Positions 1-64,000 of a DNA stretch of 64,000 nucleotides are shown piece after piece; the first letter of the stretch is position 1; each line of letters opens with the position of its first letter. Where the stretch lies: contig CANQBV010000003.1 in NCBI GenBank assembly GCA_947589595.1, positions 62,001 to 126,000 on the forward strand, written 5' to 3'. Under the pieces are notes generated by a model. That model had not been told where the DNA came from. It saw only the letters and a program-made list of their open reading frames with translations, and did not search any database. This DNA comes from an uncultured Clostridia bacterium (GTDB lineage Bacteria > Bacillota > Clostridia > Oscillospirales > SIG627). A program made the position numbers and the translations under genes.

Positions 1-1
1 C

Positions 2-1135
2 AGAAAAATGGATCAGATCCGCCCGTTGGCCGCCGAAGTCGGCCTGATCCCGCGCGTACACGGCTCCGGCCTGTTCACCCGCGGTCAGACCCAGGTGCTC
101 ACGATTGCCACGCTCGGTGCGGTCGGCGATCAGCAGCTCCTGGATGGCATTGATCCTGAAGAAACCAAGCGCTATATGCACCACTACAATATGCCCGGCT
201 ATTCCGTCGGCGAAGCCAAAGCTTCCCGCAGCCCGGGCAGAAGAGAGATCGGTCACGGCGCGCTCGCCGAAAGAGCGCTCGAACCGGTTCTCCCCAGCAT
301 GGAAGAATTTCCTTATACCATTCGTCTGGTTTCCGAAATCGTTTCTTCCAACGGCTCCACCTCGCAGGGTTCGATCTGCGGTTCGACTCTGGCTCTTATG
401 GACGCCGGCGTGCCGATCAAGGCGCCCGTTGCCGGTATTTCCTGCGGCCTCATTACCGAGGGCGACCGGTGGATGACCATGATTGATATCCAAGGCCTGG
501 AAGATTTCTTCGGCGATATGGACTTCAAGGTCGCCGGTACCAAGAAAGGCATTACCGCCATTCAGATGGACCTCAAGATCGATGGTCTGACGCCCGAAAT
601 CATTAAAAACGCACTGGAAACCACCTATACCGCTCGTGTGTACATTCTCGACGAAGTGATGCTCAAAGTCATCCCCGCTCCGAGAGAAGACGTTTCCGAA
701 TTCGCACCCAAAATGATCTCGATGAAAATCAAGCCCGATAAGATCCGCGAAGTAATCGGAACCGGCGGCAAAGTCATTCAGAAGATCTGTGCCGATACCG
801 GCGCCAAGATCGACATTGAGGACGACGGCAGCGTGTTTATTTCCGCTGTCAACCGCGACGCCGCCTACGCGGCGCAGAAGATTGTGGAATCCATTGTCTT
901 CGAACCGGAAGTCGGTATGATATTCGACGATTGCCCCGTTACCCGCATCATCCCGATCGGTGCTTTCGTGGAATTCGCTCCCGGCAAAGAGGGCCTCGTG
1001 CACATCTCCAAGCTGGATCATAAGAGAGTCGAAAAGGTGGAAGACGTAGTGAACGTCGGCGATAAAATCCGCGTCAAGCTGATCAAAATCGACGAAAAAG
1101 GCCGCATCGACCTCTCCCGCAAGGACGCAATGTAA
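2..1135 (+). CDS. pnp: Polyribonucleotide nucleotidyltransferase (PNPase), 5'-truncated by window edge
   Basis: Second RNase PH domain ([32 protein letters not shown]), KH domain ([16 protein letters not shown]) and C-terminal S1 domain; no start in window. Confidence 0.96.
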
Positions 1136-1145
1136 AATAATAACC

Positions 1146-1188
1146 AAAAAGCGCTATAGGCTTGAATGAAGTCTATAGCGCTTTTTTT
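1146..1188 (+). terminator. Rho-independent terminator after pnp
   Basis: AAAAAGCGCTATAG ... CTATAGCGCTTTTTTT hairpin plus T-run. Confidence 0.9.
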
Positions 1189-1217
1189 GCATACGGGTTC
1201 GATTATTCGCAGAATAC

Positions 1218-1246
1218 TTGACAAAGAGTTTAAAATGTGATAACAT
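1218..1246 (+). promoter_or_regulatory. SigA-type promoter for acyl-CoA synthetase
   Basis: TTGACA, 17 nt, TAACAT. Confidence 0.7.
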
Positions 1247-1275
1247 AGTTTCAAATACTATGTGAGGTTATATCT

Positions 1276-2988
1276 ATGAAGAATTTAGCGATTATCAAAG
1301 ATTTTCCCCAGCACGATTTGATGAAGGATTATTTTTTGGACGCTGTCACAAAATACGGTGAAAATACCGTCTTTTTCCGGCAGGAAGAACGGGAAGGAAA
1401 GAAAATTTCTCACTCCCTGAGTTATCATGAATTCTGGGAGGAAATCCACCGCTTCGGAGCGGGGCTGATCCATTTGGGGCTTCAGGGAAAACGGGTCGCC
1501 CTGATCGGATTTAACTCCTATGAATGGGTACTGACTTTTCTGGCCGTACTATGCGGCGTGGGCGTGATCGTTCCGCTTGATAAGGAATTGACCGAGGAGG
1601 ACGTGCGCCGTTCTCTGATGCGCGCAAAGTGCGATGCGGTGCTCTTCGACGCCAAGCACCAGGAACTGATGCGCACCCTCTCTGAGGAAAATTTCTGCGG
1701 TATTCAGCATTTCATTTCCACAAAAAAATTGAGCGAGAAATTTCCCAGCATTCGAGAGATCGAGGAGTTGGGAAGCCTTGCGTTAACCAAGGGGGATGCT
1801 TTCTCCTCCTACGCGCCGGATCCGGACGAAATGGCCTGTTTGGTGTTCACCTCCGGCACTACCTCCACCTCGAAAGCGGTGATGCTTTCCAACCGGAACC
1901 TATCCACCGTTTTGTTTGATCTGTTAAGAACGGAGGAGTTTTTCCCCACGGATCGGAACCTGATCTTCCTGCCCCTGCACCACACCTTCGGTTTTATGGG
2001 GCTGATGGTTATTTTGTGCAACGGCGCAACCAATGTTTTCTGCGACGGGCTTCGCTATATTCAGAAAAATCTGAAAGACTACCAAATCACCACCTTCATC
2101 GGCGTTCCTTTGTTATTAGAGGCTATGTACCGAAATATTTGGAAAGCCGTGGAAAAACGCGGAATGACGAAAAAGGTTCAAAGCGGCTTGAAAATGAGCA
2201 AGGCGCTTCTGAAAATTGGGATCGACGCCAGAAAAAAGATCTTCCGTCCCTTGTTGGCAGAATTGGGCGGCGCGCTTCGCTTTGTAATCTCCGGCGCCTC
2301 TTCCCTGAGCAAAGAAGCCGCGGAAGGCTTTAACGATTTCGGCATTTTGACCGTGCAGGGCTACGGGCTGACGGAAACCAGTCCGGCGCTGACTTCCGAA
2401 AACCGGGACCACATTCGCTACGGTTCCGTAGGCCTTCCGATGCCCTCGGTGGAGATTACCATCGAAAACGCAGGCGAAGACGGGATCGGAGAAATCGTAG
2501 CCCGCGGGAATAACGTCATGTTGGGCTATTATGAAATGGAAGAAGAAACCGCAAAGGTCATTCGCGACGGGAAATTTTACACCGGAGATTTGGGAAGATT
2601 GGACGAAGACGGATATCTTTTCGTCACCGGAAGAAAGAAAAACGTGATCGTTTTGAAAAACGGAAAGAATATCTATCCGGAAGAATTGGAAGAACGCCTT
2701 TCCAAGCTGCCCTTTGTATCCGAGGTCATGGTCTACGGCAAAGATAAAGAAGACGATCTTTTGGTATCCGCCAAAATCGTATACAGCAAAGAGTATTTTA
2801 AGGAAAACGCCCCGGAAAAGAGTGAAGCGGAGATCGGTGCATGGATCAAGGAAGAAATCGCCAAGATCAACGAGTTTCTCCCCGCCTATCAACACATCAA
2901 AAACCTCGTAATCCAAACCGCGCCCCTATCCAAAACCAGCACCGCCAAGGTCAAACGTCAGGAAGAAATCGCCAAGGGCGACGCCTGA
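1276..2988 (+). CDS. AMP-dependent acyl-CoA synthetase/ligase (long-chain fatty acid CoA ligase-like)
   Basis: TSGTTSTSKAVMLS, GYGLTETSP, YTGDLGRLDEDGYLFVTGRKKNVIVLKNGKN motifs. Confidence 0.92.
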   Translation: MKNLAIIKDFPQHDLMKDYFLDAVTKYGENTVFFRQEEREGKKISHSLSYHEFWEEIHRFGAGLIHLGLQGKRVALIGFNSYEWVLTFLAVLCGVGVIVPLDKELTEEDVRRSLMRAKCDAVLFDAKHQELMRTLSEENFCGIQHFISTKKLSEKFPSIREIEELGSLALTKGDAFSSYAPDPDEMACLVFTSGTTSTSKAVMLSNRNLSTVLFDLLRTEEFFPTDRNLIFLPLHHTFGFMGLMVILCNGATNVFCDGLRYIQKNLKDYQITTFIGVPLLLEAMYRNIWKAVEKRGMTKKVQSGLKMSKALLKIGIDARKKIFRPLLAELGGALRFVISGASSLSKEAAEGFNDFGILTVQGYGLTETSPALTSENRDHIRYGSVGLPMPSVEITIENAGEDGIGEIVARGNNVMLGYYEMEEETAKVIRDGKFYTGDLGRLDEDGYLFVTGRKKNVIVLKNGKNIYPEELEERLSKLPFVSEVMVYGKDKEDDLLVSAKIVYSKEYFKENAPEKSEAEIGAWIKEEIAKINEFLPAYQHIKNLVIQTAPLSKTSTAKVKRQEEIAKGDA

Positions 2989-3008
2989 TCACCGACCTTT
3001 GAAAAAGC

Positions 3009-3051
3009 AAACCGTCCTTGACGAAGCCTTTTCTGTCAAGGACGGTTTTTT
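3009..3051 (+). terminator. Rho-independent terminator
   Basis: AACCGTCCTTGAC ... GTCAAGGACGGTTTTTT. Confidence 0.9.
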
Positions 3052-3150
3052 GCGCAATTTTCCGCTTGGGCGTATGGATCGCGCCCTTTTTTTGGTGCAG
3101 GAGAATTTTACCCCTGTTTCAAAGGGGGTTCCGAGAAAAAAGTTTCCGAC

Positions 3151-3191
3151 AAAAAGGCAATACGGCGTTCTCCTTACGGAGAACGCCGTAT
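3151..3191 (-). terminator. Terminator of the transporter operon
   Basis: ATACGGCGTTCTCC ... GGAGAACGCCGTAT inverted repeat; T-rich tract downstream on minus strand. Confidence 0.85.
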
Positions 3192-3208
3192 GTTTTCTCT
3201 TACAATCC

Positions 3209-4228
3209 TTAGCCCACGATACCGGAGCGTTCGATACCCTGTACCAGATATTTCTGGAAGAAGGAGTAGATCAAAAGCAGCGGCAGAATAATGAGCAGCG
3301 CCGCGGTATTGATAATCGCAGAGGAATATACCTCCGCTGCCAGAAAGCCGGTAGTATCCAGGCTTGGCGGCACCGTAATGATATTCGGCATCAGATAGGT
3401 GGTGTTCCGGGTAAAGAACAGAGTGGAATAGAAATCATCCGTCCACTGCCAGGAGAAAGCAAAGAGGAATACGGTGATCATCATCGGGCCGGCAAGCGGC
3501 ACAATGATTCTGACAAAGGTCTTAAACACACCGGAACCGTCCACATAGGCGGCTTCTTCCAATTCATCGGGCACGCCGCGGAAGAACTGACGCATCAGGA
3601 AGATATACAGCCCGTTCTTAAACGCAAGTCCGCTAAAGGACAAGAGCCCAATCGGCCAGTAGGTGTTGATCAAATTCAACGGCTTGCCGCCAATCAGTTT
3701 GATCAGGCCAAAGAAATCAAAATAACGGAATCTCGTAAAGAAAGCAAGCTTCAAGGCCTGGTGCGGCACAATCATGGTAAAGATAACCGCAAAGAAGACA
3801 ACCGTATTGCCTTTGAATTTGAACTTTGCCAAACCGTAGCCGATGATCATGGTCATGACCATCTGCATCACCGCGCAAAACAGCGAGAGGATCGTAGTAT
3901 TCAGCAAAGCCAGGAAATATTTATTTTCCGTAATAATTGCTTTATACGTATCCAGCGTCGGATATTTCGGAATCAGCTTTACCGTAATATCCATAAAGTC
4001 TTCCCTGCTCATAAAGGAGCCGGCGACCTTGGCAATAAAGGGATAGAGAATCACATAGGAAATTCCGATCAAAATGACATAGCGGAAAATCGCAAGGACT
4101 ACGTTCTTCAGAAAATTCAGAGTCAAAAAGCGGCTTTTAAAACGCTGCCAGGGAGTTAATTTTCCTTCGAAATTGACCTTGAATTCGTTTCTGCTTTTCT
4201 TTTTGCTGACTTTCAATTCTGCATTCAT
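3209..4228 (-). CDS. Carbohydrate ABC transporter permease (MalG-type), pair 1
   Basis: EAA loop (DELEEAAYVDGSGVFKTFVRIIVPLAGP), multiple TM segments; start at MNAELK with GGAGG upstream. Confidence 0.9.
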   Translation of the reverse strand: MNAELKVSKKKSRNEFKVNFEGKLTPWQRFKSRFLTLNFLKNVVLAIFRYVILIGISYVILYPFIAKVAGSFMSREDFMDITVKLIPKYPTLDTYKAIITENKYFLALLNTTILSLFCAVMQMVMTMIIGYGLAKFKFKGNTVVFFAVIFTMIVPHQALKLAFFTRFRYFDFFGLIKLIGGKPLNLINTYWPIGLLSFSGLAFKNGLYIFLMRQFFRGVPDELEEAAYVDGSGVFKTFVRIIVPLAGPMMITVFLFAFSWQWTDDFYSTLFFTRNTTYLMPNIITVPPSLDTTGFLAAEVYSSAIINTAALLIILPLLLIYSFFQKYLVQGIERSGIVG

Positions 4229-4245
4229 GAATTCATCCTCCCTTC

Positions 4246-5220
4246 TTAGTCTCTGCGCTGATAGAACGTGTACGCGGACAAGATGCCCGCTACAACGGCA
4301 ATAATCAGAATTACAATTAAGAAGTATACCCAATACATTGCCGTGGCCAGTGTGTTACCGCCGTCTCTTTCGCTATAAACCCGGCCAATGTAGTTCATAA
4401 CCTGATTGGAGCTGGAAGTAAAGGAGTCGATAATGGTATAGACCGTGTTCACCAAGATCATCGGGCTGATCATGGGGAAGGTGATCTTCCAGAAGGTTTC
4501 CCATGCGGTTGCGCCGTCTATGGTACAAGACTCGTAGATCGCCGGAGAAATCGACTGCAAACCTGCCAGGAAGATCAGCATCTGTACACCGGAACGGTTT
4601 ACAACCTGGTAAACGTCGTTTACAATATCGACCACGTAGTCTACCATTCCGGTACCGATCTTCATCGTGGAGAAAATCGCCTGCAGATCCATGGCGGTAA
4701 CCAAATCCCCTGCCTGATTGATACTTTCCTCTTCCATACCGCCTTCGGCGTAGGAAGCAAAGGAGTTGTTCATATCAATATCATCGATCAAACCGGTAGA
4801 AAGGATAACCGGAATGAAGAAAATCGCACGGAATAAGGTTCTTCCCACCATTTTCTGGTTCAGCAAAACCGCCATGAAAAGGGAGAAAATAACGATCGCC
4901 GGAATTTCCAGAATCAATTGCTGAAGACCGCTGGTAAGCGTAGATACAAACAACGGATCCGAGAAAAACGCCGCTTCGTAATTGTCCCATCCCACAAAGG
5001 TCAACAAAAAACCGCTGGAAGTATTGACCATTTCGTTAAAGCTGAATCGAATGGAGTCAAAAATAACGGGAACGTAAATCAGAAGGAATACCAAAAGAAA
5101 GGGGGCTACGAAAACCCAGCCGGCTTTCGCTTTTTTCTTGTCCAGAGATTTGGCTTTTCTTTTTTTCGGCGAAACCTTTTTCGTTTTCGGTTCCACCTTT
5201 ACAGCCGCTGCACTGTTCAT
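4246..5220 (-). CDS. Sugar ABC transporter permease (MalF-type), pair 1
   Basis: EAA loop (SPAIYESCTIDGATAWETFWKITFPMI), TM segments; carries an extra ~60-aa polar stretch before the EAA loop. Confidence 0.88.
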   Translation of the reverse strand: MNSAAAVKVEPKTKKVSPKKRKAKSLDKKKAKAGWVFVAPFLLVFLLIYVPVIFDSIRFSFNEMVNTSSGFLLTFVGWDNYEAAFFSDPLFVSTLTSGLQQLILEIPAIVIFSLFMAVLLNQKMVGRTLFRAIFFIPVILSTGLIDDIDMNNSFASYAEGGMEEESINQAGDLVTAMDLQAIFSTMKIGTGMVDYVVDIVNDVYQVVNRSGVQMLIFLAGLQSISPAIYESCTIDGATAWETFWKITFPMISPMILVNTVYTIIDSFTSSSNQVMNYIGRVYSERDGGNTLATAMYWVYFLIVILIIAVVAGILSAYTFYQRRD

Positions 5221-5240
5221 ATCATCACCTCTTCCTTTCC

Positions 5241-8138
5241 TTAGTTTTTCACAACTTCAAAGCCCATTGCTTCCAGAGTAATTCCCTCCGCTTTGACTTC
5301 AAAGTTGTTGTAATTCAGATAAATCTGGGTGCCGTCTTCATAGGTCACTCGAATCACGCGGTTACCGAGCGACTCATGATTGACAATGATCTGATCCTGC
5401 AAAGGAGAAAGCACTTCATTGATCTTGTTGTATTCGGTGAGAATGCTTTCCTTCCAAGTGGAATAGTCCACTGCGTAGTAGGAGCCGTATCCGTTGGTTT
5501 TCAGTTCGGCGGTATTGTCATACGCCAGAACGAAATACGGATTGGCGCCGTTTTCAATGGTTTTCAGAATCGTGTAACGGTAGTCGCCGGCCAAATTGAG
5601 CGGATCGCCCGCAAAGCGGATATAGCCGTGAAGTACGATTCCCATAAAAGGAACTTCCTGCGTAAAGTTGATACGGTTGGAAGAATCCAACGGGATCGCC
5701 AGCAAATGATCGGCATATTTCCAAGTATAGGCATTGCCGTTTTCCAGGATGATGCCGTCGTAAGAGCCGTCGATCGCTTCCAAAGCGGAGACGGTATAGT
5801 TCTTTGCATCCTCGCGGTTCAGCGGATAATCCTCGTCCTGGCTGGAGTTCAGCGCGCTGCCGAGCGAACCGACCGCAATATTCTTTTTGCCGTCGCCAAA
5901 GAGTGCGCTGTATTTATCCGTCACTTTCTGGAAATACGGAAGAATGGTTTTTGCGGAAAGCACATAGGCCACGCGAGAATTATAGGTCTGTACGCTCGGG
6001 TTGTAGGTTTTGTAGTAAGCGGTCTTGCCGTCGATGGTCTTTGCGGTGTCCTCGTCGATATCAAAGCCGTCGAACATCCGCTCGGTACCGACGTAGGAAA
6101 AATCAAAATCCATAAACAGCGAGAAGTTCTGCTCCTGCGCGTAGGCAATCAGTTTTTCAAGGCCCTTTTTTCCGCCGAGCTTGGATTCCACCTTCATCCG
6201 GTTGGCCGCGGTAGAAGCCATGCCGCCGTTGACCCATCCGAGATAGCGGACGTTCTGATTATCAATTCCCTTCCCCTTGAGTTCTTCCATTATGGTTTGG
6301 GCGTTCTCAAAGGTGGTCAGCGCCGTTTTGGTCGGGATCGGAACACCGAGGATGTTCGTAGTGGTGTCAATATCACCGATCAGATCCATATAAAGCGGAA
6401 TGTTATCCTGCAGATCGGAGATCTTTTCCAGCGTTCCGTTGCTGATCAGGAAATTGCGGTAAGCATTTGCCATGCCAATATAGTTGGCATTCTCACCGGA
6501 AAGCATCTGATACTGGATGGTGTAGTTGCCGACGTATTTTCTCGGGATCGCTTTTGTATACATGGCAACGCCGCCGGTCACCGTGATACCGTCCAGCGGG
6601 TAGGAGTCCGTCTGCCGCGCGAATACCGTAATCGAGACGGAGTGATATTCATGCTGCGAGCCGCCGTTGACAGAATCGATGCGGGCAAGGCTGTCGCCCT
6701 CTGTAATAATGGCAACGTACCCTTGCTGCACTTCTTTTTCGGTATATTCGTAGACGGTTTCAGTCGCCTTGGCTTTGTTCTCCTCTTGGGTCGCTTCGGT
6801 CTCCTCCTCTGCTCCTTCAACGGGAACTTCAACCGCCGTTCCGGATCTGTAGTGGGAGTTCATAACCGTACCGAACACAGGCATACGCCAGGTCTGGTAG
6901 CTGGCAGTGCTCGCACTTACCGTCTTATAAAAGCCGTAATCGTTGCCGTAAAGCGTACCGGCAATACGGGTGTAGTTTTTGTTCTGATCGAACGAAACGA
7001 TCGCGCCGGAGCCGTCCGGAATGAAGTTATATCCTTCATCGTCTCTTTGGAGCTCTTCTTCATCAGCGGGAGCTACTCTGCCCGCTCCGAAAAACGGCAA
7101 AATTGAGATCGTATCCAGCGTATAGGTAGTAGCGTCATACGAAATGCCGCGGGCGGGAAGTCTTACCTGGAGCCCGCTTTCGTTGAGGGTATACTCCAAA
7201 GCAAGGCGAAAAATAGCGGGGGAATCGTCTTGCAATTCATAACCGACCATCTCATGGTCAGACAGCATATCCTCCAAAGAATAAGCCGTGTATTTGCGAA
7301 TGAAATTTTCCTCATCCTGCAGCTCTTTGCCGGTGATACCGCTGTCAATACTGTAGATCGCCATCTCCGCAGTGACCGGGTAAATATCGATCATCGCCGC
7401 CTGTTCACGCGGGGTCAGGCTGGGGTCGGACACGTCGAACAGCGCATAGAACGAAAGGAATTTCGCAAAATCAAAGCTTTCCGCAGCTTCCGCTTTGGCT
7501 TTGGCGGACGAGTCGCTGCCGTTTTTCATTTCGATGTATTCATCGAAAGACATGTTCTCGTCTTTCTTGGTTGCCTCGAAGAACGGTCTTAAAATGTTCT
7601 CTTCAAAGCGACTGGCTTCGATCTGACGCGGCACCACGCGCTTTTTCGCCGCTTCGCCTATGGTAAATTCCACACGCAGACCGCCGCGGATATGCTTGAG
7701 AACAACCTGCTGCTGGTCGGCTGCGTCAACGTAGCTGTCCAAGCTGTGCGAGTTGCCTTCATTATCGTTGTACGTCAGCGAGATCTGCGAAAGCAACTGA
7801 TATTTTACCGAAGCGCTGGCTTTGGAATACCCCACGTCATACGGGTTGGTAAAGAGCATTTGTCCGGTCCTTTTATCAACCACGCAAACCTCAGCCGTAT
7901 ACTGCTGCACATAAAGCGCATAGCGGGTATTTTCGGTCACCAGCGTCATGGTGGCCAGCTTTTCCTCCGGGGAATCGTATTTTTTCGTGGAATAATTGAT
8001 CTTCATCAATTCGTTGTAAATTTCCTCGTCGCGAATAATCGCGCCCTCGGCGTTGGCCGTAACAGCCAAAGAAGGGAGGATCATACCGGAAACCAAAACA
8101 AGCGCAATCAAAAAGGTTATAATGCGATTTCGTTTCAT
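5241..8138 (-). CDS. Secreted DUF5696-like protein (TIM-barrel/glycoside-hydrolase-like C-terminal half)
   Basis: Signal peptide MKRNRIITFLIALVLVSGMILPSLAVTANA; overall resemblance to DUF5696 proteins next to sugar ABC permeases; ATG at 8138 has GGAGG at 8-nt spacing (the ORF-track start is TTG). Confidence 0.7.
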   Translation of the reverse strand: MKRNRIITFLIALVLVSGMILPSLAVTANAEGAIIRDEEIYNELMKINYSTKKYDSPEEKLATMTLVTENTRYALYVQQYTAEVCVVDKRTGQMLFTNPYDVGYSKASASVKYQLLSQISLTYNDNEGNSHSLDSYVDAADQQQVVLKHIRGGLRVEFTIGEAAKKRVVPRQIEASRFEENILRPFFEATKKDENMSFDEYIEMKNGSDSSAKAKAEAAESFDFAKFLSFYALFDVSDPSLTPREQAAMIDIYPVTAEMAIYSIDSGITGKELQDEENFIRKYTAYSLEDMLSDHEMVGYELQDDSPAIFRLALEYTLNESGLQVRLPARGISYDATTYTLDTISILPFFGAGRVAPADEEELQRDDEGYNFIPDGSGAIVSFDQNKNYTRIAGTLYGNDYGFYKTVSASTASYQTWRMPVFGTVMNSHYRSGTAVEVPVEGAEEETEATQEENKAKATETVYEYTEKEVQQGYVAIITEGDSLARIDSVNGGSQHEYHSVSITVFARQTDSYPLDGITVTGGVAMYTKAIPRKYVGNYTIQYQMLSGENANYIGMANAYRNFLISNGTLEKISDLQDNIPLYMDLIGDIDTTTNILGVPIPTKTALTTFENAQTIMEELKGKGIDNQNVRYLGWVNGGMASTAANRMKVESKLGGKKGLEKLIAYAQEQNFSLFMDFDFSYVGTERMFDGFDIDEDTAKTIDGKTAYYKTYNPSVQTYNSRVAYVLSAKTILPYFQKVTDKYSALFGDGKKNIAVGSLGSALNSSQDEDYPLNREDAKNYTVSALEAIDGSYDGIILENGNAYTWKYADHLLAIPLDSSNRINFTQEVPFMGIVLHGYIRFAGDPLNLAGDYRYTILKTIENGANPYFVLAYDNTAELKTNGYGSYYAVDYSTWKESILTEYNKINEVLSPLQDQIIVNHESLGNRVIRVTYEDGTQIYLNYNNFEVKAEGITLEAMGFEVVKN

Positions 8139-8155
8139 ATTCAATTCCTCCTTTC

Positions 8156-10321
8156 TCAGACTCGTAGCGATAGCTCGGTATAAATATTGATAATAAACGA
8201 GGTAATCTTGGTAAGCAGACCGGAGAACAGCAGGATGATGAACATGATAAATACCATGGCGATCAAAGTGCCGATTACGGTCAGAATGTTCTTTCCGAAT
8301 GTGTAGTCGTGTGTGACCATCACGCCAAAGAACAACAGGAAACCGGTCCAGATATAGCCCACACTGATCAGCACCGTAATAATGGCGGATTCATCCAAAG
8401 AAAAGATGTGCGTCAGCATCGTAGCGGGGATCAGCATCAGCGGCAGCGGAACCAGGGCATAGCAGGTTGCCAGGCAAATGTCCTTAAAGCTTCCCTCGCC
8501 CTCAAAGAGCGTGGTCAGGCACCAGTTGCCAACGGTGAAAAGGAAGAACGGGATCAGAACGCCGATAATTTCGGAGAAAATACTCACGCCGTTTTCCAGT
8601 GGATCGTACCAGAAAGACTGGCCGATATCCTGGTAAACGAAGGAAAGGATCGTCAAAACTACGAAGAAGACGCCCGCCTTCATATTTCCGCGTTTTTCGT
8701 GTTTCAAATCCCAGAAGCCGTCGAACGGATGGAAGATCACGTGGCAGCCGTACAGCGCAGCCTCCTTGAAGGTTCTCTTGTCCTTCATGACCTGCCCCTT
8801 CTCGTTTACCTTGGCGGCATAGCGGAAGAACCAGGAAATCAGAAGCACAATGGCGATCACTACGACCGGGATGAGAATAATATAGTCTTCGATCCAGGCT
8901 TTTCTGATTTTGGTGTAGCTCTTGGAGTACCCCTCGGCGTCGTACGCGTAGGAATAATATTCCTCGGCGCCTTCGTAATCGCCGGAGCGATAAAGGCTGT
9001 CGGCAATTCCGATATAAGCTTCATCGAAATTGGAGTTTCTTAAAAGCACCTGCTGCCAATAATAGGCGGACTGGTCATAGTTCCGATCCTCCACGTTCTG
9101 CACGGCGGCGGTCAAATACTCGCCGTATTCCGTTCTCTTGTAGATCGTGAAGCAATTGCTGGTTTTGTCCAGCGCCAGGAACGAAGATCCCTGGTAGCAG
9201 ATTGCGGAAACAGCCTGATTATTCCCAAGCTGAACACCTTTATCTCCGAAAATATAGAGAAGGTTTCCGGCGGAATCGTAGGTGTAGAAGCGCTGTCTGC
9301 GAGAGTCTACGACACTCCAGATCCCAGCCTCGGAAAGAGCGACGTCGGTAATCAGCGAAACGCCGGTTACCGCATCGGCATCCACGTGGGCGTAACCGAT
9401 CACGTTAACTTCACCGGACGGCGGCCAGAAGCCGGTTCTCATCATTACGTCTTCGCCCTGCGCATTCAGCTTTTTTACCGGAGCATAATCGCCGGATTTG
9501 GAATGACTGGAAATAGCGGAAGCTACTTTATCTTCATCGAGCGAGGAAATGGTGGCGTAGATAAAACCGGAATCATCAATGGTAATATTGTTGTACTCGG
9601 TCGGCACGTTGGAGATCATCGCGTTTCTCTGCTCTCTGGTCTGGAACATTCTCCAGAAAATCTGCCAGGCACTGGGAGCGGATTTCTGTGCGCCGAGAAA
9701 GCCCAAAAAGTCGCCGTTAGCGTTCATGGAAATGATACCGTAGTTGGTAGTGGAAGAAACCACGTAAATTCTGCCGGCGGTATCCACTGCGCAGGCAATC
9801 GGCTTATACACACTGCCGTCCGGGATCGCGCTGCTTTCCGGCTGCAGGATCCAACGGTCGTAGGTGGCGGATTCGATTTTACCGTCCTCACCGACGGTCT
9901 TTTTGAAAACTACGATACGGTTGTTTTCGGTGTCGCAAACATAGATATCATCATTCTTAATGTAAACGCCCTGGCAGGAAGCAAACGCATCCGGCACCCC
10001 GTATTCGTTGACAAACGTGTTGAGAATACGATTCAGCGTATAGTCCGGGTTCAGGATCACGATCCGGTTGTTCGTCGGATCGGCAATGTAAAGGTTCCCG
10101 TCTGCGTCCGTCTCCAGATCGGTCGGAGAATTCAGCGCGGTCTGCAGACCCATGGCGGCGGAATCAATAATCGTATCCGGCACGTATGCGTGCGGAGATT
10201 CTACATAAAAACCGTCAATGTCATAGGTATAAGTGGAATAGGGCACCATGGCGCTGGCAGTAGGAGCCAGAATGGCGGCAAGGCAGAAAATCAATAAGAA
10301 TGATTTCCAAAACTTCTTCAT
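8156..10321 (-). CDS. NHL beta-propeller / TPR / Yip1-like membrane protein
   Basis: Signal peptide; NHL repeats (LNSPTDLETDADGNLYIADPTNNRIVILNPD, YVCDTENNRIVVFKK); TPR-like (YIGIADSLYRSGDYEGAEEYYSYAYDAEGY); C-terminal multi-TM Yip1-like region. Confidence 0.75.
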   Translation of the reverse strand: MKKFWKSFLLIFCLAAILAPTASAMVPYSTYTYDIDGFYVESPHAYVPDTIIDSAAMGLQTALNSPTDLETDADGNLYIADPTNNRIVILNPDYTLNRILNTFVNEYGVPDAFASCQGVYIKNDDIYVCDTENNRIVVFKKTVGEDGKIESATYDRWILQPESSAIPDGSVYKPIACAVDTAGRIYVVSSTTNYGIISMNANGDFLGFLGAQKSAPSAWQIFWRMFQTREQRNAMISNVPTEYNNITIDDSGFIYATISSLDEDKVASAISSHSKSGDYAPVKKLNAQGEDVMMRTGFWPPSGEVNVIGYAHVDADAVTGVSLITDVALSEAGIWSVVDSRRQRFYTYDSAGNLLYIFGDKGVQLGNNQAVSAICYQGSSFLALDKTSNCFTIYKRTEYGEYLTAAVQNVEDRNYDQSAYYWQQVLLRNSNFDEAYIGIADSLYRSGDYEGAEEYYSYAYDAEGYSKSYTKIRKAWIEDYIILIPVVVIAIVLLISWFFRYAAKVNEKGQVMKDKRTFKEAALYGCHVIFHPFDGFWDLKHEKRGNMKAGVFFVVLTILSFVYQDIGQSFWYDPLENGVSIFSEIIGVLIPFFLFTVGNWCLTTLFEGEGSFKDICLATCYALVPLPLMLIPATMLTHIFSLDESAIITVLISVGYIWTGFLLFFGVMVTHDYTFGKNILTVIGTLIAMVFIMFIILLFSGLLTKITSFIINIYTELSLRV

Positions 10322-10339
10322 TTCGATTTTCTCCTTTCC

Positions 10340-11212
10340 TTAATCTTTCATACCGGAAGTCGACATGGTTTCGATAATGTTGCTCTGCGTAATAACGAAA
10401 ACTAAAATCGGAACCAGCATCATAATCACCGTAGAAGCAGCGCCCGCGCCCTGACGGGAAATACCGCCGGTCACAATCTGCTGGATCGCGTAGTTAAAAC
10501 TCTTGTACTGCTCGGTGTAGATATAGATCGAAGCACCGGAGTTCCAAAGATCCTTAAAGCAGAACACGATCAGGGTCAGCCAGGCGGGCTTCACCATCGG
10601 CATGGCGATCTGCCAGAACACGCGCATCTCGCTGGCGCCGTCCAGTCTTGCGGATTCCAGCACCGTTGTCGGCACGCTGGTTTCCATAAACTGCTTCATC
10701 AGGTACAGACCCATACTCGTCGCACAGGCAGGAATGATTCTCGCCCAATAGGTATCGATCATATGGAGCACACTCATGGTGAAGAAGTTGGTGATCGCGG
10801 TTACGGTGGTGTGGAACATCAACGAATACACAACGATCTGGAACAGCACTTCTTTGCCGGGGAATTTCATCTTGGCCAGCGAATAGGCCGCCGCCGAGGA
10901 AAGCATTACATTGCCGAAGGTTCCCAACACCGAAACGAAAGCGGTGTTAAAAATGTAGCGGGAAAACGGCACCCAGCTGGTACTCATTAAGTTAAAGAGG
11001 GTTTTGAAGTTATTTAAAGTAGGGCTGCGCACGAAGAAGCGTGGCGGGAACTGCCACAATTCGTCCAAAGGCTTTAAGGACTGCAAAATTGTATACAGCA
11101 TCGGCAAAAACATGAAAGCGCCGAAAATAAGCAGTACCGTGTTGATCCCGATATCGCCGCCGAGCGAACGGTTGAGCGCGTGGTTGGATTTTCTGATATG
11201 AAGTTTTGCCAT
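10340..11212 (-). CDS. Carbohydrate ABC transporter permease (MalG-type), pair 2
   Basis: EAA loop TVLESARLDGASEMRVFWQIAMPMVKP; TM segments. Confidence 0.9.
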   Translation of the reverse strand: MAKLHIRKSNHALNRSLGGDIGINTVLLIFGAFMFLPMLYTILQSLKPLDELWQFPPRFFVRSPTLNNFKTLFNLMSTSWVPFSRYIFNTAFVSVLGTFGNVMLSSAAAYSLAKMKFPGKEVLFQIVVYSLMFHTTVTAITNFFTMSVLHMIDTYWARIIPACATSMGLYLMKQFMETSVPTTVLESARLDGASEMRVFWQIAMPMVKPAWLTLIVFCFKDLWNSGASIYIYTEQYKSFNYAIQQIVTGGISRQGAGAASTVIMMLVPILVFVITQSNIIETMSTSGMKD

Positions 11213-11214
11213 CG

Positions 11215-12165
11215 TTATTTACCAACCTTTCCGAGAATCTTGCGGACCAGCATATTGGAACCGATCATCAGGAAGAACAGTACCACGGCGATTGTGGAAG
11301 CATAACCCATTTCAAAACGGGTGTTACCGTAGTCCTCCAAATGGTGCATGATCGTGTGCGCACAGTATTCCGGCGAGGGGAAGCCGACAAGGCCGGTAAT
11401 GACCGCACCGAAACCGAACGACTGCGTAATGGCCATGACCGCGCCGAACAGCATCTGCGGGCGCATATACGGCAAGGTGATGTACCAAAGCTCCTGCCAA
11501 CGGTTTTTGACGCCGTCCACGGCCGCCGCTTCGTAAAGCGAGCGATCCACGACCTGAAAACCGGCAATAAAGGTCAGGAACGAGGTACCGAGTGAGGTCC
11601 AGAGCGCCACAATTATGACGATCGGCATGATATAGTCGGTATCCTTCAGCCAGGCAATCGGCGTAGTGATCAGACCGAGGTTGATCAAAGTACCGTTCAA
11701 AAAGCCGTGCGAGTCGGCAGAAAAGATATACGTCCAAACCAAATAGATGTTACCGGAAATACTGGGGGCGTAGAAGATCAGCGTCATCAGCGCGCGGATC
11801 TTCGATGGCAGTTCGTTAATAAACCAGGCCAGGATCAGGGACAAGAGATACGAACCCGGGCCGGTGATAGCCGCAAACACAAGCGTGTTCTTTACAGAAA
11901 GAAGGAAAATATCGTCATCCAGGAACAGACGGATGTAGTTGTCGAACCAAATGATATGCGGCATTTCCAGCATGTTGAAATCCGTTAAGCTGAAAAGGAT
12001 AGACAAGATAACGGGCAACACAGTGAAAATAAAGAAAATAATGTAGAACGGTGCGAGCAAGAAATATCCGGTCTTGTTGGCCTTCATTTCTTTCCATGTC
12101 CATTGCCATTTGGTCATGTCTTTTCTCGAGACCGGTCTCTTTACTGCTTCAGTCTTTTGAGACAT
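11215..12165 (-). CDS. Sugar ABC transporter permease (MalF-type), pair 2
   Basis: EAA loop DRSLYEAAAVDGVKNRWQELWYITLPYMRP; TM segments. Confidence 0.9.
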   Translation of the reverse strand: MSQKTEAVKRPVSRKDMTKWQWTWKEMKANKTGYFLLAPFYIIFFIFTVLPVILSILFSLTDFNMLEMPHIIWFDNYIRLFLDDDIFLLSVKNTLVFAAITGPGSYLLSLILAWFINELPSKIRALMTLIFYAPSISGNIYLVWTYIFSADSHGFLNGTLINLGLITTPIAWLKDTDYIMPIVIIVALWTSLGTSFLTFIAGFQVVDRSLYEAAAVDGVKNRWQELWYITLPYMRPQMLFGAVMAITQSFGFGAVITGLVGFPSPEYCAHTIMHHLEDYGNTRFEMGYASTIAVVLFFLMIGSNMLVRKILGKVGK

Positions 12166-12188
12166 ATGAACATTCTCTCCTTATCTTC

Positions 12189-15100
12189 TTAAAGTGTTTC
12201 TTCGTAATCTTCCAGGGTAGGAAGTCCGAATTCCGAACGCTTTCTGGAAAGCTCAGCATTGATGGTGTCGATATAACCGAGCATTTCTTCCACCGGATCC
12301 GCGTCATCGTTATAGGCGCTCAGGAAAGCGAATTCAACGTATCTTGTCACAATATAACCGCCGGGCATTTCGGGCGTGGCCTGCAGCCAGTCGAACTGGC
12401 GCTGCAGCTCTTCTCTTTCCTCAGCCGTCCAGCTCATGGAGTAGAGCGCTTCCAGGTTGGCGGTCGCATACTGACCGGAGGCGCCGAGCAAAGCATAGTA
12501 TTCCTGACCGTAGGTCGCCTGCGTTTCCGCACCGACCCACCACTTCATGAAGTCCCACGCTGCCTTAATCTCTTCGCAGCCGCGCATCATCACCACACCG
12601 GTAATAGTGGTGTCAGCCGTGTGGTCGATTATGACTTCTCCGTTTTTATCGGTCCGCACGGTTCCGGGCAGCAGCGTAAAGCCCCAAAGGCCGCGCAGCT
12701 CCGGCGCATAGATCGTAAGCTGAGAATAGATCGTGTACTGAGAAACGCCCACGGGCATTTCACCGGTACGGAAGCGGTTTACAAAGCTATAGGAGTACGG
12801 GAAGCCATACATGGTATACATTTCACAGAGATCCTTAAAGGTCTCCAGCGAAGTATTGGAATCCAGGTTGATCTGCATACCGAAGCTCAGGCCACTTTCA
12901 TCGCCGGGTAAAGCCTCGCGGTAAAGCTGCTCTCCTCTCTGATACAAGAGGATCAGAAGACCTGCCAGAGATTCGTGATAACCGAACTGCAGGTTATTGG
13001 ACTGCAGGGTAGGCAGCATGTTGTATACGTCGTCCCAGGTTTCGGGAATATCCAATCCCAATTGCAGCAGGATATCGCTGCGGTAGAACAGCATGGAGAA
13101 TTGCTCGGTTTCCGGCAGCGCGTACGCCACGCCGTAAAGCTGCAGCGGGGTGGTCGCCGCGTCGGCAAACCAGGAAATCACTTCGTCATAATCCGAGAAC
13201 ACCTCACGGCACAACGCGTTCTGCGCCAGGGTCGCTTCGTCGTCCCCTTCCTTGTCCACGTAGCCGGCCGGATTGAGCGGCATGACGGCGGAGCGAATGG
13301 CGTAATTGATCACGTTGGCGGAAGTGGTGGTCAGGTTCACGTCCGGGCCGCTTCCGGAAAGCGTAGCGGGAAGGAGCGAACCGGCAGCAACAAGCTTCAG
13401 TTCCACTGCCACATTGTAATTCTTCGTAAAGGAGTCGCTCACAAGCGAACGGATAATCTGCGCCTGGTCACGACCGGAAGTGGTCCATACTTCAATCGAA
13501 GCATAATTCTCGGTGCCCTCGGCCGTACGGACGCCGTAGCTGGAATAGTCGCTGATCCAGCTCATCACAAACTGTCTGAATTCATAAGCCATCGCCGAGA
13601 AGAAATTCGCACCGGCGCGATAGCCGTTGTCCTTCAGGTAGCGGGCTGTGTTTTCTCCGGCGGCGGAAGTGGGATAAACCAGGATATAGTCAAATTCCAA
13701 AGGCTGGTTTCTCGTCGTCATGATCCAGGTACCGAGCGTACCGATATAGTCTTTGAGTTCATCGAAGTTCGGAGCGATCAAATCTTCGTCTCCGCCCATT
13801 CTTTCCAAAAGGAGCGCTACGTTTTCCAGGGTAACGGAATCGGACCCCTTGGTGCCGTTGATCTCTTCCAGCTGAGCGGAAAGCTCATAAAGCTTTTCCG
13901 ATTCCTCCAGCATACCGACCAGTACCTCCGGCATCAGCTGGCCGAATTTATAATCGCGGTATTCATCCGGCTCCGCACCGGTAAGCATGAGGATCTGCAG
14001 GTAGTATTCATTGATATTGGCAAGCGAAAGCTCCACGTCGGTCAGAACCTGCGCCATATTTCCGAGCGCGACCCAGAATTCCATCCTGTGCTTGCCGGCG
14101 GTCAGATAGAACTTAAATTCTCTTTCCTCGCCGGTCGCTTCATCGATCACGCCGTCCGTGAGAGCGGAAAGCTGCCAATCATCGTCATATTTGAAGCGCA
14201 AATACTTGGCTTCAGCAAAAGGAGTGGCCCCATCTATACGAATGTCACGCGTTACATACATACCTTCTGCGAAGGACTGGTTAAAGCGGGGAGCGATGCT
14301 GTAATACCCATCGGACGCCACTTCAAATTCCCAAGAGATCCACTGCCCTACGGTTTCCCACTTTTCCCCGCCGATGGTGTTGAGATAAATATTGTAAGCG
14401 CTTTGGGGAGAGGTGATCGCCGAGCTGCGGTTGTAGGTGGGATAAATAATATTGGAAGAAGTCAGCTGTGCCTTTTCACCCTCCAGCATGACGATATCGC
14501 CGCTGGCGTTATCGGGCTTGGCGTTGTTCGCAGCCAAATACTCTTCGTAGGTGATTTCCGAATCATCGTAATAAATACGGATCGATTCGATCGCCACCGG
14601 CTCCTGCACTTCGGCAAGGGTCAGGGTGTGCGTACCTGCTTCAATATAATAAAGGAAGGGATCCACGATGTACCCGGTGGAATCGCTCGCCAAAATGGTA
14701 CGCCATTCCGGCGCTTCCACCTTGTTCGGTTTGATTTCGTTTCCGTCGTTATCCAAAACAAAACCGCGATCGTTGACCTCCTCGTCCGTGGGAACGCTTT
14801 CGCCCCAGACGCGGCTCATTTCGATATAGCGGGATTCGCGGAACGGGTAAGAGTCGTCCAGCAGCAGAGCGCGCTCGATCGTCGCGGCGTTGCTTCTGAT
14901 GTCGACTTTTCCGTCGCCGTCCAGATCGAGATTGACGATCGGATAGTAGGTAATGGCAATGTGGTAGTTCCCGGTCTTGGTAATTTCAAAATTCCAGGTC
15001 ACGTCGCCGGTTTCGGGAATCAAAATCGTGCCTTTGCGGGAAAAGTCCGTTTTCTGCGTCGAAACTTTGGCAGTCGTTTTTTCAGGATCGAATTCGCTGC

Positions 15101-15341
15101 CTAGCAGCGTAATATCATCCGTCCCTTTTACGCGGCTGTCATGAAGCAGTCTGTACTCCGCATAGGTGTTGGACTGCAAAAGCTCTTGGATCTTCTGCAG
15201 CTTGGAAGTGGAATCCGACTCGGAAACAGCGGGCTCTTTCTCTGCGTTTTCCGCAGCGAAAACAGCCGTTCCCAAGCAGGAAACCGCCATCAAAACAGCA
15301 AGCAGAAGCGCAAGCGATTTTGACAGAAATCTCTTGATCAT
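12189..15341 (-). CDS. Very large extracellular solute-binding protein with N-terminal beta-sandwich/CBM-like regions
   Basis: Signal peptide; C-terminal SBP features (YALPETEQFSMLFYRSDILLQLGLDIPETWDDVYNMLPTLQ; AWDFMKWWVGAETQATYGQEYYALLG); ~550 extra N-terminal residues. Confidence 0.82.
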   Translation of the reverse strand: MIKRFLSKSLALLLAVLMAVSCLGTAVFAAENAEKEPAVSESDSTSKLQKIQELLQSNTYAEYRLLHDSRVKGTDDITLLGSEFDPEKTTAKVSTQKTDFSRKGTILIPETGDVTWNFEITKTGNYHIAITYYPIVNLDLDGDGKVDIRSNAATIERALLLDDSYPFRESRYIEMSRVWGESVPTDEEVNDRGFVLDNDGNEIKPNKVEAPEWRTILASDSTGYIVDPFLYYIEAGTHTLTLAEVQEPVAIESIRIYYDDSEITYEEYLAANNAKPDNASGDIVMLEGEKAQLTSSNIIYPTYNRSSAITSPQSAYNIYLNTIGGEKWETVGQWISWEFEVASDGYYSIAPRFNQSFAEGMYVTRDIRIDGATPFAEAKYLRFKYDDDWQLSALTDGVIDEATGEEREFKFYLTAGKHRMEFWVALGNMAQVLTDVELSLANINEYYLQILMLTGAEPDEYRDYKFGQLMPEVLVGMLEESEKLYELSAQLEEINGTKGSDSVTLENVALLLERMGGDEDLIAPNFDELKDYIGTLGTWIMTTRNQPLEFDYILVYPTSAAGENTARYLKDNGYRAGANFFSAMAYEFRQFVMSWISDYSSYGVRTAEGTENYASIEVWTTSGRDQAQIIRSLVSDSFTKNYNVAVELKLVAAGSLLPATLSGSGPDVNLTTTSANVINYAIRSAVMPLNPAGYVDKEGDDEATLAQNALCREVFSDYDEVISWFADAATTPLQLYGVAYALPETEQFSMLFYRSDILLQLGLDIPETWDDVYNMLPTLQSNNLQFGYHESLAGLLILLYQRGEQLYREALPGDESGLSFGMQINLDSNTSLETFKDLCEMYTMYGFPYSYSFVNRFRTGEMPVGVSQYTIYSQLTIYAPELRGLWGFTLLPGTVRTDKNGEVIIDHTADTTITGVVMMRGCEEIKAAWDFMKWWVGAETQATYGQEYYALLGASGQYATANLEALYSMSWTAEEREELQRQFDWLQATPEMPGGYIVTRYVEFAFLSAYNDDADPVEEMLGYIDTINAELSRKRSEFGLPTLEDYEETL

Positions 15342-15381
15342 AATATGGGGTTCCTCCTATATGTCATATGTATGTAGACTA

Positions 15382-15410
15382 ATTCTACCATAGCTTTTTT
15401 TCTTTGTCAA
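15382..15410 (-). promoter_or_regulatory. SigA-type promoter of the transporter operon
   Basis: Minus strand TTGACA, 17 nt, TAGAAT. Confidence 0.75.
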
Positions 15411-15459
15411 GAATCGAAAAACCGCTAAATCTCAGCGTTTTCACGCATTTTTTGGCAAG

Positions 15460-15496
15460 AAAAAAGCTCGATTTTCGCCTTGATGTGAAAATCGAG
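15460..15496 (-). terminator. Terminator-like hairpin in the AT-rich intergenic region
   Basis: Perfect 10-bp inverted repeat CTCGATTTTC/GAAAATCGAG followed on minus strand by CTTTTTTCTT. Confidence 0.7.
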
Positions 15497-15796
15497 TGAA
15501 TTATTGCATTTTAAAAAGTGCACAAATTTTAATGAAAAAATATATTCATGATCTGTTCACGCTTGAAATCCATTGAAAAATAAGGGATTATTTTTAAAAA
15601 AATCTTTAAATATTATATTTTTATCAACTAAAAAAAATATTCACATTTTCTAAATAATTATAATTTTGTGCATTTCAGCCCCCTTTTTCATGTTTTTGGG
15701 ACGCATAAAATCGGCTGAAATTATTGTAAATTACTTACAATATTTTTTTAAATTTTTCTACAATTTGCACATAGCTTTTTGTGTTCAAAAACAGGC

Positions 15797-16240
15797 TCAC
15801 TCCTGCGAAACTCGGTGCGATTCCGCCACCGCCATGGCGTCGCACCGCTCGTTGTAGGGGTGACCGGCGTGACCCTTGATCCAAGTGAATTTCACCTCGT
15901 GCCGCTGCAAAAGCGGCAGCAGCCGCTGCCAGAGATCGACGTTCAAAACCGGCTTTTTATCGGCCTTTTTCCAGCCGTTTGCCTGCCAGGCGCAAAGCCA
16001 GCCTTTTTCGATCGCATCCACCACATAGCGTGAATCGCTGATCACTTCCACAAGGCAAGGCTCCCTGAGCGCCTCCAGCGCCGCCAATACCGCCATGATC
16101 TCCATGCGGTTATTGGTGGTTTGGAATTCCCCGCCGGAAAGACATTTCTCCGTTCCCCGGTAAGTCAGGATCGCACCGTACCCGCCCGGTCCGGGATTGC
16201 CCATACAAGCGCCGTCTGTATAGACTACAACTTTTTTCAT
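15797..16240 (-). CDS. rnhA: Ribonuclease HI
   Basis: [63 protein letters not shown]-type motif. Confidence 0.95.
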
Positions 16241-16362
16241 AGCTTCCTCTTTTCTTTCATCTGTTTTCATTGTATCATATTTTCTTTGATTCCGAAATAT
16301 TTTTTTCAAAATTAACACAATTTTTCCTGTCTTTGTCCCAATTATTAATTTTTTGGTTTTGC

Positions 16363-16391
16363 TTGCTTTTCCTACCCTACTGTGCTATGAT
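16363..16391 (+). promoter_or_regulatory. Putative trpS promoter
   Basis: TTGCTT, 17 nt, TATGAT. Confidence 0.5.
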
Positions 16392-16447
16392 AGGAAAGTA
16401 GAAAAATGCCGTCTTTTTATTTTTTCTTATGCGAAAGGACATCCCCA

Positions 16448-17455
16448 ATGGACGCACAAGTTTTCAAAAAAAGAATACTTTCCGCCGCCCAGCCCTCCGG
16501 AAATCTCACCCTGGGAAATTATCTCGGCGCGCTGAAAAACTGGGCGGATCTGCAAAAAGATTTTGAATGCTTTTATTGCGTGGCCGATCTCCACGCGATC
16601 ACGCTGAAGCAGGAACCTTCGCTGCTGCGCCAGCGCAGCCTGCAAACGCTTGCGCTTTATATCGCCTGCGGGATTGATCCGCAAAAGGTCACTTTCTTTA
16701 TTCAGAGCCATGTGCCGCAGCACACTCAGCTTTCCTGGGTGCTGGGCTGCAGCACCATGTTCGGAGAACTTTCCCGCATGACGCAGTTTAAGGATAAATC
16801 GCAGCGCCATGCGGATAACATCAACGTCGGCCTTTTCACCTACCCGGTGCTCATGGCGGCGGATATTCTCCTGTACCAGGCCAATCTGGTACCCGTCGGG
16901 GACGACCAGCGGCAGCACATTGAACTGGCGCGCGATATCGCCAAGCGCTTCAACGCCAATTACTCCGAAACCTTTACCATTCCCGAAGCCTATATTTTAA
17001 AATCCAGCGCACGAATCATGTCCCTGCAGGATCCCACGCGAAAAATGTCAAAATCCGACCCCAACCCCTCCGCGTGCATTTTCATACTCGATTCTAAAGA
17101 TGAGATTCTGAAAAAATGCAAGCGCGCCGTCACCGACTCAGAAGCTGTCGTCGCAGCCGATCCGGCCAGGCCGGGGATTTATAATTTGGTGCAGATCTAT
17201 TCCGCTCTCACCGGCAAAAGCGCCGAAGAAGTCGCAGCGGAATTTGCCGGCCGTGGCTACGGTGATTTCAAAGCCGCCGTGGGTGAAACCTGCGCCGATG
17301 CGCTCGCTCCGGTGCGCGAAGAATACGCGCGGCTCACCGCCGACAAGGCGTACTTAGAGGAAATCATGAAAAACGGCGCCGAAAAGGCTTCTTATATCGC
17401 ACAAAAAACCGTTTCCAAAGTATACAGAAAGGTTGGCTTTTATCAGCCTCGATAA
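16448..17455 (+). CDS. trpS: Tryptophan--tRNA ligase
   Basis: AQPSGNLTLGNYLGALKNW, TYPVLMAADILLY, DPTRKMSKSD (KMSKS). Confidence 0.96.
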   Translation: MDAQVFKKRILSAAQPSGNLTLGNYLGALKNWADLQKDFECFYCVADLHAITLKQEPSLLRQRSLQTLALYIACGIDPQKVTFFIQSHVPQHTQLSWVLGCSTMFGELSRMTQFKDKSQRHADNINVGLFTYPVLMAADILLYQANLVPVGDDQRQHIELARDIAKRFNANYSETFTIPEAYILKSSARIMSLQDPTRKMSKSDPNPSACIFILDSKDEILKKCKRAVTDSEAVVAADPARPGIYNLVQIYSALTGKSAEEVAAEFAGRGYGDFKAAVGETCADALAPVREEYARLTADKAYLEEIMKNGAEKASYIAQKTVSKVYRKVGFYQPR

Positions 17456-17460
17456 GTAAC

Positions 17461-18678
17461 GTGACAGCACCAACGGTCATAATGAATGCGGCCGTCTCCG
17501 AAGCCACCGGGTTCGAGCTTTCCTCCCTGACGGCAAACGATCTCATCTACGGATTTCTCGCATTCTTATTCAGCGTACTGTTATCCTTCGCTCTCACTCC
17601 AGTCATCCGGGCGCTGGCATTCAAAATCGGCGCCGTAGATATTCCGAAGGATAACCGCCGCATGCACAAGGAACCGATCCCGCTGATCGGCGGTTTGGGA
17701 ATTTTTATCTCCTTCTCCGTTTCCACCCTGCTGTTTATCCAGTATTTTTCCAATCAGGTGGCCGGCATGCTGATCGGCATGCTGTGTATGGTCACCCTCG
17801 GCGTGGTGGATGATATCCGCGATCTCAACCCTCTGGTAAAATTTTTCTTTCAGATCCTCGCTGCACTGATCCCCGTTCTCAGCGGGATTCAGATCGATAC
17901 CATCATCATCGGGGAACGGATCATTGTATTTCCGGAATGGTTTGCCATTGCCATTACGGTTTTCTGGATCGTGGCCATCACCAATGCCGTCAACCTCATC
18001 GACGGGTTGGACGGACTTGCCTGCGGCATTTCGGTCATTGCCTCGTTCTGCTTGCTTCTGACGGCCATCATCAGCTCCTCGGAAGCGTACATTGCCCTTT
18101 TGGCGCTGCTTTTGGCAGGCGCGTGCCTCGGCTTTCTTCCCTTTAATGTGCACCCCGCCAAAATCTTTATGGGCGACACCGGTTCTCTCATGCTGGGCTA
18201 CACCCTCTCTACCATTTCCGTGATCGGTGTATTTAAATTCAATGCTGTCATCTCCTTTTTGGTTCCCTTTTTGATTCTCGGCATCCCGTTTGGCGATACG
18301 CTGATTTCCATAATCCGTCGCCTTTTGCACCATCAGAGCCCATTTCAGGCAGACCGCGGCCATTTGCACCACCGCCTGATCGATATGGGCTTTTCGCAAA
18401 AAGCCTCGGTGCTGATCCTCTATGCGATCTCCGCCCTCTTGGGAATTTGCGCCGTCATGTTCACGGGCAACAACGTGCGAGTCGCGCTCTATGTGTTCCT
18501 GGTCGGCCTTGTGGTTTGCATCATCGATTTCGCCACCTTCAAGGGCAACCGTGAAACCCGAAAAAACACCGGCATTATCGAAAATCTCGATCGACCGGAA
18601 GAAAAAGTCCCTTCCGAAAACGAAGCGGAAGCACCGCCCGAATCCCCGGAGCCTTCTGAAAGCTCTGAAGAAACATAA
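17461..18678 (+). CDS. Undecaprenyl-phosphate GlcNAc-1-phosphate transferase (MraY/WecA/TagO family)
   Basis: GTG start; DDIRDLNP, NAVNLIDGLDGLACG, MGDTGSLMLGY, HLHHRLIDMGFS motifs. Confidence 0.92.
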   Translation: MTAPTVIMNAAVSEATGFELSSLTANDLIYGFLAFLFSVLLSFALTPVIRALAFKIGAVDIPKDNRRMHKEPIPLIGGLGIFISFSVSTLLFIQYFSNQVAGMLIGMLCMVTLGVVDDIRDLNPLVKFFFQILAALIPVLSGIQIDTIIIGERIIVFPEWFAIAITVFWIVAITNAVNLIDGLDGLACGISVIASFCLLLTAIISSSEAYIALLALLLAGACLGFLPFNVHPAKIFMGDTGSLMLGYTLSTISVIGVFKFNAVISFLVPFLILGIPFGDTLISIIRRLLHHQSPFQADRGHLHHRLIDMGFSQKASVLILYAISALLGICAVMFTGNNVRVALYVFLVGLVVCIIDFATFKGNRETRKNTGIIENLDRPEEKVPSENEAEAPPESPEPSESSEET

Positions 18679-18680
18679 AA

Positions 18681-18720
18681 AGCTCACCTCATTGGAAACC
18701 TGCCAATGAGGTGATTTTAT
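18681..18720. terminator. Convergent terminator
   Basis: CTCACCTCATTGG ... CCAATGAGGTGATTTTAT hairpin between convergent genes. Confidence 0.75.
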
Positions 18721-19080
18721 TTATTTTGATAAAAGCAAATACAACAAAATTCCAATTAAGATCACGTCGTGTTCGCTGTTGTCGCTGAGAAAGAAAATAA
18801 TCAGTGCGATCAGCGCCGAATCCTCCGGCGACAATTGATCCAAAAACTCCGCCAGATTGGCGGGCGCTTTTTTCTGTAAACGACCGAAAAACGATTCGCC
18901 ATTTTCCTGTTTGCGGGGTTCCGGAGCGCTTTCTTCCTTTGGCTCCCGTACCTCTTCCGGGGTGTTTTTCGCCTCCTGCATTTCGCTCTGAAGCCTTGCC
19001 TGGTAAGCTTTTCGCCTTTCCGCATAGCGGAAATTGGTTTCATCGGGGTGAAACGGGCCTCTCAGATTTCCGGAATACAT
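18721..19080 (-). CDS. Uncharacterised small protein with hydrophobic C-terminus (cassette gene 3)
   Basis: ORF; C-terminal LSPEDSALIALIIFFLSDNSEHDVILIGILLYLLLSK. Confidence 0.7.
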   Translation of the reverse strand: MYSGNLRGPFHPDETNFRYAERRKAYQARLQSEMQEAKNTPEEVREPKEESAPEPRKQENGESFFGRLQKKAPANLAEFLDQLSPEDSALIALIIFFLSDNSEHDVILIGILLYLLLSK

Positions 19081-19101
19081 TTTGCTTTCCTTCCTTTCCG
19101 T

Positions 19102-19461
19102 TTATAAATTGGGCAAGCCGGATAACAATTCCAGCGCCTTCAGGGTTTGGATTATTTTATCCAGCTTCCCCTGCTTTTCTTCCCGCACAAACGGGCGCAT
19201 GGCCTGCAAAAGCGCTACCCGTTCGTGGCTCCCCTCACCGAAAACGCGAACGATCTCGGCCAAATAGGGCACTTCATCAAAAATCTTTTTTCGTTCAGTC
19301 CCCCGCCCGTTGACTGGAATCGCCTCGTTTGAAACGTGTTCTTCTTCGGAAGGCGCGGCGGCAGGTTCCGGCCGCAGGGAAAAATTCTGTGCCAGATCCA
19401 TGATTTTCGCCATACTGTCGGGGTCGGAGAGTACGGTTTTCAGTTTATCGGAAAGATCCAT
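19102..19461 (-). CDS. Uncharacterised small protein (cassette gene 2)
   Basis: ORF abutting cassette gene 1; HERVALLQAMRPFVREEKQGKLDKIIQTLKALELL. Confidence 0.7.
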   Translation of the reverse strand: MDLSDKLKTVLSDPDSMAKIMDLAQNFSLRPEPAAAPSEEEHVSNEAIPVNGRGTERKKIFDEVPYLAEIVRVFGEGSHERVALLQAMRPFVREEKQGKLDKIIQTLKALELLSGLPNL

Positions 19462-19719
19462 TTATTTTCCGTCCACTTCCCGGCGCAGGGTACTTAAAAG
19501 TTCTTCGCTTTTCTCCTTGCCCATCATGCGGGTAATCTGATCCAGATCCTTCTGAGTCAGCGAGGAAACCGCCTTTTTCACTTTGCCCATATCGCCCAAA
19601 AAGGCCGCGGTTTTCTTTTCCTCCACTCCCATTTGCTGCGCCACGGCGCGAATACTTTCGCGCAGCGCATCTTCATCCAGCGAGTTGATTTTATTCACCA
19701 GGTTTTGATCCAGTTCCAT
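19462..19719 (-). CDS. Uncharacterised small helical protein (cassette gene 1)
   Basis: ORF; start MELDQNLVNKINSL with GGAG upstream. Confidence 0.7.
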   Translation of the reverse strand: MELDQNLVNKINSLDEDALRESIRAVAQQMGVEEKKTAAFLGDMGKVKKAVSSLTQKDLDQITRMMGKEKSEELLSTLRREVDGK

Positions 19720-19811
19720 ACTTGCTTCTCCTTTTTGCATTTTCTCAATTCATTCTATGCGCCGAAAACAGTTTTCGTGACTTTTTCTTCGCAAAACTTT
19801 AAAAAGATCAG

Positions 19812-20013
19812 CGGGGCGCCGCCCCACTCCCCGGTTACGCCCCGAAAGCTTTTCAAACACAAAAAAGCAAGAAAGCATAAAGAAAGAGGCTATCAACCCC
19901 GATAGCCTCTTCCCATTTTCAATTCAAAAAGTTTTGGAAAGTCAAGAAAACCTTTTTCAGGTCACCGCAAGGCGTGATTTCCTTGCAGGGTGTGGGACGC
20001 GCTCCGCAAATCG
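19812..20013. repeat. Intergenic repeat element, copy A (~200 bp)
   Basis: Begins GGGGCGCCGCCCCACTCCCC, ends TTGCAGGGTGTGGGACGCGCTCCGCAA; shares TTTTGGAAAGTCAAGAAAACC block with copy B; contains GAGGCTATC/GATAGCCTC hairpin. Confidence 0.65.
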
Positions 20014-20041
20014 GGACACGGGGGCGAAGCCCCGTAATCGA

Positions 20042-21376
20042 TTACTCCACAACGCGTACGGTACGAATCCCGTAGTATTGAAAAAGCGCAAGCTCTTTTT
20101 CACTCAGTTTCTCGCCGCAAGCGGCAATCGGTACCGCCGGCGGGCAACCGACGGAAGGAGATGCCAGTATTTTTCCCAAAGCATCCTCCACCGCACACAC
20201 ACGAGACGGCGCAAGCAGCGCCTCATGAGGGGAAAGCCCTCGGACAGGTCTGCCGATTGGCGGCGGCAAATCGGAAATCGGCTCTTTTCTTCCCCATTTC
20301 AAAAGCGCGTCCTCCAACCGAGCCGGCGCTGCCGCACCGTTTTCCGGCGTCAGCATCATCACCAGAAAATCCGGATCGGCAAATTCGCAAACGATTTCCT
20401 TTTCCGCCAGCTTTGCGGCTAGCTCTTCGCCGGTATATCCGTAGGACTTCGGCGCCAACGTAATTTTCAGCGGTTCTTCCCCCGCTAATTCAAATCCGTA
20501 CGCGGCAATTTTTTCCTTCGTCTCCGCAATTTTCCGGCAAAACGCCGCCAGCTTTTCCCGGTAGTCGCCGGAAAGAGCGGCGTTGGCCGCATCAAGCGAT
20601 TGCAAAATCAGGTATGAGGGACTGGTGGAAGCAAACAGCGCCATCGCCTCCTCCGCCGCCTCGACAAAAAACGCCGGCGCTTTTTCGGCAATGTGCAAAT
20701 ACGCGCCGCCTGTTAAAACCGGCAGGGTCTTATGTGCGGAATCACAGCAGAGATCCGCTCCCAAGGCAAGCGGGTGACGGCTCTCCGGCAGAAAATTCAA
20801 GTACGCACCGTGAGCATTGTCCACCAAAAGCAAAATATCATGCCGCCTGCACACCGCAGAAAGCGCCGCTAAATCCACGCAATTTCCCAAATAATCCGGA
20901 CTGGTTACATACACCGCGATCGGCTTTTCCGGCAGGGCAGCCAGCGCCGCTTGCAATTCCTCAGCACTCAGGCAGCAGGAAAGCAGGGATCCCGGCTTAG
21001 CCGGATAAAGCCATTCCACCGGCAGGTCCAAAAGCGCCGCCGTCGTTAAAAATACCTTGTGGGCATTCCGCCCCGCCGCGATCAGCGGACGGCGCCCAAC
21101 CGAGCGCGCATACTGCAAAACCAGCGCCAACATGGCGCGGATCGCTAAGGACGAGCCTTCCGTGGAATAAATCGTCCGGGCGCTGTTCCAAAGGCGAGCG
21201 GCGTTTTCTTCGCTCTCCCGGATGATCCCGCCGGCGCGGTACAATTCATCCGCCCCTGCGATCTCGGTAATATCGTAGCGCTCGATTCTCCCCTGCCCCT
21301 TGTGCCCGGGCATATGCAGCCGCAGAAAGTCTGCCCCGGCATAGGCTTTTACGAAATCGCAAATCGGCGTTTCCAT
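20042..21376 (-). CDS. Orn/Lys/Arg decarboxylase-family PLP enzyme
   Basis: LRLHMPGHKGQGR, STEGSSLAIRAML, DNAHGAYLNF, CDSAHKTLPVLTGGAYLH (PLP lysine). Confidence 0.9.
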   Translation of the reverse strand: METPICDFVKAYAGADFLRLHMPGHKGQGRIERYDITEIAGADELYRAGGIIRESEENAARLWNSARTIYSTEGSSLAIRAMLALVLQYARSVGRRPLIAAGRNAHKVFLTTAALLDLPVEWLYPAKPGSLLSCCLSAEELQAALAALPEKPIAVYVTSPDYLGNCVDLAALSAVCRRHDILLLVDNAHGAYLNFLPESRHPLALGADLCCDSAHKTLPVLTGGAYLHIAEKAPAFFVEAAEEAMALFASTSPSYLILQSLDAANAALSGDYREKLAAFCRKIAETKEKIAAYGFELAGEEPLKITLAPKSYGYTGEELAAKLAEKEIVCEFADPDFLVMMLTPENGAAAPARLEDALLKWGRKEPISDLPPPIGRPVRGLSPHEALLAPSRVCAVEDALGKILASPSVGCPPAVPIAACGEKLSEKELALFQYYGIRTVRVVE

Positions 21377-21377
21377 T

Positions 21378-22751
21378 TTACTCTCCAAGCGTTTTGGCCG
21401 CTTCCAGCATGATCGCGCATTCCATGCGCTTGCGGAAAAGCCGGCAGCCGTATTCATAGGTGCCGTTTACCGAACCGGTCGCGTGGTAGGCGTTGGCGGC
21501 ACAGCCGCCGGAGCAATAGAGCTTTGCCCAACAATCCTTGCACTCCGGGCGGGTATAAACATTGCAGGCGTAAAATTCATCCTGCACAGAGGCGTTCGTC
21601 ACACCGTCCCACACAGTCCCGAGCCGAAAGGCTTCTTCGCCCACAAACTGATGACAAGGGTATAAATCGCCCCACGGCGTGACCGCCATGTATTCCGTTC
21701 CCGAACCGCAGCCCGAAATGCGCTTGTAAATGCAGGGACCGCCTTTAAGATCGATCATGTAGTGATAAAATGTAAAGTCTTTGCCCTCTCGGTGGCGTTC
21801 CAGCATGAGCTGCGCCAGCTTTTCATACTGCTCCAGCACCACCGGCAGGTCTTCTTCGGTAAGCGCCGAGGGATCGCCCGGCGCCGCCACCACCGGCTCC
21901 ATGCTCAGCTCCGTAAAGCCCAAAGAGAGCATTTCCTTGATATCCTGCAAAAAATCAGGATTGGCGTGTGTAAACGTGCCGCGCATATAGTAGTTCTTCC
22001 CGCCGCGCGCCGCCACCAGCTTTTGAAACTTCGGCACAATCCGCTCCCAGCTGCCGTTCCCGGCAAAGTCTTTGCGGAAGCGGTCGTGAACTTCTTTCCT
22101 GCCGTCCAGGCTCAGCACCACATTGTGCATTTCACGGTTGGCAAAATCGATCACGTCGTCGTCGATCAGCACGCCGTTAGTCGTTAAGGTGAAGCGGAAA
22201 CGCTTGTTTTTTTCTTTTTCGATCGAGCGGGCATAAGCCACAAGGCGTTTTACCACATCCCAATTCATCAGCGGTTCCCCGCCGAAGAAATCGACCTCCA
22301 GGTTGTGCCGGCTGCCGGAATGCGCCACCAGAAAATCCAGCGCCTGCTTGCCCACCTCAAAAGACATCAGCGCCCGGTCGCCGTGATATTTTCCCTGGCT
22401 GGCAAAGCAGTAGGAGCAGTTCAGGTTGCAGGTGTGCGCCACGTGCAGGCACAGCGCTTTTACTACGCCGGCGCTGCGCTCCTTGAGTTTCCCCGCCATA
22501 GGCGCAAAGGTATCCGGCGTAAAGAGCTTTCCCTCCGCTTTTAATTCCTCTACCTCTGCAAAAATTTCTTCGATCTCCGCGTCCGTCGTGCGGTCGGCAA
22601 AAATCTGCAAAATGTGTGCTTTCAGCGGCTCGTGCGGCTCTGTTTCGTAGTAAGAAATCACCTCAAAAGCAATTTCGTCCACCAGGTGCACCGAGCCGGA
22701 ACAGCTATCCAGCACAATATTCATCCCGCCGAGCTTGTAGCAATGTGTCAT
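21378..22751 (-). CDS. scfB: Thioether cross-link-forming SCIFF peptide maturase (radical SAM/SPASM)
   Basis: CNLNCSYCFA radical SAM motif, FGGEPLMNW, C-terminal SPASM cysteines; adjacent to SCIFF precursor. Confidence 0.95.
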   Translation of the reverse strand: MTHCYKLGGMNIVLDSCSGSVHLVDEIAFEVISYYETEPHEPLKAHILQIFADRTTDAEIEEIFAEVEELKAEGKLFTPDTFAPMAGKLKERSAGVVKALCLHVAHTCNLNCSYCFASQGKYHGDRALMSFEVGKQALDFLVAHSGSRHNLEVDFFGGEPLMNWDVVKRLVAYARSIEKEKNKRFRFTLTTNGVLIDDDVIDFANREMHNVVLSLDGRKEVHDRFRKDFAGNGSWERIVPKFQKLVAARGGKNYYMRGTFTHANPDFLQDIKEMLSLGFTELSMEPVVAAPGDPSALTEEDLPVVLEQYEKLAQLMLERHREGKDFTFYHYMIDLKGGPCIYKRISGCGSGTEYMAVTPWGDLYPCHQFVGEEAFRLGTVWDGVTNASVQDEFYACNVYTRPECKDCWAKLYCSGGCAANAYHATGSVNGTYEYGCRLFRKRMECAIMLEAAKTLGE

Positions 22752-22777
22752 AGTCGTTCTCCGATTTTAGACTTCAT

Positions 22778-22808
22778 AAAAAAATGCCGCCGAAAAACAG
22801 CGGCAAAT
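22778..22808 (-). terminator. Hairpin plus T-run between scfA and scfB (putative attenuating terminator)
   Basis: Minus strand TGCCGC-TGTTTTTCG-GCGGCA followed by TTTTTTT. Confidence 0.65.
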
Positions 22809-22824
22809 TCAAAGCGAATCGCAA

Positions 22825-22974
22825 TTAGTCTTCTTTTTTGTTTTCGCACTTCTGGTTGGCAATACCGCAGCTGGTTTTGCAGGCAGACTGGCAAGAGGTC
22901 TGGCATTCGCCGCAGCCGCCGGATTTAGCGCTTTCACAGAGATTTTTGGTTTCCAAAGTAGTGATATGTTTCAT
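22825..22974 (-). CDS. scfA: SCIFF (six cysteines in forty-five residues) RiPP precursor peptide
   Basis: MKHITTLETKNLCESAKSGGCGECQTSCQSACKTSCGIANQKCENKKED. Confidence 0.97.
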   Translation of the reverse strand: MKHITTLETKNLCESAKSGGCGECQTSCQSACKTSCGIANQKCENKKED

Positions 22975-23008
22975 GATTTTTCTCCTTGTGAGTATCGTTC
23001 TTTTCCGT

Positions 23009-23037
23009 ATTATATCACAGCGGAAAAAAGAAGTCAA
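23009..23037 (-). promoter_or_regulatory. SigA-type promoter of scfA
   Basis: Minus strand TTGACT, 17 nt, TATAAT. Confidence 0.75.
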
Positions 23038-23109
23038 GATTTTGGAAAAAAAAAGCGGCTCCTTTTCGAAAAAAAGCGACGCCTATTCCGTAAGTTTGAA
23101 AGCTTGGGC

Positions 23110-23137
23110 TTGACTTCTTTTCCTTTTTCGTTATAAT
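23110..23137 (+). promoter_or_regulatory. SigA-type promoter of TSCPD gene
   Basis: TTGACT, 16 nt, TATAAT. Confidence 0.65.
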
Positions 23138-23173
23138 TCAAATTGAAGGTAAAATCGAAAAGGAGATCAAAAT

Positions 23174-23431
23174 ATGGACTATACTTATCAAACCCAGGGC
23201 GTATGCTCCATGGAAATTCACTTTCATTTAGAAAACGACGTTGTAACGAATATTCAGTTTATCGGCGGCTGCAACGGCAACCTCAAAGCGCTTTCCAAAG
23301 TGCTGGACGGCTGGACAGTCGGGCAAATCGAAGAAAAGCTTGCCGGCAATACCTGCGGCAGAAAGCCCACCTCCTGTGCGGATCAATTGGCGCGCGCCGT
23401 CAAAGAAGCCTATTCCGCCGTTCATGCGTAA
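23174..23431 (+). CDS. TSCPD-domain protein (TIGR03905-like)
   Basis: FIGGCNGNLKALSKVLDGW...GNTCGRKPTSCADQLARAV; TSCADQ-type C-terminal motif. Confidence 0.88.
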   Translation: MDYTYQTQGVCSMEIHFHLENDVVTNIQFIGGCNGNLKALSKVLDGWTVGQIEEKLAGNTCGRKPTSCADQLARAVKEAYSAVHA

Positions 23432-23448
23432 AATCCATATCGGGAAGA

Positions 23449-23487
23449 AACAAAGAAAGAGGCTGTCATAACCTCTTTCTTTGTTTC
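23449..23487 (+). terminator. Rho-independent terminator
   Basis: AACAAAGAAAGAGG ... CCTCTTTCTTTGTTT. Confidence 0.85.
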
Positions 23488-23545
23488 GGAGCGTTTTCCT
23501 GCGGAGCGCAAACCCCCACAGAGATTGGGGACCGCCCCAAATTTT

Positions 23546-24118
23546 CTACAGCAGCGCCTCCAGTAAAATTTTGCCGCCGATCCCGACCAGCACCACACCG
23601 CCTACGAAAGTAGCCTTACGGTTATAGCGGCTGCCGAAACGGTTTCCGATCGCCACACCGCCAAAAGAAATCACAAACGTGATCGCCCCGATCAAAAGCA
23701 CCTTTCCCAGCATATCCCAGGGCGTCATGTTCTGCCCGGCAAAAATGATCCCGGTCGCTAAAGCGTCCAGACTGGTTGCCACCGCCAGAATAAACAGTTC
23801 CTTGATATTCAGCCTGCCGCCGTCTTCCGACCCGGTTTCGGATTTTCCGCGAACCGCTTCCCAGATCATTTTGCCGCCGATCCAGCCCAGTAAAACAAAG
23901 GCGATCCACGGCGCATATTTTTCCACAAAAAAAGAAAACCCAATCCCCAAAGCATAACCCGCCGCAGGCATCAGCGCCTGAAAAGCACCGAAAAACAGCG
24001 CGATCACCAGTGTCTGTCCCCAGCGGATCTTCCGCATATTCAAGCCCTTGCAAACCGCCACTGAAAAGGCGTCCATCGAAAGACCGACGCCGATCAGTAT
24101 GACCTCCCATAATCCCAT
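23546..24118 (-). CDS. mntP: Manganese efflux pump MntP
   Basis: GVGLSMDAFSVAVCKGL, ATSLDALATGIIFA repeats typical of MntP. Confidence 0.94.
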   Translation of the reverse strand: MGLWEVILIGVGLSMDAFSVAVCKGLNMRKIRWGQTLVIALFFGAFQALMPAAGYALGIGFSFFVEKYAPWIAFVLLGWIGGKMIWEAVRGKSETGSEDGGRLNIKELFILAVATSLDALATGIIFAGQNMTPWDMLGKVLLIGAITFVISFGGVAIGNRFGSRYNRKATFVGGVVLVGIGGKILLEALL

Positions 24119-24148
24119 AAAAACCTCTTGATTCCGTTCTGTCGCCCC

Positions 24149-24177
24149 ATTCTACCAAAGCCAAACCGCTCTGTCAA
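24149..24177 (-). promoter_or_regulatory. SigA-type promoter of mntP
   Basis: Minus strand TTGACA, 17 nt, TAGAAT. Confidence 0.75.
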
Positions 24178-24195
24178 TCGAAAAAGGGCGAACGT

Positions 24196-25194
24196 CTATA
24201 AAAGCGGCAATTCTTTTTGCAGCGCCACACAAAGCGACAAAATATCCTCCGGATCGGTATCAGGAAGAAGGCGCACCGTGTAGCGATCCACGTTGCCGTC
24301 CGTTCCCAAAACGACCAGTTCCCCATACGAAACGCCCGCCTCGCGCAAAAGGGCCTGCAGTTCCTTGCAGTTTTCGGCAAAATCCCGCTTCTTTGTTTGC
24401 GAAGTCAGTTCGATGGAAAGCACTAAATACGGCGTCAATTCCTCTGTTACGGGGGCGTCGGGCGTGCTTTGCAGCGCTGCAAAAGTCTCCGCCCCGGCGC
24501 TCAGCTTCGCATCGCCCAAGGAAAACGCATCGCCGTATCTTTCACGCAAAATGGGGAAAAGCTGACCGCGCGCCGTATCGCAAAAGCGATCGGCAATTTC
24601 CTGAAAATACCCGTCCTCGGTTTTATCCTTCCACAGGATCCTGTCGGTGAGCTCGTTTTCCTCATAGGGAAAGGTGACCTCGGTCACATAACACTTTTCA
24701 CCGCGGTCCAAATAGGTGCGCTGCCGCAGGAAGGTCTGCGCGGGGTATTTTTCTGTCAAATAGGCTTCCGCTTCCCGCTGGCGGGCAAGGTTTTCCCACG
24801 GAGTGCCGGTCCACAGCACATGGATCCCCATAGCGGCCAAGATCAGTACCACGGCAAAAAGGATGCGAAACACGCCCTTTTTCTGCAGCAGCCGCACCGC
24901 CGCCTGCGCCAAAAGAGAAAGCAAAGTCAGCACCAAAGCAAACAGGAAGGAAAGCCCCGTTCCCCCCTCAAGCGCAAGAGAAAAAAACAGCCCCGCCGCA
25001 AAGCTGAAAGCCGGCACCGGCCAGTTTTTCTTCACAATCAAAGCCGCCGCCAAAGCAAACAGCACGAAAAGCGGTAAGGTCGCCGAAAAGCCGCGCTGCG
25101 GCACGGCAAAAAACGCCCCCGGAAATACCAGCATAATCACGGCGGCAAGCCGCAGATTCTGTTCCTCTTTTTTCAGAAACGCTTTCAGGTTCAT
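24196..25194 (-). CDS. Uncharacterised multi-TM membrane protein
   Basis: ORF with N-terminal TM helices and soluble C-terminal region. Confidence 0.65.
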   Translation of the reverse strand: MNLKAFLKKEEQNLRLAAVIMLVFPGAFFAVPQRGFSATLPLFVLFALAAALIVKKNWPVPAFSFAAGLFFSLALEGGTGLSFLFALVLTLLSLLAQAAVRLLQKKGVFRILFAVVLILAAMGIHVLWTGTPWENLARQREAEAYLTEKYPAQTFLRQRTYLDRGEKCYVTEVTFPYEENELTDRILWKDKTEDGYFQEIADRFCDTARGQLFPILRERYGDAFSLGDAKLSAGAETFAALQSTPDAPVTEELTPYLVLSIELTSQTKKRDFAENCKELQALLREAGVSYGELVVLGTDGNVDRYTVRLLPDTDPEDILSLCVALQKELPLL

Positions 25195-25330
25195 TCTACC
25201 TCCTCCCGTTATCACACAAATCCTACCATAAAATATAGGAAAAATCAAGCCAAAAGCACGGTCTTTGGCTTGATTTTCAGTAAAATTTGTTGCAAAATCG
25301 GCTTCTGTTTACTATAATAAGAATAGGAAT

Positions 25331-25606
25331 TTATTCCACCGTCGGAGCAAGCTCTTTTTCCCGCAGGAAAACAGCCAGTACTTCTTTCTCCAATTCCCTG
25401 CGAAAATCGGCGTTAATGGGGTGCGCCACGTCGCGGAATGTGCCGTCGGCGTTTTTGCGGCTCGGCATCACGATAAAATACCGTTCGTTGGCATAAATCA
25501 CTTTAACGTCATGCACCACAAAAGCATTATCAAAAGTGACGCTCGCCACGGCGCGCATAGGTCCTTCCTCAAACATTTTTCTGATTTTAACATCCGTGAT
25601 TTTCAT
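25331..25606 (-). CDS. spoVG: Septation protein SpoVG
   Basis: MKITDVKIRK...VASVTFDNAFVVHDVKVI...FIVMPSRKNADGTFRDVAHPINADFR. Confidence 0.97.
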   Translation of the reverse strand: MKITDVKIRKMFEEGPMRAVASVTFDNAFVVHDVKVIYANERYFIVMPSRKNADGTFRDVAHPINADFRRELEKEVLAVFLREKELAPTVE

Positions 25607-25676
25607 TTTGATCAGTCTCCTTTTGCGATACTTTTCTTTAGTATAAAAAACAAATGTGAATGTTAGGTGAATTCAA

Positions 25677-27059
25677 ATGATACCCTATTGTGATTTTTTA
25701 GAACTGTTCAAAAACAAAAAAAGCATTTTCTTTCTGGGCGTCGGCGGAATCAGTATGTCCGCGCTGGCGTTTACGGCAAAAGCTGCCGGCGCGGTCGCGG
25801 CCGGGTACGACTCCACCCCCAGTCCCTTGACCGAAAAACTCGCGGCAAGCGGCATCCCTGTCGTATATCGCTTTTCCGAAAGCTCCTATGACGGCGTGGA
25901 TCTGGTCGTCTATACCGGCGCCATTCACGACAACGACCCCAACCTTGCCTACCCGCGCTCGCTCGGGATCCCCGAAATGACGCGCGCGGAATTTTTGGGC
26001 TTTCTCATGAAAAAAAGCCGAAACCCCATCGGCGTGGCCGGCACGCACGGGAAAAGCACGACCACCGGGTTTTTGGCATCCATCTTTTTGGCTGCCGATG
26101 ACCGCGATCCCACCATTATGCTCGGCGCGGAAATGAGCGCGCTTTCCGGCACCTACCGCATCGGTACCGGCGAGGATTTTATTTTTGAAGCCTGCGAATA
26201 CCAAAATTCTTTTTTGAATTTTTACCCCCGCCTGGCGCTGATCCTCAACGCCGAATACGACCACGCCGATTTCTTTCCGAATTTGGAAAGCGTGTACGAT
26301 TCTTTCACCCGCTTTGCCGATCTGGCAAAAGACGGAACGGCAATTTTTAATTTTGATAATCGCGGCGCCCGGATCGTGGCGGAAAGAACGGTTTCTCCGG
26401 TTTTCTTTTTCTCGCTGCACGAAAAAAAGGATCTGTGGTGCGAGGAGCTTACGGCGGAAAACGGGTTTTACCGCTTCCGGCTCTGCACGGCCGACTGGCA
26501 AATTCCCGTCAAACTGCGCCTACCCGGCTTGCACAACGTCGCGAACGCGCTGGCCGCCGCCTCCGCGGCTGTGCTTTCCTGTATTTCGCCGGAAACGATC
26601 CGCGCCGGACTGGAAAGCTTCGGCGGCGTGAAGCGTCGCTTTGAAGCCCGCGGCTTCTGCAATCACCTGCGCGTATTCGATGATTACGCCCACCACCCGG
26701 ATGAGATCCGCGCGACCTTGACCATGGCGAAAACCTTGGGCTTTGAAAAGATCCTCGTGGTTTTCCAGTCGCACACCTTCACCCGCACGCAGGCCTACTG
26801 GGATGATTTCGTTTCCTCCCTCTCTTTGGCGGACGAGGTCATTGTCATGGATATTTACCCCGCGCGTGAGGAACCGATCCCCGGGATTACGGCGGAAAAT
26901 TTGGCAAAAGCCATTCCCTGCGGCCGCTATGTGGGAAATGCGGACGCGATCGTCCAAAACCTTTTGCAGCGCAAGGAAAGCGGTTTATGCATCATCATGG
27001 GCGCCGGCAATATCATTCAGCTGACCGATCGGATTTTAACCGACAGAGGTAAGGTATGA
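25677..27059 (+). CDS. murC: UDP-N-acetylmuramate--L-alanine ligase
   Basis: FLGVGGISMSALA, GVAGTHGKSTTTG, DDYAHHPDEIRATL. Confidence 0.96.
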   Translation: MIPYCDFLELFKNKKSIFFLGVGGISMSALAFTAKAAGAVAAGYDSTPSPLTEKLAASGIPVVYRFSESSYDGVDLVVYTGAIHDNDPNLAYPRSLGIPEMTRAEFLGFLMKKSRNPIGVAGTHGKSTTTGFLASIFLAADDRDPTIMLGAEMSALSGTYRIGTGEDFIFEACEYQNSFLNFYPRLALILNAEYDHADFFPNLESVYDSFTRFADLAKDGTAIFNFDNRGARIVAERTVSPVFFFSLHEKKDLWCEELTAENGFYRFRLCTADWQIPVKLRLPGLHNVANALAAASAAVLSCISPETIRAGLESFGGVKRRFEARGFCNHLRVFDDYAHHPDEIRATLTMAKTLGFEKILVVFQSHTFTRTQAYWDDFVSSLSLADEVIVMDIYPAREEPIPGITAENLAKAIPCGRYVGNADAIVQNLLQRKESGLCIIMGAGNIIQLTDRILTDRGKV

Positions 27060-27760
27060 CGCCTGCAACCCTGCATTTTCTCGGCATTTTTTTGGCGGTG
27101 GACTTTGCCGCTCTCCTCTTCTTTCTCCTATTTTGGTTTCAGGCAAGGGCACGCCGCCGCAGGATCCGCCATTATGGCGACAAAGCGGAGGAAACCGTTG
27201 CCGAATACATCCGCGAAGCGTTTCCCAAATCCGTGCTTTTCAACGATATTTATTTGCAGACGCCGCACGGCGTCACGCAGATCGACCACCTGCTGATTTG
27301 TCAATGGGGCGTTTTCGTCATTGAAACCAAAAGTCATAACGGCAAAATCATCATCCATGAAAAAGAATGGGTGCAGCTGTACGGCGAAAAGGTGGTGCGC
27401 TTTCATTCTCCGCTTTTGCAGAACGAAACTCACGTCAAAGCGGTCAAGAGCGTGCTCTCCGGAGATCGGGCATTGAGCAAGGTGCCGGTACAGGGCGTGG
27501 TGGTTTTCACCTCGAAAAAAGTATATTTTTCTCAGTTTGAAAAGGGTGTGATCCGTCTGGATCGCCTGAATTCCTACATCAAAACCGGTCAGGGCGCTCA
27601 AAAACGAAGCGGCGACTATACGGTCTCCCCGAAAAAGCACTATCTTTCCCGGCAGAAAATCAGCCAGATCGAAAAACGGATCCGTAAATACTCCAATCGC
27701 GCCGGCAAACGCCGCCGCGAGCACGAAAAGGCCATGCAGAGCCTGAGCCGAACGGTATGA
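27056..27760 (+). CDS. Membrane-anchored NERD (nuclease-related) domain protein
   Basis: N-terminal TM; GDKAEETVAEYI...FNDIYLQTPHGVTQIDHLLICQWGVFVIETKSHNGKI. Confidence 0.88.
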   Translation: MTPATLHFLGIFLAVDFAALLFFLLFWFQARARRRRIRHYGDKAEETVAEYIREAFPKSVLFNDIYLQTPHGVTQIDHLLICQWGVFVIETKSHNGKIIIHEKEWVQLYGEKVVRFHSPLLQNETHVKAVKSVLSGDRALSKVPVQGVVVFTSKKVYFSQFEKGVIRLDRLNSYIKTGQGAQKRSGDYTVSPKKHYLSRQKISQIEKRIRKYSNRAGKRRREHEKAMQSLSRTV

Positions 27761-28431
27761 AAAACTTGGAAATCCTATTTTGGGACGACTGCCTTGCCGT
27801 CGTCCGCAAGCCCGCCGGGCTGCTTTCGCAGCCGGATCCGAGCGGGCGGGAAAATCTGATTTCTCTTTTGGAAGCGCAGCTCGGTGCGCCCATCTTCCCC
27901 GTGCACCGCTTGGACAGGGAAACGGAAGGAGTGCTGGTATACGCCCGCACAAAAGCCGCTGCCGCCTCGCTTTCCGCGCAGATCGCCGCGCACAAATTTG
28001 AAAAAGAGTACCTGGCCATTGCAGAACACCCTCCTCAGCCGCTGAGCGGGGTGATGGAAGACTTTTTGTTCCGGGATGCGGCGAAAAATAAATCCTTTGT
28101 GGTCAAGCGCGAACGCCGCGGCGTGAAACGCGCGCGGCTTTCTTATGAAACCCTGGTTGTAAAGGCCGGCAAAGCCCTTGTGCAGATTCATCTGGACACA
28201 GGCAGAACGCACCAGATCCGCGTACAGTTCGCCTCGCGCAGAATACCGCTTGTGGGCGACCGGAAATACGGCGGCTCCCCGGCGGATACCTTGGCGCTTT
28301 TCTGCCAACAGCTTTCGTTTTTTCACCCGCAGACCGGCGCGCCGCTCTCTTTCTCTCTTCCCCTTCCCCCAGGCCCGCCGTGGGAGGGCTTTTCATCGCA
28401 GGGTTCCACCCCACAGCCCCGCTTCAGGTGA
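27757..28431 (+). CDS. RluA-family pseudouridine synthase
   Basis: VHRLDRETEGVLVYARTKAAAASL; TGRTHQIRVQFASRRIPLVGDRKYGG. Confidence 0.92.
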   Translation: MKNLEILFWDDCLAVVRKPAGLLSQPDPSGRENLISLLEAQLGAPIFPVHRLDRETEGVLVYARTKAAAASLSAQIAAHKFEKEYLAIAEHPPQPLSGVMEDFLFRDAAKNKSFVVKRERRGVKRARLSYETLVVKAGKALVQIHLDTGRTHQIRVQFASRRIPLVGDRKYGGSPADTLALFCQQLSFFHPQTGAPLSFSLPLPPGPPWEGFSSQGSTPQPRFR

Positions 28432-28523
28432 GGGAGTCGAACGCACCCTACATCCCTCGCCTTAGAAAACTTTTAAAAAAGCTTTCTAAGAGCTTTCAAA
28501 ATTTTTCAGACGATAGAAAAAGA

Positions 28524-28560
28524 GATCCGACAGGCAAAGCCTGTCGGACTTTTCTTTTCC
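28524..28560 (+). terminator. Rho-independent terminator of murC operon
   Basis: TCCGACAGGC-AAA-GCCTGTCGGA then CTTTTCTTTT. Confidence 0.85.
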
Positions 28561-28675
28561 AAAAATTTTAAAGAAAAAAAGTACTATTTTGTGCTTCGCA
28601 CAAAATTATGCAGAGCTGGTATTGTATTCGCCTCCAAAACTCGCGAAACGAATACCACGCGCCGCAAGGCGAATC

Positions 28676-28709
28676 AAACTGCGCGTAGCGCCGGGGACAG
28701 CGCCCCGGA
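28676..28709. repeat. Fragment of intergenic repeat (TIR-like end)
   Basis: GCGCCGGGGACAGCGCCCCGGATTA; reverse complement CCGGGGCGCTGTCCCCGGCGC matches ends of copies A/B. Confidence 0.45.
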
Positions 28710-29792
28710 TTACGGTGCTGTGATCGTCACCGCAAGATTCAGCTCCACGTCGCTCCCCATAACAAGGATCGCATATTCACCGGGAACAGCGTCCCCGGCT
28801 ACCGGAATTTGAAAGCTCCGGCTGCCGCCGCTCACCGTTTCCTGAATCTCGCCGGAGGCAAAGGTCGCCGTCACGGCGATCGTTTCGCTCTGCGAAAACT
28901 GCAGCGTCAACTCAAAAGTGCCGCCCGGCTGCATTTCAGTCCCGCTCAAAGCGTGGGTAACCGGCTGATCGTAAAAAGTATCAAATTCATATTCCAGAGA
29001 GCCGTGGTAAGCACGGTCGTCGCGCACATACCAGTCGCAGTTCAGGAAAACCTGCAAATGCTGCTCGTCTTCCAATTTCAAAGGCGTCAGCTCCTCCAGA
29101 CTGCCGCTGTAAAGGATATCGCCCTTTTCGCTTAAAATCCGCACACTGCAGAAATCCGGCTCCAGATTCAGAACCGCTTCAAAGGTGCTCCCCGCGGGAA
29201 GCGCCGCGCTTTCTCCGGGTTCTTCGGCAATTTCCTGCACGTCTTCGCTGCCGTCGGCTTTCCGGTGGATCCATTCGCCGGAAACCTTCGCTGCGCCGTA
29301 CGCTTTTCCCTCCACCTGCAGCGCCGCCTCCGGCACCTGCACATAAGGCATCACGCGCGCGTAGATCGCACTTTGCAAAAGCAGCGGTTCCGCTTCCTCG
29401 CGCGGGATATGATAGAGAACGCCTTCTTCATCCGTAAACAGGCAGTCGCTCGCCGAGGCGGAAAAATACAGCATATAGGAAAAATCTTCCCTTAGTTTAT
29501 GAAAGATCAGGCTGATTTTTTCGTATTCTTCAATCGGCTTTGCCGGTTTCTCCACGGATACGCCCTTTTCCACCGCGTTTACAAACAAGGCAATTTCGCT
29601 TTCTTCCTCCAGGATTACCGTTTCCTCCCCCTCGCCGGTATCGGCAAAAATCAGCTCCGCCCGGACGATTTTCCCGGAAGAAAGCCCGCCCTGCAGGTTC
29701 TGCCGGACGATCAGTCCCACCACCAAAAGCGGGATAAACAGTATTACAACGATCAAAAAAATCGTGCCGGGATTTCTTTTTTTCGGTTTCAT
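28710..29792 (-). CDS. Uncharacterised membrane-anchored extracytoplasmic protein
   Basis: N-terminal TM (GTIFLIVVILFIPLLVVGLIV); overlaps the upstream XRE gene by 4 bp. Confidence 0.65.
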   Translation of the reverse strand: MKPKKRNPGTIFLIVVILFIPLLVVGLIVRQNLQGGLSSGKIVRAELIFADTGEGEETVILEEESEIALFVNAVEKGVSVEKPAKPIEEYEKISLIFHKLREDFSYMLYFSASASDCLFTDEEGVLYHIPREEAEPLLLQSAIYARVMPYVQVPEAALQVEGKAYGAAKVSGEWIHRKADGSEDVQEIAEEPGESAALPAGSTFEAVLNLEPDFCSVRILSEKGDILYSGSLEELTPLKLEDEQHLQVFLNCDWYVRDDRAYHGSLEYEFDTFYDQPVTHALSGTEMQPGGTFELTLQFSQSETIAVTATFASGEIQETVSGGSRSFQIPVAGDAVPGEYAILVMGSDVELNLAVTITAP

Positions 29793-30535
29793 ACAGTCTC
29801 CTCTTGCGATGCAATTACTTTTCCGACCAATTTCAAATCATCGGTCTCCAAAACATGGATCGGGTCATACGCCGGGTTCAGCGAGCATAAATACACTTCG
29901 CCGCCGCGCCGCTCCCATTTTTTGCAAAGGCTTTCGCCGTTCAAAAGGAAAATTCCCACCTCGCCGGGGAAAATTTCCTGGCAGCGCTTGACGTAGACCA
30001 AATCGCCGTCGTGGATTTTCGGCTCCATACTGTCTCCGGAAATGCGGATCCCGAAAGAAGCATAGGACGGCACCTTTGCGGGATCGATCAAAAGCGAGGT
30101 CTTTTCGTCCGAAAGCACCGGCAGCGCCGCACCGGCCGCCGCAGGCGCGTCGAACACCGGGATTTCGCGCAGCACCCTGCCTTCCTCGGCGCGCTTTTTT
30201 GCTTTGCGTCCGTTTTCTGCCAATTCCGCTTCCTTTTCCAAAAGGGAAACCACCGTTTCCCTGCCGCGTTTATCCAGCGCCGCATACAGCGAAAGAATCC
30301 GCTTTTCCTCCTCGGGAAGCGCGGCCTTGGCGGACGAGGTATCCAGCACCAATTCCTCTACGCTCGTTCCCAAAACTTCAGCGATCCGCAAAATCTGGGA
30401 AAGGCGCGCGTTGTCGGAATCCCGCTTGAGCATACTGTCCAGCGTGGTATAGGGAATTCCGCACTTTTTGGCAAGCGCGGCTTTGGTCATTCCCTTTTCT
30501 TTCAAGAGCTCTGCAATTTTCTGATTAAACGCCAT
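29789..30535 (-). CDS. XRE-type HTH repressor with LexA/S24 peptidase domain
   Basis: HTH (MTKAALAKKCGIPYTTLDSMLKR), S24 SGDSMEPKIHDGDLVYV and downstream Lys; Ala-Gly site in FDAPAAAGAALP. Confidence 0.88.
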   Translation of the reverse strand: MAFNQKIAELLKEKGMTKAALAKKCGIPYTTLDSMLKRDSDNARLSQILRIAEVLGTSVEELVLDTSSAKAALPEEEKRILSLYAALDKRGRETVVSLLEKEAELAENGRKAKKRAEEGRVLREIPVFDAPAAAGAALPVLSDEKTSLLIDPAKVPSYASFGIRISGDSMEPKIHDGDLVYVKRCQEIFPGEVGIFLLNGESLCKKWERRGGEVYLCSLNPAYDPIHVLETDDLKLVGKVIASQEETV

Positions 30536-30576
30536 ACTGCCCCTCATTTTTCTCCAGTTTCATCGGAACCGGAATT

Positions 30577-30605
30577 ATTGTAGCATATTTCGTAAAGTTT
30601 GTAAA
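30577..30605 (-). promoter_or_regulatory. SigA-type promoter of XRE-S24 gene
   Basis: Minus strand TTTACA, 17 nt, TACAAT. Confidence 0.65.
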
Positions 30606-30698
30606 GAGAAATTACGATTTTTCATAGTCGGGCGCCAAAGCTTATCAAATTCAAAAAGATGCTATAATTCATTGGTATAGATCATTTTTTATCTTTTC

Positions 30699-30727
30699 TT
30701 GTAAATTCTTTTCCTATATGTTAGAAT
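30699..30727 (+). promoter_or_regulatory. SigA-type promoter of kor-suc operon
   Basis: TTGTAA, 17 nt, TAGAAT. Confidence 0.6.
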
Positions 30728-30802
30728 GAAAAGGAGCGAAATAAAATTAAAATCCCTCAAAAACTAAAATAAAGAAAGGCAATTTTGCAAAGGTGTTTTG
30801 AG

Positions 30803-31006
30803 ATGGCTGCCAAAAAACAACTGGTTATCAACACAAAATGGTGCAAAGGCTGTGGCGTTTGCGCCGCTTTCTGTCCGAGAGGCGTTCTCGCGCTGAAGGG
30901 CGAAAAGATCCAGGCCGTTCAGCCCGAAAGCTGCATTCGATGCGGTTTGTGCGAGCTGCGCTGCCCCGATTACGCAATTTATCTTGTTGAGGAGGAAGAC
31001 GCATGA
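30803..31006 (+). CDS. korD: 2-oxoacid:ferredoxin oxidoreductase delta subunit (2x[4Fe-4S] ferredoxin)
   Basis: CKGCGVCAAFCP and CIRCGLCELRCP. Confidence 0.88.
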   Translation: MAAKKQLVINTKWCKGCGVCAAFCPRGVLALKGEKIQAVQPESCIRCGLCELRCPDYAIYLVEEEDA

Positions 31007-32133
31007 AACAAGTCAAACTGATGCAGGGCAACGAAGCCTGCGTGGAAGGCGCACTCTACGCCGGGTGCCGCTTTTACGCCGGTTATCCGATCACTCCCTC
31101 CACGGAAATCGCCGAGGGCTGCGCTGTCAGAATGCCGCAGGTAGGCGGCAGATTTATTCAGATGGAAGATGAAATCGCCAGCTGTGCCGCCGCGATCGGC
31201 GCCAGCGCCGCCGGTACGAAGTCTATGACCGCGACTTCCGGCCCCGGCTTTTCTTTGAAGCAGGAAAACCTGGGCTATGCCTGCCTGACCGAGGTTCCCT
31301 TCGTTCTGGTAGACGTCCAGCGTGCCGGCCCCTCTACCGGTCTTCCCACGTCTCCCTCTCAGGGCGATATGATGCAGGCCAAATGGGGGACGCACGGCGA
31401 TCATCCGATCATCGCCATTGCCCCCTCTACCGTGGAAGAATGCTATAAGCTTTGCGTACGCTGCTTCAACCTTTCCGAAAAATACCGCACGCCGGTTCTC
31501 TTTATGATGGACGAAATCGTTGGTCACCTGCGCGAGAGTGTGGAGCTTCCTGAAGACGGAGAACTGGAAGTCATTGACCGCGCCGCGCCCGCCGATCCCA
31601 AAAACGCCGGTCCGGCCTATGCCTGCCCGAACGGAGAGCTCGTTCCCGTGATGGCGCCCTTCGGCCAGGGTCAGCGCTACAATATCACCGGTCTGATTCA
31701 CACCGACGACGGCTTCCCCACCAATTCCAACGATATTGCAGACTCCCAGGTGAGAAGACTGATCCGCAAGATCGAAGAAAACCGCGACGATATCATTACG
31801 TATGAAGAAAAAGATCTCGAAGACGCCGATACCTGCATCGTTTGCTACGGCGGTACCGCCCGCAGCGTATACAGCGCCGTCGAAACCCTGCGCGCCGAAG
31901 GCAAAAAGGTCGGCATTTTCCGTCCGATCACCGTTTGGCCCTTCCCCGAAAAAGAGCTGGAAGCAATCTCCGGGAAGGTCAAGAGAATCGTGGTTGCCGA
32001 GCACAACGACGGTCAGATCCTTCTGGAAGTTCAGCGCGTGGTAAAAGACAACTGCAAGGTCGATTTCATCGGAAAGATCAACGGCACCGTTATCACGCCC
32101 GATGAAATCGTTGCCAAAGTAAAGGAGGCATAA
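31003..32133 (+). CDS. korA: 2-oxoacid (2-oxoglutarate):ferredoxin oxidoreductase alpha subunit
   Basis: GNEACVEGALYAGCRFYAGYPITPSTEIAE; ATSGPGFSLKQENLGYA. Confidence 0.92.
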   Translation: MKQVKLMQGNEACVEGALYAGCRFYAGYPITPSTEIAEGCAVRMPQVGGRFIQMEDEIASCAAAIGASAAGTKSMTATSGPGFSLKQENLGYACLTEVPFVLVDVQRAGPSTGLPTSPSQGDMMQAKWGTHGDHPIIAIAPSTVEECYKLCVRCFNLSEKYRTPVLFMMDEIVGHLRESVELPEDGELEVIDRAAPADPKNAGPAYACPNGELVPVMAPFGQGQRYNITGLIHTDDGFPTNSNDIADSQVRRLIRKIEENRDDIITYEEKDLEDADTCIVCYGGTARSVYSAVETLRAEGKKVGIFRPITVWPFPEKELEAISGKVKRIVVAEHNDGQILLEVQRVVKDNCKVDFIGKINGTVITPDEIVAKVKEA

Positions 32134-32135
32134 AC

Positions 32136-32951
32136 ATGGCGTCTAAATTGATCGATAAATATTTCCGCGAAGCACATCTGCCTCACATCTGGTGCCCCGG
32201 CTGCGGCCACGGCGTTCTCATGAGAGACGTTGCCCAAGCAGTGGAAAACTTAGGGCTGGATAAGGACAAAGTGGTTCTGGTTTCCGGCATCGGCTGCTCT
32301 TCCCGCGCTGCCGGCTATATGGATTTCAATACCATGCACACCACCCACGGCAGAGCGCTCGCCTTTGCCACCGGTATTAAAATGGCGCATCCCGAGCTGG
32401 AAGTCATCGTCATCATGGGCGACGGCGACGCCAGCGCCATCGGCGGCAACCACCTCATTCACGCCGCCCGCCGCAACATCGGTATCACCGCGATCGTGTT
32501 CAACAACGATATCTACGGTATGACCGGCGGTCAGTATTCTCCCACCACGCCTTACGGCGAAAAGGGCACGACCGCTCCCTATGGCAATATTGACAGGCCG
32601 TTCGATATCCCCAAGGTGGCCGAAGCTGCCGGTGCGACCTACACCGCCAGGGGCACGGCTTACGACGCCAGACTTACCACCAAGCTCATTGAAGAAGGCA
32701 TTCGCCACAAAGGCTTTTCCATTATCGAGTGCGCTTCCATTTGCCCCACCTACTACGGCAGAAAGAACAAAAAAGGCAGCGCCGTGGATATGTACACCTG
32801 GCAGAAGGAAAACAGCATTCCCGCCGCCAAAGCCAAAGACATGACTCCCGAAGAGCTGGAGGGCAAATTGGTTGTGGGCGAACTTTCGCGCAGCGAATTC
32901 CCCGAACTGACCGAACAGTATCAGAAGATCATCGACAAGTTCCAGAAATAA
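32136..32951 (+). CDS. korB: 2-oxoacid (2-oxoglutarate):ferredoxin oxidoreductase beta subunit (TPP-binding)
   Basis: WCPGCGHGVLMRDVAQA; GDGDASAIGGNHLIHAARRN. Confidence 0.93.
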   Translation: MASKLIDKYFREAHLPHIWCPGCGHGVLMRDVAQAVENLGLDKDKVVLVSGIGCSSRAAGYMDFNTMHTTHGRALAFATGIKMAHPELEVIVIMGDGDASAIGGNHLIHAARRNIGITAIVFNNDIYGMTGGQYSPTTPYGEKGTTAPYGNIDRPFDIPKVAEAAGATYTARGTAYDARLTTKLIEEGIRHKGFSIIECASICPTYYGRKNKKGSAVDMYTWQKENSIPAAKAKDMTPEELEGKLVVGELSRSEFPELTEQYQKIIDKFQK

Positions 32952-32964
32952 GGGAGGAAATGAT

Positions 32965-33498
32965 ATGAGTAAAATGGAAATCCGTCTCGCCGGTACCGGC
33001 GGACAGGGCCTGATCACCGGCACCATCATTTTGGCAGAAGCCGGCATTTTTGAAAACAAATTCGTCGCGCAGTCTCAGTCCTACGGGCCCGAAGCCCGCG
33101 GCGGTATGTGCAAGGGCGAGGTTATTATTTCCGATGAAAAAATCGGCTTTACCAAAGTAACCAAACCCACCTTCGTCATGGCGCTTTCCCAGCTTTCTTT
33201 TGAAAAGTATTGCTACGGACTCAGCGACGAGTGCTTCGTATTGGTGGATGAAACCATCGAAGTTCCCGCCGATTACCAAAGAAAGAATTTCTTAAAGCTT
33301 CCCATTCTGGCCACGGCAAGAGAAAAGGTCGGCAAAATGCAGACCGTCAATATCGTTTCCATCGGTGCGATCAACGAAATCCTCAAGCTTTCCTCTTTCG
33401 AAAATGTCAAAAAGGCCGTTCTCCTGCACATTCCCAAAGGAACGGAAGAATTGAACCTGAAAGCGCTCGAAGAAGGCGCGAAACTGCTTACGAAATAA
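32965..33498 (+). CDS. korC: 2-oxoacid (2-oxoglutarate):ferredoxin oxidoreductase gamma subunit
   Basis: RLAGTGGQGLITGTIILAEAG; QSQSYGPEARGGMCKGEVIIS. Confidence 0.92.
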   Translation: MSKMEIRLAGTGGQGLITGTIILAEAGIFENKFVAQSQSYGPEARGGMCKGEVIISDEKIGFTKVTKPTFVMALSQLSFEKYCYGLSDECFVLVDETIEVPADYQRKNFLKLPILATAREKVGKMQTVNIVSIGAINEILKLSSFENVKKAVLLHIPKGTEELNLKALEEGAKLLTK

Positions 33499-33511
33499 AG
33501 GGAGGTTCACT

Positions 33512-34678
33512 ATGAAAATTCATGAGTATCAGGCAAGAGACCTGTTTTGCCAATACGGTATTCCCTGCCCGGCGGGTATTGTAGCCCAGACGGCGGAGGA
33601 AGCCAAAGAAGCCTTTGCCAAAATCGGCACGACGCCCGTGGTGGTCAAAGCGCAGATTCACTCCGGCGGGCGCGGCAAGGCCGGCGGCGTGAAGCTCTGC
33701 CAAAGCGCAGATGAGGTCTATGACTTTGCCAAAAACCTCATCGGCAGCCGTCTTTACACCCACCAGACCGGCCCCGAAGGGCGCGAAGTCCAGAAGGTCT
33801 TCGTTGCCGAAGGCACCCACATTGCCAAAGAATACTATTTCTCCATGACCGTGGATTCCGCCAACGCCGCCGTTGTAATGATCGCTTCGGCCGAGGGCGG
33901 CACGGAAATCGAAGAGCTTTCCAAAAACCACCCCGAAAAAATTCTTCAGCAGCGTATTAACCCCGTGATCGGCTACAAGGATTACGACGGTTGGGAAATG
34001 GCGCAGAAGCTGGGTCTGACCGGCGACAAGGCCAAAATTTTTGTCAAAATCGCCCGCGGTATGTACCGTCTCTTCCTGGAAAAGGATTGCTCCCTGGTGG
34101 AGATCAACCCGCTGGTGGAAACCGCAGAGGGCACGCTCATCGCCGTTGACGCCAAAGTCAATTTCGACGATAACGCCCTGTTCCGTCACCCGGATATCGT
34201 AGCCCTGCGCGACTTTAACGAGGAAGACCCCAAGGAAATTCAGGCTTCCAAGTACGACCTAAACTACGTTTCGCTCGACGGTTCCGTTGGCTGCATGGTA
34301 AACGGTGCGGGTCTGGCGATGGCCACCATGGATATCATTAAATCGTTCGGCGGCAGCCCTGCCAACTTTCTCGACGTGGGCGGCAGCGCTACGACCGAAC
34401 GTGTTACCGCCGCTTTTGAAATTTTACTTTCCGACCAGAACGTAAAGGCCATTCTGGTGAATATCTTCGGCGGTATCATGAAGTGCGACGTCATTGCTCA
34501 GGGGATTGTGGAAGCCGCCAAGGCCATGGAAATCAAGGTTCCGGTCGTTGTCCGTCTGGACGGCACCAATGCCGACGCCGGCCGAGAGATCCTCGGGAAT
34601 TCCGGGCTTTCTCTGGTTCCCGCAGAAACCTTTGCCGAAGCTGCCAAAAAGGCAGTGGAACTGGCAGCACAGAACTAA
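33512..34678 (+). CDS. sucC: ADP-forming succinate--CoA ligase beta subunit
   Basis: [56 protein letters not shown]. Confidence 0.96.
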
Positions 34679-34692
34679 GGAGGGGAGAAAAT

Positions 34693-35592
34693 ATGATTCT
34701 GGTAAATAAAGATACGAAAGTTATCGTACAAGGCATCACCGGTTCGCAGGGAAAATTCCACACCGAGCAGATGCTGGCTTACGGCACCAATATCGTAGGC
34801 GGTACCTCTCCCGGAAAAGGCGGTATGGAGGTACTGGGCGTTCCGGTATTCAATACCGTTAAGGAAGCCAAAGAAAAAACCGGCGCCAACTGCTCGATCA
34901 TCTATATTCCGCCGGCATTTGCCGCCGACGGCATTCTCGAAGCCGTGGATGCGGAAATCGAGCTGGTGGTCTGCATTACCGAAGGCATTCCGGTGCTGGA
35001 TATGATGCGCGTAAAAAACTATATGGAAGGCAAAAAGACCCGTCTGATCGGGCCGAACTGCCCCGGTCTGATTTCCCCCGGCGCCTGCAAGGTGGGGATC
35101 CTGCCCGGCTTCATCCACGTACCCGGTCACGTCGGCGTTATGAGCCGCTCCGGCACCCTGACCTATGAAGCCGTGCATCAGCTTACTCACCTCGGCATTG
35201 GCCAGAGCAGTGCGGTCGGTATCGGCGGCGACCCGATTCGCGGTACCGGATTCATCGACGTATTGAAAATGTTCAATGAAGATCCCGAAACCTACGCGGT
35301 CGTGATGATCGGCGAGATCGGCGGCAGCGGCGAAGAAGAAGCAGCCGAGTGGATTCAGCAGAACATGAAAAAGCCCGTAGTTGCCTTTATCGGCGGCAAG
35401 ACCGCTCCCAAAGGCAAAAGAATGGGTCACGCCGGCGCGATTATTTCCGGCGGAAAAGGCACCCAGGCCGGCAAGGTTGCCGCTCTGGAAAAAGCCGGTG
35501 TGCTGGTAGCTCCCACGCCCGATAAAATCGGCGAAACACTGGTTACAGCGATCAAAAAAGCCGGTATTTACGAAAAGTGCCTCGTAAAATAA
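34693..35592 (+). CDS. sucD: Succinate--CoA ligase alpha subunit
   Basis: [53 protein letters not shown]. Confidence 0.96.
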
Positions 35593-35601
35593 CCCCTGTA
35601 C

Positions 35602-35639
35602 AAAAAAAGACAGATCCCATGGGATCTGTCTTTTTTTAT
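35602..35639 (+). terminator. Rho-independent terminator of kor-suc operon
   Basis: AAAAAAAGACAGATCC-CATG-GGATCTGTCTTTTTTT. Confidence 0.9.
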
Positions 35640-35829
35640 TCTCAGGGCGCTGCCCTGAACCCCATTCCGGGAACTTTTCAAAATGCTCTCTGAAAATTCT
35701 CAAAACTTTCAAGATAACAAAAGAGAAAATGATTCTTATCCTTTTCTTTTTTGTCTGAAAAATTTTTGAAACTCAAGAAAACCGTTTATAAAAAGCTTTC
35801 TTGCAGCGCGTGGGACAGCGTTCCGCAAT
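35640..35829. repeat. Intergenic repeat element, copy B (~190 bp)
   Basis: Starts CAGGGCGCTGCCCTGAACCCC, ends TTGCAGCGCGTGGGACAGCGTTCCGCAA; TTTTTGAAACTCAAGAAAACC block shared with copy A. Confidence 0.65.
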
Positions 35830-37134
35830 TCATCGGTTATCAGCCGAAAGCAGGTAGTCGATGAATTGCTGCGCCGTCCGGCCCGATACACCGCCGTGGC
35901 GCATTTCCCAGCGGTTGGCCTCGGCGCGCAGCACGGCCTCGTCCAAGAGAATGCCGTTCCGTTTCGCCAGACCGGATACAATCTTGTAAAAATCGTCCTT
36001 GGAAGGCTTGGAGTAGCGGATCGTAATGCCGAAACGGTGCACCAGAGAAAGCTTTTCCTCCATGGTATCCGAACGGTGGATCTCATCATCCGTTCTTTCC
36101 ATATCGTCCCGGTCTTTCCAGATCTCCTTGATCAGATGGCGGCGATTGGAGGTTGCATAGATCACCACATTCTCCGGCTTGGCCTCCACACCGCCTTCGA
36201 TTACCGCTTTCAGATATTTATACTCAATCTCAAAGTCTTCAAAGGAAAGATCATCCATAAAAATGACGAACTTGTAATTCCGATCCTTGATTTGCGCAAT
36301 CACATCGGAAAGGGCGCGAAACTGGTGCTTGTAGATTTCGATCATGCGCAAACCGCTTGCGTAAAACTCGTTTACAATCGCCTTGATGCTGGTGGATTTT
36401 CCCGTGCCGCTGTCGCCGTACAGCAAAACGTTATTCGCGCGTTTGCCCTCTGTAAAGGCGCGCGTATTGGCAACGAGCTGCTCTTTTTGTTCCTCATAGC
36501 CGATCAGATCGTCCAGCAGCACCGGCTCCATGCCCTGCGTGGGATAGAGCGCCGCTTTCCCGTCTGCCTCCGCCAGTACGCGGAACGCCTTGTTCAGTCC
36601 GAGCATTCCCACGCCGCATTCCCGGTAAAAGGCGGTAAGAACGGCAAAAAATTCTTGATCATCCGTCGCCCGCGCCAGGCGATCGCTCAGCTTTTCAATG
36701 TTCTCGCCGGCCGTACCGGAACCCCGACGCTGCGGGACAGATTCATAGGAAAGCAGCTCCGGAAGAAACGCCGCGTCAAGCTTTCCGCGTAAATCGTTGA
36801 AATCATAGAAAAATAAACGGCGAAAAATGCGAATATCGTGCATGGCAAGCCGGTCGAGACTACCGTTCCCCGCGCCCACCTTTTCGCAGGCCAAACTAAA
36901 GGGGTTTTCATCCATTGCCAGCAAATATGCCAAATAACGCTGCCAGAGATTCTTTGTAAAACCGTAGTCCGAAGCAAGCTGCAAAAGCGCCCTGACTTGA
37001 CGGTAGAAAGCAGCGGTCAGTTCTTCCCGGTCAAACGGTTCTGTCTTCACCGCGTTTTGAATTTTGAACAGCTGCTGCAGGATCGCAGCCTGCGGCACAT
37101 TGCCGTACAGCAAAAAATTCACAGCGTCTTGCAT
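35830..37134 (-). CDS. DUF815-type AAA ATPase
   Basis: LLYGDSGTGKSTSIKAIVNEF Walker A; FVIFMDDLSFEDFEIEYKYLKAVIEGG; IYATSNRRHLIKE. Confidence 0.88.
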   Translation of the reverse strand: MQDAVNFLLYGNVPQAAILQQLFKIQNAVKTEPFDREELTAAFYRQVRALLQLASDYGFTKNLWQRYLAYLLAMDENPFSLACEKVGAGNGSLDRLAMHDIRIFRRLFFYDFNDLRGKLDAAFLPELLSYESVPQRRGSGTAGENIEKLSDRLARATDDQEFFAVLTAFYRECGVGMLGLNKAFRVLAEADGKAALYPTQGMEPVLLDDLIGYEEQKEQLVANTRAFTEGKRANNVLLYGDSGTGKSTSIKAIVNEFYASGLRMIEIYKHQFRALSDVIAQIKDRNYKFVIFMDDLSFEDFEIEYKYLKAVIEGGVEAKPENVVIYATSNRRHLIKEIWKDRDDMERTDDEIHRSDTMEEKLSLVHRFGITIRYSKPSKDDFYKIVSGLAKRNGILLDEAVLRAEANRWEMRHGGVSGRTAQQFIDYLLSADNR

Positions 37135-37197
37135 TTTATCCCTCCCGGATTTTTCCCTTACAAAGCCCGGTTCCGGCGCCGGAACCGGGCTGACTTT

Positions 37198-37554
37198 TCA
37201 TTTTTCCGATTTTTTTAATTCGCGTTCGATCGGGATCATGGAAAGGAGCGGAACCAGCGACCCCAGTAAAAACAAAACCAGACAAAGAGTCCCCTGCGCT
37301 TCCACAGAAAAAAAGAACCACGCTACTCCGGCAAACGCACCGCCCACAAAAAGAAGCGCCCAACCGGACTGCCAAAGAAAGTGTGCCAGCATGAGATTGG
37401 CCTTTTCCCATGCGGCTTGGGAAGCGGTGGAGCGGGGGGTACGATAGCCGATCAAAGCCTGGATCTTTTCCTTGGCAGCTTTCCGACAAACACGCGACAG
37501 GCACAAATAGAAAACCGGCAGGAAGAGATCCAGCGCCAAAAAAGCAACTCTCAC
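37198..37554 (-). CDS. SdpI-like small membrane protein
   Basis: IGYRTPRSTASQAAWEKANLMLAHFL motif plus TM helices. Confidence 0.65.
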   Translation of the reverse strand: MRVAFLALDLFLPVFYLCLSRVCRKAAKEKIQALIGYRTPRSTASQAAWEKANLMLAHFLWQSGWALLFVGGAFAGVAWFFFSVEAQGTLCLVLFLLGSLVPLLSMIPIERELKKSEK

Positions 37555-38027
37555 GCTTTCTTCCTCTCCCGCGCCGTTTTCCGTATCCGGAAAAGAGCTG
37601 TCAAAACTACCACCGCGCCAAACCCGGCCAAAGCGCCGGAAAAATCGATCATGACGTCCACCACGGCGGGATACCGCCCTTTGGAAAAGGTCTGCAAAAA
37701 TTCATCCGTCAGTGCGCAGAACAGCACACTGAAAAAAATCTCGTATCGGCTATGCAGAATTTCTCCCCGCCGCACAAACACGGAAAGCGAAAGCAAAAAA
37801 GCAAGCAGTCCGAATTCAGAAGCGTGCGCCAGCTTGCGGATTATCGATTCCGTTTTTTGCTGCGAAATCGGTCTTTTTACCACTTTTTCAATGGTCTGTA
37901 CCACCACTTTGGTCACCTGCGAGCTCTTTTTGGAGGAAGCGCTGGCATTCTGCATGGAATTGGAAAAAACAAACAGCAAAACGGCCAGCGTTAAAAGCGG
38001 CAAAGCAATACGCCAGAATTTCTTCAT
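37551..38027 (-). CDS. VanZ-family membrane protein
   Basis: VFSNSMQNASASS...RKLAHASEFGLLAFLLSL...CALTDEFLQTFSKGRYPAVVDVMIDFSGALAG. Confidence 0.88.
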   Translation of the reverse strand: MKKFWRIALPLLTLAVLLFVFSNSMQNASASSKKSSQVTKVVVQTIEKVVKRPISQQKTESIIRKLAHASEFGLLAFLLSLSVFVRRGEILHSRYEIFFSVLFCALTDEFLQTFSKGRYPAVVDVMIDFSGALAGFGAVVVLTALFRIRKTARERKKA

Positions 38028-38199
38028 TTCGTTTTCCTTTCCGGGATGCCGACTTCAGCAGACCCAAAGTATTGCCGGAACCCCCGGCCTTGTGCGGTTC
38101 AGGATATTTTGCTGTCAAGCGGACTCGGCAGCCGTGCAGAAAAAGGGGCGGAAAACCCCCTGGCTTCTGGCGGCTGCCGGTTTCCGTTTTTACTTTGTT

Positions 38200-38424
38200 T
38201 CAGGATCTTTCGGCAATATAATCGCAGAGATCCTGCAGGGTGATAATGGAGTGAATATCGGCCTCGTTGATTTCCGTACCGAATTTTTCTTCACAGATCA
38301 CAATAAAATCCGCAATTTCCAGCGAATTTAATTTCATATCGTTCACAAATTCCGCTTCGGGCGTCACCAAATCCTCGCTGACTTCCAATTCTTCCACCAA
38401 AATCTTTTTAAGGACTTCGTACAT
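38200..38424 (-). CDS. Acyl carrier protein
   Basis: VTPEAEFVNDMKLNSLEIADFIVICEEKFGTEI; Ser in NSLE as putative 4'-phosphopantetheine site. Confidence 0.87.
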   Translation of the reverse strand: MYEVLKKILVEELEVSEDLVTPEAEFVNDMKLNSLEIADFIVICEEKFGTEINEADIHSIITLQDLCDYIAERS

Positions 38425-38437
38425 ATGTGTTTTTCTC

Positions 38438-40174
38438 CTACTTTGATTCTTGAATCTTATAGCGCTTGATTTTCTTTGTCGTGGTTTTGTCAAACTCCGT
38501 GCGGCGCAGTTCAATCCCGCGGATCTGCTTGAAGCTCGGCAGCGAACGGTTCAGAACGCCAATTTCCTTTTTGATCGTTTCGCCGATCAGATTCAGATCG
38601 TCGCCAAGCCCTTTTTCTGCGGCTTTTGCAAAATCAGGATAAATCAGCGCCGTTACCGCCACCGTATCGTTTTCGGGATTGGTTCTGCCCACCACCGCGC
38701 ATTCGCAGATCAGATCGATCTTTTCCAGGTATTCCTCGATTTCCTCGGGGAATACGTTTTTACCGTTGTTCAGTACGATCACGTTTTTCTTTCTGCCGGT
38801 GATATATAAATATCCATCTTCATCCTGGTAACCGTAATCGCCGGTACAGAACCAGCCGTCCCGGAACACGGCGCGGGTGGCTTCTTCATCTTCGAAATAG
38901 CCCTGCATCACATTCGGGCCTTTCACAAGGATCTCGCCGTATTCCTCGCCTTCCTCTTTATCGATCCGCACTTCCACACCCGGCACCGGAAGTCCCACCG
39001 ACCCGGCGCGGTTGGCATGTTCGGGGCAGACGCTGATCAGCGGCGCGCATTCCGTAATGCCATAGCCCTGGCAAAGCGCAATCCCGAAATTGTCAAATTC
39101 CTTTACAAGCTCCGCAGGCATGGGCGCGCCGCCGCAGATAATACGAACCAAGCGCCCGCCAAAGGCCTCGTTCACGCTCTTGAAGAGAACCTTGCGCGGG
39201 TCGATCTTTACTTTTCTCAAAGCGCCGGAAATGCCGATTAACCCTTTTAAAAGCTTGTCGCGGTGACTTTTCTTCGCCGTCTCCCATATTTTTTTATAAA
39301 TCGTAGAAACAAACAGCGGCACCAGCACCAAGCCCGTGGGACGAAAGGTCTGAAAATTGCGCACTACGTATTTTAACGAGTCGTTGACCGCAACGGTAGC
39401 GCCGATCAGGATCGGCGTCAGAATCCCGCAGGTCATTTCATAGGTATGATGGATCGGCAATACCGAAACAATGGTATCGTCCTCACAAAATTCTGTCATA
39501 TTATGCGAAGCGTTCACGCCCGCCACCAAATTGCGCTGACACAGCATAACGCCCTTGGAGGTACCGGTCGTCCCGGAGGTAAAGAGGATCGCACAGGTTT
39601 TTTCCAGATCGATGGGGTTTTCCGCAAAGCGAACCGAGCCCCCGGCAATTTTTTCTCTGCCGAGTGCCAAAAGATCCAGAAACGCTACCTGCCCTTTCTG
39701 CACGCGCTCGGCAGAGGGCGCAAATTCTTTGGGTACCGCGCCGAACTCTACAAAATATTCCACCGTGCCGAAAGCTTCTCTGTTTTCAAAATATTTGCCG
39801 TAGTCCTTGGAAAATACCACACACTTGCAGCCGACTTTATTGATGAAATTGCAGATTTCATCGCGCGCCAATTCTTTATCCAGAGGCACGATGACCGAGG
39901 AGGAATTCACGGCGGCAAGGTAGGTCAGGATCCATTCCGGACTGGTTTCTCCTAAAACGGCAACCGTTCCGCCGGCAACGCCGATTTCAAAAAAGGCTTC
40001 TCCCAGCGCGAACATTCTTTCCCGGAATCCTTCGAACGCGACCGATTCCAGCGTTCCGTTTCTTTTGTATACCAGATAATCCTTTTCAGGATTCCGCTCA
40101 GCAGCCTGCACCACCAGATGCCTCAGGTCGTTGGCCTGGCGCTCCTTGGGGGGCGGATATAGATTTTGGTTCAT
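38438..40174 (-). CDS. AMP-dependent acyl-CoA synthetase/ligase (second paralogue)
   Basis: LFTSGTTGTSKGVMLCQRN, GYGITECAPLIS, TGDYGYQDEDGYLYITGRKKNVIVLNNGKN. Confidence 0.92.
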   Translation of the reverse strand: MNQNLYPPPKERQANDLRHLVVQAAERNPEKDYLVYKRNGTLESVAFEGFRERMFALGEAFFEIGVAGGTVAVLGETSPEWILTYLAAVNSSSVIVPLDKELARDEICNFINKVGCKCVVFSKDYGKYFENREAFGTVEYFVEFGAVPKEFAPSAERVQKGQVAFLDLLALGREKIAGGSVRFAENPIDLEKTCAILFTSGTTGTSKGVMLCQRNLVAGVNASHNMTEFCEDDTIVSVLPIHHTYEMTCGILTPILIGATVAVNDSLKYVVRNFQTFRPTGLVLVPLFVSTIYKKIWETAKKSHRDKLLKGLIGISGALRKVKIDPRKVLFKSVNEAFGGRLVRIICGGAPMPAELVKEFDNFGIALCQGYGITECAPLISVCPEHANRAGSVGLPVPGVEVRIDKEEGEEYGEILVKGPNVMQGYFEDEEATRAVFRDGWFCTGDYGYQDEDGYLYITGRKKNVIVLNNGKNVFPEEIEEYLEKIDLICECAVVGRTNPENDTVAVTALIYPDFAKAAEKGLGDDLNLIGETIKKEIGVLNRSLPSFKQIRGIELRRTEFDKTTTKKIKRYKIQESK

Positions 40175-40206
40175 GTTTTTCCTCCTCATTTTGCGAAAAA
40201 GGGGTT

Positions 40207-40758
40207 CTACTCGTTTTCCGCTTCCGTGATCATTTGATTTGTCCGGGCAATGAATTCGTCTAAATCGCCGTCGTTCAAAAGAAATTCGTCTGCTATGGCG
40301 ATCGGGCCGCCCTTTTCCATCGTTTCAATTTCTGCGATATCGCGGCTCTCGGCCTGTTCCGGCGTGAGCGGGCGCAGCTTTCTTTGGCCGATGCGTTCGT
40401 AACGCTTTTTCTTGGGAGTCACAATCGCCGCCACGGAAAGCCGATCTCCGAATTCTTCGCGCAAGACCTTATATTCCGACCACGAATACAGCCCGTCCAG
40501 GCAGACGTTTCCGTGCGTCAGTTTTTCCCGGATCACCGGCAAAAGCTTGATCGCAAAAGCGGCAGGGCCGAATTCACGGCGAAGTCCCTCGCGCACCGTG
40601 CGTTCGTTCTGCTCGTTTTTCTCCAGTCCCAGCCGTTCCAGCTCGGCCATGGTCACGCCGCCGAAATATACAAATTCCCAGCCCCGTTTCTGAAAAACCT
40701 CGCAGCAAACGCTTTTACCGCTTCCGCACATACCAACCAAAGCGATGATCCGATTCAT
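40207..40758 (-). CDS. P-loop kinase-like protein (AAA/dephospho-CoA kinase-like)
   Basis: IIALVGMCGSGKSVCCEVFQKRGW Walker A. Confidence 0.72.
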   Translation of the reverse strand: MNRIIALVGMCGSGKSVCCEVFQKRGWEFVYFGGVTMAELERLGLEKNEQNERTVREGLRREFGPAAFAIKLLPVIREKLTHGNVCLDGLYSWSEYKVLREEFGDRLSVAAIVTPKKKRYERIGQRKLRPLTPEQAESRDIAEIETMEKGGPIAIADEFLLNDGDLDEFIARTNQMITEAENE

Positions 40759-40787
40759 AAAAACACCTGCCTACATATACTTGTCCT

Positions 40788-40816
40788 ATTTTACTCCAAT
40801 CCATGAAAAAAATCAA
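40788..40816 (-). promoter_or_regulatory. SigA-type promoter of kinase/AMP-ligase/ACP operon
   Basis: Minus strand TTGATT, 17 nt, TAAAAT. Confidence 0.55.
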
Positions 40817-40850
40817 GTATTTTGGTAAAAAAAGCAGGTCTTACGGGAAT

Positions 40851-40879
40851 TTGACTTTTTTCCTTTTCCGTACTACAAT
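40851..40879 (+). promoter_or_regulatory. SigA-type promoter of nth
   Basis: TTGACT, 17 nt, TACAAT, immediately before the ORF-track start. Confidence 0.6.
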
Positions 40880-40918
40880 ATGATTGAATTGAATTTGTAT
40901 GAAAGCGTATTTGCCAAA

Positions 40919-41623
40919 ATGAAAAATTTTCTTTGTCCCGCTCAAAAAAGCCTGCCGCGCGCCCGCAAAAGCCGCGCCGCCCTCGTTGCCGAAGAATTGG
41001 AAGCCCTGTATCCGGCTGCAGAGTGCGCGCTCAGCTTTGAGGGAGATCCGTTCCGGCTGCTCATTATGGCGCGGCTTTCCGCGCAGTGCACCGACAAGCG
41101 GGTCAACCAGGTTTCCGAGCATCTGTTCGCCGCTTTCCCGGACGTTTACGCCATGGCAAAGGCGCCGCTTTCCGAAATCGAAGCGCATATCCGCTCCTGC
41201 GGACTGTACCAGATGAAGGCCAAAAATATTCTCGAATGCTCTCAGATCCTTGTGGAGCAGTACGACGGCAAAGTACCGGCAGATAAAAAAGCCCTGCTTT
41301 CCCTGCCGGGCGTGGGTGAAAAAATTGCCAATCTCATGCTTGGGGACGTTTTCGGCGATCCGCACATTGTAGCCGATACCCACTGCATTCGCATTGCCAA
41401 CCGGCTGGGGCTTGCTGCGAGTGAAAATCCCTCGCAGGTCGTAAAGTCGCTGGAGGCGATCGTTCCCAAAGCGGAGCAAAGCAGTTTTTGTCACCGCATT
41501 GTGTGGTTCGGGCGGGAGATCTGCCGCGCGCAAAGCCCGCGCTGCGCCGACTGCCCTCTGTGCGGCAAAATAGAGTCGAAAAACCACCTTTCCGGTCGAT
41601 CTAAAACAAAAAGTGTTACCTAA
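40919..41623 (+). CDS. nth: Endonuclease III
   Basis: LLIMARLSAQCTDKRVN; LPGVGEKIANLMLGD; C-X6-C-X2-C-X5-C-type cluster (CRAQSPRCADCPLC). Start placed at internal ATG because the 40880 ATG abuts the -10. Confidence 0.9.
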   Translation: MKNFLCPAQKSLPRARKSRAALVAEELEALYPAAECALSFEGDPFRLLIMARLSAQCTDKRVNQVSEHLFAAFPDVYAMAKAPLSEIEAHIRSCGLYQMKAKNILECSQILVEQYDGKVPADKKALLSLPGVGEKIANLMLGDVFGDPHIVADTHCIRIANRLGLAASENPSQVVKSLEAIVPKAEQSSFCHRIVWFGREICRAQSPRCADCPLCGKIESKNHLSGRSKTKSVT

Positions 41624-41673
41624 TATCATTAAGTAATATTGATCAAATGATTGCTTTTTTTAACACTTTATAG

Positions 41674-41679
41674 TAAAAT
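41674..41679 (+). promoter_or_regulatory. Putative -10 box of Lrp gene (with TTGCTT at 41651-41656)
   Basis: TTGCTT, 17 nt, TAAAAT. Confidence 0.45.
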
Positions 41680-41712
41680 AGAGTATCATCCGAGATTAAA
41701 GGAGCCTTCTTT

Positions 41713-42150
41713 ATGGATAAAGTGGACGAAAAAATCATTCAGATGTTGCAAAGCAACGCCCGGGTTCCCGTAAAAGAGATCGCCAAAGAGGTTTTTCTCT
41801 CCTCTCCGGCGGTATCTGCGCGGATCGAACGGCTCACCCAGGACGGGCTGATCAAGGGCTACCATATGACCATTGACCGCACCAGGCTCGGCTATGCCAT
41901 TACCGCCTTTATCAATCTGGAAATGTCGCCCTCTCAGAAGCCGACCTTTTATACCTTTGTTAAGGATTGCCCCAACGTATTGGAATGCTGCTGTGTGACC
42001 GGCCAGTATTCGCAGCTGATTAAAGTGGCGTTCCGCGATACTTCGGAGCTGGAACATTTTATCGGGCATTTACAAAATTTCGGCCGTACCAGCACGCAGA
42101 TCGTTTTTTCCACGCAGGTGGAGCCGCGCGACATCGATGTTTCCATTTAA
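41713..42150 (+). CDS. Lrp/AsnC-family transcriptional regulator
   Basis: DKVDEKIIQMLQSNARVPVKEIAKEVFLSSPAVSARIERL; C-terminal RAM-like domain. Confidence 0.93.
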   Translation: MDKVDEKIIQMLQSNARVPVKEIAKEVFLSSPAVSARIERLTQDGLIKGYHMTIDRTRLGYAITAFINLEMSPSQKPTFYTFVKDCPNVLECCCVTGQYSQLIKVAFRDTSELEHFIGHLQNFGRTSTQIVFSTQVEPRDIDVSI

Positions 42151-42155
42151 AAAAT

Positions 42156-42192
42156 AACAAAAAGCAGTTCCGTGCGGAACTGCTTTTTGTTA
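42156..42192. terminator. Bidirectional terminator
   Basis: AACAAAAAGCAGTTCCG-TG-CGGAACTGCTTTTTGTT. Confidence 0.85.
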
Positions 42193-42217
42193 TACGGGCT
42201 CTCCCCAGTCATTTCTT

Positions 42218-43162
42218 TCAGGAACGAACGGTTTTCTCTTTCTTCGCGCGCTCCGGCAAGGCGGAAAAAATGAGCGCTAAAAGCAGAAAGACACAGCCGC
42301 AGATTTCCTCTGCCGTCATAGCGGTTTTGAGAACCAGCGCATCGGAAAACACGGCAAATACCGCTTCCGTACACATCAGGATCGAGGCCACCGCCGGCGC
42401 GGTTTTCTTTTGACCGAGAATCTGACAGGTATAGGCGATACTGCAGGAAAACACCGCGGAATACAAAATACTGCCGCGCGCCGCCAGGATCCCTTCCCAG
42501 GTAGGGGTTTCAAAAAGGAACATACAAACAAGTCCCATAAGCCCGCCGAAGAAAAACTGCAAAAAGGAAAGCAAAACGCCGTCGAACCCCGCGGCAAAGT
42601 GATCCACCGCCAAAATCTGGCAGGCGAAAAATACGGCGCAGATCAGGGTAAGCACGTCGCCAAAGCTCATGGAAAGGTTTTGCGCCACGTCCTGCAGCCC
42701 GCCGGAAAAATCTGCCACGCATAAAAGATACATCCCCAAAATTGCCGAAAGGATGCAGAACCATAGCTGCCGGGGAATCTTTTTGCCGAGAAAGATGCCG
42801 AAAACCGGCACGATCACCACATACATGGCGGTAATAAAACCGCTTTTCCCGGCACTGGTGCCATGGTAGATCCCGAACTGCTGAAAACTCGACGCCACAA
42901 AAATCCAAAAGCCGCAAACCGCACCGCCCCATAAAAGCCTTTTACGATTCTCTTTCTGCACCGCGGCAAAGAGACGCCCGCGGGTTTTCACGGCGATCAC
43001 CGGCAAGAGCGCCAGGGAGCCGATGATCATGCGAAGTCCGTTAAAGGTAAACGGCTGCACGGAGTCTGTCGAAACAGACTGCGCCACGAACGTCGTCCCC
43101 CAAAAAAACGCCGCCAGCAGCAGAAACAGCGGCCCTTGTATGCGCTTGATTTTTTCTTTCAT
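42218..43162 (-). CDS. DMT-superfamily (EamA) transporter
   Basis: Ten-TM pattern; LFLLLAAFFWGTTFVAQS; repeated EamA halves. Confidence 0.9.
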   Translation of the reverse strand: MKEKIKRIQGPLFLLLAAFFWGTTFVAQSVSTDSVQPFTFNGLRMIIGSLALLPVIAVKTRGRLFAAVQKENRKRLLWGGAVCGFWIFVASSFQQFGIYHGTSAGKSGFITAMYVVIVPVFGIFLGKKIPRQLWFCILSAILGMYLLCVADFSGGLQDVAQNLSMSFGDVLTLICAVFFACQILAVDHFAAGFDGVLLSFLQFFFGGLMGLVCMFLFETPTWEGILAARGSILYSAVFSCSIAYTCQILGQKKTAPAVASILMCTEAVFAVFSDALVLKTAMTAEEICGCVFLLLALIFSALPERAKKEKTVRS

Positions 43163-43177
43163 TGCTGCCCTTTCCCT

Positions 43178-43222
43178 GCCAAAGAAAAGAACGGGCCCTT
43201 GACCCGTTCTTTTCTTTGGCAA
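43178..43222 (-). terminator. Terminator hairpin between DUF4430-like gene and DMT gene
   Basis: GCCAAAGAAAAGAACGGG ... CCCGTTCTTTTCTTTGGC, 18-bp perfect stem. Confidence 0.7.
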
Positions 43223-43229
43223 TTCTACT

Positions 43230-43697
43230 TTATTTGCCGTAGCAAATCTGGATTTCCTGCTCGGGAGTTACAACGGTGTCCAAACGAACGTTGTCGTCGC
43301 CGTTGACTACAAAGTACCAGGTGTTGCCGCCCGCCTTGCTGATGCCGTCGATCTTCGTGAACATATTCAGGTCTTCATCAAAAACATAGTCGCTGTTCTG
43401 CTCGTCCACATAAGCCTGGACTACGTCTTTCACGGTGATGTCCTTGCCTTCCGCCACATACACAGCGACCGCGCCGCTGAAAAGAACGTCCTCATAAGCT
43501 TCCGGCTCTTTGGTTTCTTTTGTTTCCTCGGCGCCGGTTTCCTTTTCCGTCGCGGAACCGGCGTCGGGATCTACAAAGGTCTTCACGGTAATGTTGAACT
43601 CCACCCCGTCTCCTTTGCTAGTGCCTCCGCAGGCAAACAGCATGGGCAGCACCATCAGAAGTACAAGAGCGATCGAAAGAACTCTGATCTTTTTCAT
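43230..43697 (-). CDS. Lipoprotein with DUF4430-like domain
   Basis: Lipobox LPMLFACGG; AVYVAEGKDITVKDVVQAYVDEQ...GNTWYFVVNGDDNVRLDTVV. Confidence 0.7.
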   Translation of the reverse strand: MKKIRVLSIALVLLMVLPMLFACGGTSKGDGVEFNITVKTFVDPDAGSATEKETGAEETKETKEPEAYEDVLFSGAVAVYVAEGKDITVKDVVQAYVDEQNSDYVFDEDLNMFTKIDGISKAGGNTWYFVVNGDDNVRLDTVVTPEQEIQICYGK

Positions 43698-43745
43698 TGA
43701 TTTTACCTCTTTACTATTATTTGCGAAACGATTCTCGCTATTCAA

Positions 43746-43774
43746 ATTATAGAATAAAATTCCTTTACTGTCAA
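43746..43774 (-). promoter_or_regulatory. Perfect-consensus SigA promoter of lipoprotein gene
   Basis: Minus strand TTGACA, 17 nt, TATAAT. Confidence 0.82.
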
Positions 43775-43819
43775 TATATTTTTGTGAACAAACCAAAAAA
43801 GACGGATGCGAGATTTTGT

Positions 43820-44020
43820 ATGAAAAAATGGATCTGTACGGCTCTGATCTTCCTCTGCCTGGCTCTTCTTTTTTACGCTTCTCCCTTTTCGCTTTCCTCT
43901 TTAACCTGCCGCCTCACGCTGCGCCTTTGCCAAAACGAACTTTTCAGCGAGGTATTCGGGCTGGATGAAGAGGAGGCCGTCGAGGTTTTTGCCGATGAAA
44001 ACGGAGCCGCCTTTTTGTGA
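43820..44020 (+). CDS. Small single-TM protein upstream of and overlapping an M50 protease gene
   Basis: MKKWICTALIFLCLALLFYASPFSLSS...; stop TGA overlaps next GTG start. Confidence 0.6.
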   Translation: MKKWICTALIFLCLALLFYASPFSLSSLTCRLTLRLCQNELFSEVFGLDEEEAVEVFADENGAAFL

Positions 44021-44625
44021 GAAAGCCGAAAATAAAAATCGAACCGCTCGCCCTGCCTTTTCTTTTCTTTCTGTTTTTAGCAAATCCCCTGCGAGATCTT
44101 CTGCTGTTTTTTTCCGCGGCGCTCTGGCATGAATGCGGTCACTTTCTGGCAGGGTGGATCACCCGCAACCCGGCGGCGTGCATTTCGCTTTGCCCGTTCG
44201 GCATGAAAATTGAATTTGCCGATTCCCTGCAGCACTATAAAAACGATCTTTTCCTGGCGCTGTGCGGCCCGCTTTTTAATTTTTTAGCTTCCCTTGCGCT
44301 TCTTTTTCTTTTGCGCATCTTCCCGGATAAATCGCTGTTTCTGCTTTTTTATTCCCATCTGTTTTTGTGCTTTTTCAATCTGCTGCCGCTTTTTTCCTTT
44401 GACGGCGGAAGAATGCTCTTTGCCCTTTTGGCCTTGTCTTTCGACGCCGACCGGGCGCAGAACTTTTGCCGGGCAGTGAGCTTTGTTTTTTCCGCCCTGC
44501 TTTTTGTCGGCGGTGTTCTGCTTTTTCTTTCTCCGGCAAAAAATGCTTCTCTCCTTTTTCTTTCGTTGGTACTTTTGGCGGAGGAGAGCACACAAAAAAA
44601 TAAAGCTACGAATTTTTATTCGTAG
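44017..44625 (+). CDS. M50-family (site-2 protease/SpoIVFB-like) membrane metallopeptidase
   Basis: HECGH zinc motif in TM context; FNLLPLFSFDGGRML third-ligand motif; GTG start. Confidence 0.85.
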   Translation: MRKPKIKIEPLALPFLFFLFLANPLRDLLLFFSAALWHECGHFLAGWITRNPAACISLCPFGMKIEFADSLQHYKNDLFLALCGPLFNFLASLALLFLLRIFPDKSLFLLFYSHLFLCFFNLLPLFSFDGGRMLFALLALSFDADRAQNFCRAVSFVFSALLFVGGVLLFLSPAKNASLLFLSLVLLAEESTQKNKATNFYS

Positions 44626-44640
44626 CCTAATTTTTTTGTT
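44605..44640. terminator. Bidirectional terminator overlapping M50 stop codon
   Basis: GCTACGAAT-TTTT-ATTCGTAGC with T-runs on both strands. Confidence 0.85.
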
Positions 44641-44904
44641 TTAACCGGCAGCGTTGATTTTTTTAGCCATCTGGCTTTTCTTTCTCGCTGCTTTGTTCTT
44701 ATGAACATAGCCCTTGGCCGCAGCAGTATCGATTTTCTTCACGGCTTCTTTGTGAGCAGTACGGATACCCTCTGCATCGCCTGCCTCGATTGCACTATCA
44801 AACTTTTTCGCGGTCGTTTTGATGGTCGATACAAAAGACTTATTGATCTCGGCCTTTTTTTCGGATACCAATACGCGTTTCTTCGCAGATTTGATGTTCG
44901 GCAA
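44641..44904 (-). CDS. rpsT: 30S ribosomal protein S20, TTG start
   Basis: (L/M)PNIKSAKKRVLVSEKKAEINKSF; TTG preceded by AAGGAGGTGAATCAC. Confidence 0.95.
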   Translation of the reverse strand: MPNIKSAKKRVLVSEKKAEINKSFVSTIKTTAKKFDSAIEAGDAEGIRTAHKEAVKKIDTAAAKGYVHKNKAARKKSQMAKKINAAG

Positions 44905-44941
44905 GTGATTCACCTCCTTGATGTATACTCTCAACTGCTAC

Positions 44942-44970
44942 ATGATAACACGGATTTTTTGAAATTACAA
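44942..44970 (-). promoter_or_regulatory. rpsT promoter
   Basis: Minus strand TTGTAA, 17 nt, TATCAT. Confidence 0.55.
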
Positions 44971-45046
44971 GTGTTTTGGCGAAAGTTTTTTAAAAAAATG
45001 TCAAGAATAGCGGTATCGAAGTAAATTTTCTCTTGGGAGGAAAGCC

Positions 45047-45964
45047 GTGACGATTCGCACAGATCTTGCCATTGAACTGGTCGACGACGTAAAAAAGAAT
45101 AATTCATCCCTTTCGGGAATAGAATGCAGTAAAACGGAAAACCCGCTTTTGGAGATCGACCGCGTCCGGATCACCACTGCGGAAGGCGCCCGGCTTGCCG
45201 GAAAGCCGATCGGAGAATACGTTACCGTTAACACCGGTAAGCTTTGGATGGACGAGCGCGGCGTATTTAAGCGAAAGGTCTATCTTTTCCGCGACGTAGT
45301 CCGTGAATTATTAAAGGAAAAATTCCGCGGAGGCCGCTCTGTTTTGGTAGCGGGGCTGGGAAACCGCAATATCACCGCCGATTCGATCGGTCCCTGTGCC
45401 ACGAAAAATCTCATCGTCACCCGGCATATCCGCGCCTCCTCGCCGCTGGTATTTGAGGATCTGGGGCTTTTTGATCTCTGTGCCATCACGCCGGGCGTTT
45501 TGGGGCAAACCGGGATCGAAAGCTGCGACATTATTCAGAGCGTGGCGGAAAAAATCCGCCCCGGCGCGGTAATCGCAATCGACGCTTTGGCCTCGCGCAA
45601 TCTTTCCCGCCTGGTTTCCACGATCCAGATTTCCGATTCCGGCATTCAACCGGGAGCCGGTGTGGGCAATGTGCGACCGGAGATTACCGAAAAAACGCTC
45701 GGCGTCCCGGTGATCTCCATCGGCGTTCCCACCGTGGTAGACGCCGCCACCCTCACCGCGGACGTGACGGAAACCTATCTGGGCGCGGCGGTGGATCCGG
45801 AGGAAATACGGAAAAATTTATCCAAGGGCGATCTGAACTTTTTCGTAACCCCCAAAGAAACAGACCAGATCATTCATTTTATGGGGGCGTTCATCGGCTA
45901 CGGGATCAACCTGGCGCTGAATGAAAAACTAAGTTTTGAGGACATGCTTTCACTGATCGGGTAA
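45047..45964 (+). CDS. gpr: GPR germination endopeptidase
   Basis: RTDLAIELVDDV; VAGLGNRNITADSIGP; VISIGVPTVVDAATL; GTG start. Confidence 0.95.
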   Translation: MTIRTDLAIELVDDVKKNNSSLSGIECSKTENPLLEIDRVRITTAEGARLAGKPIGEYVTVNTGKLWMDERGVFKRKVYLFRDVVRELLKEKFRGGRSVLVAGLGNRNITADSIGPCATKNLIVTRHIRASSPLVFEDLGLFDLCAITPGVLGQTGIESCDIIQSVAEKIRPGAVIAIDALASRNLSRLVSTIQISDSGIQPGAGVGNVRPEITEKTLGVPVISIGVPTVVDAATLTADVTETYLGAAVDPEEIRKNLSKGDLNFFVTPKETDQIIHFMGAFIGYGINLALNEKLSFEDMLSLIG

Positions 45965-45968
45965 AAAA

Positions 45969-47147
45969 ATGAAAAAAACAACGAAAGAAAAAATGAAAAG
46001 AATAAAAAATCAATTCCTGCGCTGCTTTGCCGTGTACGCCGTACTGCCGATTCTGTGCGGTGCGATCCTCGGGCTGATCTTCACGCTCCATTCCGTGGGC
46101 GCGGAGGAAATCGAAACCTTTATGGAGGTTTACGGAGAGCAATCTCTGTTTGTCGTTACCGGCGCTACCACGCAAAAAGAAGAACCCCACACGGGCTTCT
46201 ATTTTCTGTCTGCGGATCTGCCGCACTATCTAAAAACCTCCGCGAAAACCATTTTTTCCACCCTGCGAAAGAAGGACGAGCAAACGCCGGCGACCCCGGA
46301 AACGCCCGCTTTGCCCGCCGTCCCCGGCACGGTTTACGATTCCCTGCCGGAGGGCGCGGTCGCCGTGATCCCGGTGGATCTTTCTTCCCCCTCGTATACG
46401 ATCAACACCACCAAGTACACGATCGATATCCCGGCAGCGCGCAGTGCCGCCTTTCCCTCACGCACAAAATCAGAAAACGGCGAACCGCTGGTTCTGGTCC
46501 TGCATACCCACGCCACTGAATGCTACTTAGAAGACGATACCAACCTTTCCGATTTTGCTCCCAACGGGGTGGAGACCTATTTTCTGCCCGATAAAACCTC
46601 GTTCCGCACCACGGATCCCGAAAAAAGCGTGGTGGCGGTGGGTAAGGTTTTTGCGGATACGCTCAATTCTCTCGGCGTTCCCACCCTGCACTGCACCGTC
46701 CAGCACGACGCCGAGGATTTTAACGCCGCCTACACAAACGCCGCCGCCACAATCCAACAATATCTGAATGAATATCCCTCTATTGAATATGTGATCGACC
46801 TGCACCGCGATTCGATCACCCGCGGCGAAGACTATGTAAAAACCAGCACCGAGATTGGCGGCGAGCCCTCCGCGCAGGTCATGCTGGTCGTCGGCACCAA
46901 TCAGCTGGGAAAGCACCCGAATTGGGAAACCAATCTGATCGTGGACACGGCCTTTAAGGACGCGATGGACGCCAAATTCCCGGGACTTTCCCGCTCGCTG
47001 TATATGCGCACCGCACGTTTTAACCAGGAATACCGCTACGGCTCCATGCTTTTGGAGGTCGGCTCCTCCGTCAATACGCTGGAGGAAGCCAAAACCGCGG
47101 CGCGCGCCGCCGCCGAAAGCTTTGCCGCCATGCTGCAAAGCCGCTGA
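45969..47147 (+). CDS. spoIIP: Stage II sporulation protein P
   Basis: LVLHTHATECYL; IEYVIDLHRDSI; VMLVVGTNQLGKHPNWETNL; LLEVGSSVNTLEEA. Confidence 0.94.
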   Translation: MKKTTKEKMKRIKNQFLRCFAVYAVLPILCGAILGLIFTLHSVGAEEIETFMEVYGEQSLFVVTGATTQKEEPHTGFYFLSADLPHYLKTSAKTIFSTLRKKDEQTPATPETPALPAVPGTVYDSLPEGAVAVIPVDLSSPSYTINTTKYTIDIPAARSAAFPSRTKSENGEPLVLVLHTHATECYLEDDTNLSDFAPNGVETYFLPDKTSFRTTDPEKSVVAVGKVFADTLNSLGVPTLHCTVQHDAEDFNAAYTNAAATIQQYLNEYPSIEYVIDLHRDSITRGEDYVKTSTEIGGEPSAQVMLVVGTNQLGKHPNWETNLIVDTAFKDAMDAKFPGLSRSLYMRTARFNQEYRYGSMLLEVGSSVNTLEEAKTAARAAAESFAAMLQSR

Positions 47148-47156
47148 AAAGCGATA

Positions 47157-47191
47157 AAAAGGACAGAACCTTTTAGGTTCTGTCCTTTTTT
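47157..47191. terminator. Convergent terminator
   Basis: AAAAAGGACAGAACC-TTTTA-GGTTCTGTCCTTTTTT. Confidence 0.9.
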
Positions 47192-47194
47192 GCA

Positions 47195-48301
47195 TCAGTA
47201 ACAAATTTTGTAGCTGCGGGAAATCACTTCTCCGGCTTCGGAACGCAGCACGGCAAACAAAATGTTATCATACGCAAAGGTAAGTTCCTGAATTTCCCAG
47301 CCCGCTTCCTTTTCCGAAAAGGAATGATAGCGTTTTTCGCTCAAAACCACCACGTCCTTGCCTCCATCCTGTTTTTCTGCTTCGGCAATGGCGTAATTTC
47401 CCTGCGGGGACACGGAAACAAGCGTTGCCGAGCGGTACTCCGACTTTGGCAGCGTGGCGGAATAGGCGGTTCCCAAAAGACAATTCGTCCAGCCCAGATG
47501 CAGCTCTTTTTCATCCCGAGCCTCTTTTTCCGTGGGAAGACGCTCCAAATACACGCGGCTGAGAAGCGCGCCGTATTCCGCGTCTGCCAGCGGCGCTTCG
47601 ACCACTCCGAGAGTATTACAGTCCATTGCCAGGAAGACGCGCCTTCCCTCCCGCTCGGCGGAGAAAAAAGCGCTGCGTTCATTGACAAACGCGTGAAAGC
47701 GAATCTCGGTTCCGTATTCGTTCAGATCCACGGTTTCCACGCGCTCCACTTTCATGCTTTCCGCGTCCGAATCGGAAACAAAAATCGTCGCCACACCGTC
47801 CCGCAGGCCAAGCGCAAAAATCCCGTTCGATGAAAAGGCCAGCACGTCCTCTCCGACCGGATCCACGCCCTCCACGGAATCGGCAAACATCGGGTAGGCT
47901 TTTTTCCTTTCGGTATCAATGCGGATCTTTTCACCGCCGTTCAAATAGATCAGTCTCTCTTCCGAGGAAACGGGCCAAAAGCCCTCGTAAGCCGGATCCG
48001 GCGAAATCACGATCCCGTCTACCACAAAATAAGGGAAAATCCCCTCATAGCCGTATTCGGCAAGATCAACTTCACCCTTCTTCAACTCCTCGTACGTGCT
48101 ACTCAGAGGACGGTAATACAGTGCCCGCTGTCCGTCTTTTTCCAGAAAAATCAGTCCGTTGTAAGAAAACGCTCCTTCCGTTTCATAAAACAAGTGAAAA
48201 TCCCGCCCGGAAAAAATGGAAATTCCCAACCAGACGGCGCCGGCAATGAGAACCAGCGTCAGCGAAAGGATCACCGTGGCAATAATTTGATTTTTTTTCA
48301 T
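47195..48301 (-). CDS. Uncharacterised membrane-anchored protein
   Basis: ORF; N-terminal TM IIATVILSLTLVLIAGAVWLGI. Confidence 0.6.
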   Translation of the reverse strand: MKKNQIIATVILSLTLVLIAGAVWLGISIFSGRDFHLFYETEGAFSYNGLIFLEKDGQRALYYRPLSSTYEELKKGEVDLAEYGYEGIFPYFVVDGIVISPDPAYEGFWPVSSEERLIYLNGGEKIRIDTERKKAYPMFADSVEGVDPVGEDVLAFSSNGIFALGLRDGVATIFVSDSDAESMKVERVETVDLNEYGTEIRFHAFVNERSAFFSAEREGRRVFLAMDCNTLGVVEAPLADAEYGALLSRVYLERLPTEKEARDEKELHLGWTNCLLGTAYSATLPKSEYRSATLVSVSPQGNYAIAEAEKQDGGKDVVVLSEKRYHSFSEKEAGWEIQELTFAYDNILFAVLRSEAGEVISRSYKICY

Positions 48302-48422
48302 ATTCGTCTCCTTTCCTGTGGAGAAAATCGGAAATGGAATTGTATTTTTTGCGCCCTTGTGCTACAATGGGTGTTGTACTGACAAACATCGGCAGCGCTC
48401 ACGCCTGCCTCGAGGTGAAAGC

Positions 48423-48851
48423 ATGAAACTTCTTTTCGTTTGTACCGGCAATACCTGCCGCAGCCCCATGGCCGAAGCGCTTGCCCGCAAAATCGCCGCC
48501 GACGAGGGGAAAAACTGGCTTTGCTCTTCCGCCGGTCTTTTTGCTGCCGAGGGCGCGCCGATTGCCGAAAACGCCCGGCTTTGCCTGGAACAAAATTACA
48601 AAATTCCGGCGTTTTCCCATGCGGCACACCAAATTAGCCGTCGGGATTTTGAAGAAGCGGATTTTGTGATCGGCATGACAAAAGATCATCAAACCTACCT
48701 GGAACAGCTTTTCGGAAAGAGTGAAAAGCTTCTGGCGCTCCCCCTGCCGGTGGGCGACCCGTACGGCGGCGGCCCGGAAGCCTATGCCGCGGCCGCCGAA
48801 ACCATTTTTCAAGGGCTCCGGTTGCTGCAGGAACAGGGCGTTCTCTCATGA
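48423..48851 (+). CDS. Low-molecular-weight protein phosphatase (Tyr/Arg)
   Basis: LLFVCTGNTCRSPMAEALA; VGDPYGGGPEAYAAAAETIF. Confidence 0.92.
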   Translation: MKLLFVCTGNTCRSPMAEALARKIAADEGKNWLCSSAGLFAAEGAPIAENARLCLEQNYKIPAFSHAAHQISRRDFEEADFVIGMTKDHQTYLEQLFGKSEKLLALPLPVGDPYGGGPEAYAAAAETIFQGLRLLQEQGVLS

Positions 48852-49288
48852 ATCCCGTTCGGTTTTTGCAAAAAGAGGATCTTCCGGTCATTGCCCGGCT
48901 GGAAAGGGCATGCTTTTCCCGCCCCTGGAGCGAAACGGCTCTTTTTTCTCTCTGCACCGAGGAAAATCAATTCGGGCTTGTCTGGGAAAACGACGGGCAG
49001 CCCGCCGCGTATCTTGGCGCCGTGTTCACCGGCGAAGAAGCGGAAATCGCCAATCTTGCCGTTTTTCCCGACTTCCGGCGAAAAGGCGCGGCGACCGCGC
49101 TTTTAAAAGCGCTTTTCGGCGTGCTGCAGGAAAAAGGAATCAAAGCCGTGTTTTTGGAGGTGCGCGTTTCCAACGCCGCCGCCATCCGGCTCTATGAAAA
49201 ATGCGGCTTTCACCGCATCGGCACACGCAAAAGCTTCTACTCCCTTCCCCGGGAAGACGCACTGCTTTTTCGAAAGGACCTTCCATGA
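48848..49288 (+). CDS. rimI: Ribosomal protein S18-alanine N-acetyltransferase (GNAT)
   Basis: RACFSRPWSETAL; FRRKGAATALLKALF; FLEVRVSNAAAIRLYEKCGFHRIGTRKSFY. Confidence 0.9.
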   Translation: MNPVRFLQKEDLPVIARLERACFSRPWSETALFSLCTEENQFGLVWENDGQPAAYLGAVFTGEEAEIANLAVFPDFRRKGAATALLKALFGVLQEKGIKAVFLEVRVSNAAAIRLYEKCGFHRIGTRKSFYSLPREDALLFRKDLP

Positions 49289-50355
49289 AAATCCTATCCT
49301 TTGAAACCTCCTGCGATGAAACCGCCGCCGCGGTGGTGGAAGACGGCAGAAAAATTCTTTCTAACGTTGTGCTCTCGCAAATCGAAACCCATCGGCGTTT
49401 CGGCGGCGTGGTGCCGGAAATTGCCAGTCGCGCCCATACCGAAGCGATCTGCACCGTGTATCACGAAGCGCTGAAAGAAGCGGCGCTCAGCATTGAAAAA
49501 ATCGACGCCGTTGCCGTGACTTCCGCGCCGGGGCTGATCGGCGCGCTTCTGGTGGGCGTCAATTTTGCCAAATCTCTTGCTTTTGCTACACAAAAGCCTT
49601 TGATCCCCGTCAACCATATCGAGGGTCATATTGCCGCCGCCTATCCGGCCTTTCCGGAACTGGAGCCGCCGTTCTGCGCTCTGGTGCTTTCCGGCGGGCA
49701 CACCTCCGTTATCGGGGTGGATACCTATACTTCCTTTTCGCTCATCGGCTGCACGCGCGACGACGCCGCCGGCGAAGCCTTCGACAAAACCGCCCGTATT
49801 TTGGGGATCCCCTATCCCGGCGGCAAACAAATGGACGAACTGGCTTGCCGCGGCGACCCGAAGGCCATTCCCTTTCCCAGCGCGGCGATCCGCGATTCGC
49901 AGTATGACTTTTCTTTTTCCGGGCTGAAAACCGCGGTCATCAATTTTGCCCACAAAGCCGAACAGCGCGGCGATTGCCTTCCCAAGGAAGATCTCGCTGC
50001 CTCCTTTACGCACGCGGTCTGTACGGGGCTGGAAAGCCGACTGGAGCATGTTTTTCAGGACTATCCGTACCGGAAACTGGTGCTGGCAGGCGGCGTTGCC
50101 GCCAATTCCCACATCCGTGCCGCTCTGCAGGATTTCTGCCGTCGGCAAAGGATCTCCCTGTTCCTGCCGCCGCTTTCGCTCTGCGGCGACAACGGCGCCA
50201 TGATCGGCGCGCAGGGGTATTATAATTTCACCGCCGGGATCACCGCCGATGCGTCTTTAAACGCTTCCGCCGTGTCTTTTTTCAGCTTCAAAGCGCCGAA
50301 AAATAAAAAAAGTTTTTCTCCTTCTGCTGGGGAAAACCCGGTGAAAAATGGGTAA
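49285..50355 (+). CDS. tsaD: tRNA N6-adenosine threonylcarbamoyltransferase
   Basis: ILSFETSCDETAAAVVEDG; VNHIEGHIAAAYP; LVLAGGVAANSHIRAAL. Confidence 0.96.
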   Translation: MKILSFETSCDETAAAVVEDGRKILSNVVLSQIETHRRFGGVVPEIASRAHTEAICTVYHEALKEAALSIEKIDAVAVTSAPGLIGALLVGVNFAKSLAFATQKPLIPVNHIEGHIAAAYPAFPELEPPFCALVLSGGHTSVIGVDTYTSFSLIGCTRDDAAGEAFDKTARILGIPYPGGKQMDELACRGDPKAIPFPSAAIRDSQYDFSFSGLKTAVINFAHKAEQRGDCLPKEDLAASFTHAVCTGLESRLEHVFQDYPYRKLVLAGGVAANSHIRAALQDFCRRQRISLFLPPLSLCGDNGAMIGAQGYYNFTAGITADASLNASAVSFFSFKAPKNKKSFSPSAGENPVKNG

Positions 50356-50432
50356 AACCCCGTAATTTCAAGGGTTTTTCCGGCTCTTCCCTGGGGAAAA
50401 CTCCCGAAAAATTGGTAAAAAATGCAAATTTA
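50327..50432. repeat. Imperfect tandem duplication (period 64 bp) at the tsaD 3' end
   Basis: CTGGGGAAAACCCGGTGAAAAATGGGTAAAAC...AATTT and CTGGGGAAAACTCCCGAAAAATTGGTAAAA...AATTT. Confidence 0.75.
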
Positions 50433-51137
50433 CCTGTTTTCACCGGAATCCGGCAGGGTGCCCGTCCCGCGCAAAAAGCGGATCGCCCGCTCCACGGAAT
50501 CGCGCGCGTTTCCCCAGGGTTCTTCGGTATAGCGGTAATCAAATTTTTTGCAGAACCAAGAAACGTCGTCTTTCAGTTCTGACAACGCCTTCATTTCCAA
50601 ATTCTGCGCCGCGTCCAGAAAATCACCCAGCTTCTTTTTGGAAATATAGAGCTTGGCGGTTTTCAGCATTCGGGTATAGCAGGGCAGACAAAAATACGGC
50701 TGTGCCTCGAATTTTTTGCGGAACTCGGCGTCCATTTCCCACAGAAGGCACGCGGTTTCAAACATTTTGCTCAGGTGAAATTCCACTTTCTCGCAAAGAT
50801 AGCAGGTACTGGAAAAGGAGTGGCATTTTTCCGCCACCATGGCGCTCTTTTCCTTGAGTGCAAGCTTCGGCGTTTGGCATTCCTTGCGGATCTGATCGAG
50901 ATGGCTCTCCAGCATCAGCGCCAGCGGCAGCCGTTTCTGCGCGGCAAACAGCGCTGCAAAATGCGGACCGCAAAAGCCTTTTTCGTTGGTTTTGATGCGG
51001 ATATCCGGCTCCATCATGGAAGCGCCGAGAATCAGTTCGATCTCATTGTTTTCTAATTTTTCTTTCATGCGGCAAAAAGGACAGCCGCACTTTTCATCAA
51101 ACGCTTCGTTTACGGGAATGGTATAAATCTTTTCCAT
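50430..51137 (-). CDS. DUF6062-like Cys-rich protein
   Basis: CGCPFCRMKEKLENNEIELILGASMMEPDIRIKTNEKGFCGPHF; CYLCEKVEFHLS; CLPCYTRML. Confidence 0.7.
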   Translation of the reverse strand: MEKIYTIPVNEAFDEKCGCPFCRMKEKLENNEIELILGASMMEPDIRIKTNEKGFCGPHFAALFAAQKRLPLALMLESHLDQIRKECQTPKLALKEKSAMVAEKCHSFSSTCYLCEKVEFHLSKMFETACLLWEMDAEFRKKFEAQPYFCLPCYTRMLKTAKLYISKKKLGDFLDAAQNLEMKALSELKDDVSWFCKKFDYRYTEEPWGNARDSVERAIRFLRGTGTLPDSGENR

Positions 51138-51254
51138 GCAAAGCTCCGTTTTTCAATACTCGGGTTTTGTAAATTCCTGTGCATTTCATTGTAGCACAAG
51201 CCGGGTACTTTTTCAAGGGCGCACAGGAGAATCTTTTGCCCGCAAGGAGAAACT

Positions 51255-51986
51255 ATGTCAAAAGAACTGCAAGCCATCGACGATCGCCACAGCATCTATC
51301 AGTTTTCCGAAGGGTTTTCTTTCGGCACGGACGCGGTGCTGCTCGCAGGCTTTATCCGCTGCAAAAAAGGGCAGGTCGGCGTGGAATTCGGCACCGGCAC
51401 CGGGATCATTCCGCTGCTGCTTTCGTTACACAAGGAATTCGGCCATCTCTATGCGCTGGAAATTCAGAAGGAATACGCCGATCTTGCGCGGGAAAACCTG
51501 CGGCGCAACGGCTTTTCGGAAAAAGTCACCGTGCTGGAGGGCGACCTGCGCGAACGCTTGCCCCTGCCGGAAAAAATCGATTTCGTCTTCAGCAATCCCC
51601 CCTATATGAAGGCCGATTCCGGATACCTGAATGAGAACGAAAAAAAGCGCGTCGCCCGGCACGAAATGTTCGGAGATATCGGCGAGATCTGCCTTGCCGC
51701 TTCCCGGCTTTTGCAGGATAAAGGCGAATTCTTCTGCGTCTACCGCACCGAACGCCTGTGCGATCTGTTCTGTGCCATGCGCGCCGCAGGGCTCGAACCG
51801 AAATGCCTTGTCCCCGTGATCCCCAAAATCGGCAAAGCCGCCGCCCTGGCATTGGTGCGCGGCGTAAAAGGCGCCAAAAGCGGCATGAGGGTACGCGAAG
51901 CCTTTGTTTTGCAAGACGATTCCGGCGAAAAATCCCCGGAAAATCAGCGATTATATGAAGAAGGTTTTCTCCGCTATGAGAACTAA
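51255..51986 (+). CDS. tRNA1(Val) (adenine-N6)-methyltransferase-like
   Basis: FSFGTDAVLLAGF; VEFGTGTGIIPLLLS; DFVFSNPPYMK (NPPY). Confidence 0.88.
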   Translation: MSKELQAIDDRHSIYQFSEGFSFGTDAVLLAGFIRCKKGQVGVEFGTGTGIIPLLLSLHKEFGHLYALEIQKEYADLARENLRRNGFSEKVTVLEGDLRERLPLPEKIDFVFSNPPYMKADSGYLNENEKKRVARHEMFGDIGEICLAASRLLQDKGEFFCVYRTERLCDLFCAMRAAGLEPKCLVPVIPKIGKAAALALVRGVKGAKSGMRVREAFVLQDDSGEKSPENQRLYEEGFLRYEN

Positions 51987-52572
51987 ACGGCTTTGGGCGG
52001 CGCTTCTCTTTTTTTCTCTGCTGCTTTCCGGCTGCACTCCCGGGAACGAAAGGCTTACGCCCAATGATTTTCTTTCGATTTTGCAAAACGACGACCGTTT
52101 CCCTCTCGCCGTGCAGGAGCTGGAAAACAGCGGGCAGGATCGCTTTTACGTCGCCCTGGAGGAAAAAGAAAGCGCCGACTCCGAAAAAGAAAAAAGCACC
52201 GGGACACAAGAAAAGAAGGAACTCATTTTGGTTACCTACGTCTCCAAAAGCTCCAACCACGAGGAAATGGAAAGCGAGCTTCTTTTTTCCCTTTTGCAGG
52301 ACTATGGCTTCCGGCTGATCTATTTCCAAACCGCGCGCGACGGCAGGCGGTGCATCCTTTTCAGCCTGGAAGAAGAAAGCGAAAGCTTTGTACAGGGGAT
52401 CTACTATTCTTTTGACGCCCAGCCCTGCGCCTGGTGGGGACGGCAGGCGGAGCTGAAAAAGAAAGACGACCGCTATTTGCAGCTCAGCGAAAACGGCAAC
52501 GCATGGTATTACACCCTTCCCCTGAAAGACGGCTTTTATTATTTTGAAAAGCAGGGCAGTCTCGTCGCCTGA
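51976..52572 (+). CDS. Uncharacterised lipoprotein
   Basis: Signal peptide with lipobox LLLSGCTPG; overlaps upstream gene. Confidence 0.7.
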   Translation: MRTKRLWAALLFFSLLLSGCTPGNERLTPNDFLSILQNDDRFPLAVQELENSGQDRFYVALEEKESADSEKEKSTGTQEKKELILVTYVSKSSNHEEMESELLFSLLQDYGFRLIYFQTARDGRRCILFSLEEESESFVQGIYYSFDAQPCAWWGRQAELKKKDDRYLQLSENGNAWYYTLPLKDGFYYFEKQGSLVA

Positions 52573-52679
52573 AACGAAAGCCGAAAATCTGTCGTTTTGT
52601 TTACAAAATATTCACAAGTATAAACAAAATCTGTGGTACGATAAGGTTGTAACGATTTATTTTAAAGAGAGGTGCCCAA

Positions 52680-52820
52680 ATGAAAGAATATACCCCTCCG
52701 GATATTGAATTTTATAAATTTCATACAGACGCCGTACTCACATACAGCAACCCCAATGAAGGCGGCTTTATCCCACGCTACCCGCTCGTGTCGGGAGAAC
52801 AGAAAAAAGTCTTTGATTAG
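52680..52820 (+). CDS. Untracked 46-aa small protein
   Basis: ATG preceded by AGAGAGGTGCCCAA; MKEYTPPDIEFYKFHTDAVLTYSNPNEGGFIPRYPLVSGEQKKVFD; own terminator directly after. Confidence 0.75.
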   Translation: MKEYTPPDIEFYKFHTDAVLTYSNPNEGGFIPRYPLVSGEQKKVFD

Positions 52821-52827
52821 GCCATAC

Positions 52828-52865
52828 AATCGGTTGAAAAGAAATCTTTTCGACCGATTTTTTTA
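52828..52865 (+). terminator. Terminator of the 46-aa ORF
   Basis: AATCGGTTGAAAAG-AAAT-CTTTTCGACCGATTTTTTT. Confidence 0.88.
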
Positions 52866-52882
52866 AGAAAGAGCAATATTCG

Positions 52883-52911
52883 TTGACATCCCTTTCCAAA
52901 AAAATTATAAT
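52883..52911 (+). promoter_or_regulatory. Perfect-consensus SigA promoter of capA-like gene
   Basis: TTGACA, 17 nt, TATAAT. Confidence 0.82.
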
Positions 52912-52961
52912 ACTCTTGAAATCAGTACGTATTCTCGATTTTTTGCAAAAAGGAGATTTTT

Positions 52962-54335
52962 ATGGATCCTTATCTCTATAACCGTACCCCGAGAAAGAAA
53001 AAGAAAAAGAAGAAAAACTTTTCTCCGTATTGGCTGGTGCCGGTTTTCCTGGTCGTCATGCTGGTGCTTGCCGTGTGGGCGTCGTTTTCCGGCAAGACCG
53101 CGGTCACAACCGAACCGCCCGCCACAGACCCGGCTGTCACCGGTACGGAAGAAGCCCCCGTCAGCGAAGAGATTCCCGAGGTTACCGAGCCGCACCCCGT
53201 TGCTACCGCTTCGGTCGGCGTCACCGGCGACATTTTGATCCACGATCCCATTATCAATAACAACCGCACCGCCGACGGAAATTACGATTTCAACAACATT
53301 TACGCCGATATCAAACCGTATTTTGAAAAATACGATTTCATGATCGCAAACTTAGAGGTCACCCTTGGCGGGGCGGAAGCGGGCGTCTATTCCGGCTATC
53401 CCAGGTTCAACTGCCCGGACAGCATGATCGACGCGCTGAAAAATGCCGGGGTGGATTTACTCCTCACCGCCAATAACCACAGCTACGACACCGGCTACAA
53501 CGGCATGCTGCGCACCGTGCAGGTATTAAAAGAAAAGAACATGTCCTATATCGGCACGCGCGAAACCGAAAACGAAAGCTTTATTACCGTGCAGGATATC
53601 AACGGAATCAAAATCGGCATGTCCTGCTACACCTACGAAACCGAAACCAGTAACCCGAACCGCAAAGCGCTGAACGGAAATCTGTTGAGCGAAGCCGCCG
53701 GGCCGCTGATCCAGTCCTTCAGCTATCAAAGGCTGGACGCTTTCTACGCACAGGTGCAGCGGGATTTGGACACGATGAAAGCGCAGGGCGCGGAATTTAC
53801 CATGTTCTACCTGCACTGGGGCAATGAATACCAGTTCGTGCCGACCTCCTACCAAAAGCAAATCGCTCAAAAATTGTGCGACATGGGCGTAGACATTATC
53901 GTAGGCGGCCACCCGCACGTCATTCAGCCCTACGAAACGCTGCAAAGTAAAACCGGCCACCAGACGCTTTGCCTGTATTCCACCGGCAACGCCATTTCCA
54001 ATCAGCGCCAGGAAATCATGGACAGCGAACCCACCGGTCACACGGAGGATGGCATTATTTTCGGCGTCACCTTTGAAAAATGGAGCGACGGTACGGTGCG
54101 CATTGCCGATCTGGATTTTCTTCCTACTTGGGTAGAACGCAAATACGTCGGCGGCAAGCTCGCCTACCGCATCATACCTTTGGATATCAGCGATCCCGAT
54201 TGGTCGCACTATAATCTGGAAACGCTTGCCCGCGCGCAGCGTTCCTACAACCGCACGCTCGCGCTGGTGGGCGAAGGGCTCAACGCCTACCGGGCTCAGC
54301 TCGGCCTGGATCCGGTTCCCTTAACCGTTTCATAA
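52962..54335 (+). CDS. CapA-family metallophosphoesterase-like protein
   Basis: VGVTGDILIHDPII; MIANLEVTLGG; LLTANNHSYDTGYNG; VDIIVGGHPHVIQPYE. Confidence 0.9.
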   Translation: MDPYLYNRTPRKKKKKKKNFSPYWLVPVFLVVMLVLAVWASFSGKTAVTTEPPATDPAVTGTEEAPVSEEIPEVTEPHPVATASVGVTGDILIHDPIINNNRTADGNYDFNNIYADIKPYFEKYDFMIANLEVTLGGAEAGVYSGYPRFNCPDSMIDALKNAGVDLLLTANNHSYDTGYNGMLRTVQVLKEKNMSYIGTRETENESFITVQDINGIKIGMSCYTYETETSNPNRKALNGNLLSEAAGPLIQSFSYQRLDAFYAQVQRDLDTMKAQGAEFTMFYLHWGNEYQFVPTSYQKQIAQKLCDMGVDIIVGGHPHVIQPYETLQSKTGHQTLCLYSTGNAISNQRQEIMDSEPTGHTEDGIIFGVTFEKWSDGTVRIADLDFLPTWVERKYVGGKLAYRIIPLDISDPDWSHYNLETLARAQRSYNRTLALVGEGLNAYRAQLGLDPVPLTVS

Positions 54336-54336
54336 C

Positions 54337-54371
54337 AAAAAAAGCAGATGCGATGCATCTGCTTTTTTTGC
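54337..54371 (+). terminator. Rho-independent terminator
   Basis: AAAAAAAGCAGATGCGATGCATCTGCTTTTTTT. Confidence 0.88.
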
Positions 54372-54471
54372 TATCGATCGGAAAATCAATTTCTTTTGCC
54401 AAAAAGAAGCGGTTGAATCCGGCAGGAAAATATGGTAGAATGAAAAAAACAAATTCAAAGAGGACCCCTCC

Positions 54472-55227
54472 ATGGCAAAAACCAAAGCTTCCTTTCCTGT
54501 CCTTTCGGAATATTCCATCCCTGCTCCCATCCAAAAGCGCTTACGCTTTGCCTTTGTTTCCGATCTGCACGATTGCGACAACGCCCCGATTCTCGAAAAA
54601 ATTGCCGCGCAAAAAATTGACGCCATTCTGATCGGCGGGGATTTTGTGCACAACACCCAGCGCTTTCAGCGCGGGATCGATTTTTTGCACCTTGCCGCCA
54701 AAACCGCTACCACCTTCTGTGCCATCGGCAACCACGAAAAAAAATGTCGGCGCGATTTGTATCCCCTGATCCGGGAAAGCGGCGTGGTTCTTTTGGATAA
54801 TGCCGCCGTCCCCTTTCAGGGCATTCAGATCGGCGGGCTGACAACCGGCTTTTTAAAAGGGCAAAAGCAAAGCAAGCTCCAAAAAACGCCGCCGCCCAAA
54901 CTTTCGTTTTTAGAAGAATTCAGCCGTCTTGAGGGCTTTAAGCTGCTTTTGTGCCACCACCCGGAATATTACAAACGGTACGTCCGTCCCCTTCCCATTG
55001 ACCTTACCCTTTCCGGCCACGCCCACGGCGGCCAGTGGCGCTTTTTCGGGCGCGGCGTTTTCGCCCCCGGTCAGGGTATTTTTCCCAAATACACCTCCGG
55101 GCTGTATGAAAACCGGCTCTTGGTCGGGCGCGGCCTCGGAGACGGGCATTCCGTTCCCCGCATTTTCAATGCGCCGGAGATCATTCTTCTGCACCTTGTC
55201 CCCCAAATGAAAGAGCAGTTCCGCTGA
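54472..55227 (+). CDS. Metallophosphoesterase
   Basis: RFAFVSDLHDCDN; AILIGGDFVHNTQRF; FCAIGNHEKK; LTLSGHAHGGQWRFFGRGVFAP. Confidence 0.92.
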   Translation: MAKTKASFPVLSEYSIPAPIQKRLRFAFVSDLHDCDNAPILEKIAAQKIDAILIGGDFVHNTQRFQRGIDFLHLAAKTATTFCAIGNHEKKCRRDLYPLIRESGVVLLDNAAVPFQGIQIGGLTTGFLKGQKQSKLQKTPPPKLSFLEEFSRLEGFKLLLCHHPEYYKRYVRPLPIDLTLSGHAHGGQWRFFGRGVFAPGQGIFPKYTSGLYENRLLVGRGLGDGHSVPRIFNAPEIILLHLVPQMKEQFR

Positions 55228-55727
55228 TGCAGCCGGGAAAAACGGATATGGCAAAGGTATTTCTGATCTGCGGGAAGCTGTGCAGCGGCAAAAGCACCTA
55301 CGCAAAAACGCTTTGCCTGCAAAAGAAAGCGGTGCTGCTCTCGGTCGACGAAATCATGCTGGCGCTTTTCGGCCAGGACGCCGGAGACAGACACGATGAA
55401 TTTGCGCAGAAAACGCAAAGGCTGCTGCTTCAGAAATCCGTTCAGCTCGTGGAAAGCGGCGTCAGCGTCGTCCTCGACTGGGGCTTCTGGCAGAAAGAAA
55501 AAAGAAGCCTTACGAAAGCATTTTATACCGAGCGAAGAATCCCCTGCGAATTCCACTATCTCGACGTCGACGAAAAGACCCGGAAAGCGCGTCTGGAAAA
55601 ACGAAACCGCGCCGTACAGGCAAATGCGCTCCGCGCTTATTATGTAGACGAAGGTCTTGCCGCTAAATGCGAACGGCTTTTTGAGCCGCCCTGCCCGGAA
55701 GAAATCGACGTGTGGGTGAAGCAGTAA
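55227..55727 (+). CDS. P-loop kinase (zeta-toxin/T4 polynucleotide-kinase-like fold)
   Basis: VFLICGKLCSGKSTYAKTL Walker A; DWGFWQKEKR; start codon overlaps previous stop (TGATG), alternative start 55248. Confidence 0.75.
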   Translation: MQPGKTDMAKVFLICGKLCSGKSTYAKTLCLQKKAVLLSVDEIMLALFGQDAGDRHDEFAQKTQRLLLQKSVQLVESGVSVVLDWGFWQKEKRSLTKAFYTERRIPCEFHYLDVDEKTRKARLEKRNRAVQANALRAYYVDEGLAAKCERLFEPPCPEEIDVWVKQ

Positions 55728-55806
55728 GGCATGCCGCTTTTCAAAATTTGGCAGAGAACAAAAAAACAAACAGGAAAAAACGACTGTCGTTACAAGGAGC
55801 TTCCCC

Positions 55807-56646
55807 ATGAAAAAAGAACTGGAGCCCTATCAGATCATAGAGCGCAGCATATTGAAGGATTTCCGCAAAACGCTGTGGAACCCTTTTGTCGGCGCGGTCA
55901 AGCAGTATGAATTGATTCAGCCGCAGGATAAAATCGCCGTCTGCATTTCCGGCGGTAAGGATTCCATGCTGCTGGCAAAGCTGATGCAGCTCCTGCAGCG
56001 TTTCAGCGAGGTGCCGTTTGAAGTGCTTTTTCTCGTGATGGATCCGGGCTACAACGCGCCGAACCGGCAGAAGATCGAAAACAACGCCGCGCTTCTGCAT
56101 ATTCCGATCACGGTTTTTGAAACGAATATTTTTTCCGTGGCCAACCGCACCGAGCACTCTCCCTGCTATTTGTGCGCCAAAATGCGCCGCGGACATCTTT
56201 ACAGCAAGGCCAAAGAGCTGGGCTGCAACAAGATTGCGCTGGGACACCATTTCAACGACGTCATCGAAACCACCGTTATGGGAATGTTCTTCGGTTCTCA
56301 GCTGCAGGCGATGCTCCCAAAGCTGCACAGTCGGAACTTTGCCGGCATGGAGCTCATCCGCCCGCTTTACCGCGTACACGAAGACGATATTCTGGCGTGG
56401 AAACGGCAAAACGGCCTGGAATTTCTCCAATGCGCCTGCCTCTTTACTGAAAGCAGCGTTTTGCACGACGGCGTTTCCAAACGGCAGGAGATCAAAACCC
56501 TGCTGCACGAATTAAAAAAGGAAAACCCCCGCATCGAAAAAAGTATTTTCAACAGCCTCCATTCCCTCTGCCTCGATACCTTCCCCGGCTATAAAACCGG
56601 AGGCGAAGCCCACTCGTTTTTAGAAAACTACGACGCCGATTTTTAG
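55807..56646 (+). CDS. TtcA-like tRNA 2-thiolation PP-loop ATPase
   Basis: VCISGGKDSMLLAKL PP-loop; CYLCAKMRRGHLYSKAKELGCNKIALGHHFNDVIETT. Confidence 0.88.
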   Translation: MKKELEPYQIIERSILKDFRKTLWNPFVGAVKQYELIQPQDKIAVCISGGKDSMLLAKLMQLLQRFSEVPFEVLFLVMDPGYNAPNRQKIENNAALLHIPITVFETNIFSVANRTEHSPCYLCAKMRRGHLYSKAKELGCNKIALGHHFNDVIETTVMGMFFGSQLQAMLPKLHSRNFAGMELIRPLYRVHEDDILAWKRQNGLEFLQCACLFTESSVLHDGVSKRQEIKTLLHELKKENPRIEKSIFNSLHSLCLDTFPGYKTGGEAHSFLENYDADF

Positions 56647-56653
56647 CCCTATA

Positions 56654-56691
56654 AAAGGGCCGCGAAAACAAAAGTTTTCGCGGCTCTTTTG
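56654..56691. terminator. Convergent terminator
   Basis: AAGGGCCGCGAAAAC-AAAA-GTTTTCGCGGCTCTTTT. Confidence 0.85.
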
Positions 56692-56701
56692 GGTTCCGGG
56701 G

Positions 56702-59167
56702 TTATTCGACCGCTTTCAGGGATTCCGCCATGTTCACCTTGCCGATCTGTCGCTTCATCAGAAGATTGACCACAAGGGCAAAGAAATCGGTGCAGATCAA
56801 CGCCAGCACATAGCTCAACGGCTTGATTTGAATGGGATAGGCCAGAAAATCGATCACGATCATACGCATCACCGCCGCATGGAACAGCGTGCCGATCGGC
56901 AAGCCAATAAAGCCCGCCAACACAGAAAGAACCAAATTCTCCCGCAGAACGTAGCTTTCCGTTTCGCGCGGGGTAAAGCCCAGTACCCGCACGGTGGCAA
57001 TTTCGCGGCTGCGCTCCGCCAAGTTGATATTGGTCAGGTTGAAAATGACAATAAATGCCAGCGCACCGGAAAACAGCACCACAATGCCGATAATATATTT
57101 TAAAGAAGCCAGCGCGCTCTCCACGGCGTCTTTCGTGTTCGAAAGGCGAACCACCCCGGTCACGCCGTCAAGCGCCGTCAGCTTTTCCGCCGTGTTGTCT
57201 TCTTCATGATCCAGCGCAAGCAGTAGGGTATTGGCGCTCCATTCGCCAAGCGCCTCCTCATAAGTATCTGCGGAAATCACAGCAAAATTATCGATATAGC
57301 AGTCAAAAATTCCACTGACCGTTACCGAAAATGTTTCCCGGTCGGCATTTTGTACCTTCATCACATCGCCGACGGAAATCGAAAGGTTTTCCGCTGCCCG
57401 CAGGCTGATCAGCGCCTCTCCCTTCCCCGGGAACGCAAGGCTCTCCTCGCCGGTGTGAAAATCCCAATACTCTGCAAGGCGATCGGCGCTTTGGAAGCTC
57501 AGCAGCCTCACCGTGGTTTGCCTGTCCTCGCACTCCAGATCTACACGGTGGACCGAGCAGGAAAGCGGTTCTTTGATCTCGTCCATTTTTTCGATTTCGG
57601 CCGCAACCTCGGTTTCGTCCCCCTCCGAAAGCCCCACTTCAAATTCATATTTCTGCACCGAACCGAAATGCAGTTCTCCCACGTGCAGCATGGAATCGCC
57701 CACGCCAAACGCCGTTACCACAAGCCCCGCGCAGCAGCCGATGCCAATGATCATCATGATCATGCGGCGCTTATAGCGGAACAGATTACGCAGGGTGATT
57801 TTCTGTAAAAAGCGCAGGCGTTTCCAGAGGAACGGGATCCTCTCCAAAAGGATTCTCTTGCCCGATTTCGCTGTTCGGGGACGGATCAGCCTGGCGGGCT
57901 CGCTGCGCATTTCTTTGCGGCAGGAAAGCCAGGTGCAGCCGAGAATTCCGGCAAGCGATACCAAAAGCGTTACCGCCGCCCAAAAAGGACTGAATAAAAA
58001 ACGGATCGGCGCGAAGCTATAAAGCGCATGGTACGCCATCCAAAAAACTTTCGGTAAGCCCCAGGTTCCGAGGAAAAAGCCGACCGCCCACCCCAAAACC
58101 GTGGCGCTGCCCGCATAGAGCAAATACTTTGACGCCACGGCAAAGTCTGAAAAGCCCATTGATTTCAGCACGCCGTTCTGCGTCCGTTCTTCGTCTACCA
58201 TGCGGGTCATGGTCGTCATGCACACCAGTAAGGCAACTAAAATGAAAAACAGCGGAAAAATATTGGCGATCCCGCTGACAATGGACGTGTCACTCTCAAA
58301 ATTGACGTAGCCGGCATTTTCAGTCCGCGTCAGCACATAAGTCTGCGGTTCCGAAATTCCCAATAACGCCGCCGTTTCCGGCGTCAGGCCGGACTCGGCG
58401 AGCAGCGCGCGGTACCTTTCGGCTGCCCTCTTTGCAGTGCGATCGGCAATCTCATCTTTCTTTTCCGCAATCAGATCGTCATAGGCGTCGCTGTATAAAG
58501 CCTCACCTTCCTGCAGCGTCAGATTGATCTCCGTATAAACCTCGCTCGTAAAACAGGCTTCGGGAACATATAAAAATCCCCGCAGCGACCCGCTGCCGAT
58601 CCCGGTGGTGCCGCGATCCAGCCCAATATACAGCGGCGAATGCGCAATGCCGACAATCTCCAGCTCCGTTTCGCAAAGCGCTTCAAGGGTCGCGTTCTCG
58701 TTTTCCCCGGTAATACGGATCACCGTACCAATCTGCTCTTCCCCAAATACTTTGGCGTCCGCCAGACATTCGTTTGCCGTTTCCGGCATGCGCCCGGCGT
58801 CGAGCGACGGAAGATTGACCTTTTCCGGCAAGCTCAGCAGCTTAAAGGGAACCGCATCCCCTTCGGATTCCGCCAGTACGTCCACGCTCTTGTTTCCTTC
58901 CGCTTCGGCCACGGCGGAAAGCTCGTGCAGACTCTCTACGTCGTCCGCGGTAAAGCCCAACGTGGAAAAGAGGCGAAAATCATAGAAACACTGCTCCTGC
59001 AGGTACCTTTCGCCGGTATGGAGCATGGCGTCTTTGGTGATTTTCAGTCCGGCAAAAAAGCCGGCGCTGAGCGCGACAATCAAAAGCAGTGCCATATACC
59101 GTCCGAAAAACGAACGGATGCTGCGCCGGGTCAGTTTCAAAATCACAAATCTCACCGCCGTCACCAC
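56702..59167 (-). CDS. ABC transporter permease (FtsX/MacB type, two FtsX domains)
   Basis: Two FtsX-like TM blocks (LVCMTTMTRMVDEERTQNGVLKSMGFSD; NLAERSREIATVRVLGFTPRE). Confidence 0.9.
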   Translation of the reverse strand: MVTAVRFVILKLTRRSIRSFFGRYMALLLIVALSAGFFAGLKITKDAMLHTGERYLQEQCFYDFRLFSTLGFTADDVESLHELSAVAEAEGNKSVDVLAESEGDAVPFKLLSLPEKVNLPSLDAGRMPETANECLADAKVFGEEQIGTVIRITGENENATLEALCETELEIVGIAHSPLYIGLDRGTTGIGSGSLRGFLYVPEACFTSEVYTEINLTLQEGEALYSDAYDDLIAEKKDEIADRTAKRAAERYRALLAESGLTPETAALLGISEPQTYVLTRTENAGYVNFESDTSIVSGIANIFPLFFILVALLVCMTTMTRMVDEERTQNGVLKSMGFSDFAVASKYLLYAGSATVLGWAVGFFLGTWGLPKVFWMAYHALYSFAPIRFLFSPFWAAVTLLVSLAGILGCTWLSCRKEMRSEPARLIRPRTAKSGKRILLERIPFLWKRLRFLQKITLRNLFRYKRRMIMMIIGIGCCAGLVVTAFGVGDSMLHVGELHFGSVQKYEFEVGLSEGDETEVAAEIEKMDEIKEPLSCSVHRVDLECEDRQTTVRLLSFQSADRLAEYWDFHTGEESLAFPGKGEALISLRAAENLSISVGDVMKVQNADRETFSVTVSGIFDCYIDNFAVISADTYEEALGEWSANTLLLALDHEEDNTAEKLTALDGVTGVVRLSNTKDAVESALASLKYIIGIVVLFSGALAFIVIFNLTNINLAERSREIATVRVLGFTPRETESYVLRENLVLSVLAGFIGLPIGTLFHAAVMRMIVIDFLAYPIQIKPLSYVLALICTDFFALVVNLLMKRQIGKVNMAESLKAVE

Positions 59168-59868
59168 TCGATCTTATCGATCGGCACCACGGCCGTGTTG
59201 ATTTCATTGGACTGAATTTTGCCGCTTTGAATGCGGATAATGCGATCGGCCATTGGCGCAATCGCCTGATTGTGCGTAATGATCACCACCGTAGTGCCCC
59301 GTTCGCGGCTCAAATCGTAAAGCAGCTTTAATACCGCTTTTCCCGTTGCGTAATCCAGCGCGCCGGTCGGTTCATCACAAAGCAAAAGCCGGGGATTTTT
59401 CGCCAAGGCGCGGGCAATCGCCACGCGCTGCTGCTCCCCGCCGGAAAGCTGAGCCGGAAAATGATCGGCTCGCTCCGCCAGTCCTACCATAGCCAGCGCT
59501 TTTTCCGCCGGGATCGGATCTTTACAGAGCTGCGCTGCGATCTCTACATTTTCCAGCGCGGTCAGATTGGGGATGAGGTTATAAAACTGGAACACAAACC
59601 CCACGTCGTAGCGGCGATATTCCACCAGCTCCCGCTTGTTGAGAGCAGAAATGTCCCTGCCGTCAAATTCAATTTTTCCGCTTGTAACGGTGTCCATCCC
59701 GCCGAGCATATTCAGCAGCGTGGTTTTCCCTGCGCCGGAGGATCCCAGCAAAATGCAGAACTCCCCTTTCTGAATCTCAAAACTGACGCCGGCAAGCGCG
59801 TTGATCTGCGCATCCCCTTCGCCATAGCTTTTCACTACATCCCGAAAAGCAATGTATGATTCGGTCAT
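59161..59868 (-). CDS. ABC transporter ATP-binding protein (LolD/MacB type)
   Basis: [51 protein letters not shown]. Confidence 0.95.
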
Positions 59869-59960
59869 ATTTCCTCCCCGTTATTCTCTTTTTTCTTTGT
59901 TCATTCTATGACTTAATTAAGAAATTTGCATGGATATAAAGCAAAATCGGCAAAGTTCCA

Positions 59961-61086
59961 CTAAACTTTGACGATTGCTGGTGCACCAAAGCATTCTATA
60001 ATCGAACCGTTTACCTCTTGCAAGGTGACGGTTTTATTTGCTTCCCCGTAATTGAATGTGATGACCAGCTTGTCGTCGTAGAGATATATCGCTCATCATC
60101 ATTTCGCGGGTGTGCCGAACGACAAGATCCTCGATCCATTCCTTTTTGACCGTCTTTTTATCGCAGGCATGCCGGTACTTGGCGCCGTTGCATTTATAGT
60201 ACCGATGCACCGCTCCGCTTCGACCCGTACCGCTTTCGCCGGTCATATAGCGCCCGCATTTGCCGCACAACAGTTTGGTGGTCAGCAGGTAGTCGTTCTC
60301 CGCTTTGTGCCGCGCCGTGGCTCTCTTGTTTTTCTCGCGCTCGGTCTGCACCTTGTCGAATAACGCCTGCGGTACGATCCGGGGGATGCCGTCCTTTCGG
60401 ACGATATCCCGAAACTTGTATTCCCCGATATACCGACGGTTCTTCAACATATCCGTGACGATGTTTATGGTGATTTTTGCGCCGCGAGAAGTGGTCAAGC
60501 CTTTGGCGTTCAGCATCTCCACAATTTCCTTGATCGTTTTTCCGTTGGCGTATGCCTCGAATGCCTGTACCACGTAGGGCGCTTTCACGGCGTCCACCTC
60601 AAAGAATTGTTGATCGTTGATGACGTACCCGATAGGGACGGCGCCGCCGTTGAATTTGCATTTCAGCGCGTTCTCGGTCATCCCTCTGCCGACCTTTTCG
60701 GCAAGCTCGGCGGAATAGTATTCCGCCATCCCTTCCAGCACCGATTCGAGCAAAATGCCTTCCGACCCCTCGGAGATATTCTCCGTTGCCGAGATGACTC
60801 TGACGTTGTTCTTTTTCAAAACGTTTTTGTAATGCGCCGAATCGAACCGGTTTCGGGCAAACCGGTCGAGCTTCGATACAATGACCACGTCGAATTTCTG
60901 TTTGGCGCTGTCTTTGATCATCTTTTGGAACTGCGGGCGGTTGTCCGTTTTGGCGGATAAGGCGCACGTGTCGAAGATCGAAATTTCTTCTCGCTCTGCA
61001 AAAGCGTAGCATTCCCGAAGCTGACCTTCGATGCTTTCCTCTCGCTGATTGTCTGAGGAATATCTCGCATAGATCACGCCGATCAT
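59961..61086 (-). pseudogene. Large serine recombinase, internally deleted/frameshifted
   Basis: N-terminal resolvase domain (VIYARYSSDNQREESIEGQLREC; SKLDRFARNRFDSAHYK), recombinase and zinc-ribbon domains, then frame break near 60089; C-terminal tail YLYDDKLVITFNYGEANKTVTLQEVNGSIIECFG persists in another frame (59961-60086). Confidence 0.82.
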
Positions 61087-61451
61087 TCGTTCTTCACCTC
61101 TTTCAGAACCTGAACCACGGTTTCTTTCAACCGGTCGTTGAACAGCGTTCCGGGGGTGAAGCACATTGCCATCAATGCTTCCAAACCGCCTTCTTGTGAA
61201 AGAGCCTCTTTGATCGCCGTGTGCTTTCGGATGCCCTGCGGGTCATCGGTTCTTCCGAAGATGTAGTCCAGCGACACATCAAAAAAATCGGCATACCACA
61301 GCAGCTTTTGCAGCGGCGGTTCGGCAATGCCGGTTTCGTACCGACCGATGGTCGCCTGCGTGGTTTCGCACAGATCGGCCAACTGTTTTTGCGAGTAACG
61401 GGCTTCCACACGCAGTTCTTTCAGCCGCGCTCCGACAATATTCATATTCAT
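61083..61451 (-). CDS. XRE-family HTH regulator
   Basis: LKELRVEARYSQKQLADLCETTQATIGRYETGIAEPPLQKLLWYADFFDVSLDYIFGR; ATGA overlap with recombinase. Confidence 0.92.
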   Translation of the reverse strand: MNMNIVGARLKELRVEARYSQKQLADLCETTQATIGRYETGIAEPPLQKLLWYADFFDVSLDYIFGRTDDPQGIRKHTAIKEALSQEGGLEALMAMCFTPGTLFNDRLKETVVQVLKEVKNE

Positions 61452-61477
61452 CTCACCTGCCTATACAGCCTGCGTTT

Positions 61478-61506
61478 AGTATAACACGATTATAGCTTTA
61501 AGTCAA
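61478..61506 (-). promoter_or_regulatory. Promoter of XRE-recombinase operon
   Basis: Minus strand TTGACT, 17 nt, TATACT. Confidence 0.7.
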
Positions 61507-61608
61507 TGCAATTACAGATTATTTTGAAAACAATTTACGACCGATTTTGGTGACGAAAACATATCGTTCAGCTTGCACGGTAAGAAAAGCGCCGTTTTTG
61601 TGCCCGGT

Positions 61609-61776
61609 CTACGCTTTTCCGTTTTCCTCGGCGCATTCCTTCATCCACTTTTCAAATTCGGCTTTCCCTTCCCCGGTTTCCAGAAGCTTTTCGATTTCTT
61701 CTATAAATACGGCGCCAAGGGAGTTGAGGGCTTCTTCGGGAATATCCGACTTGAAAACAATCTTGGGTGTGTTCAT
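61609..61776 (-). CDS. Untracked 55-aa small acidic protein
   Basis: ATG preceded by AAAGGAGGTGTCGCC; MNTPKIVFKSDIPEEALNSLGAVFIEEIEKLLETGEGKAEFEKWMKECAEENGKA. Confidence 0.72.
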   Translation of the reverse strand: MNTPKIVFKSDIPEEALNSLGAVFIEEIEKLLETGEGKAEFEKWMKECAEENGKA

Positions 61777-61885
61777 GGCGACACCTCCTTTGCTAAGAAT
61801 TACCTCCCTTCCGCCGGAGGCAGGCTGTTCCGTTTTCCATTGGGATCTCTCCTTCCTAACTAAAAATCACTTTTTTATATCCCAT

Positions 61886-62253
61886 CATCTCAAAGCGAGA
61901 ATCCGAAGTCATCTCGTAGCGAGCGTGCGTCTTTCGTCATTTCAAAATGAGGAGCTTGCCTGAAATAAATCTAAAACAAATCCAACATTAATCTATAAGC
62001 GTCATTTCAAAATGGCAGCGCGGATTTTCGTTTCGAAAAGAAAGTCATCGGCATTTTCAAATGACTGTCATTTGAAAATTTTATTCCCATAAAGAAAGCA
62101 GACTGCGCGAAAAGCGCCGGACGAAAATTTGAAATTTTCATCCGCAAAAATCACAGTAGGGTTGGCCGTGTGTTTCACTTTGTGAACGAAAATTTTGAAT
62201 GAGGAAAGCAAAGACGCAACCCCGCAGCTTCCGGATGAATTTTCGTTCACAAA
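61886..62253. repeat. Palindrome- and direct-repeat-rich non-coding segment
   Basis: CATCTC(AA/GT)AGCGAG x2; CGTCATTTCAAAATG x2; perfect IRs at 62053-62079 and 62179-62194/62238-62253. Confidence 0.75.
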
Positions 62254-62295
62254 TGAGGCCACAAAAAATTTTCACACTTTTTCACCACAACGACC

Positions 62296-62324
62296 TTGCA
62301 AAAGTTCGTTTAACCGTATATAAT
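62296..62324 (+). promoter_or_regulatory. SigA-type promoter of excisionase-like gene
   Basis: TTGCAA, 17 nt, TATAAT. Confidence 0.65.
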
Positions 62325-62354
62325 ATTTATATAGAATGAAAAGGGGGATTTTTC

Positions 62355-62567
62355 ATGCTCGACGCAATTTCCGTAAAAGAAGCTGCAGAAAAATGGCAGA
62401 TTTCCGAACGACGAATTCAGAAGCTGTGCGAAAATGGCAGAATTGAAGGTGTGAAGCGGTTCGGGCATTCTTGGATGATCCCCGCAGACGCAAAAAAGCC
62501 CTGTGATTTAAGAAAACGCCGAAAGGCTGTGGGAAGCGAGGTGGAAGTTCGTCATGAATATCAATAA
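62355..62567 (+). CDS. Excisionase/MerR-like HTH protein
   Basis: ISVKEAAEKWQISERRIQKLCENGRIEGVKRFGHSWMIPADAKKP. Confidence 0.82.
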   Translation: MLDAISVKEAAEKWQISERRIQKLCENGRIEGVKRFGHSWMIPADAKKPCDLRKRRKAVGSEVEVRHEYQ

Positions 62568-63462
62568 TATCAATTTTACGTCCTTTATCCGTGTGGCGGA
62601 GGCAGGCAGCTTCAACAAGGCCGCCGAGGATTTATACATCACTTCCACCGCACTGATTAAGCAGATCAATCTGCTGGAAAACGATTTGGGCGTGCGGCTC
62701 TTTGACCGGACGCACCGGGGTCTGACGCTGACGAAAGCCGGTGAATCCCTATACAAAGACGCCAAGTACATCACCGACTACTGCCGGGAGGCGGTGGAGC
62801 GCGCCAAAAATGCGGAGCTTGAGCAGGAACAGCTGATCCGTATCGGCACCTCGCCCATGACGCCCGCCCAGCTTCTCACCGATCTGTGGCCGCAGATTCA
62901 CAAGCACTGTTCGGACATCAGCTTTCAGCTTGTCCCTTTTGAAAACACCCCGGAAAACGCCAGAGAGATTCTGAGGAACCTTGGCGATAAGATCGATGTG
63001 GTGGCGGGAATCTTTGATGAGACCATGCTGAAACTGCGGGAATGCGACGGCTTTGAAATTTCCAAAGAGCCGATCTGCGTTGCCGTGTCCATCTATCACC
63101 CGCTGGCGCAGAGAGAGAAACTGACGGTCGAAAATCTGTATGGTGAAACACTGATGATCATGCACCGGGGCTGGAGCCGCCAAATGGACGAAATTCGGGA
63201 CGATTTGACCGAACATCACCCAAAAATCGCACTGGAAACCTTTGATTTTTACAATATGGAAGCGTTTAACCGGTGTGAGCGTGAGAAAAAATCCCTGCTT
63301 GTGATCGGGAAATGGTCTTGCGTCCACCCGATGATGAAGGTGCTCCCCGTCGAGTGGGACTATGCCATTCCTTTCGGGATTCTGCACTCCCCGACGCCTA
63401 CCAAAATGCTTTCCCGCTTTCTCTCCGCCGTGCGGCAGGTGACAAGCGAGAACAGGTCATAA
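62554..63462 (+). CDS. LysR-family transcriptional regulator
   Basis: FIRVAEAGSFNKAAEDLYITSTALIKQINLLENDLGVRLFDRTHRGLTLTKAG. Confidence 0.93.
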   Translation: MNINNINFTSFIRVAEAGSFNKAAEDLYITSTALIKQINLLENDLGVRLFDRTHRGLTLTKAGESLYKDAKYITDYCREAVERAKNAELEQEQLIRIGTSPMTPAQLLTDLWPQIHKHCSDISFQLVPFENTPENAREILRNLGDKIDVVAGIFDETMLKLRECDGFEISKEPICVAVSIYHPLAQREKLTVENLYGETLMIMHRGWSRQMDEIRDDLTEHHPKIALETFDFYNMEAFNRCEREKKSLLVIGKWSCVHPMMKVLPVEWDYAIPFGILHSPTPTKMLSRFLSAVRQVTSENRS

Positions 63463-63554
63463 CCTGCGGTTAGAACCGATAAACCAATCGAGACTTCTCG
63501 TTCGGGCGGCGAAACGCTACGATAAAATCAAACACATACAAGGAGGATTCTGTC

Positions 63555-63947
63555 ATGCAGAGCGTTTACGATTTTTTGAAGAAGGTCGGCACCTATTATC
63601 TGGCGACCAATGAGGACGGTCAGCCCCGCGTGCGTCCGTTCGGCACGGTCGATCTGTTTGAAGGCAAGCTGTATATTCAGACCGGCAAGGTCAAAGAGGT
63701 ATCCAAGCAGATTGCAAAAAATCCGCTTGTGGAGCTGTGCGCTTTTGACGGCGACAAATGGCTGCGGCTTTCCGGCCGACTGGTGCGCGACGACCGTGTC
63801 GAGGCCAAAAAGCACATGCTCGACGCTTACCCGAATTTGCAGGCGATGTATTCGCCAACCGACGACAACACCGAGGTACTGTATTTTGCGGATGCCACCG
63901 CCGTGTTTTCCTCCTTCACAAGCGCACCGGTCACCGTCAAGTTTTAA
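63555..63947 (+). CDS. Pyridoxamine 5'-phosphate oxidase-family (FMN-binding) protein
   Basis: YYLATNEDGQPRVRPFGTVDLFEGKLYIQTGKVKEVSKQIAKNPLVELCAF. Confidence 0.9.
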   Translation: MQSVYDFLKKVGTYYLATNEDGQPRVRPFGTVDLFEGKLYIQTGKVKEVSKQIAKNPLVELCAFDGDKWLRLSGRLVRDDRVEAKKHMLDAYPNLQAMYSPTDDNTEVLYFADATAVFSSFTSAPVTVKF

Positions 63948-64000
63948 GCATAATTAGAGGACGACGGCAAAAGCGAGTTTTATTACTTTGCAAAAGACGG

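Follow-up and report, generated by a model that had tools for sequence, protein, structure and literature searches.

Why should a non-coding gap beside the genes of a mobile element be crowded with palindromes, and what could such a stretch be for? The question is raised by positions 61886-62253 of the window (the whole stretch of DNA that was analysed, 64,000 nucleotides), a non-coding stretch within the gap 61776-62355 of two divergent genes (minus strand at 61776, plus strand at 62355). A recombination site, an origin, a MITE and a structured RNA had all been proposed for it, and here we weigh these possibilities against the gene context and the related loci of other genomes.

Repeats in the intergenic stretch

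All five repeats reported by the first-pass annotation were found at their positions (Table 1), and they exceed what shuffling produces. Counting perfect inverted repeats whose arms reach 9 nt or more, the stretch holds three (the longest arm 16 nt), where 1000 dinucleotide shuffles averaged 0.23, which is an approximately 13-fold excess (P ~0.001). In addition, there are imperfect copies not listed before, namely GATTTTCGTTTCGAAAAGAAAGTC near 62023-62046 and the A/T-rich linker. The arms of the 16-bp inverted repeat match the ATTTTCGTNCACAAA site of related arrays, and on sequence grounds the repeat is a candidate recombinase-arm pair with abnormal spacing.

Table 1. Features of the palindrome array, its surroundings and its relatives (window positions unless a locus is named).
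Feature	Position	Strand	Remarks
Large serine recombinase, internal deletion	59970..61100	-	Domains Resolvase, Recombinase, Zn_ribbon
XRE-type HTH regulator of the element	61083..61451	-	
Small conserved gene MNTPKIVFKSDIPEEAL...	61609..61776	-	
Mini-ORF leader (MENGTACLRRKGGNS, GCCTCCGGCGGAAGGGAGGT)	61782..61865	-	Common to different recombinase modules; 81% to L174:3251-3334
Short leader with mini-ORF	61782-61825; L004:1500-1540; L141:2133-2179; L174:3290-3334		
CATCTC(AA/GT)AGCGAG, two copies	61886, 61910		Direct sequence check
CTCGCTACGAGATGA / CTCGCTTTGAGATGA drifted units	61886..61923	-	Align with CTGTCGTTTTGATATGA / CTTTTCGATATGA units of relative L174
CGTCATTTCAAAATG, two copies	61935, 62000		Direct sequence check
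Pair of CATTTTGAAATGACG palindrome units around the A/T-rich linker	61935..62014	-	
Segment homologous to L174:1947-2132	61937..62123	-	76% identity, 191 columns
A/T-rich linker TTATAGATTAATGTTGGATT	61979-61998		No other match at <=4 mismatches in 424 kb of genome
GACTTTCTTTTCGAAACGAAAATC unit	62023..62048	-	90% identity over 21 nt to ATGACTTTCATTTCGAAATGAG unit of related arrays
13+1+13 palindrome ATTTTCAAATGAC-T-GTCATTTGAAAAT	62053-62079		Two head-to-head GTCATTTGAAAAT units, TCATTTCGAAATGA palindrome family
CGGACGAAAATTT-G-AAATTTTCATCCG palindrome	62118..62144		Arm type ACGAAAAT/ATTTTC, as in the 16-bp inverted repeat
GAAAATTT-G-AAATTTTC	62123-62139		Core of the larger CGGACGAAAATTT-G-AAATTTTCATCCG palindrome
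16-bp inverted repeat TTTGTGAACGAAAATT / AATTTTCGTTCACAAA	62179-62194 / 62238-62253		43-nt loop
Sigma-70-like promoter TTGCAA-17-TATAAT of the HTH_17 gene	62296..62324	+	Immediately outside the array
HTH_17 (excisionase-like) gene	62355..62567	+	Overlaps LysR gene
Inserted regulator-type genes of relatives	L094:2632-3930; L101:322-2078; L124:5690-7087; L145:3060-4375		
Conserved upstream non-coding stretch of relatives	L087:2069-3500; L096:2060-3440; L094:1000-2160; also L105, L089, L097, L177		

The earlier note held that a single-copy, unconserved sequence with no compensatory changes would speak against its suggestions. The stretch is indeed single-copy in its own genome, but it is not unconserved, as its motifs and about 190 nt of it are kept in relatives. 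A copy of ATTTTCGTGCACAAA on contig 1 lies in coding-looking sequence. DNA searches of plasmid and phage collections with the stretch gave no match, and neither the window region nor the related arrays matched Rfam. Seven viral contigs carry the 18-mer TTTGTGAACGAAAATTTT with no palindromes alongside, and these were taken as chance. We found no description of the array in the open-licence papers that the literature search covered.

Genes around the array and state of the element

On the minus strand, moving off the array, the mini-ORF leader is followed by the small conserved gene, the XRE regulator and the large serine recombinase. Compared with the reference L124, the serine recombinase has lost approximately 338 nt between 60088 and 60089 (60088-60095) and its frame is broken. 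The gene on the other side, previously called excisionase-like, does encode an HTH_17 protein, but this scores under the NCBIfam excisionase cut-off. The recombinase module to which the array belongs is the one on its left, and the HTH_17 gene is at most a possible member of the element. LysR homologues in other genomes have neither an HTH_17 neighbour nor an array, and therefore yielded no empty site; for the window itself, too, neither an empty site nor a product of recombination could be shown. A comparison of the two presumed ends of the element gave direct repeats of 8 nt only, so that its boundary could not be set.

The genome is a 1.43-Mb draft of 85.65% completeness, and the window stops 595 bp short of the contig end. 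No tyrosine recombinase of the array-linked family was found in the window or in the part of this 85.65%-complete genome that was covered.

Related loci and array architecture

A search of 98 related genomes led to G093, in which the small gene, XRE gene and serine recombinase are accompanied upstream by a gene for an XerC-like tyrosine recombinase, which in turn has TCATTTCGAAATGA palindromes and ATTTTCGTACACAAA sites ahead of it. Twenty-two loci with the XerC-like tyrosine recombinase were retrieved, chiefly from ruminant-gut Clostridia drafts, and the 15 upstream regions that were aligned have a single common layout, which runs from hairpins through an A/T-rich linker (TTATAGATTAAT..AGATT) and several TATGACTKTCATTTCGAAATGAG units to ATTTTCGTACACAAAATTATTTTCGTCA..TTGACGAAAAT-spacer-TATTTTCGTACACAG, the last site standing directly before the recombinase leader. 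The arms that border the recombinase gene, of the ATTTTCGT type, read TTRACGAAAAT-(15 or 16 nt, variable)-WTTTTCGTAYA; the spacer is 15 nt in 12 of the 13 matched sites and 16 nt in the remaining one, with at least seven different spacer sequences. Homologues of the small gene-XRE-serine recombinase module lie downstream in G113, G093, L095, L096 and L107, where the tyrosine recombinase gene precedes them; the array was traced upstream in all of these except L107, a locus only partly covered.

By profile the tyrosine recombinase is XerC/XerA-like, far under the equivalog cut-offs, and its SAM-like domain begins near residue 27. A sequence search of solved structures at E 1e-5 gave no relative, and no relatives were found in viral contigs, which contained XRE relatives at 40-51% identity only. 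More distant tyrosine recombinases (~40-47% identity) have arrays of similar style, and within 600 nt upstream of those at L143, L144, L146 and L178 there are no ATTTTCG arms. G357 (L141) is the exception, with a 16-mer identical to TTTGTGAACGAAAATT approximately 100 nt upstream of its tyrosine recombinase.

The motifs scored in the window were defined from the relatives and not from the window itself. The 22-mer palindrome unit ATGACTKTCATTTCGAAATGAG (<=6 mismatches) occurs six times in the 0.58 kb of the window region versus seven across 424 kb of the genome; the corresponding counts are 3 versus 27 for the arm site and 1 versus 0 for the linker. The palindrome-unit pattern was present in 9/394 genomes and its reversed control in 0/394, although two of the nine (G107 and G174) are probably chance, with coding-looking sequence and the other units missing.

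The alignable homology is to L174, a G145 locus from another family of the same order, where the segment lies upstream of an Xis/integrase module; the alignment reaches 123 bits, whereas none of 500 shuffles scored above 35.6. In L174 the mini-ORF leader precedes a Tn916-Xis-like gene and an integrase gene. As L174 shares both array and leader ahead of this module, the two are conserved even where another recombinase follows them. The stretch and its relatives are linked by homology, by common motifs and by a site upstream of the mini-ORF leader and recombinase operon; compared with L087-type loci, arm sites and palindromes are arranged in another order relative to the module. In G145, long inverted repeats (TTTCAAGAAAAC...) at L174:1840-1930 and 2990-3075 bracket the array, and the interval from array to leader contains GGGACATYCGTTATTACAT-like repeats. 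In several elements the leader GCCTCCGGCGGAAAxGGAGGT with its mini-ORF stands ahead of recombinase or excisionase genes that are not the same from one to the next, and translational regulation is a possible role for it.

In four loci (L094, L101, L124 and L145) the array is separated from the tyrosine recombinase by an unrelated gene that starts at or close to the arms. Three of these inserts are XRE-type regulators, with the HTH domain alone in common, and one is a sigma-factor-like gene; they have no DNA similarity to each other. The left junction falls inside the spacer in L124 and L145, just past TGACGAAAA[T/A]GCCCC, after ATTTTCGTACACA in L101 and within the first ATTTTCGT in L094. On the recombinase side L145 retains TATTTTCGTACACAG, L094 and L101 have weaker TTCACAG matches and L124 has the variant AACGAAAATGTGCGCAG. 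These junctions look as would be expected of a tyrosine-recombinase core site, a function that we infer.

Discussion

We consider it reasonably likely, with a probability of roughly 60%, that we are dealing with a divergent and probably decayed copy of the cis-acting region that controls integration (the attachment region) in a family of Clostridial integrative elements. Of the earlier suggestions, that of a recombination site belonging to the mobile element fits best and is supported in part: the motifs stand upstream of tyrosine recombinase genes in the relatives and an XRE/serine recombinase module lies at the left, but the window has no tyrosine recombinase and its arms are misspaced. The ATTTTCGT-type arms would be binding sites of the tyrosine recombinase, while the repeated TCATTT(C/T)GAAATGA palindromes and the A/T-rich linker would serve as accessory binding or bending sites shaping the recombination complex. 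The stretch may also regulate the recombinase operon downstream of it.

An adjacent tyrosine recombinase gene is found at the relatives L087-L105, L124 and L141 and not in the window, where the arm pairs are separated by 43 nt and 1-5 nt, as against the relatives' 15 or 16 nt. Given the lack of a tyrosine recombinase, the internal deletion in the serine recombinase and the abnormal arm spacing, the region is most likely a relic, and the element around it is broken. A recombinase supplied in trans, or encoded in the ~14% of the genome that the draft lacks, may be the alternative to this.

Compared, from general knowledge, with the tyrosine-integrase attachment regions of lambda attP and Tn916, the relatives have similar inverted core-type arms around a variable spacer of near-constant length, with accessory repeats and an A/T-rich linker nearby and the recombinase gene adjacent. 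Arm-binding integrases typically have an N-terminal extension, whereas the relatives' recombinase lacks one, its SAM-like domain standing too close to the start. The arrays also differ in their many palindromes of 20-25 nt and their hairpins, extending up to ~2 kb, and the window copy in having neither recombinase nor regular spacing. The XRE and serine recombinase (Resolvase, Recombinase, Zn_ribbon) module resembles the large serine recombinase elements of Clostridia; in contrast to these, the window's serine recombinase is internally deleted, and the relatives have a tyrosine recombinase in addition to the serine one, together with the palindromic array.

It is unlikely, though worth weighing, that the stretch is instead an oriT, a single-strand origin or a centromere of an integrative element, with the palindromes and hairpins as nicking, priming or partition-protein sites. 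Repeated palindromes and hairpins do adjoin mobile-element genes, and L174 has two paralogous small genes (33% identity, 99 aa, family unassigned) beside its array, in the manner of a partition locus. However, these genes were not found in 10 other genomes, several of which have the array, the proteins scanned beside the arrays showed no recognisable relaxase or rep domain, and the arrays follow recombinase genes.

We are more doubtful still of an operator or promoter region in which the palindromes bind the XRE repressor and small HTH proteins governing the divergent operons. The divergent intergenic site, the XRE gene in the module, the strong ribosome sites of the mini-ORF leader and the promoter next to the array are all in keeping with such control. 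Against this, the stretch has many palindromes over several hundred bp, up to ~2 kb in relatives, and the relatives' arm sites coincide with insertion boundaries. A role as operator or promoter may nevertheless exist in addition to the attachment role.

Just as speculative is a wider version of the attachment reading, according to which the array would serve as recombination platform for an integron-like system, so far undescribed, by which gut Clostridia acquire genes. The XerC-like recombinase would capture single genes at inverted ATTTTCGT arms with a variable spacer, by way of a long conserved hairpin and palindrome region, and the window would be a stranded platform that has lost its recombinase. 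The likeness to integron attI/attC sites is limited to the four single-gene cases, in which a foreign gene stands beside the recombinase at or near the arms; unlike in integrons, the recombinase is by profile XerC/XerA-like and far below the equivalog cut-offs.

A structured RNA of the element seems improbable. The stretch folds better than its shuffles (z -3.56 as single-stranded DNA and -3.77 as RNA), but the low energy is a trivial outcome of the palindromes. In L174, the sole alignable relative, the 13+1+13 palindrome has kept its right arm intact but its left arm has drifted, and since compensatory changes do not keep the aligned palindrome, a structured RNA becomes less likely. This pattern would suit protein half-sites better than an RNA stem, and one relative is thin evidence. 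With the folding energy in its favour and the uncompensated palindrome and the empty Rfam search against it, the RNA suggested earlier finds weak support. A neighbouring hairpin of the related arrays, absent from the window, keeps its pairing with 6/24 pairs doubly changed, although it also has broken cells and an unfavourable covariation term of +1.48. Hairpin parts of the related arrays may act as structured RNA or as single-stranded DNA. The long conserved non-coding region upstream in L087-type loci would also favour an RNA; like the hairpins, it is missing from the window. Approximately 1.3-1.5 kb of this region is conserved at ~77-82% among Clostridial drafts, a portion recurs in G192 (L145, ~68%) and G379 (L143), and an Rfam search with L087, L089, L096 and L105 gave no match; a large structured RNA or an origin is possible.

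Least probable of all are decayed functionless palindromes of the REP/MITE kind: the window element is clearly degenerate and the stretch single-copy today, but the 190-nt homology with another family, the common motif order and the absence of dispersal in the genome argue against them. The array is found together with recombinase modules and once in its genome, so we have set the MITE aside and read the stretch as a DNA-level module.

If the attachment reading is right, an unannotated non-coding region could mark an integrative-element family in gut Clostridia, and its arms with their variable spacer offer a testable recombination-site model for an XerC-like recombinase. In some loci restriction-modification genes and helicases are found near such arrays. 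Genes that look like defence cargo lie at L126:1637-4399, L177:4953-5942, L101:4648-7097 and L175:12036-14702; they include one for an MmeI-type restriction-modification protein and, on visual inspection of the translations, a probable C5 methylase and helicases. In G093 the XRE-serine recombinase block (L087:5484-7609) is inverted relative to L096, with a breakpoint that cuts the XRE gene. The G113 array adjoins an apparent tRNA-Leu gene at L124:7430-7520, a possible integration target.
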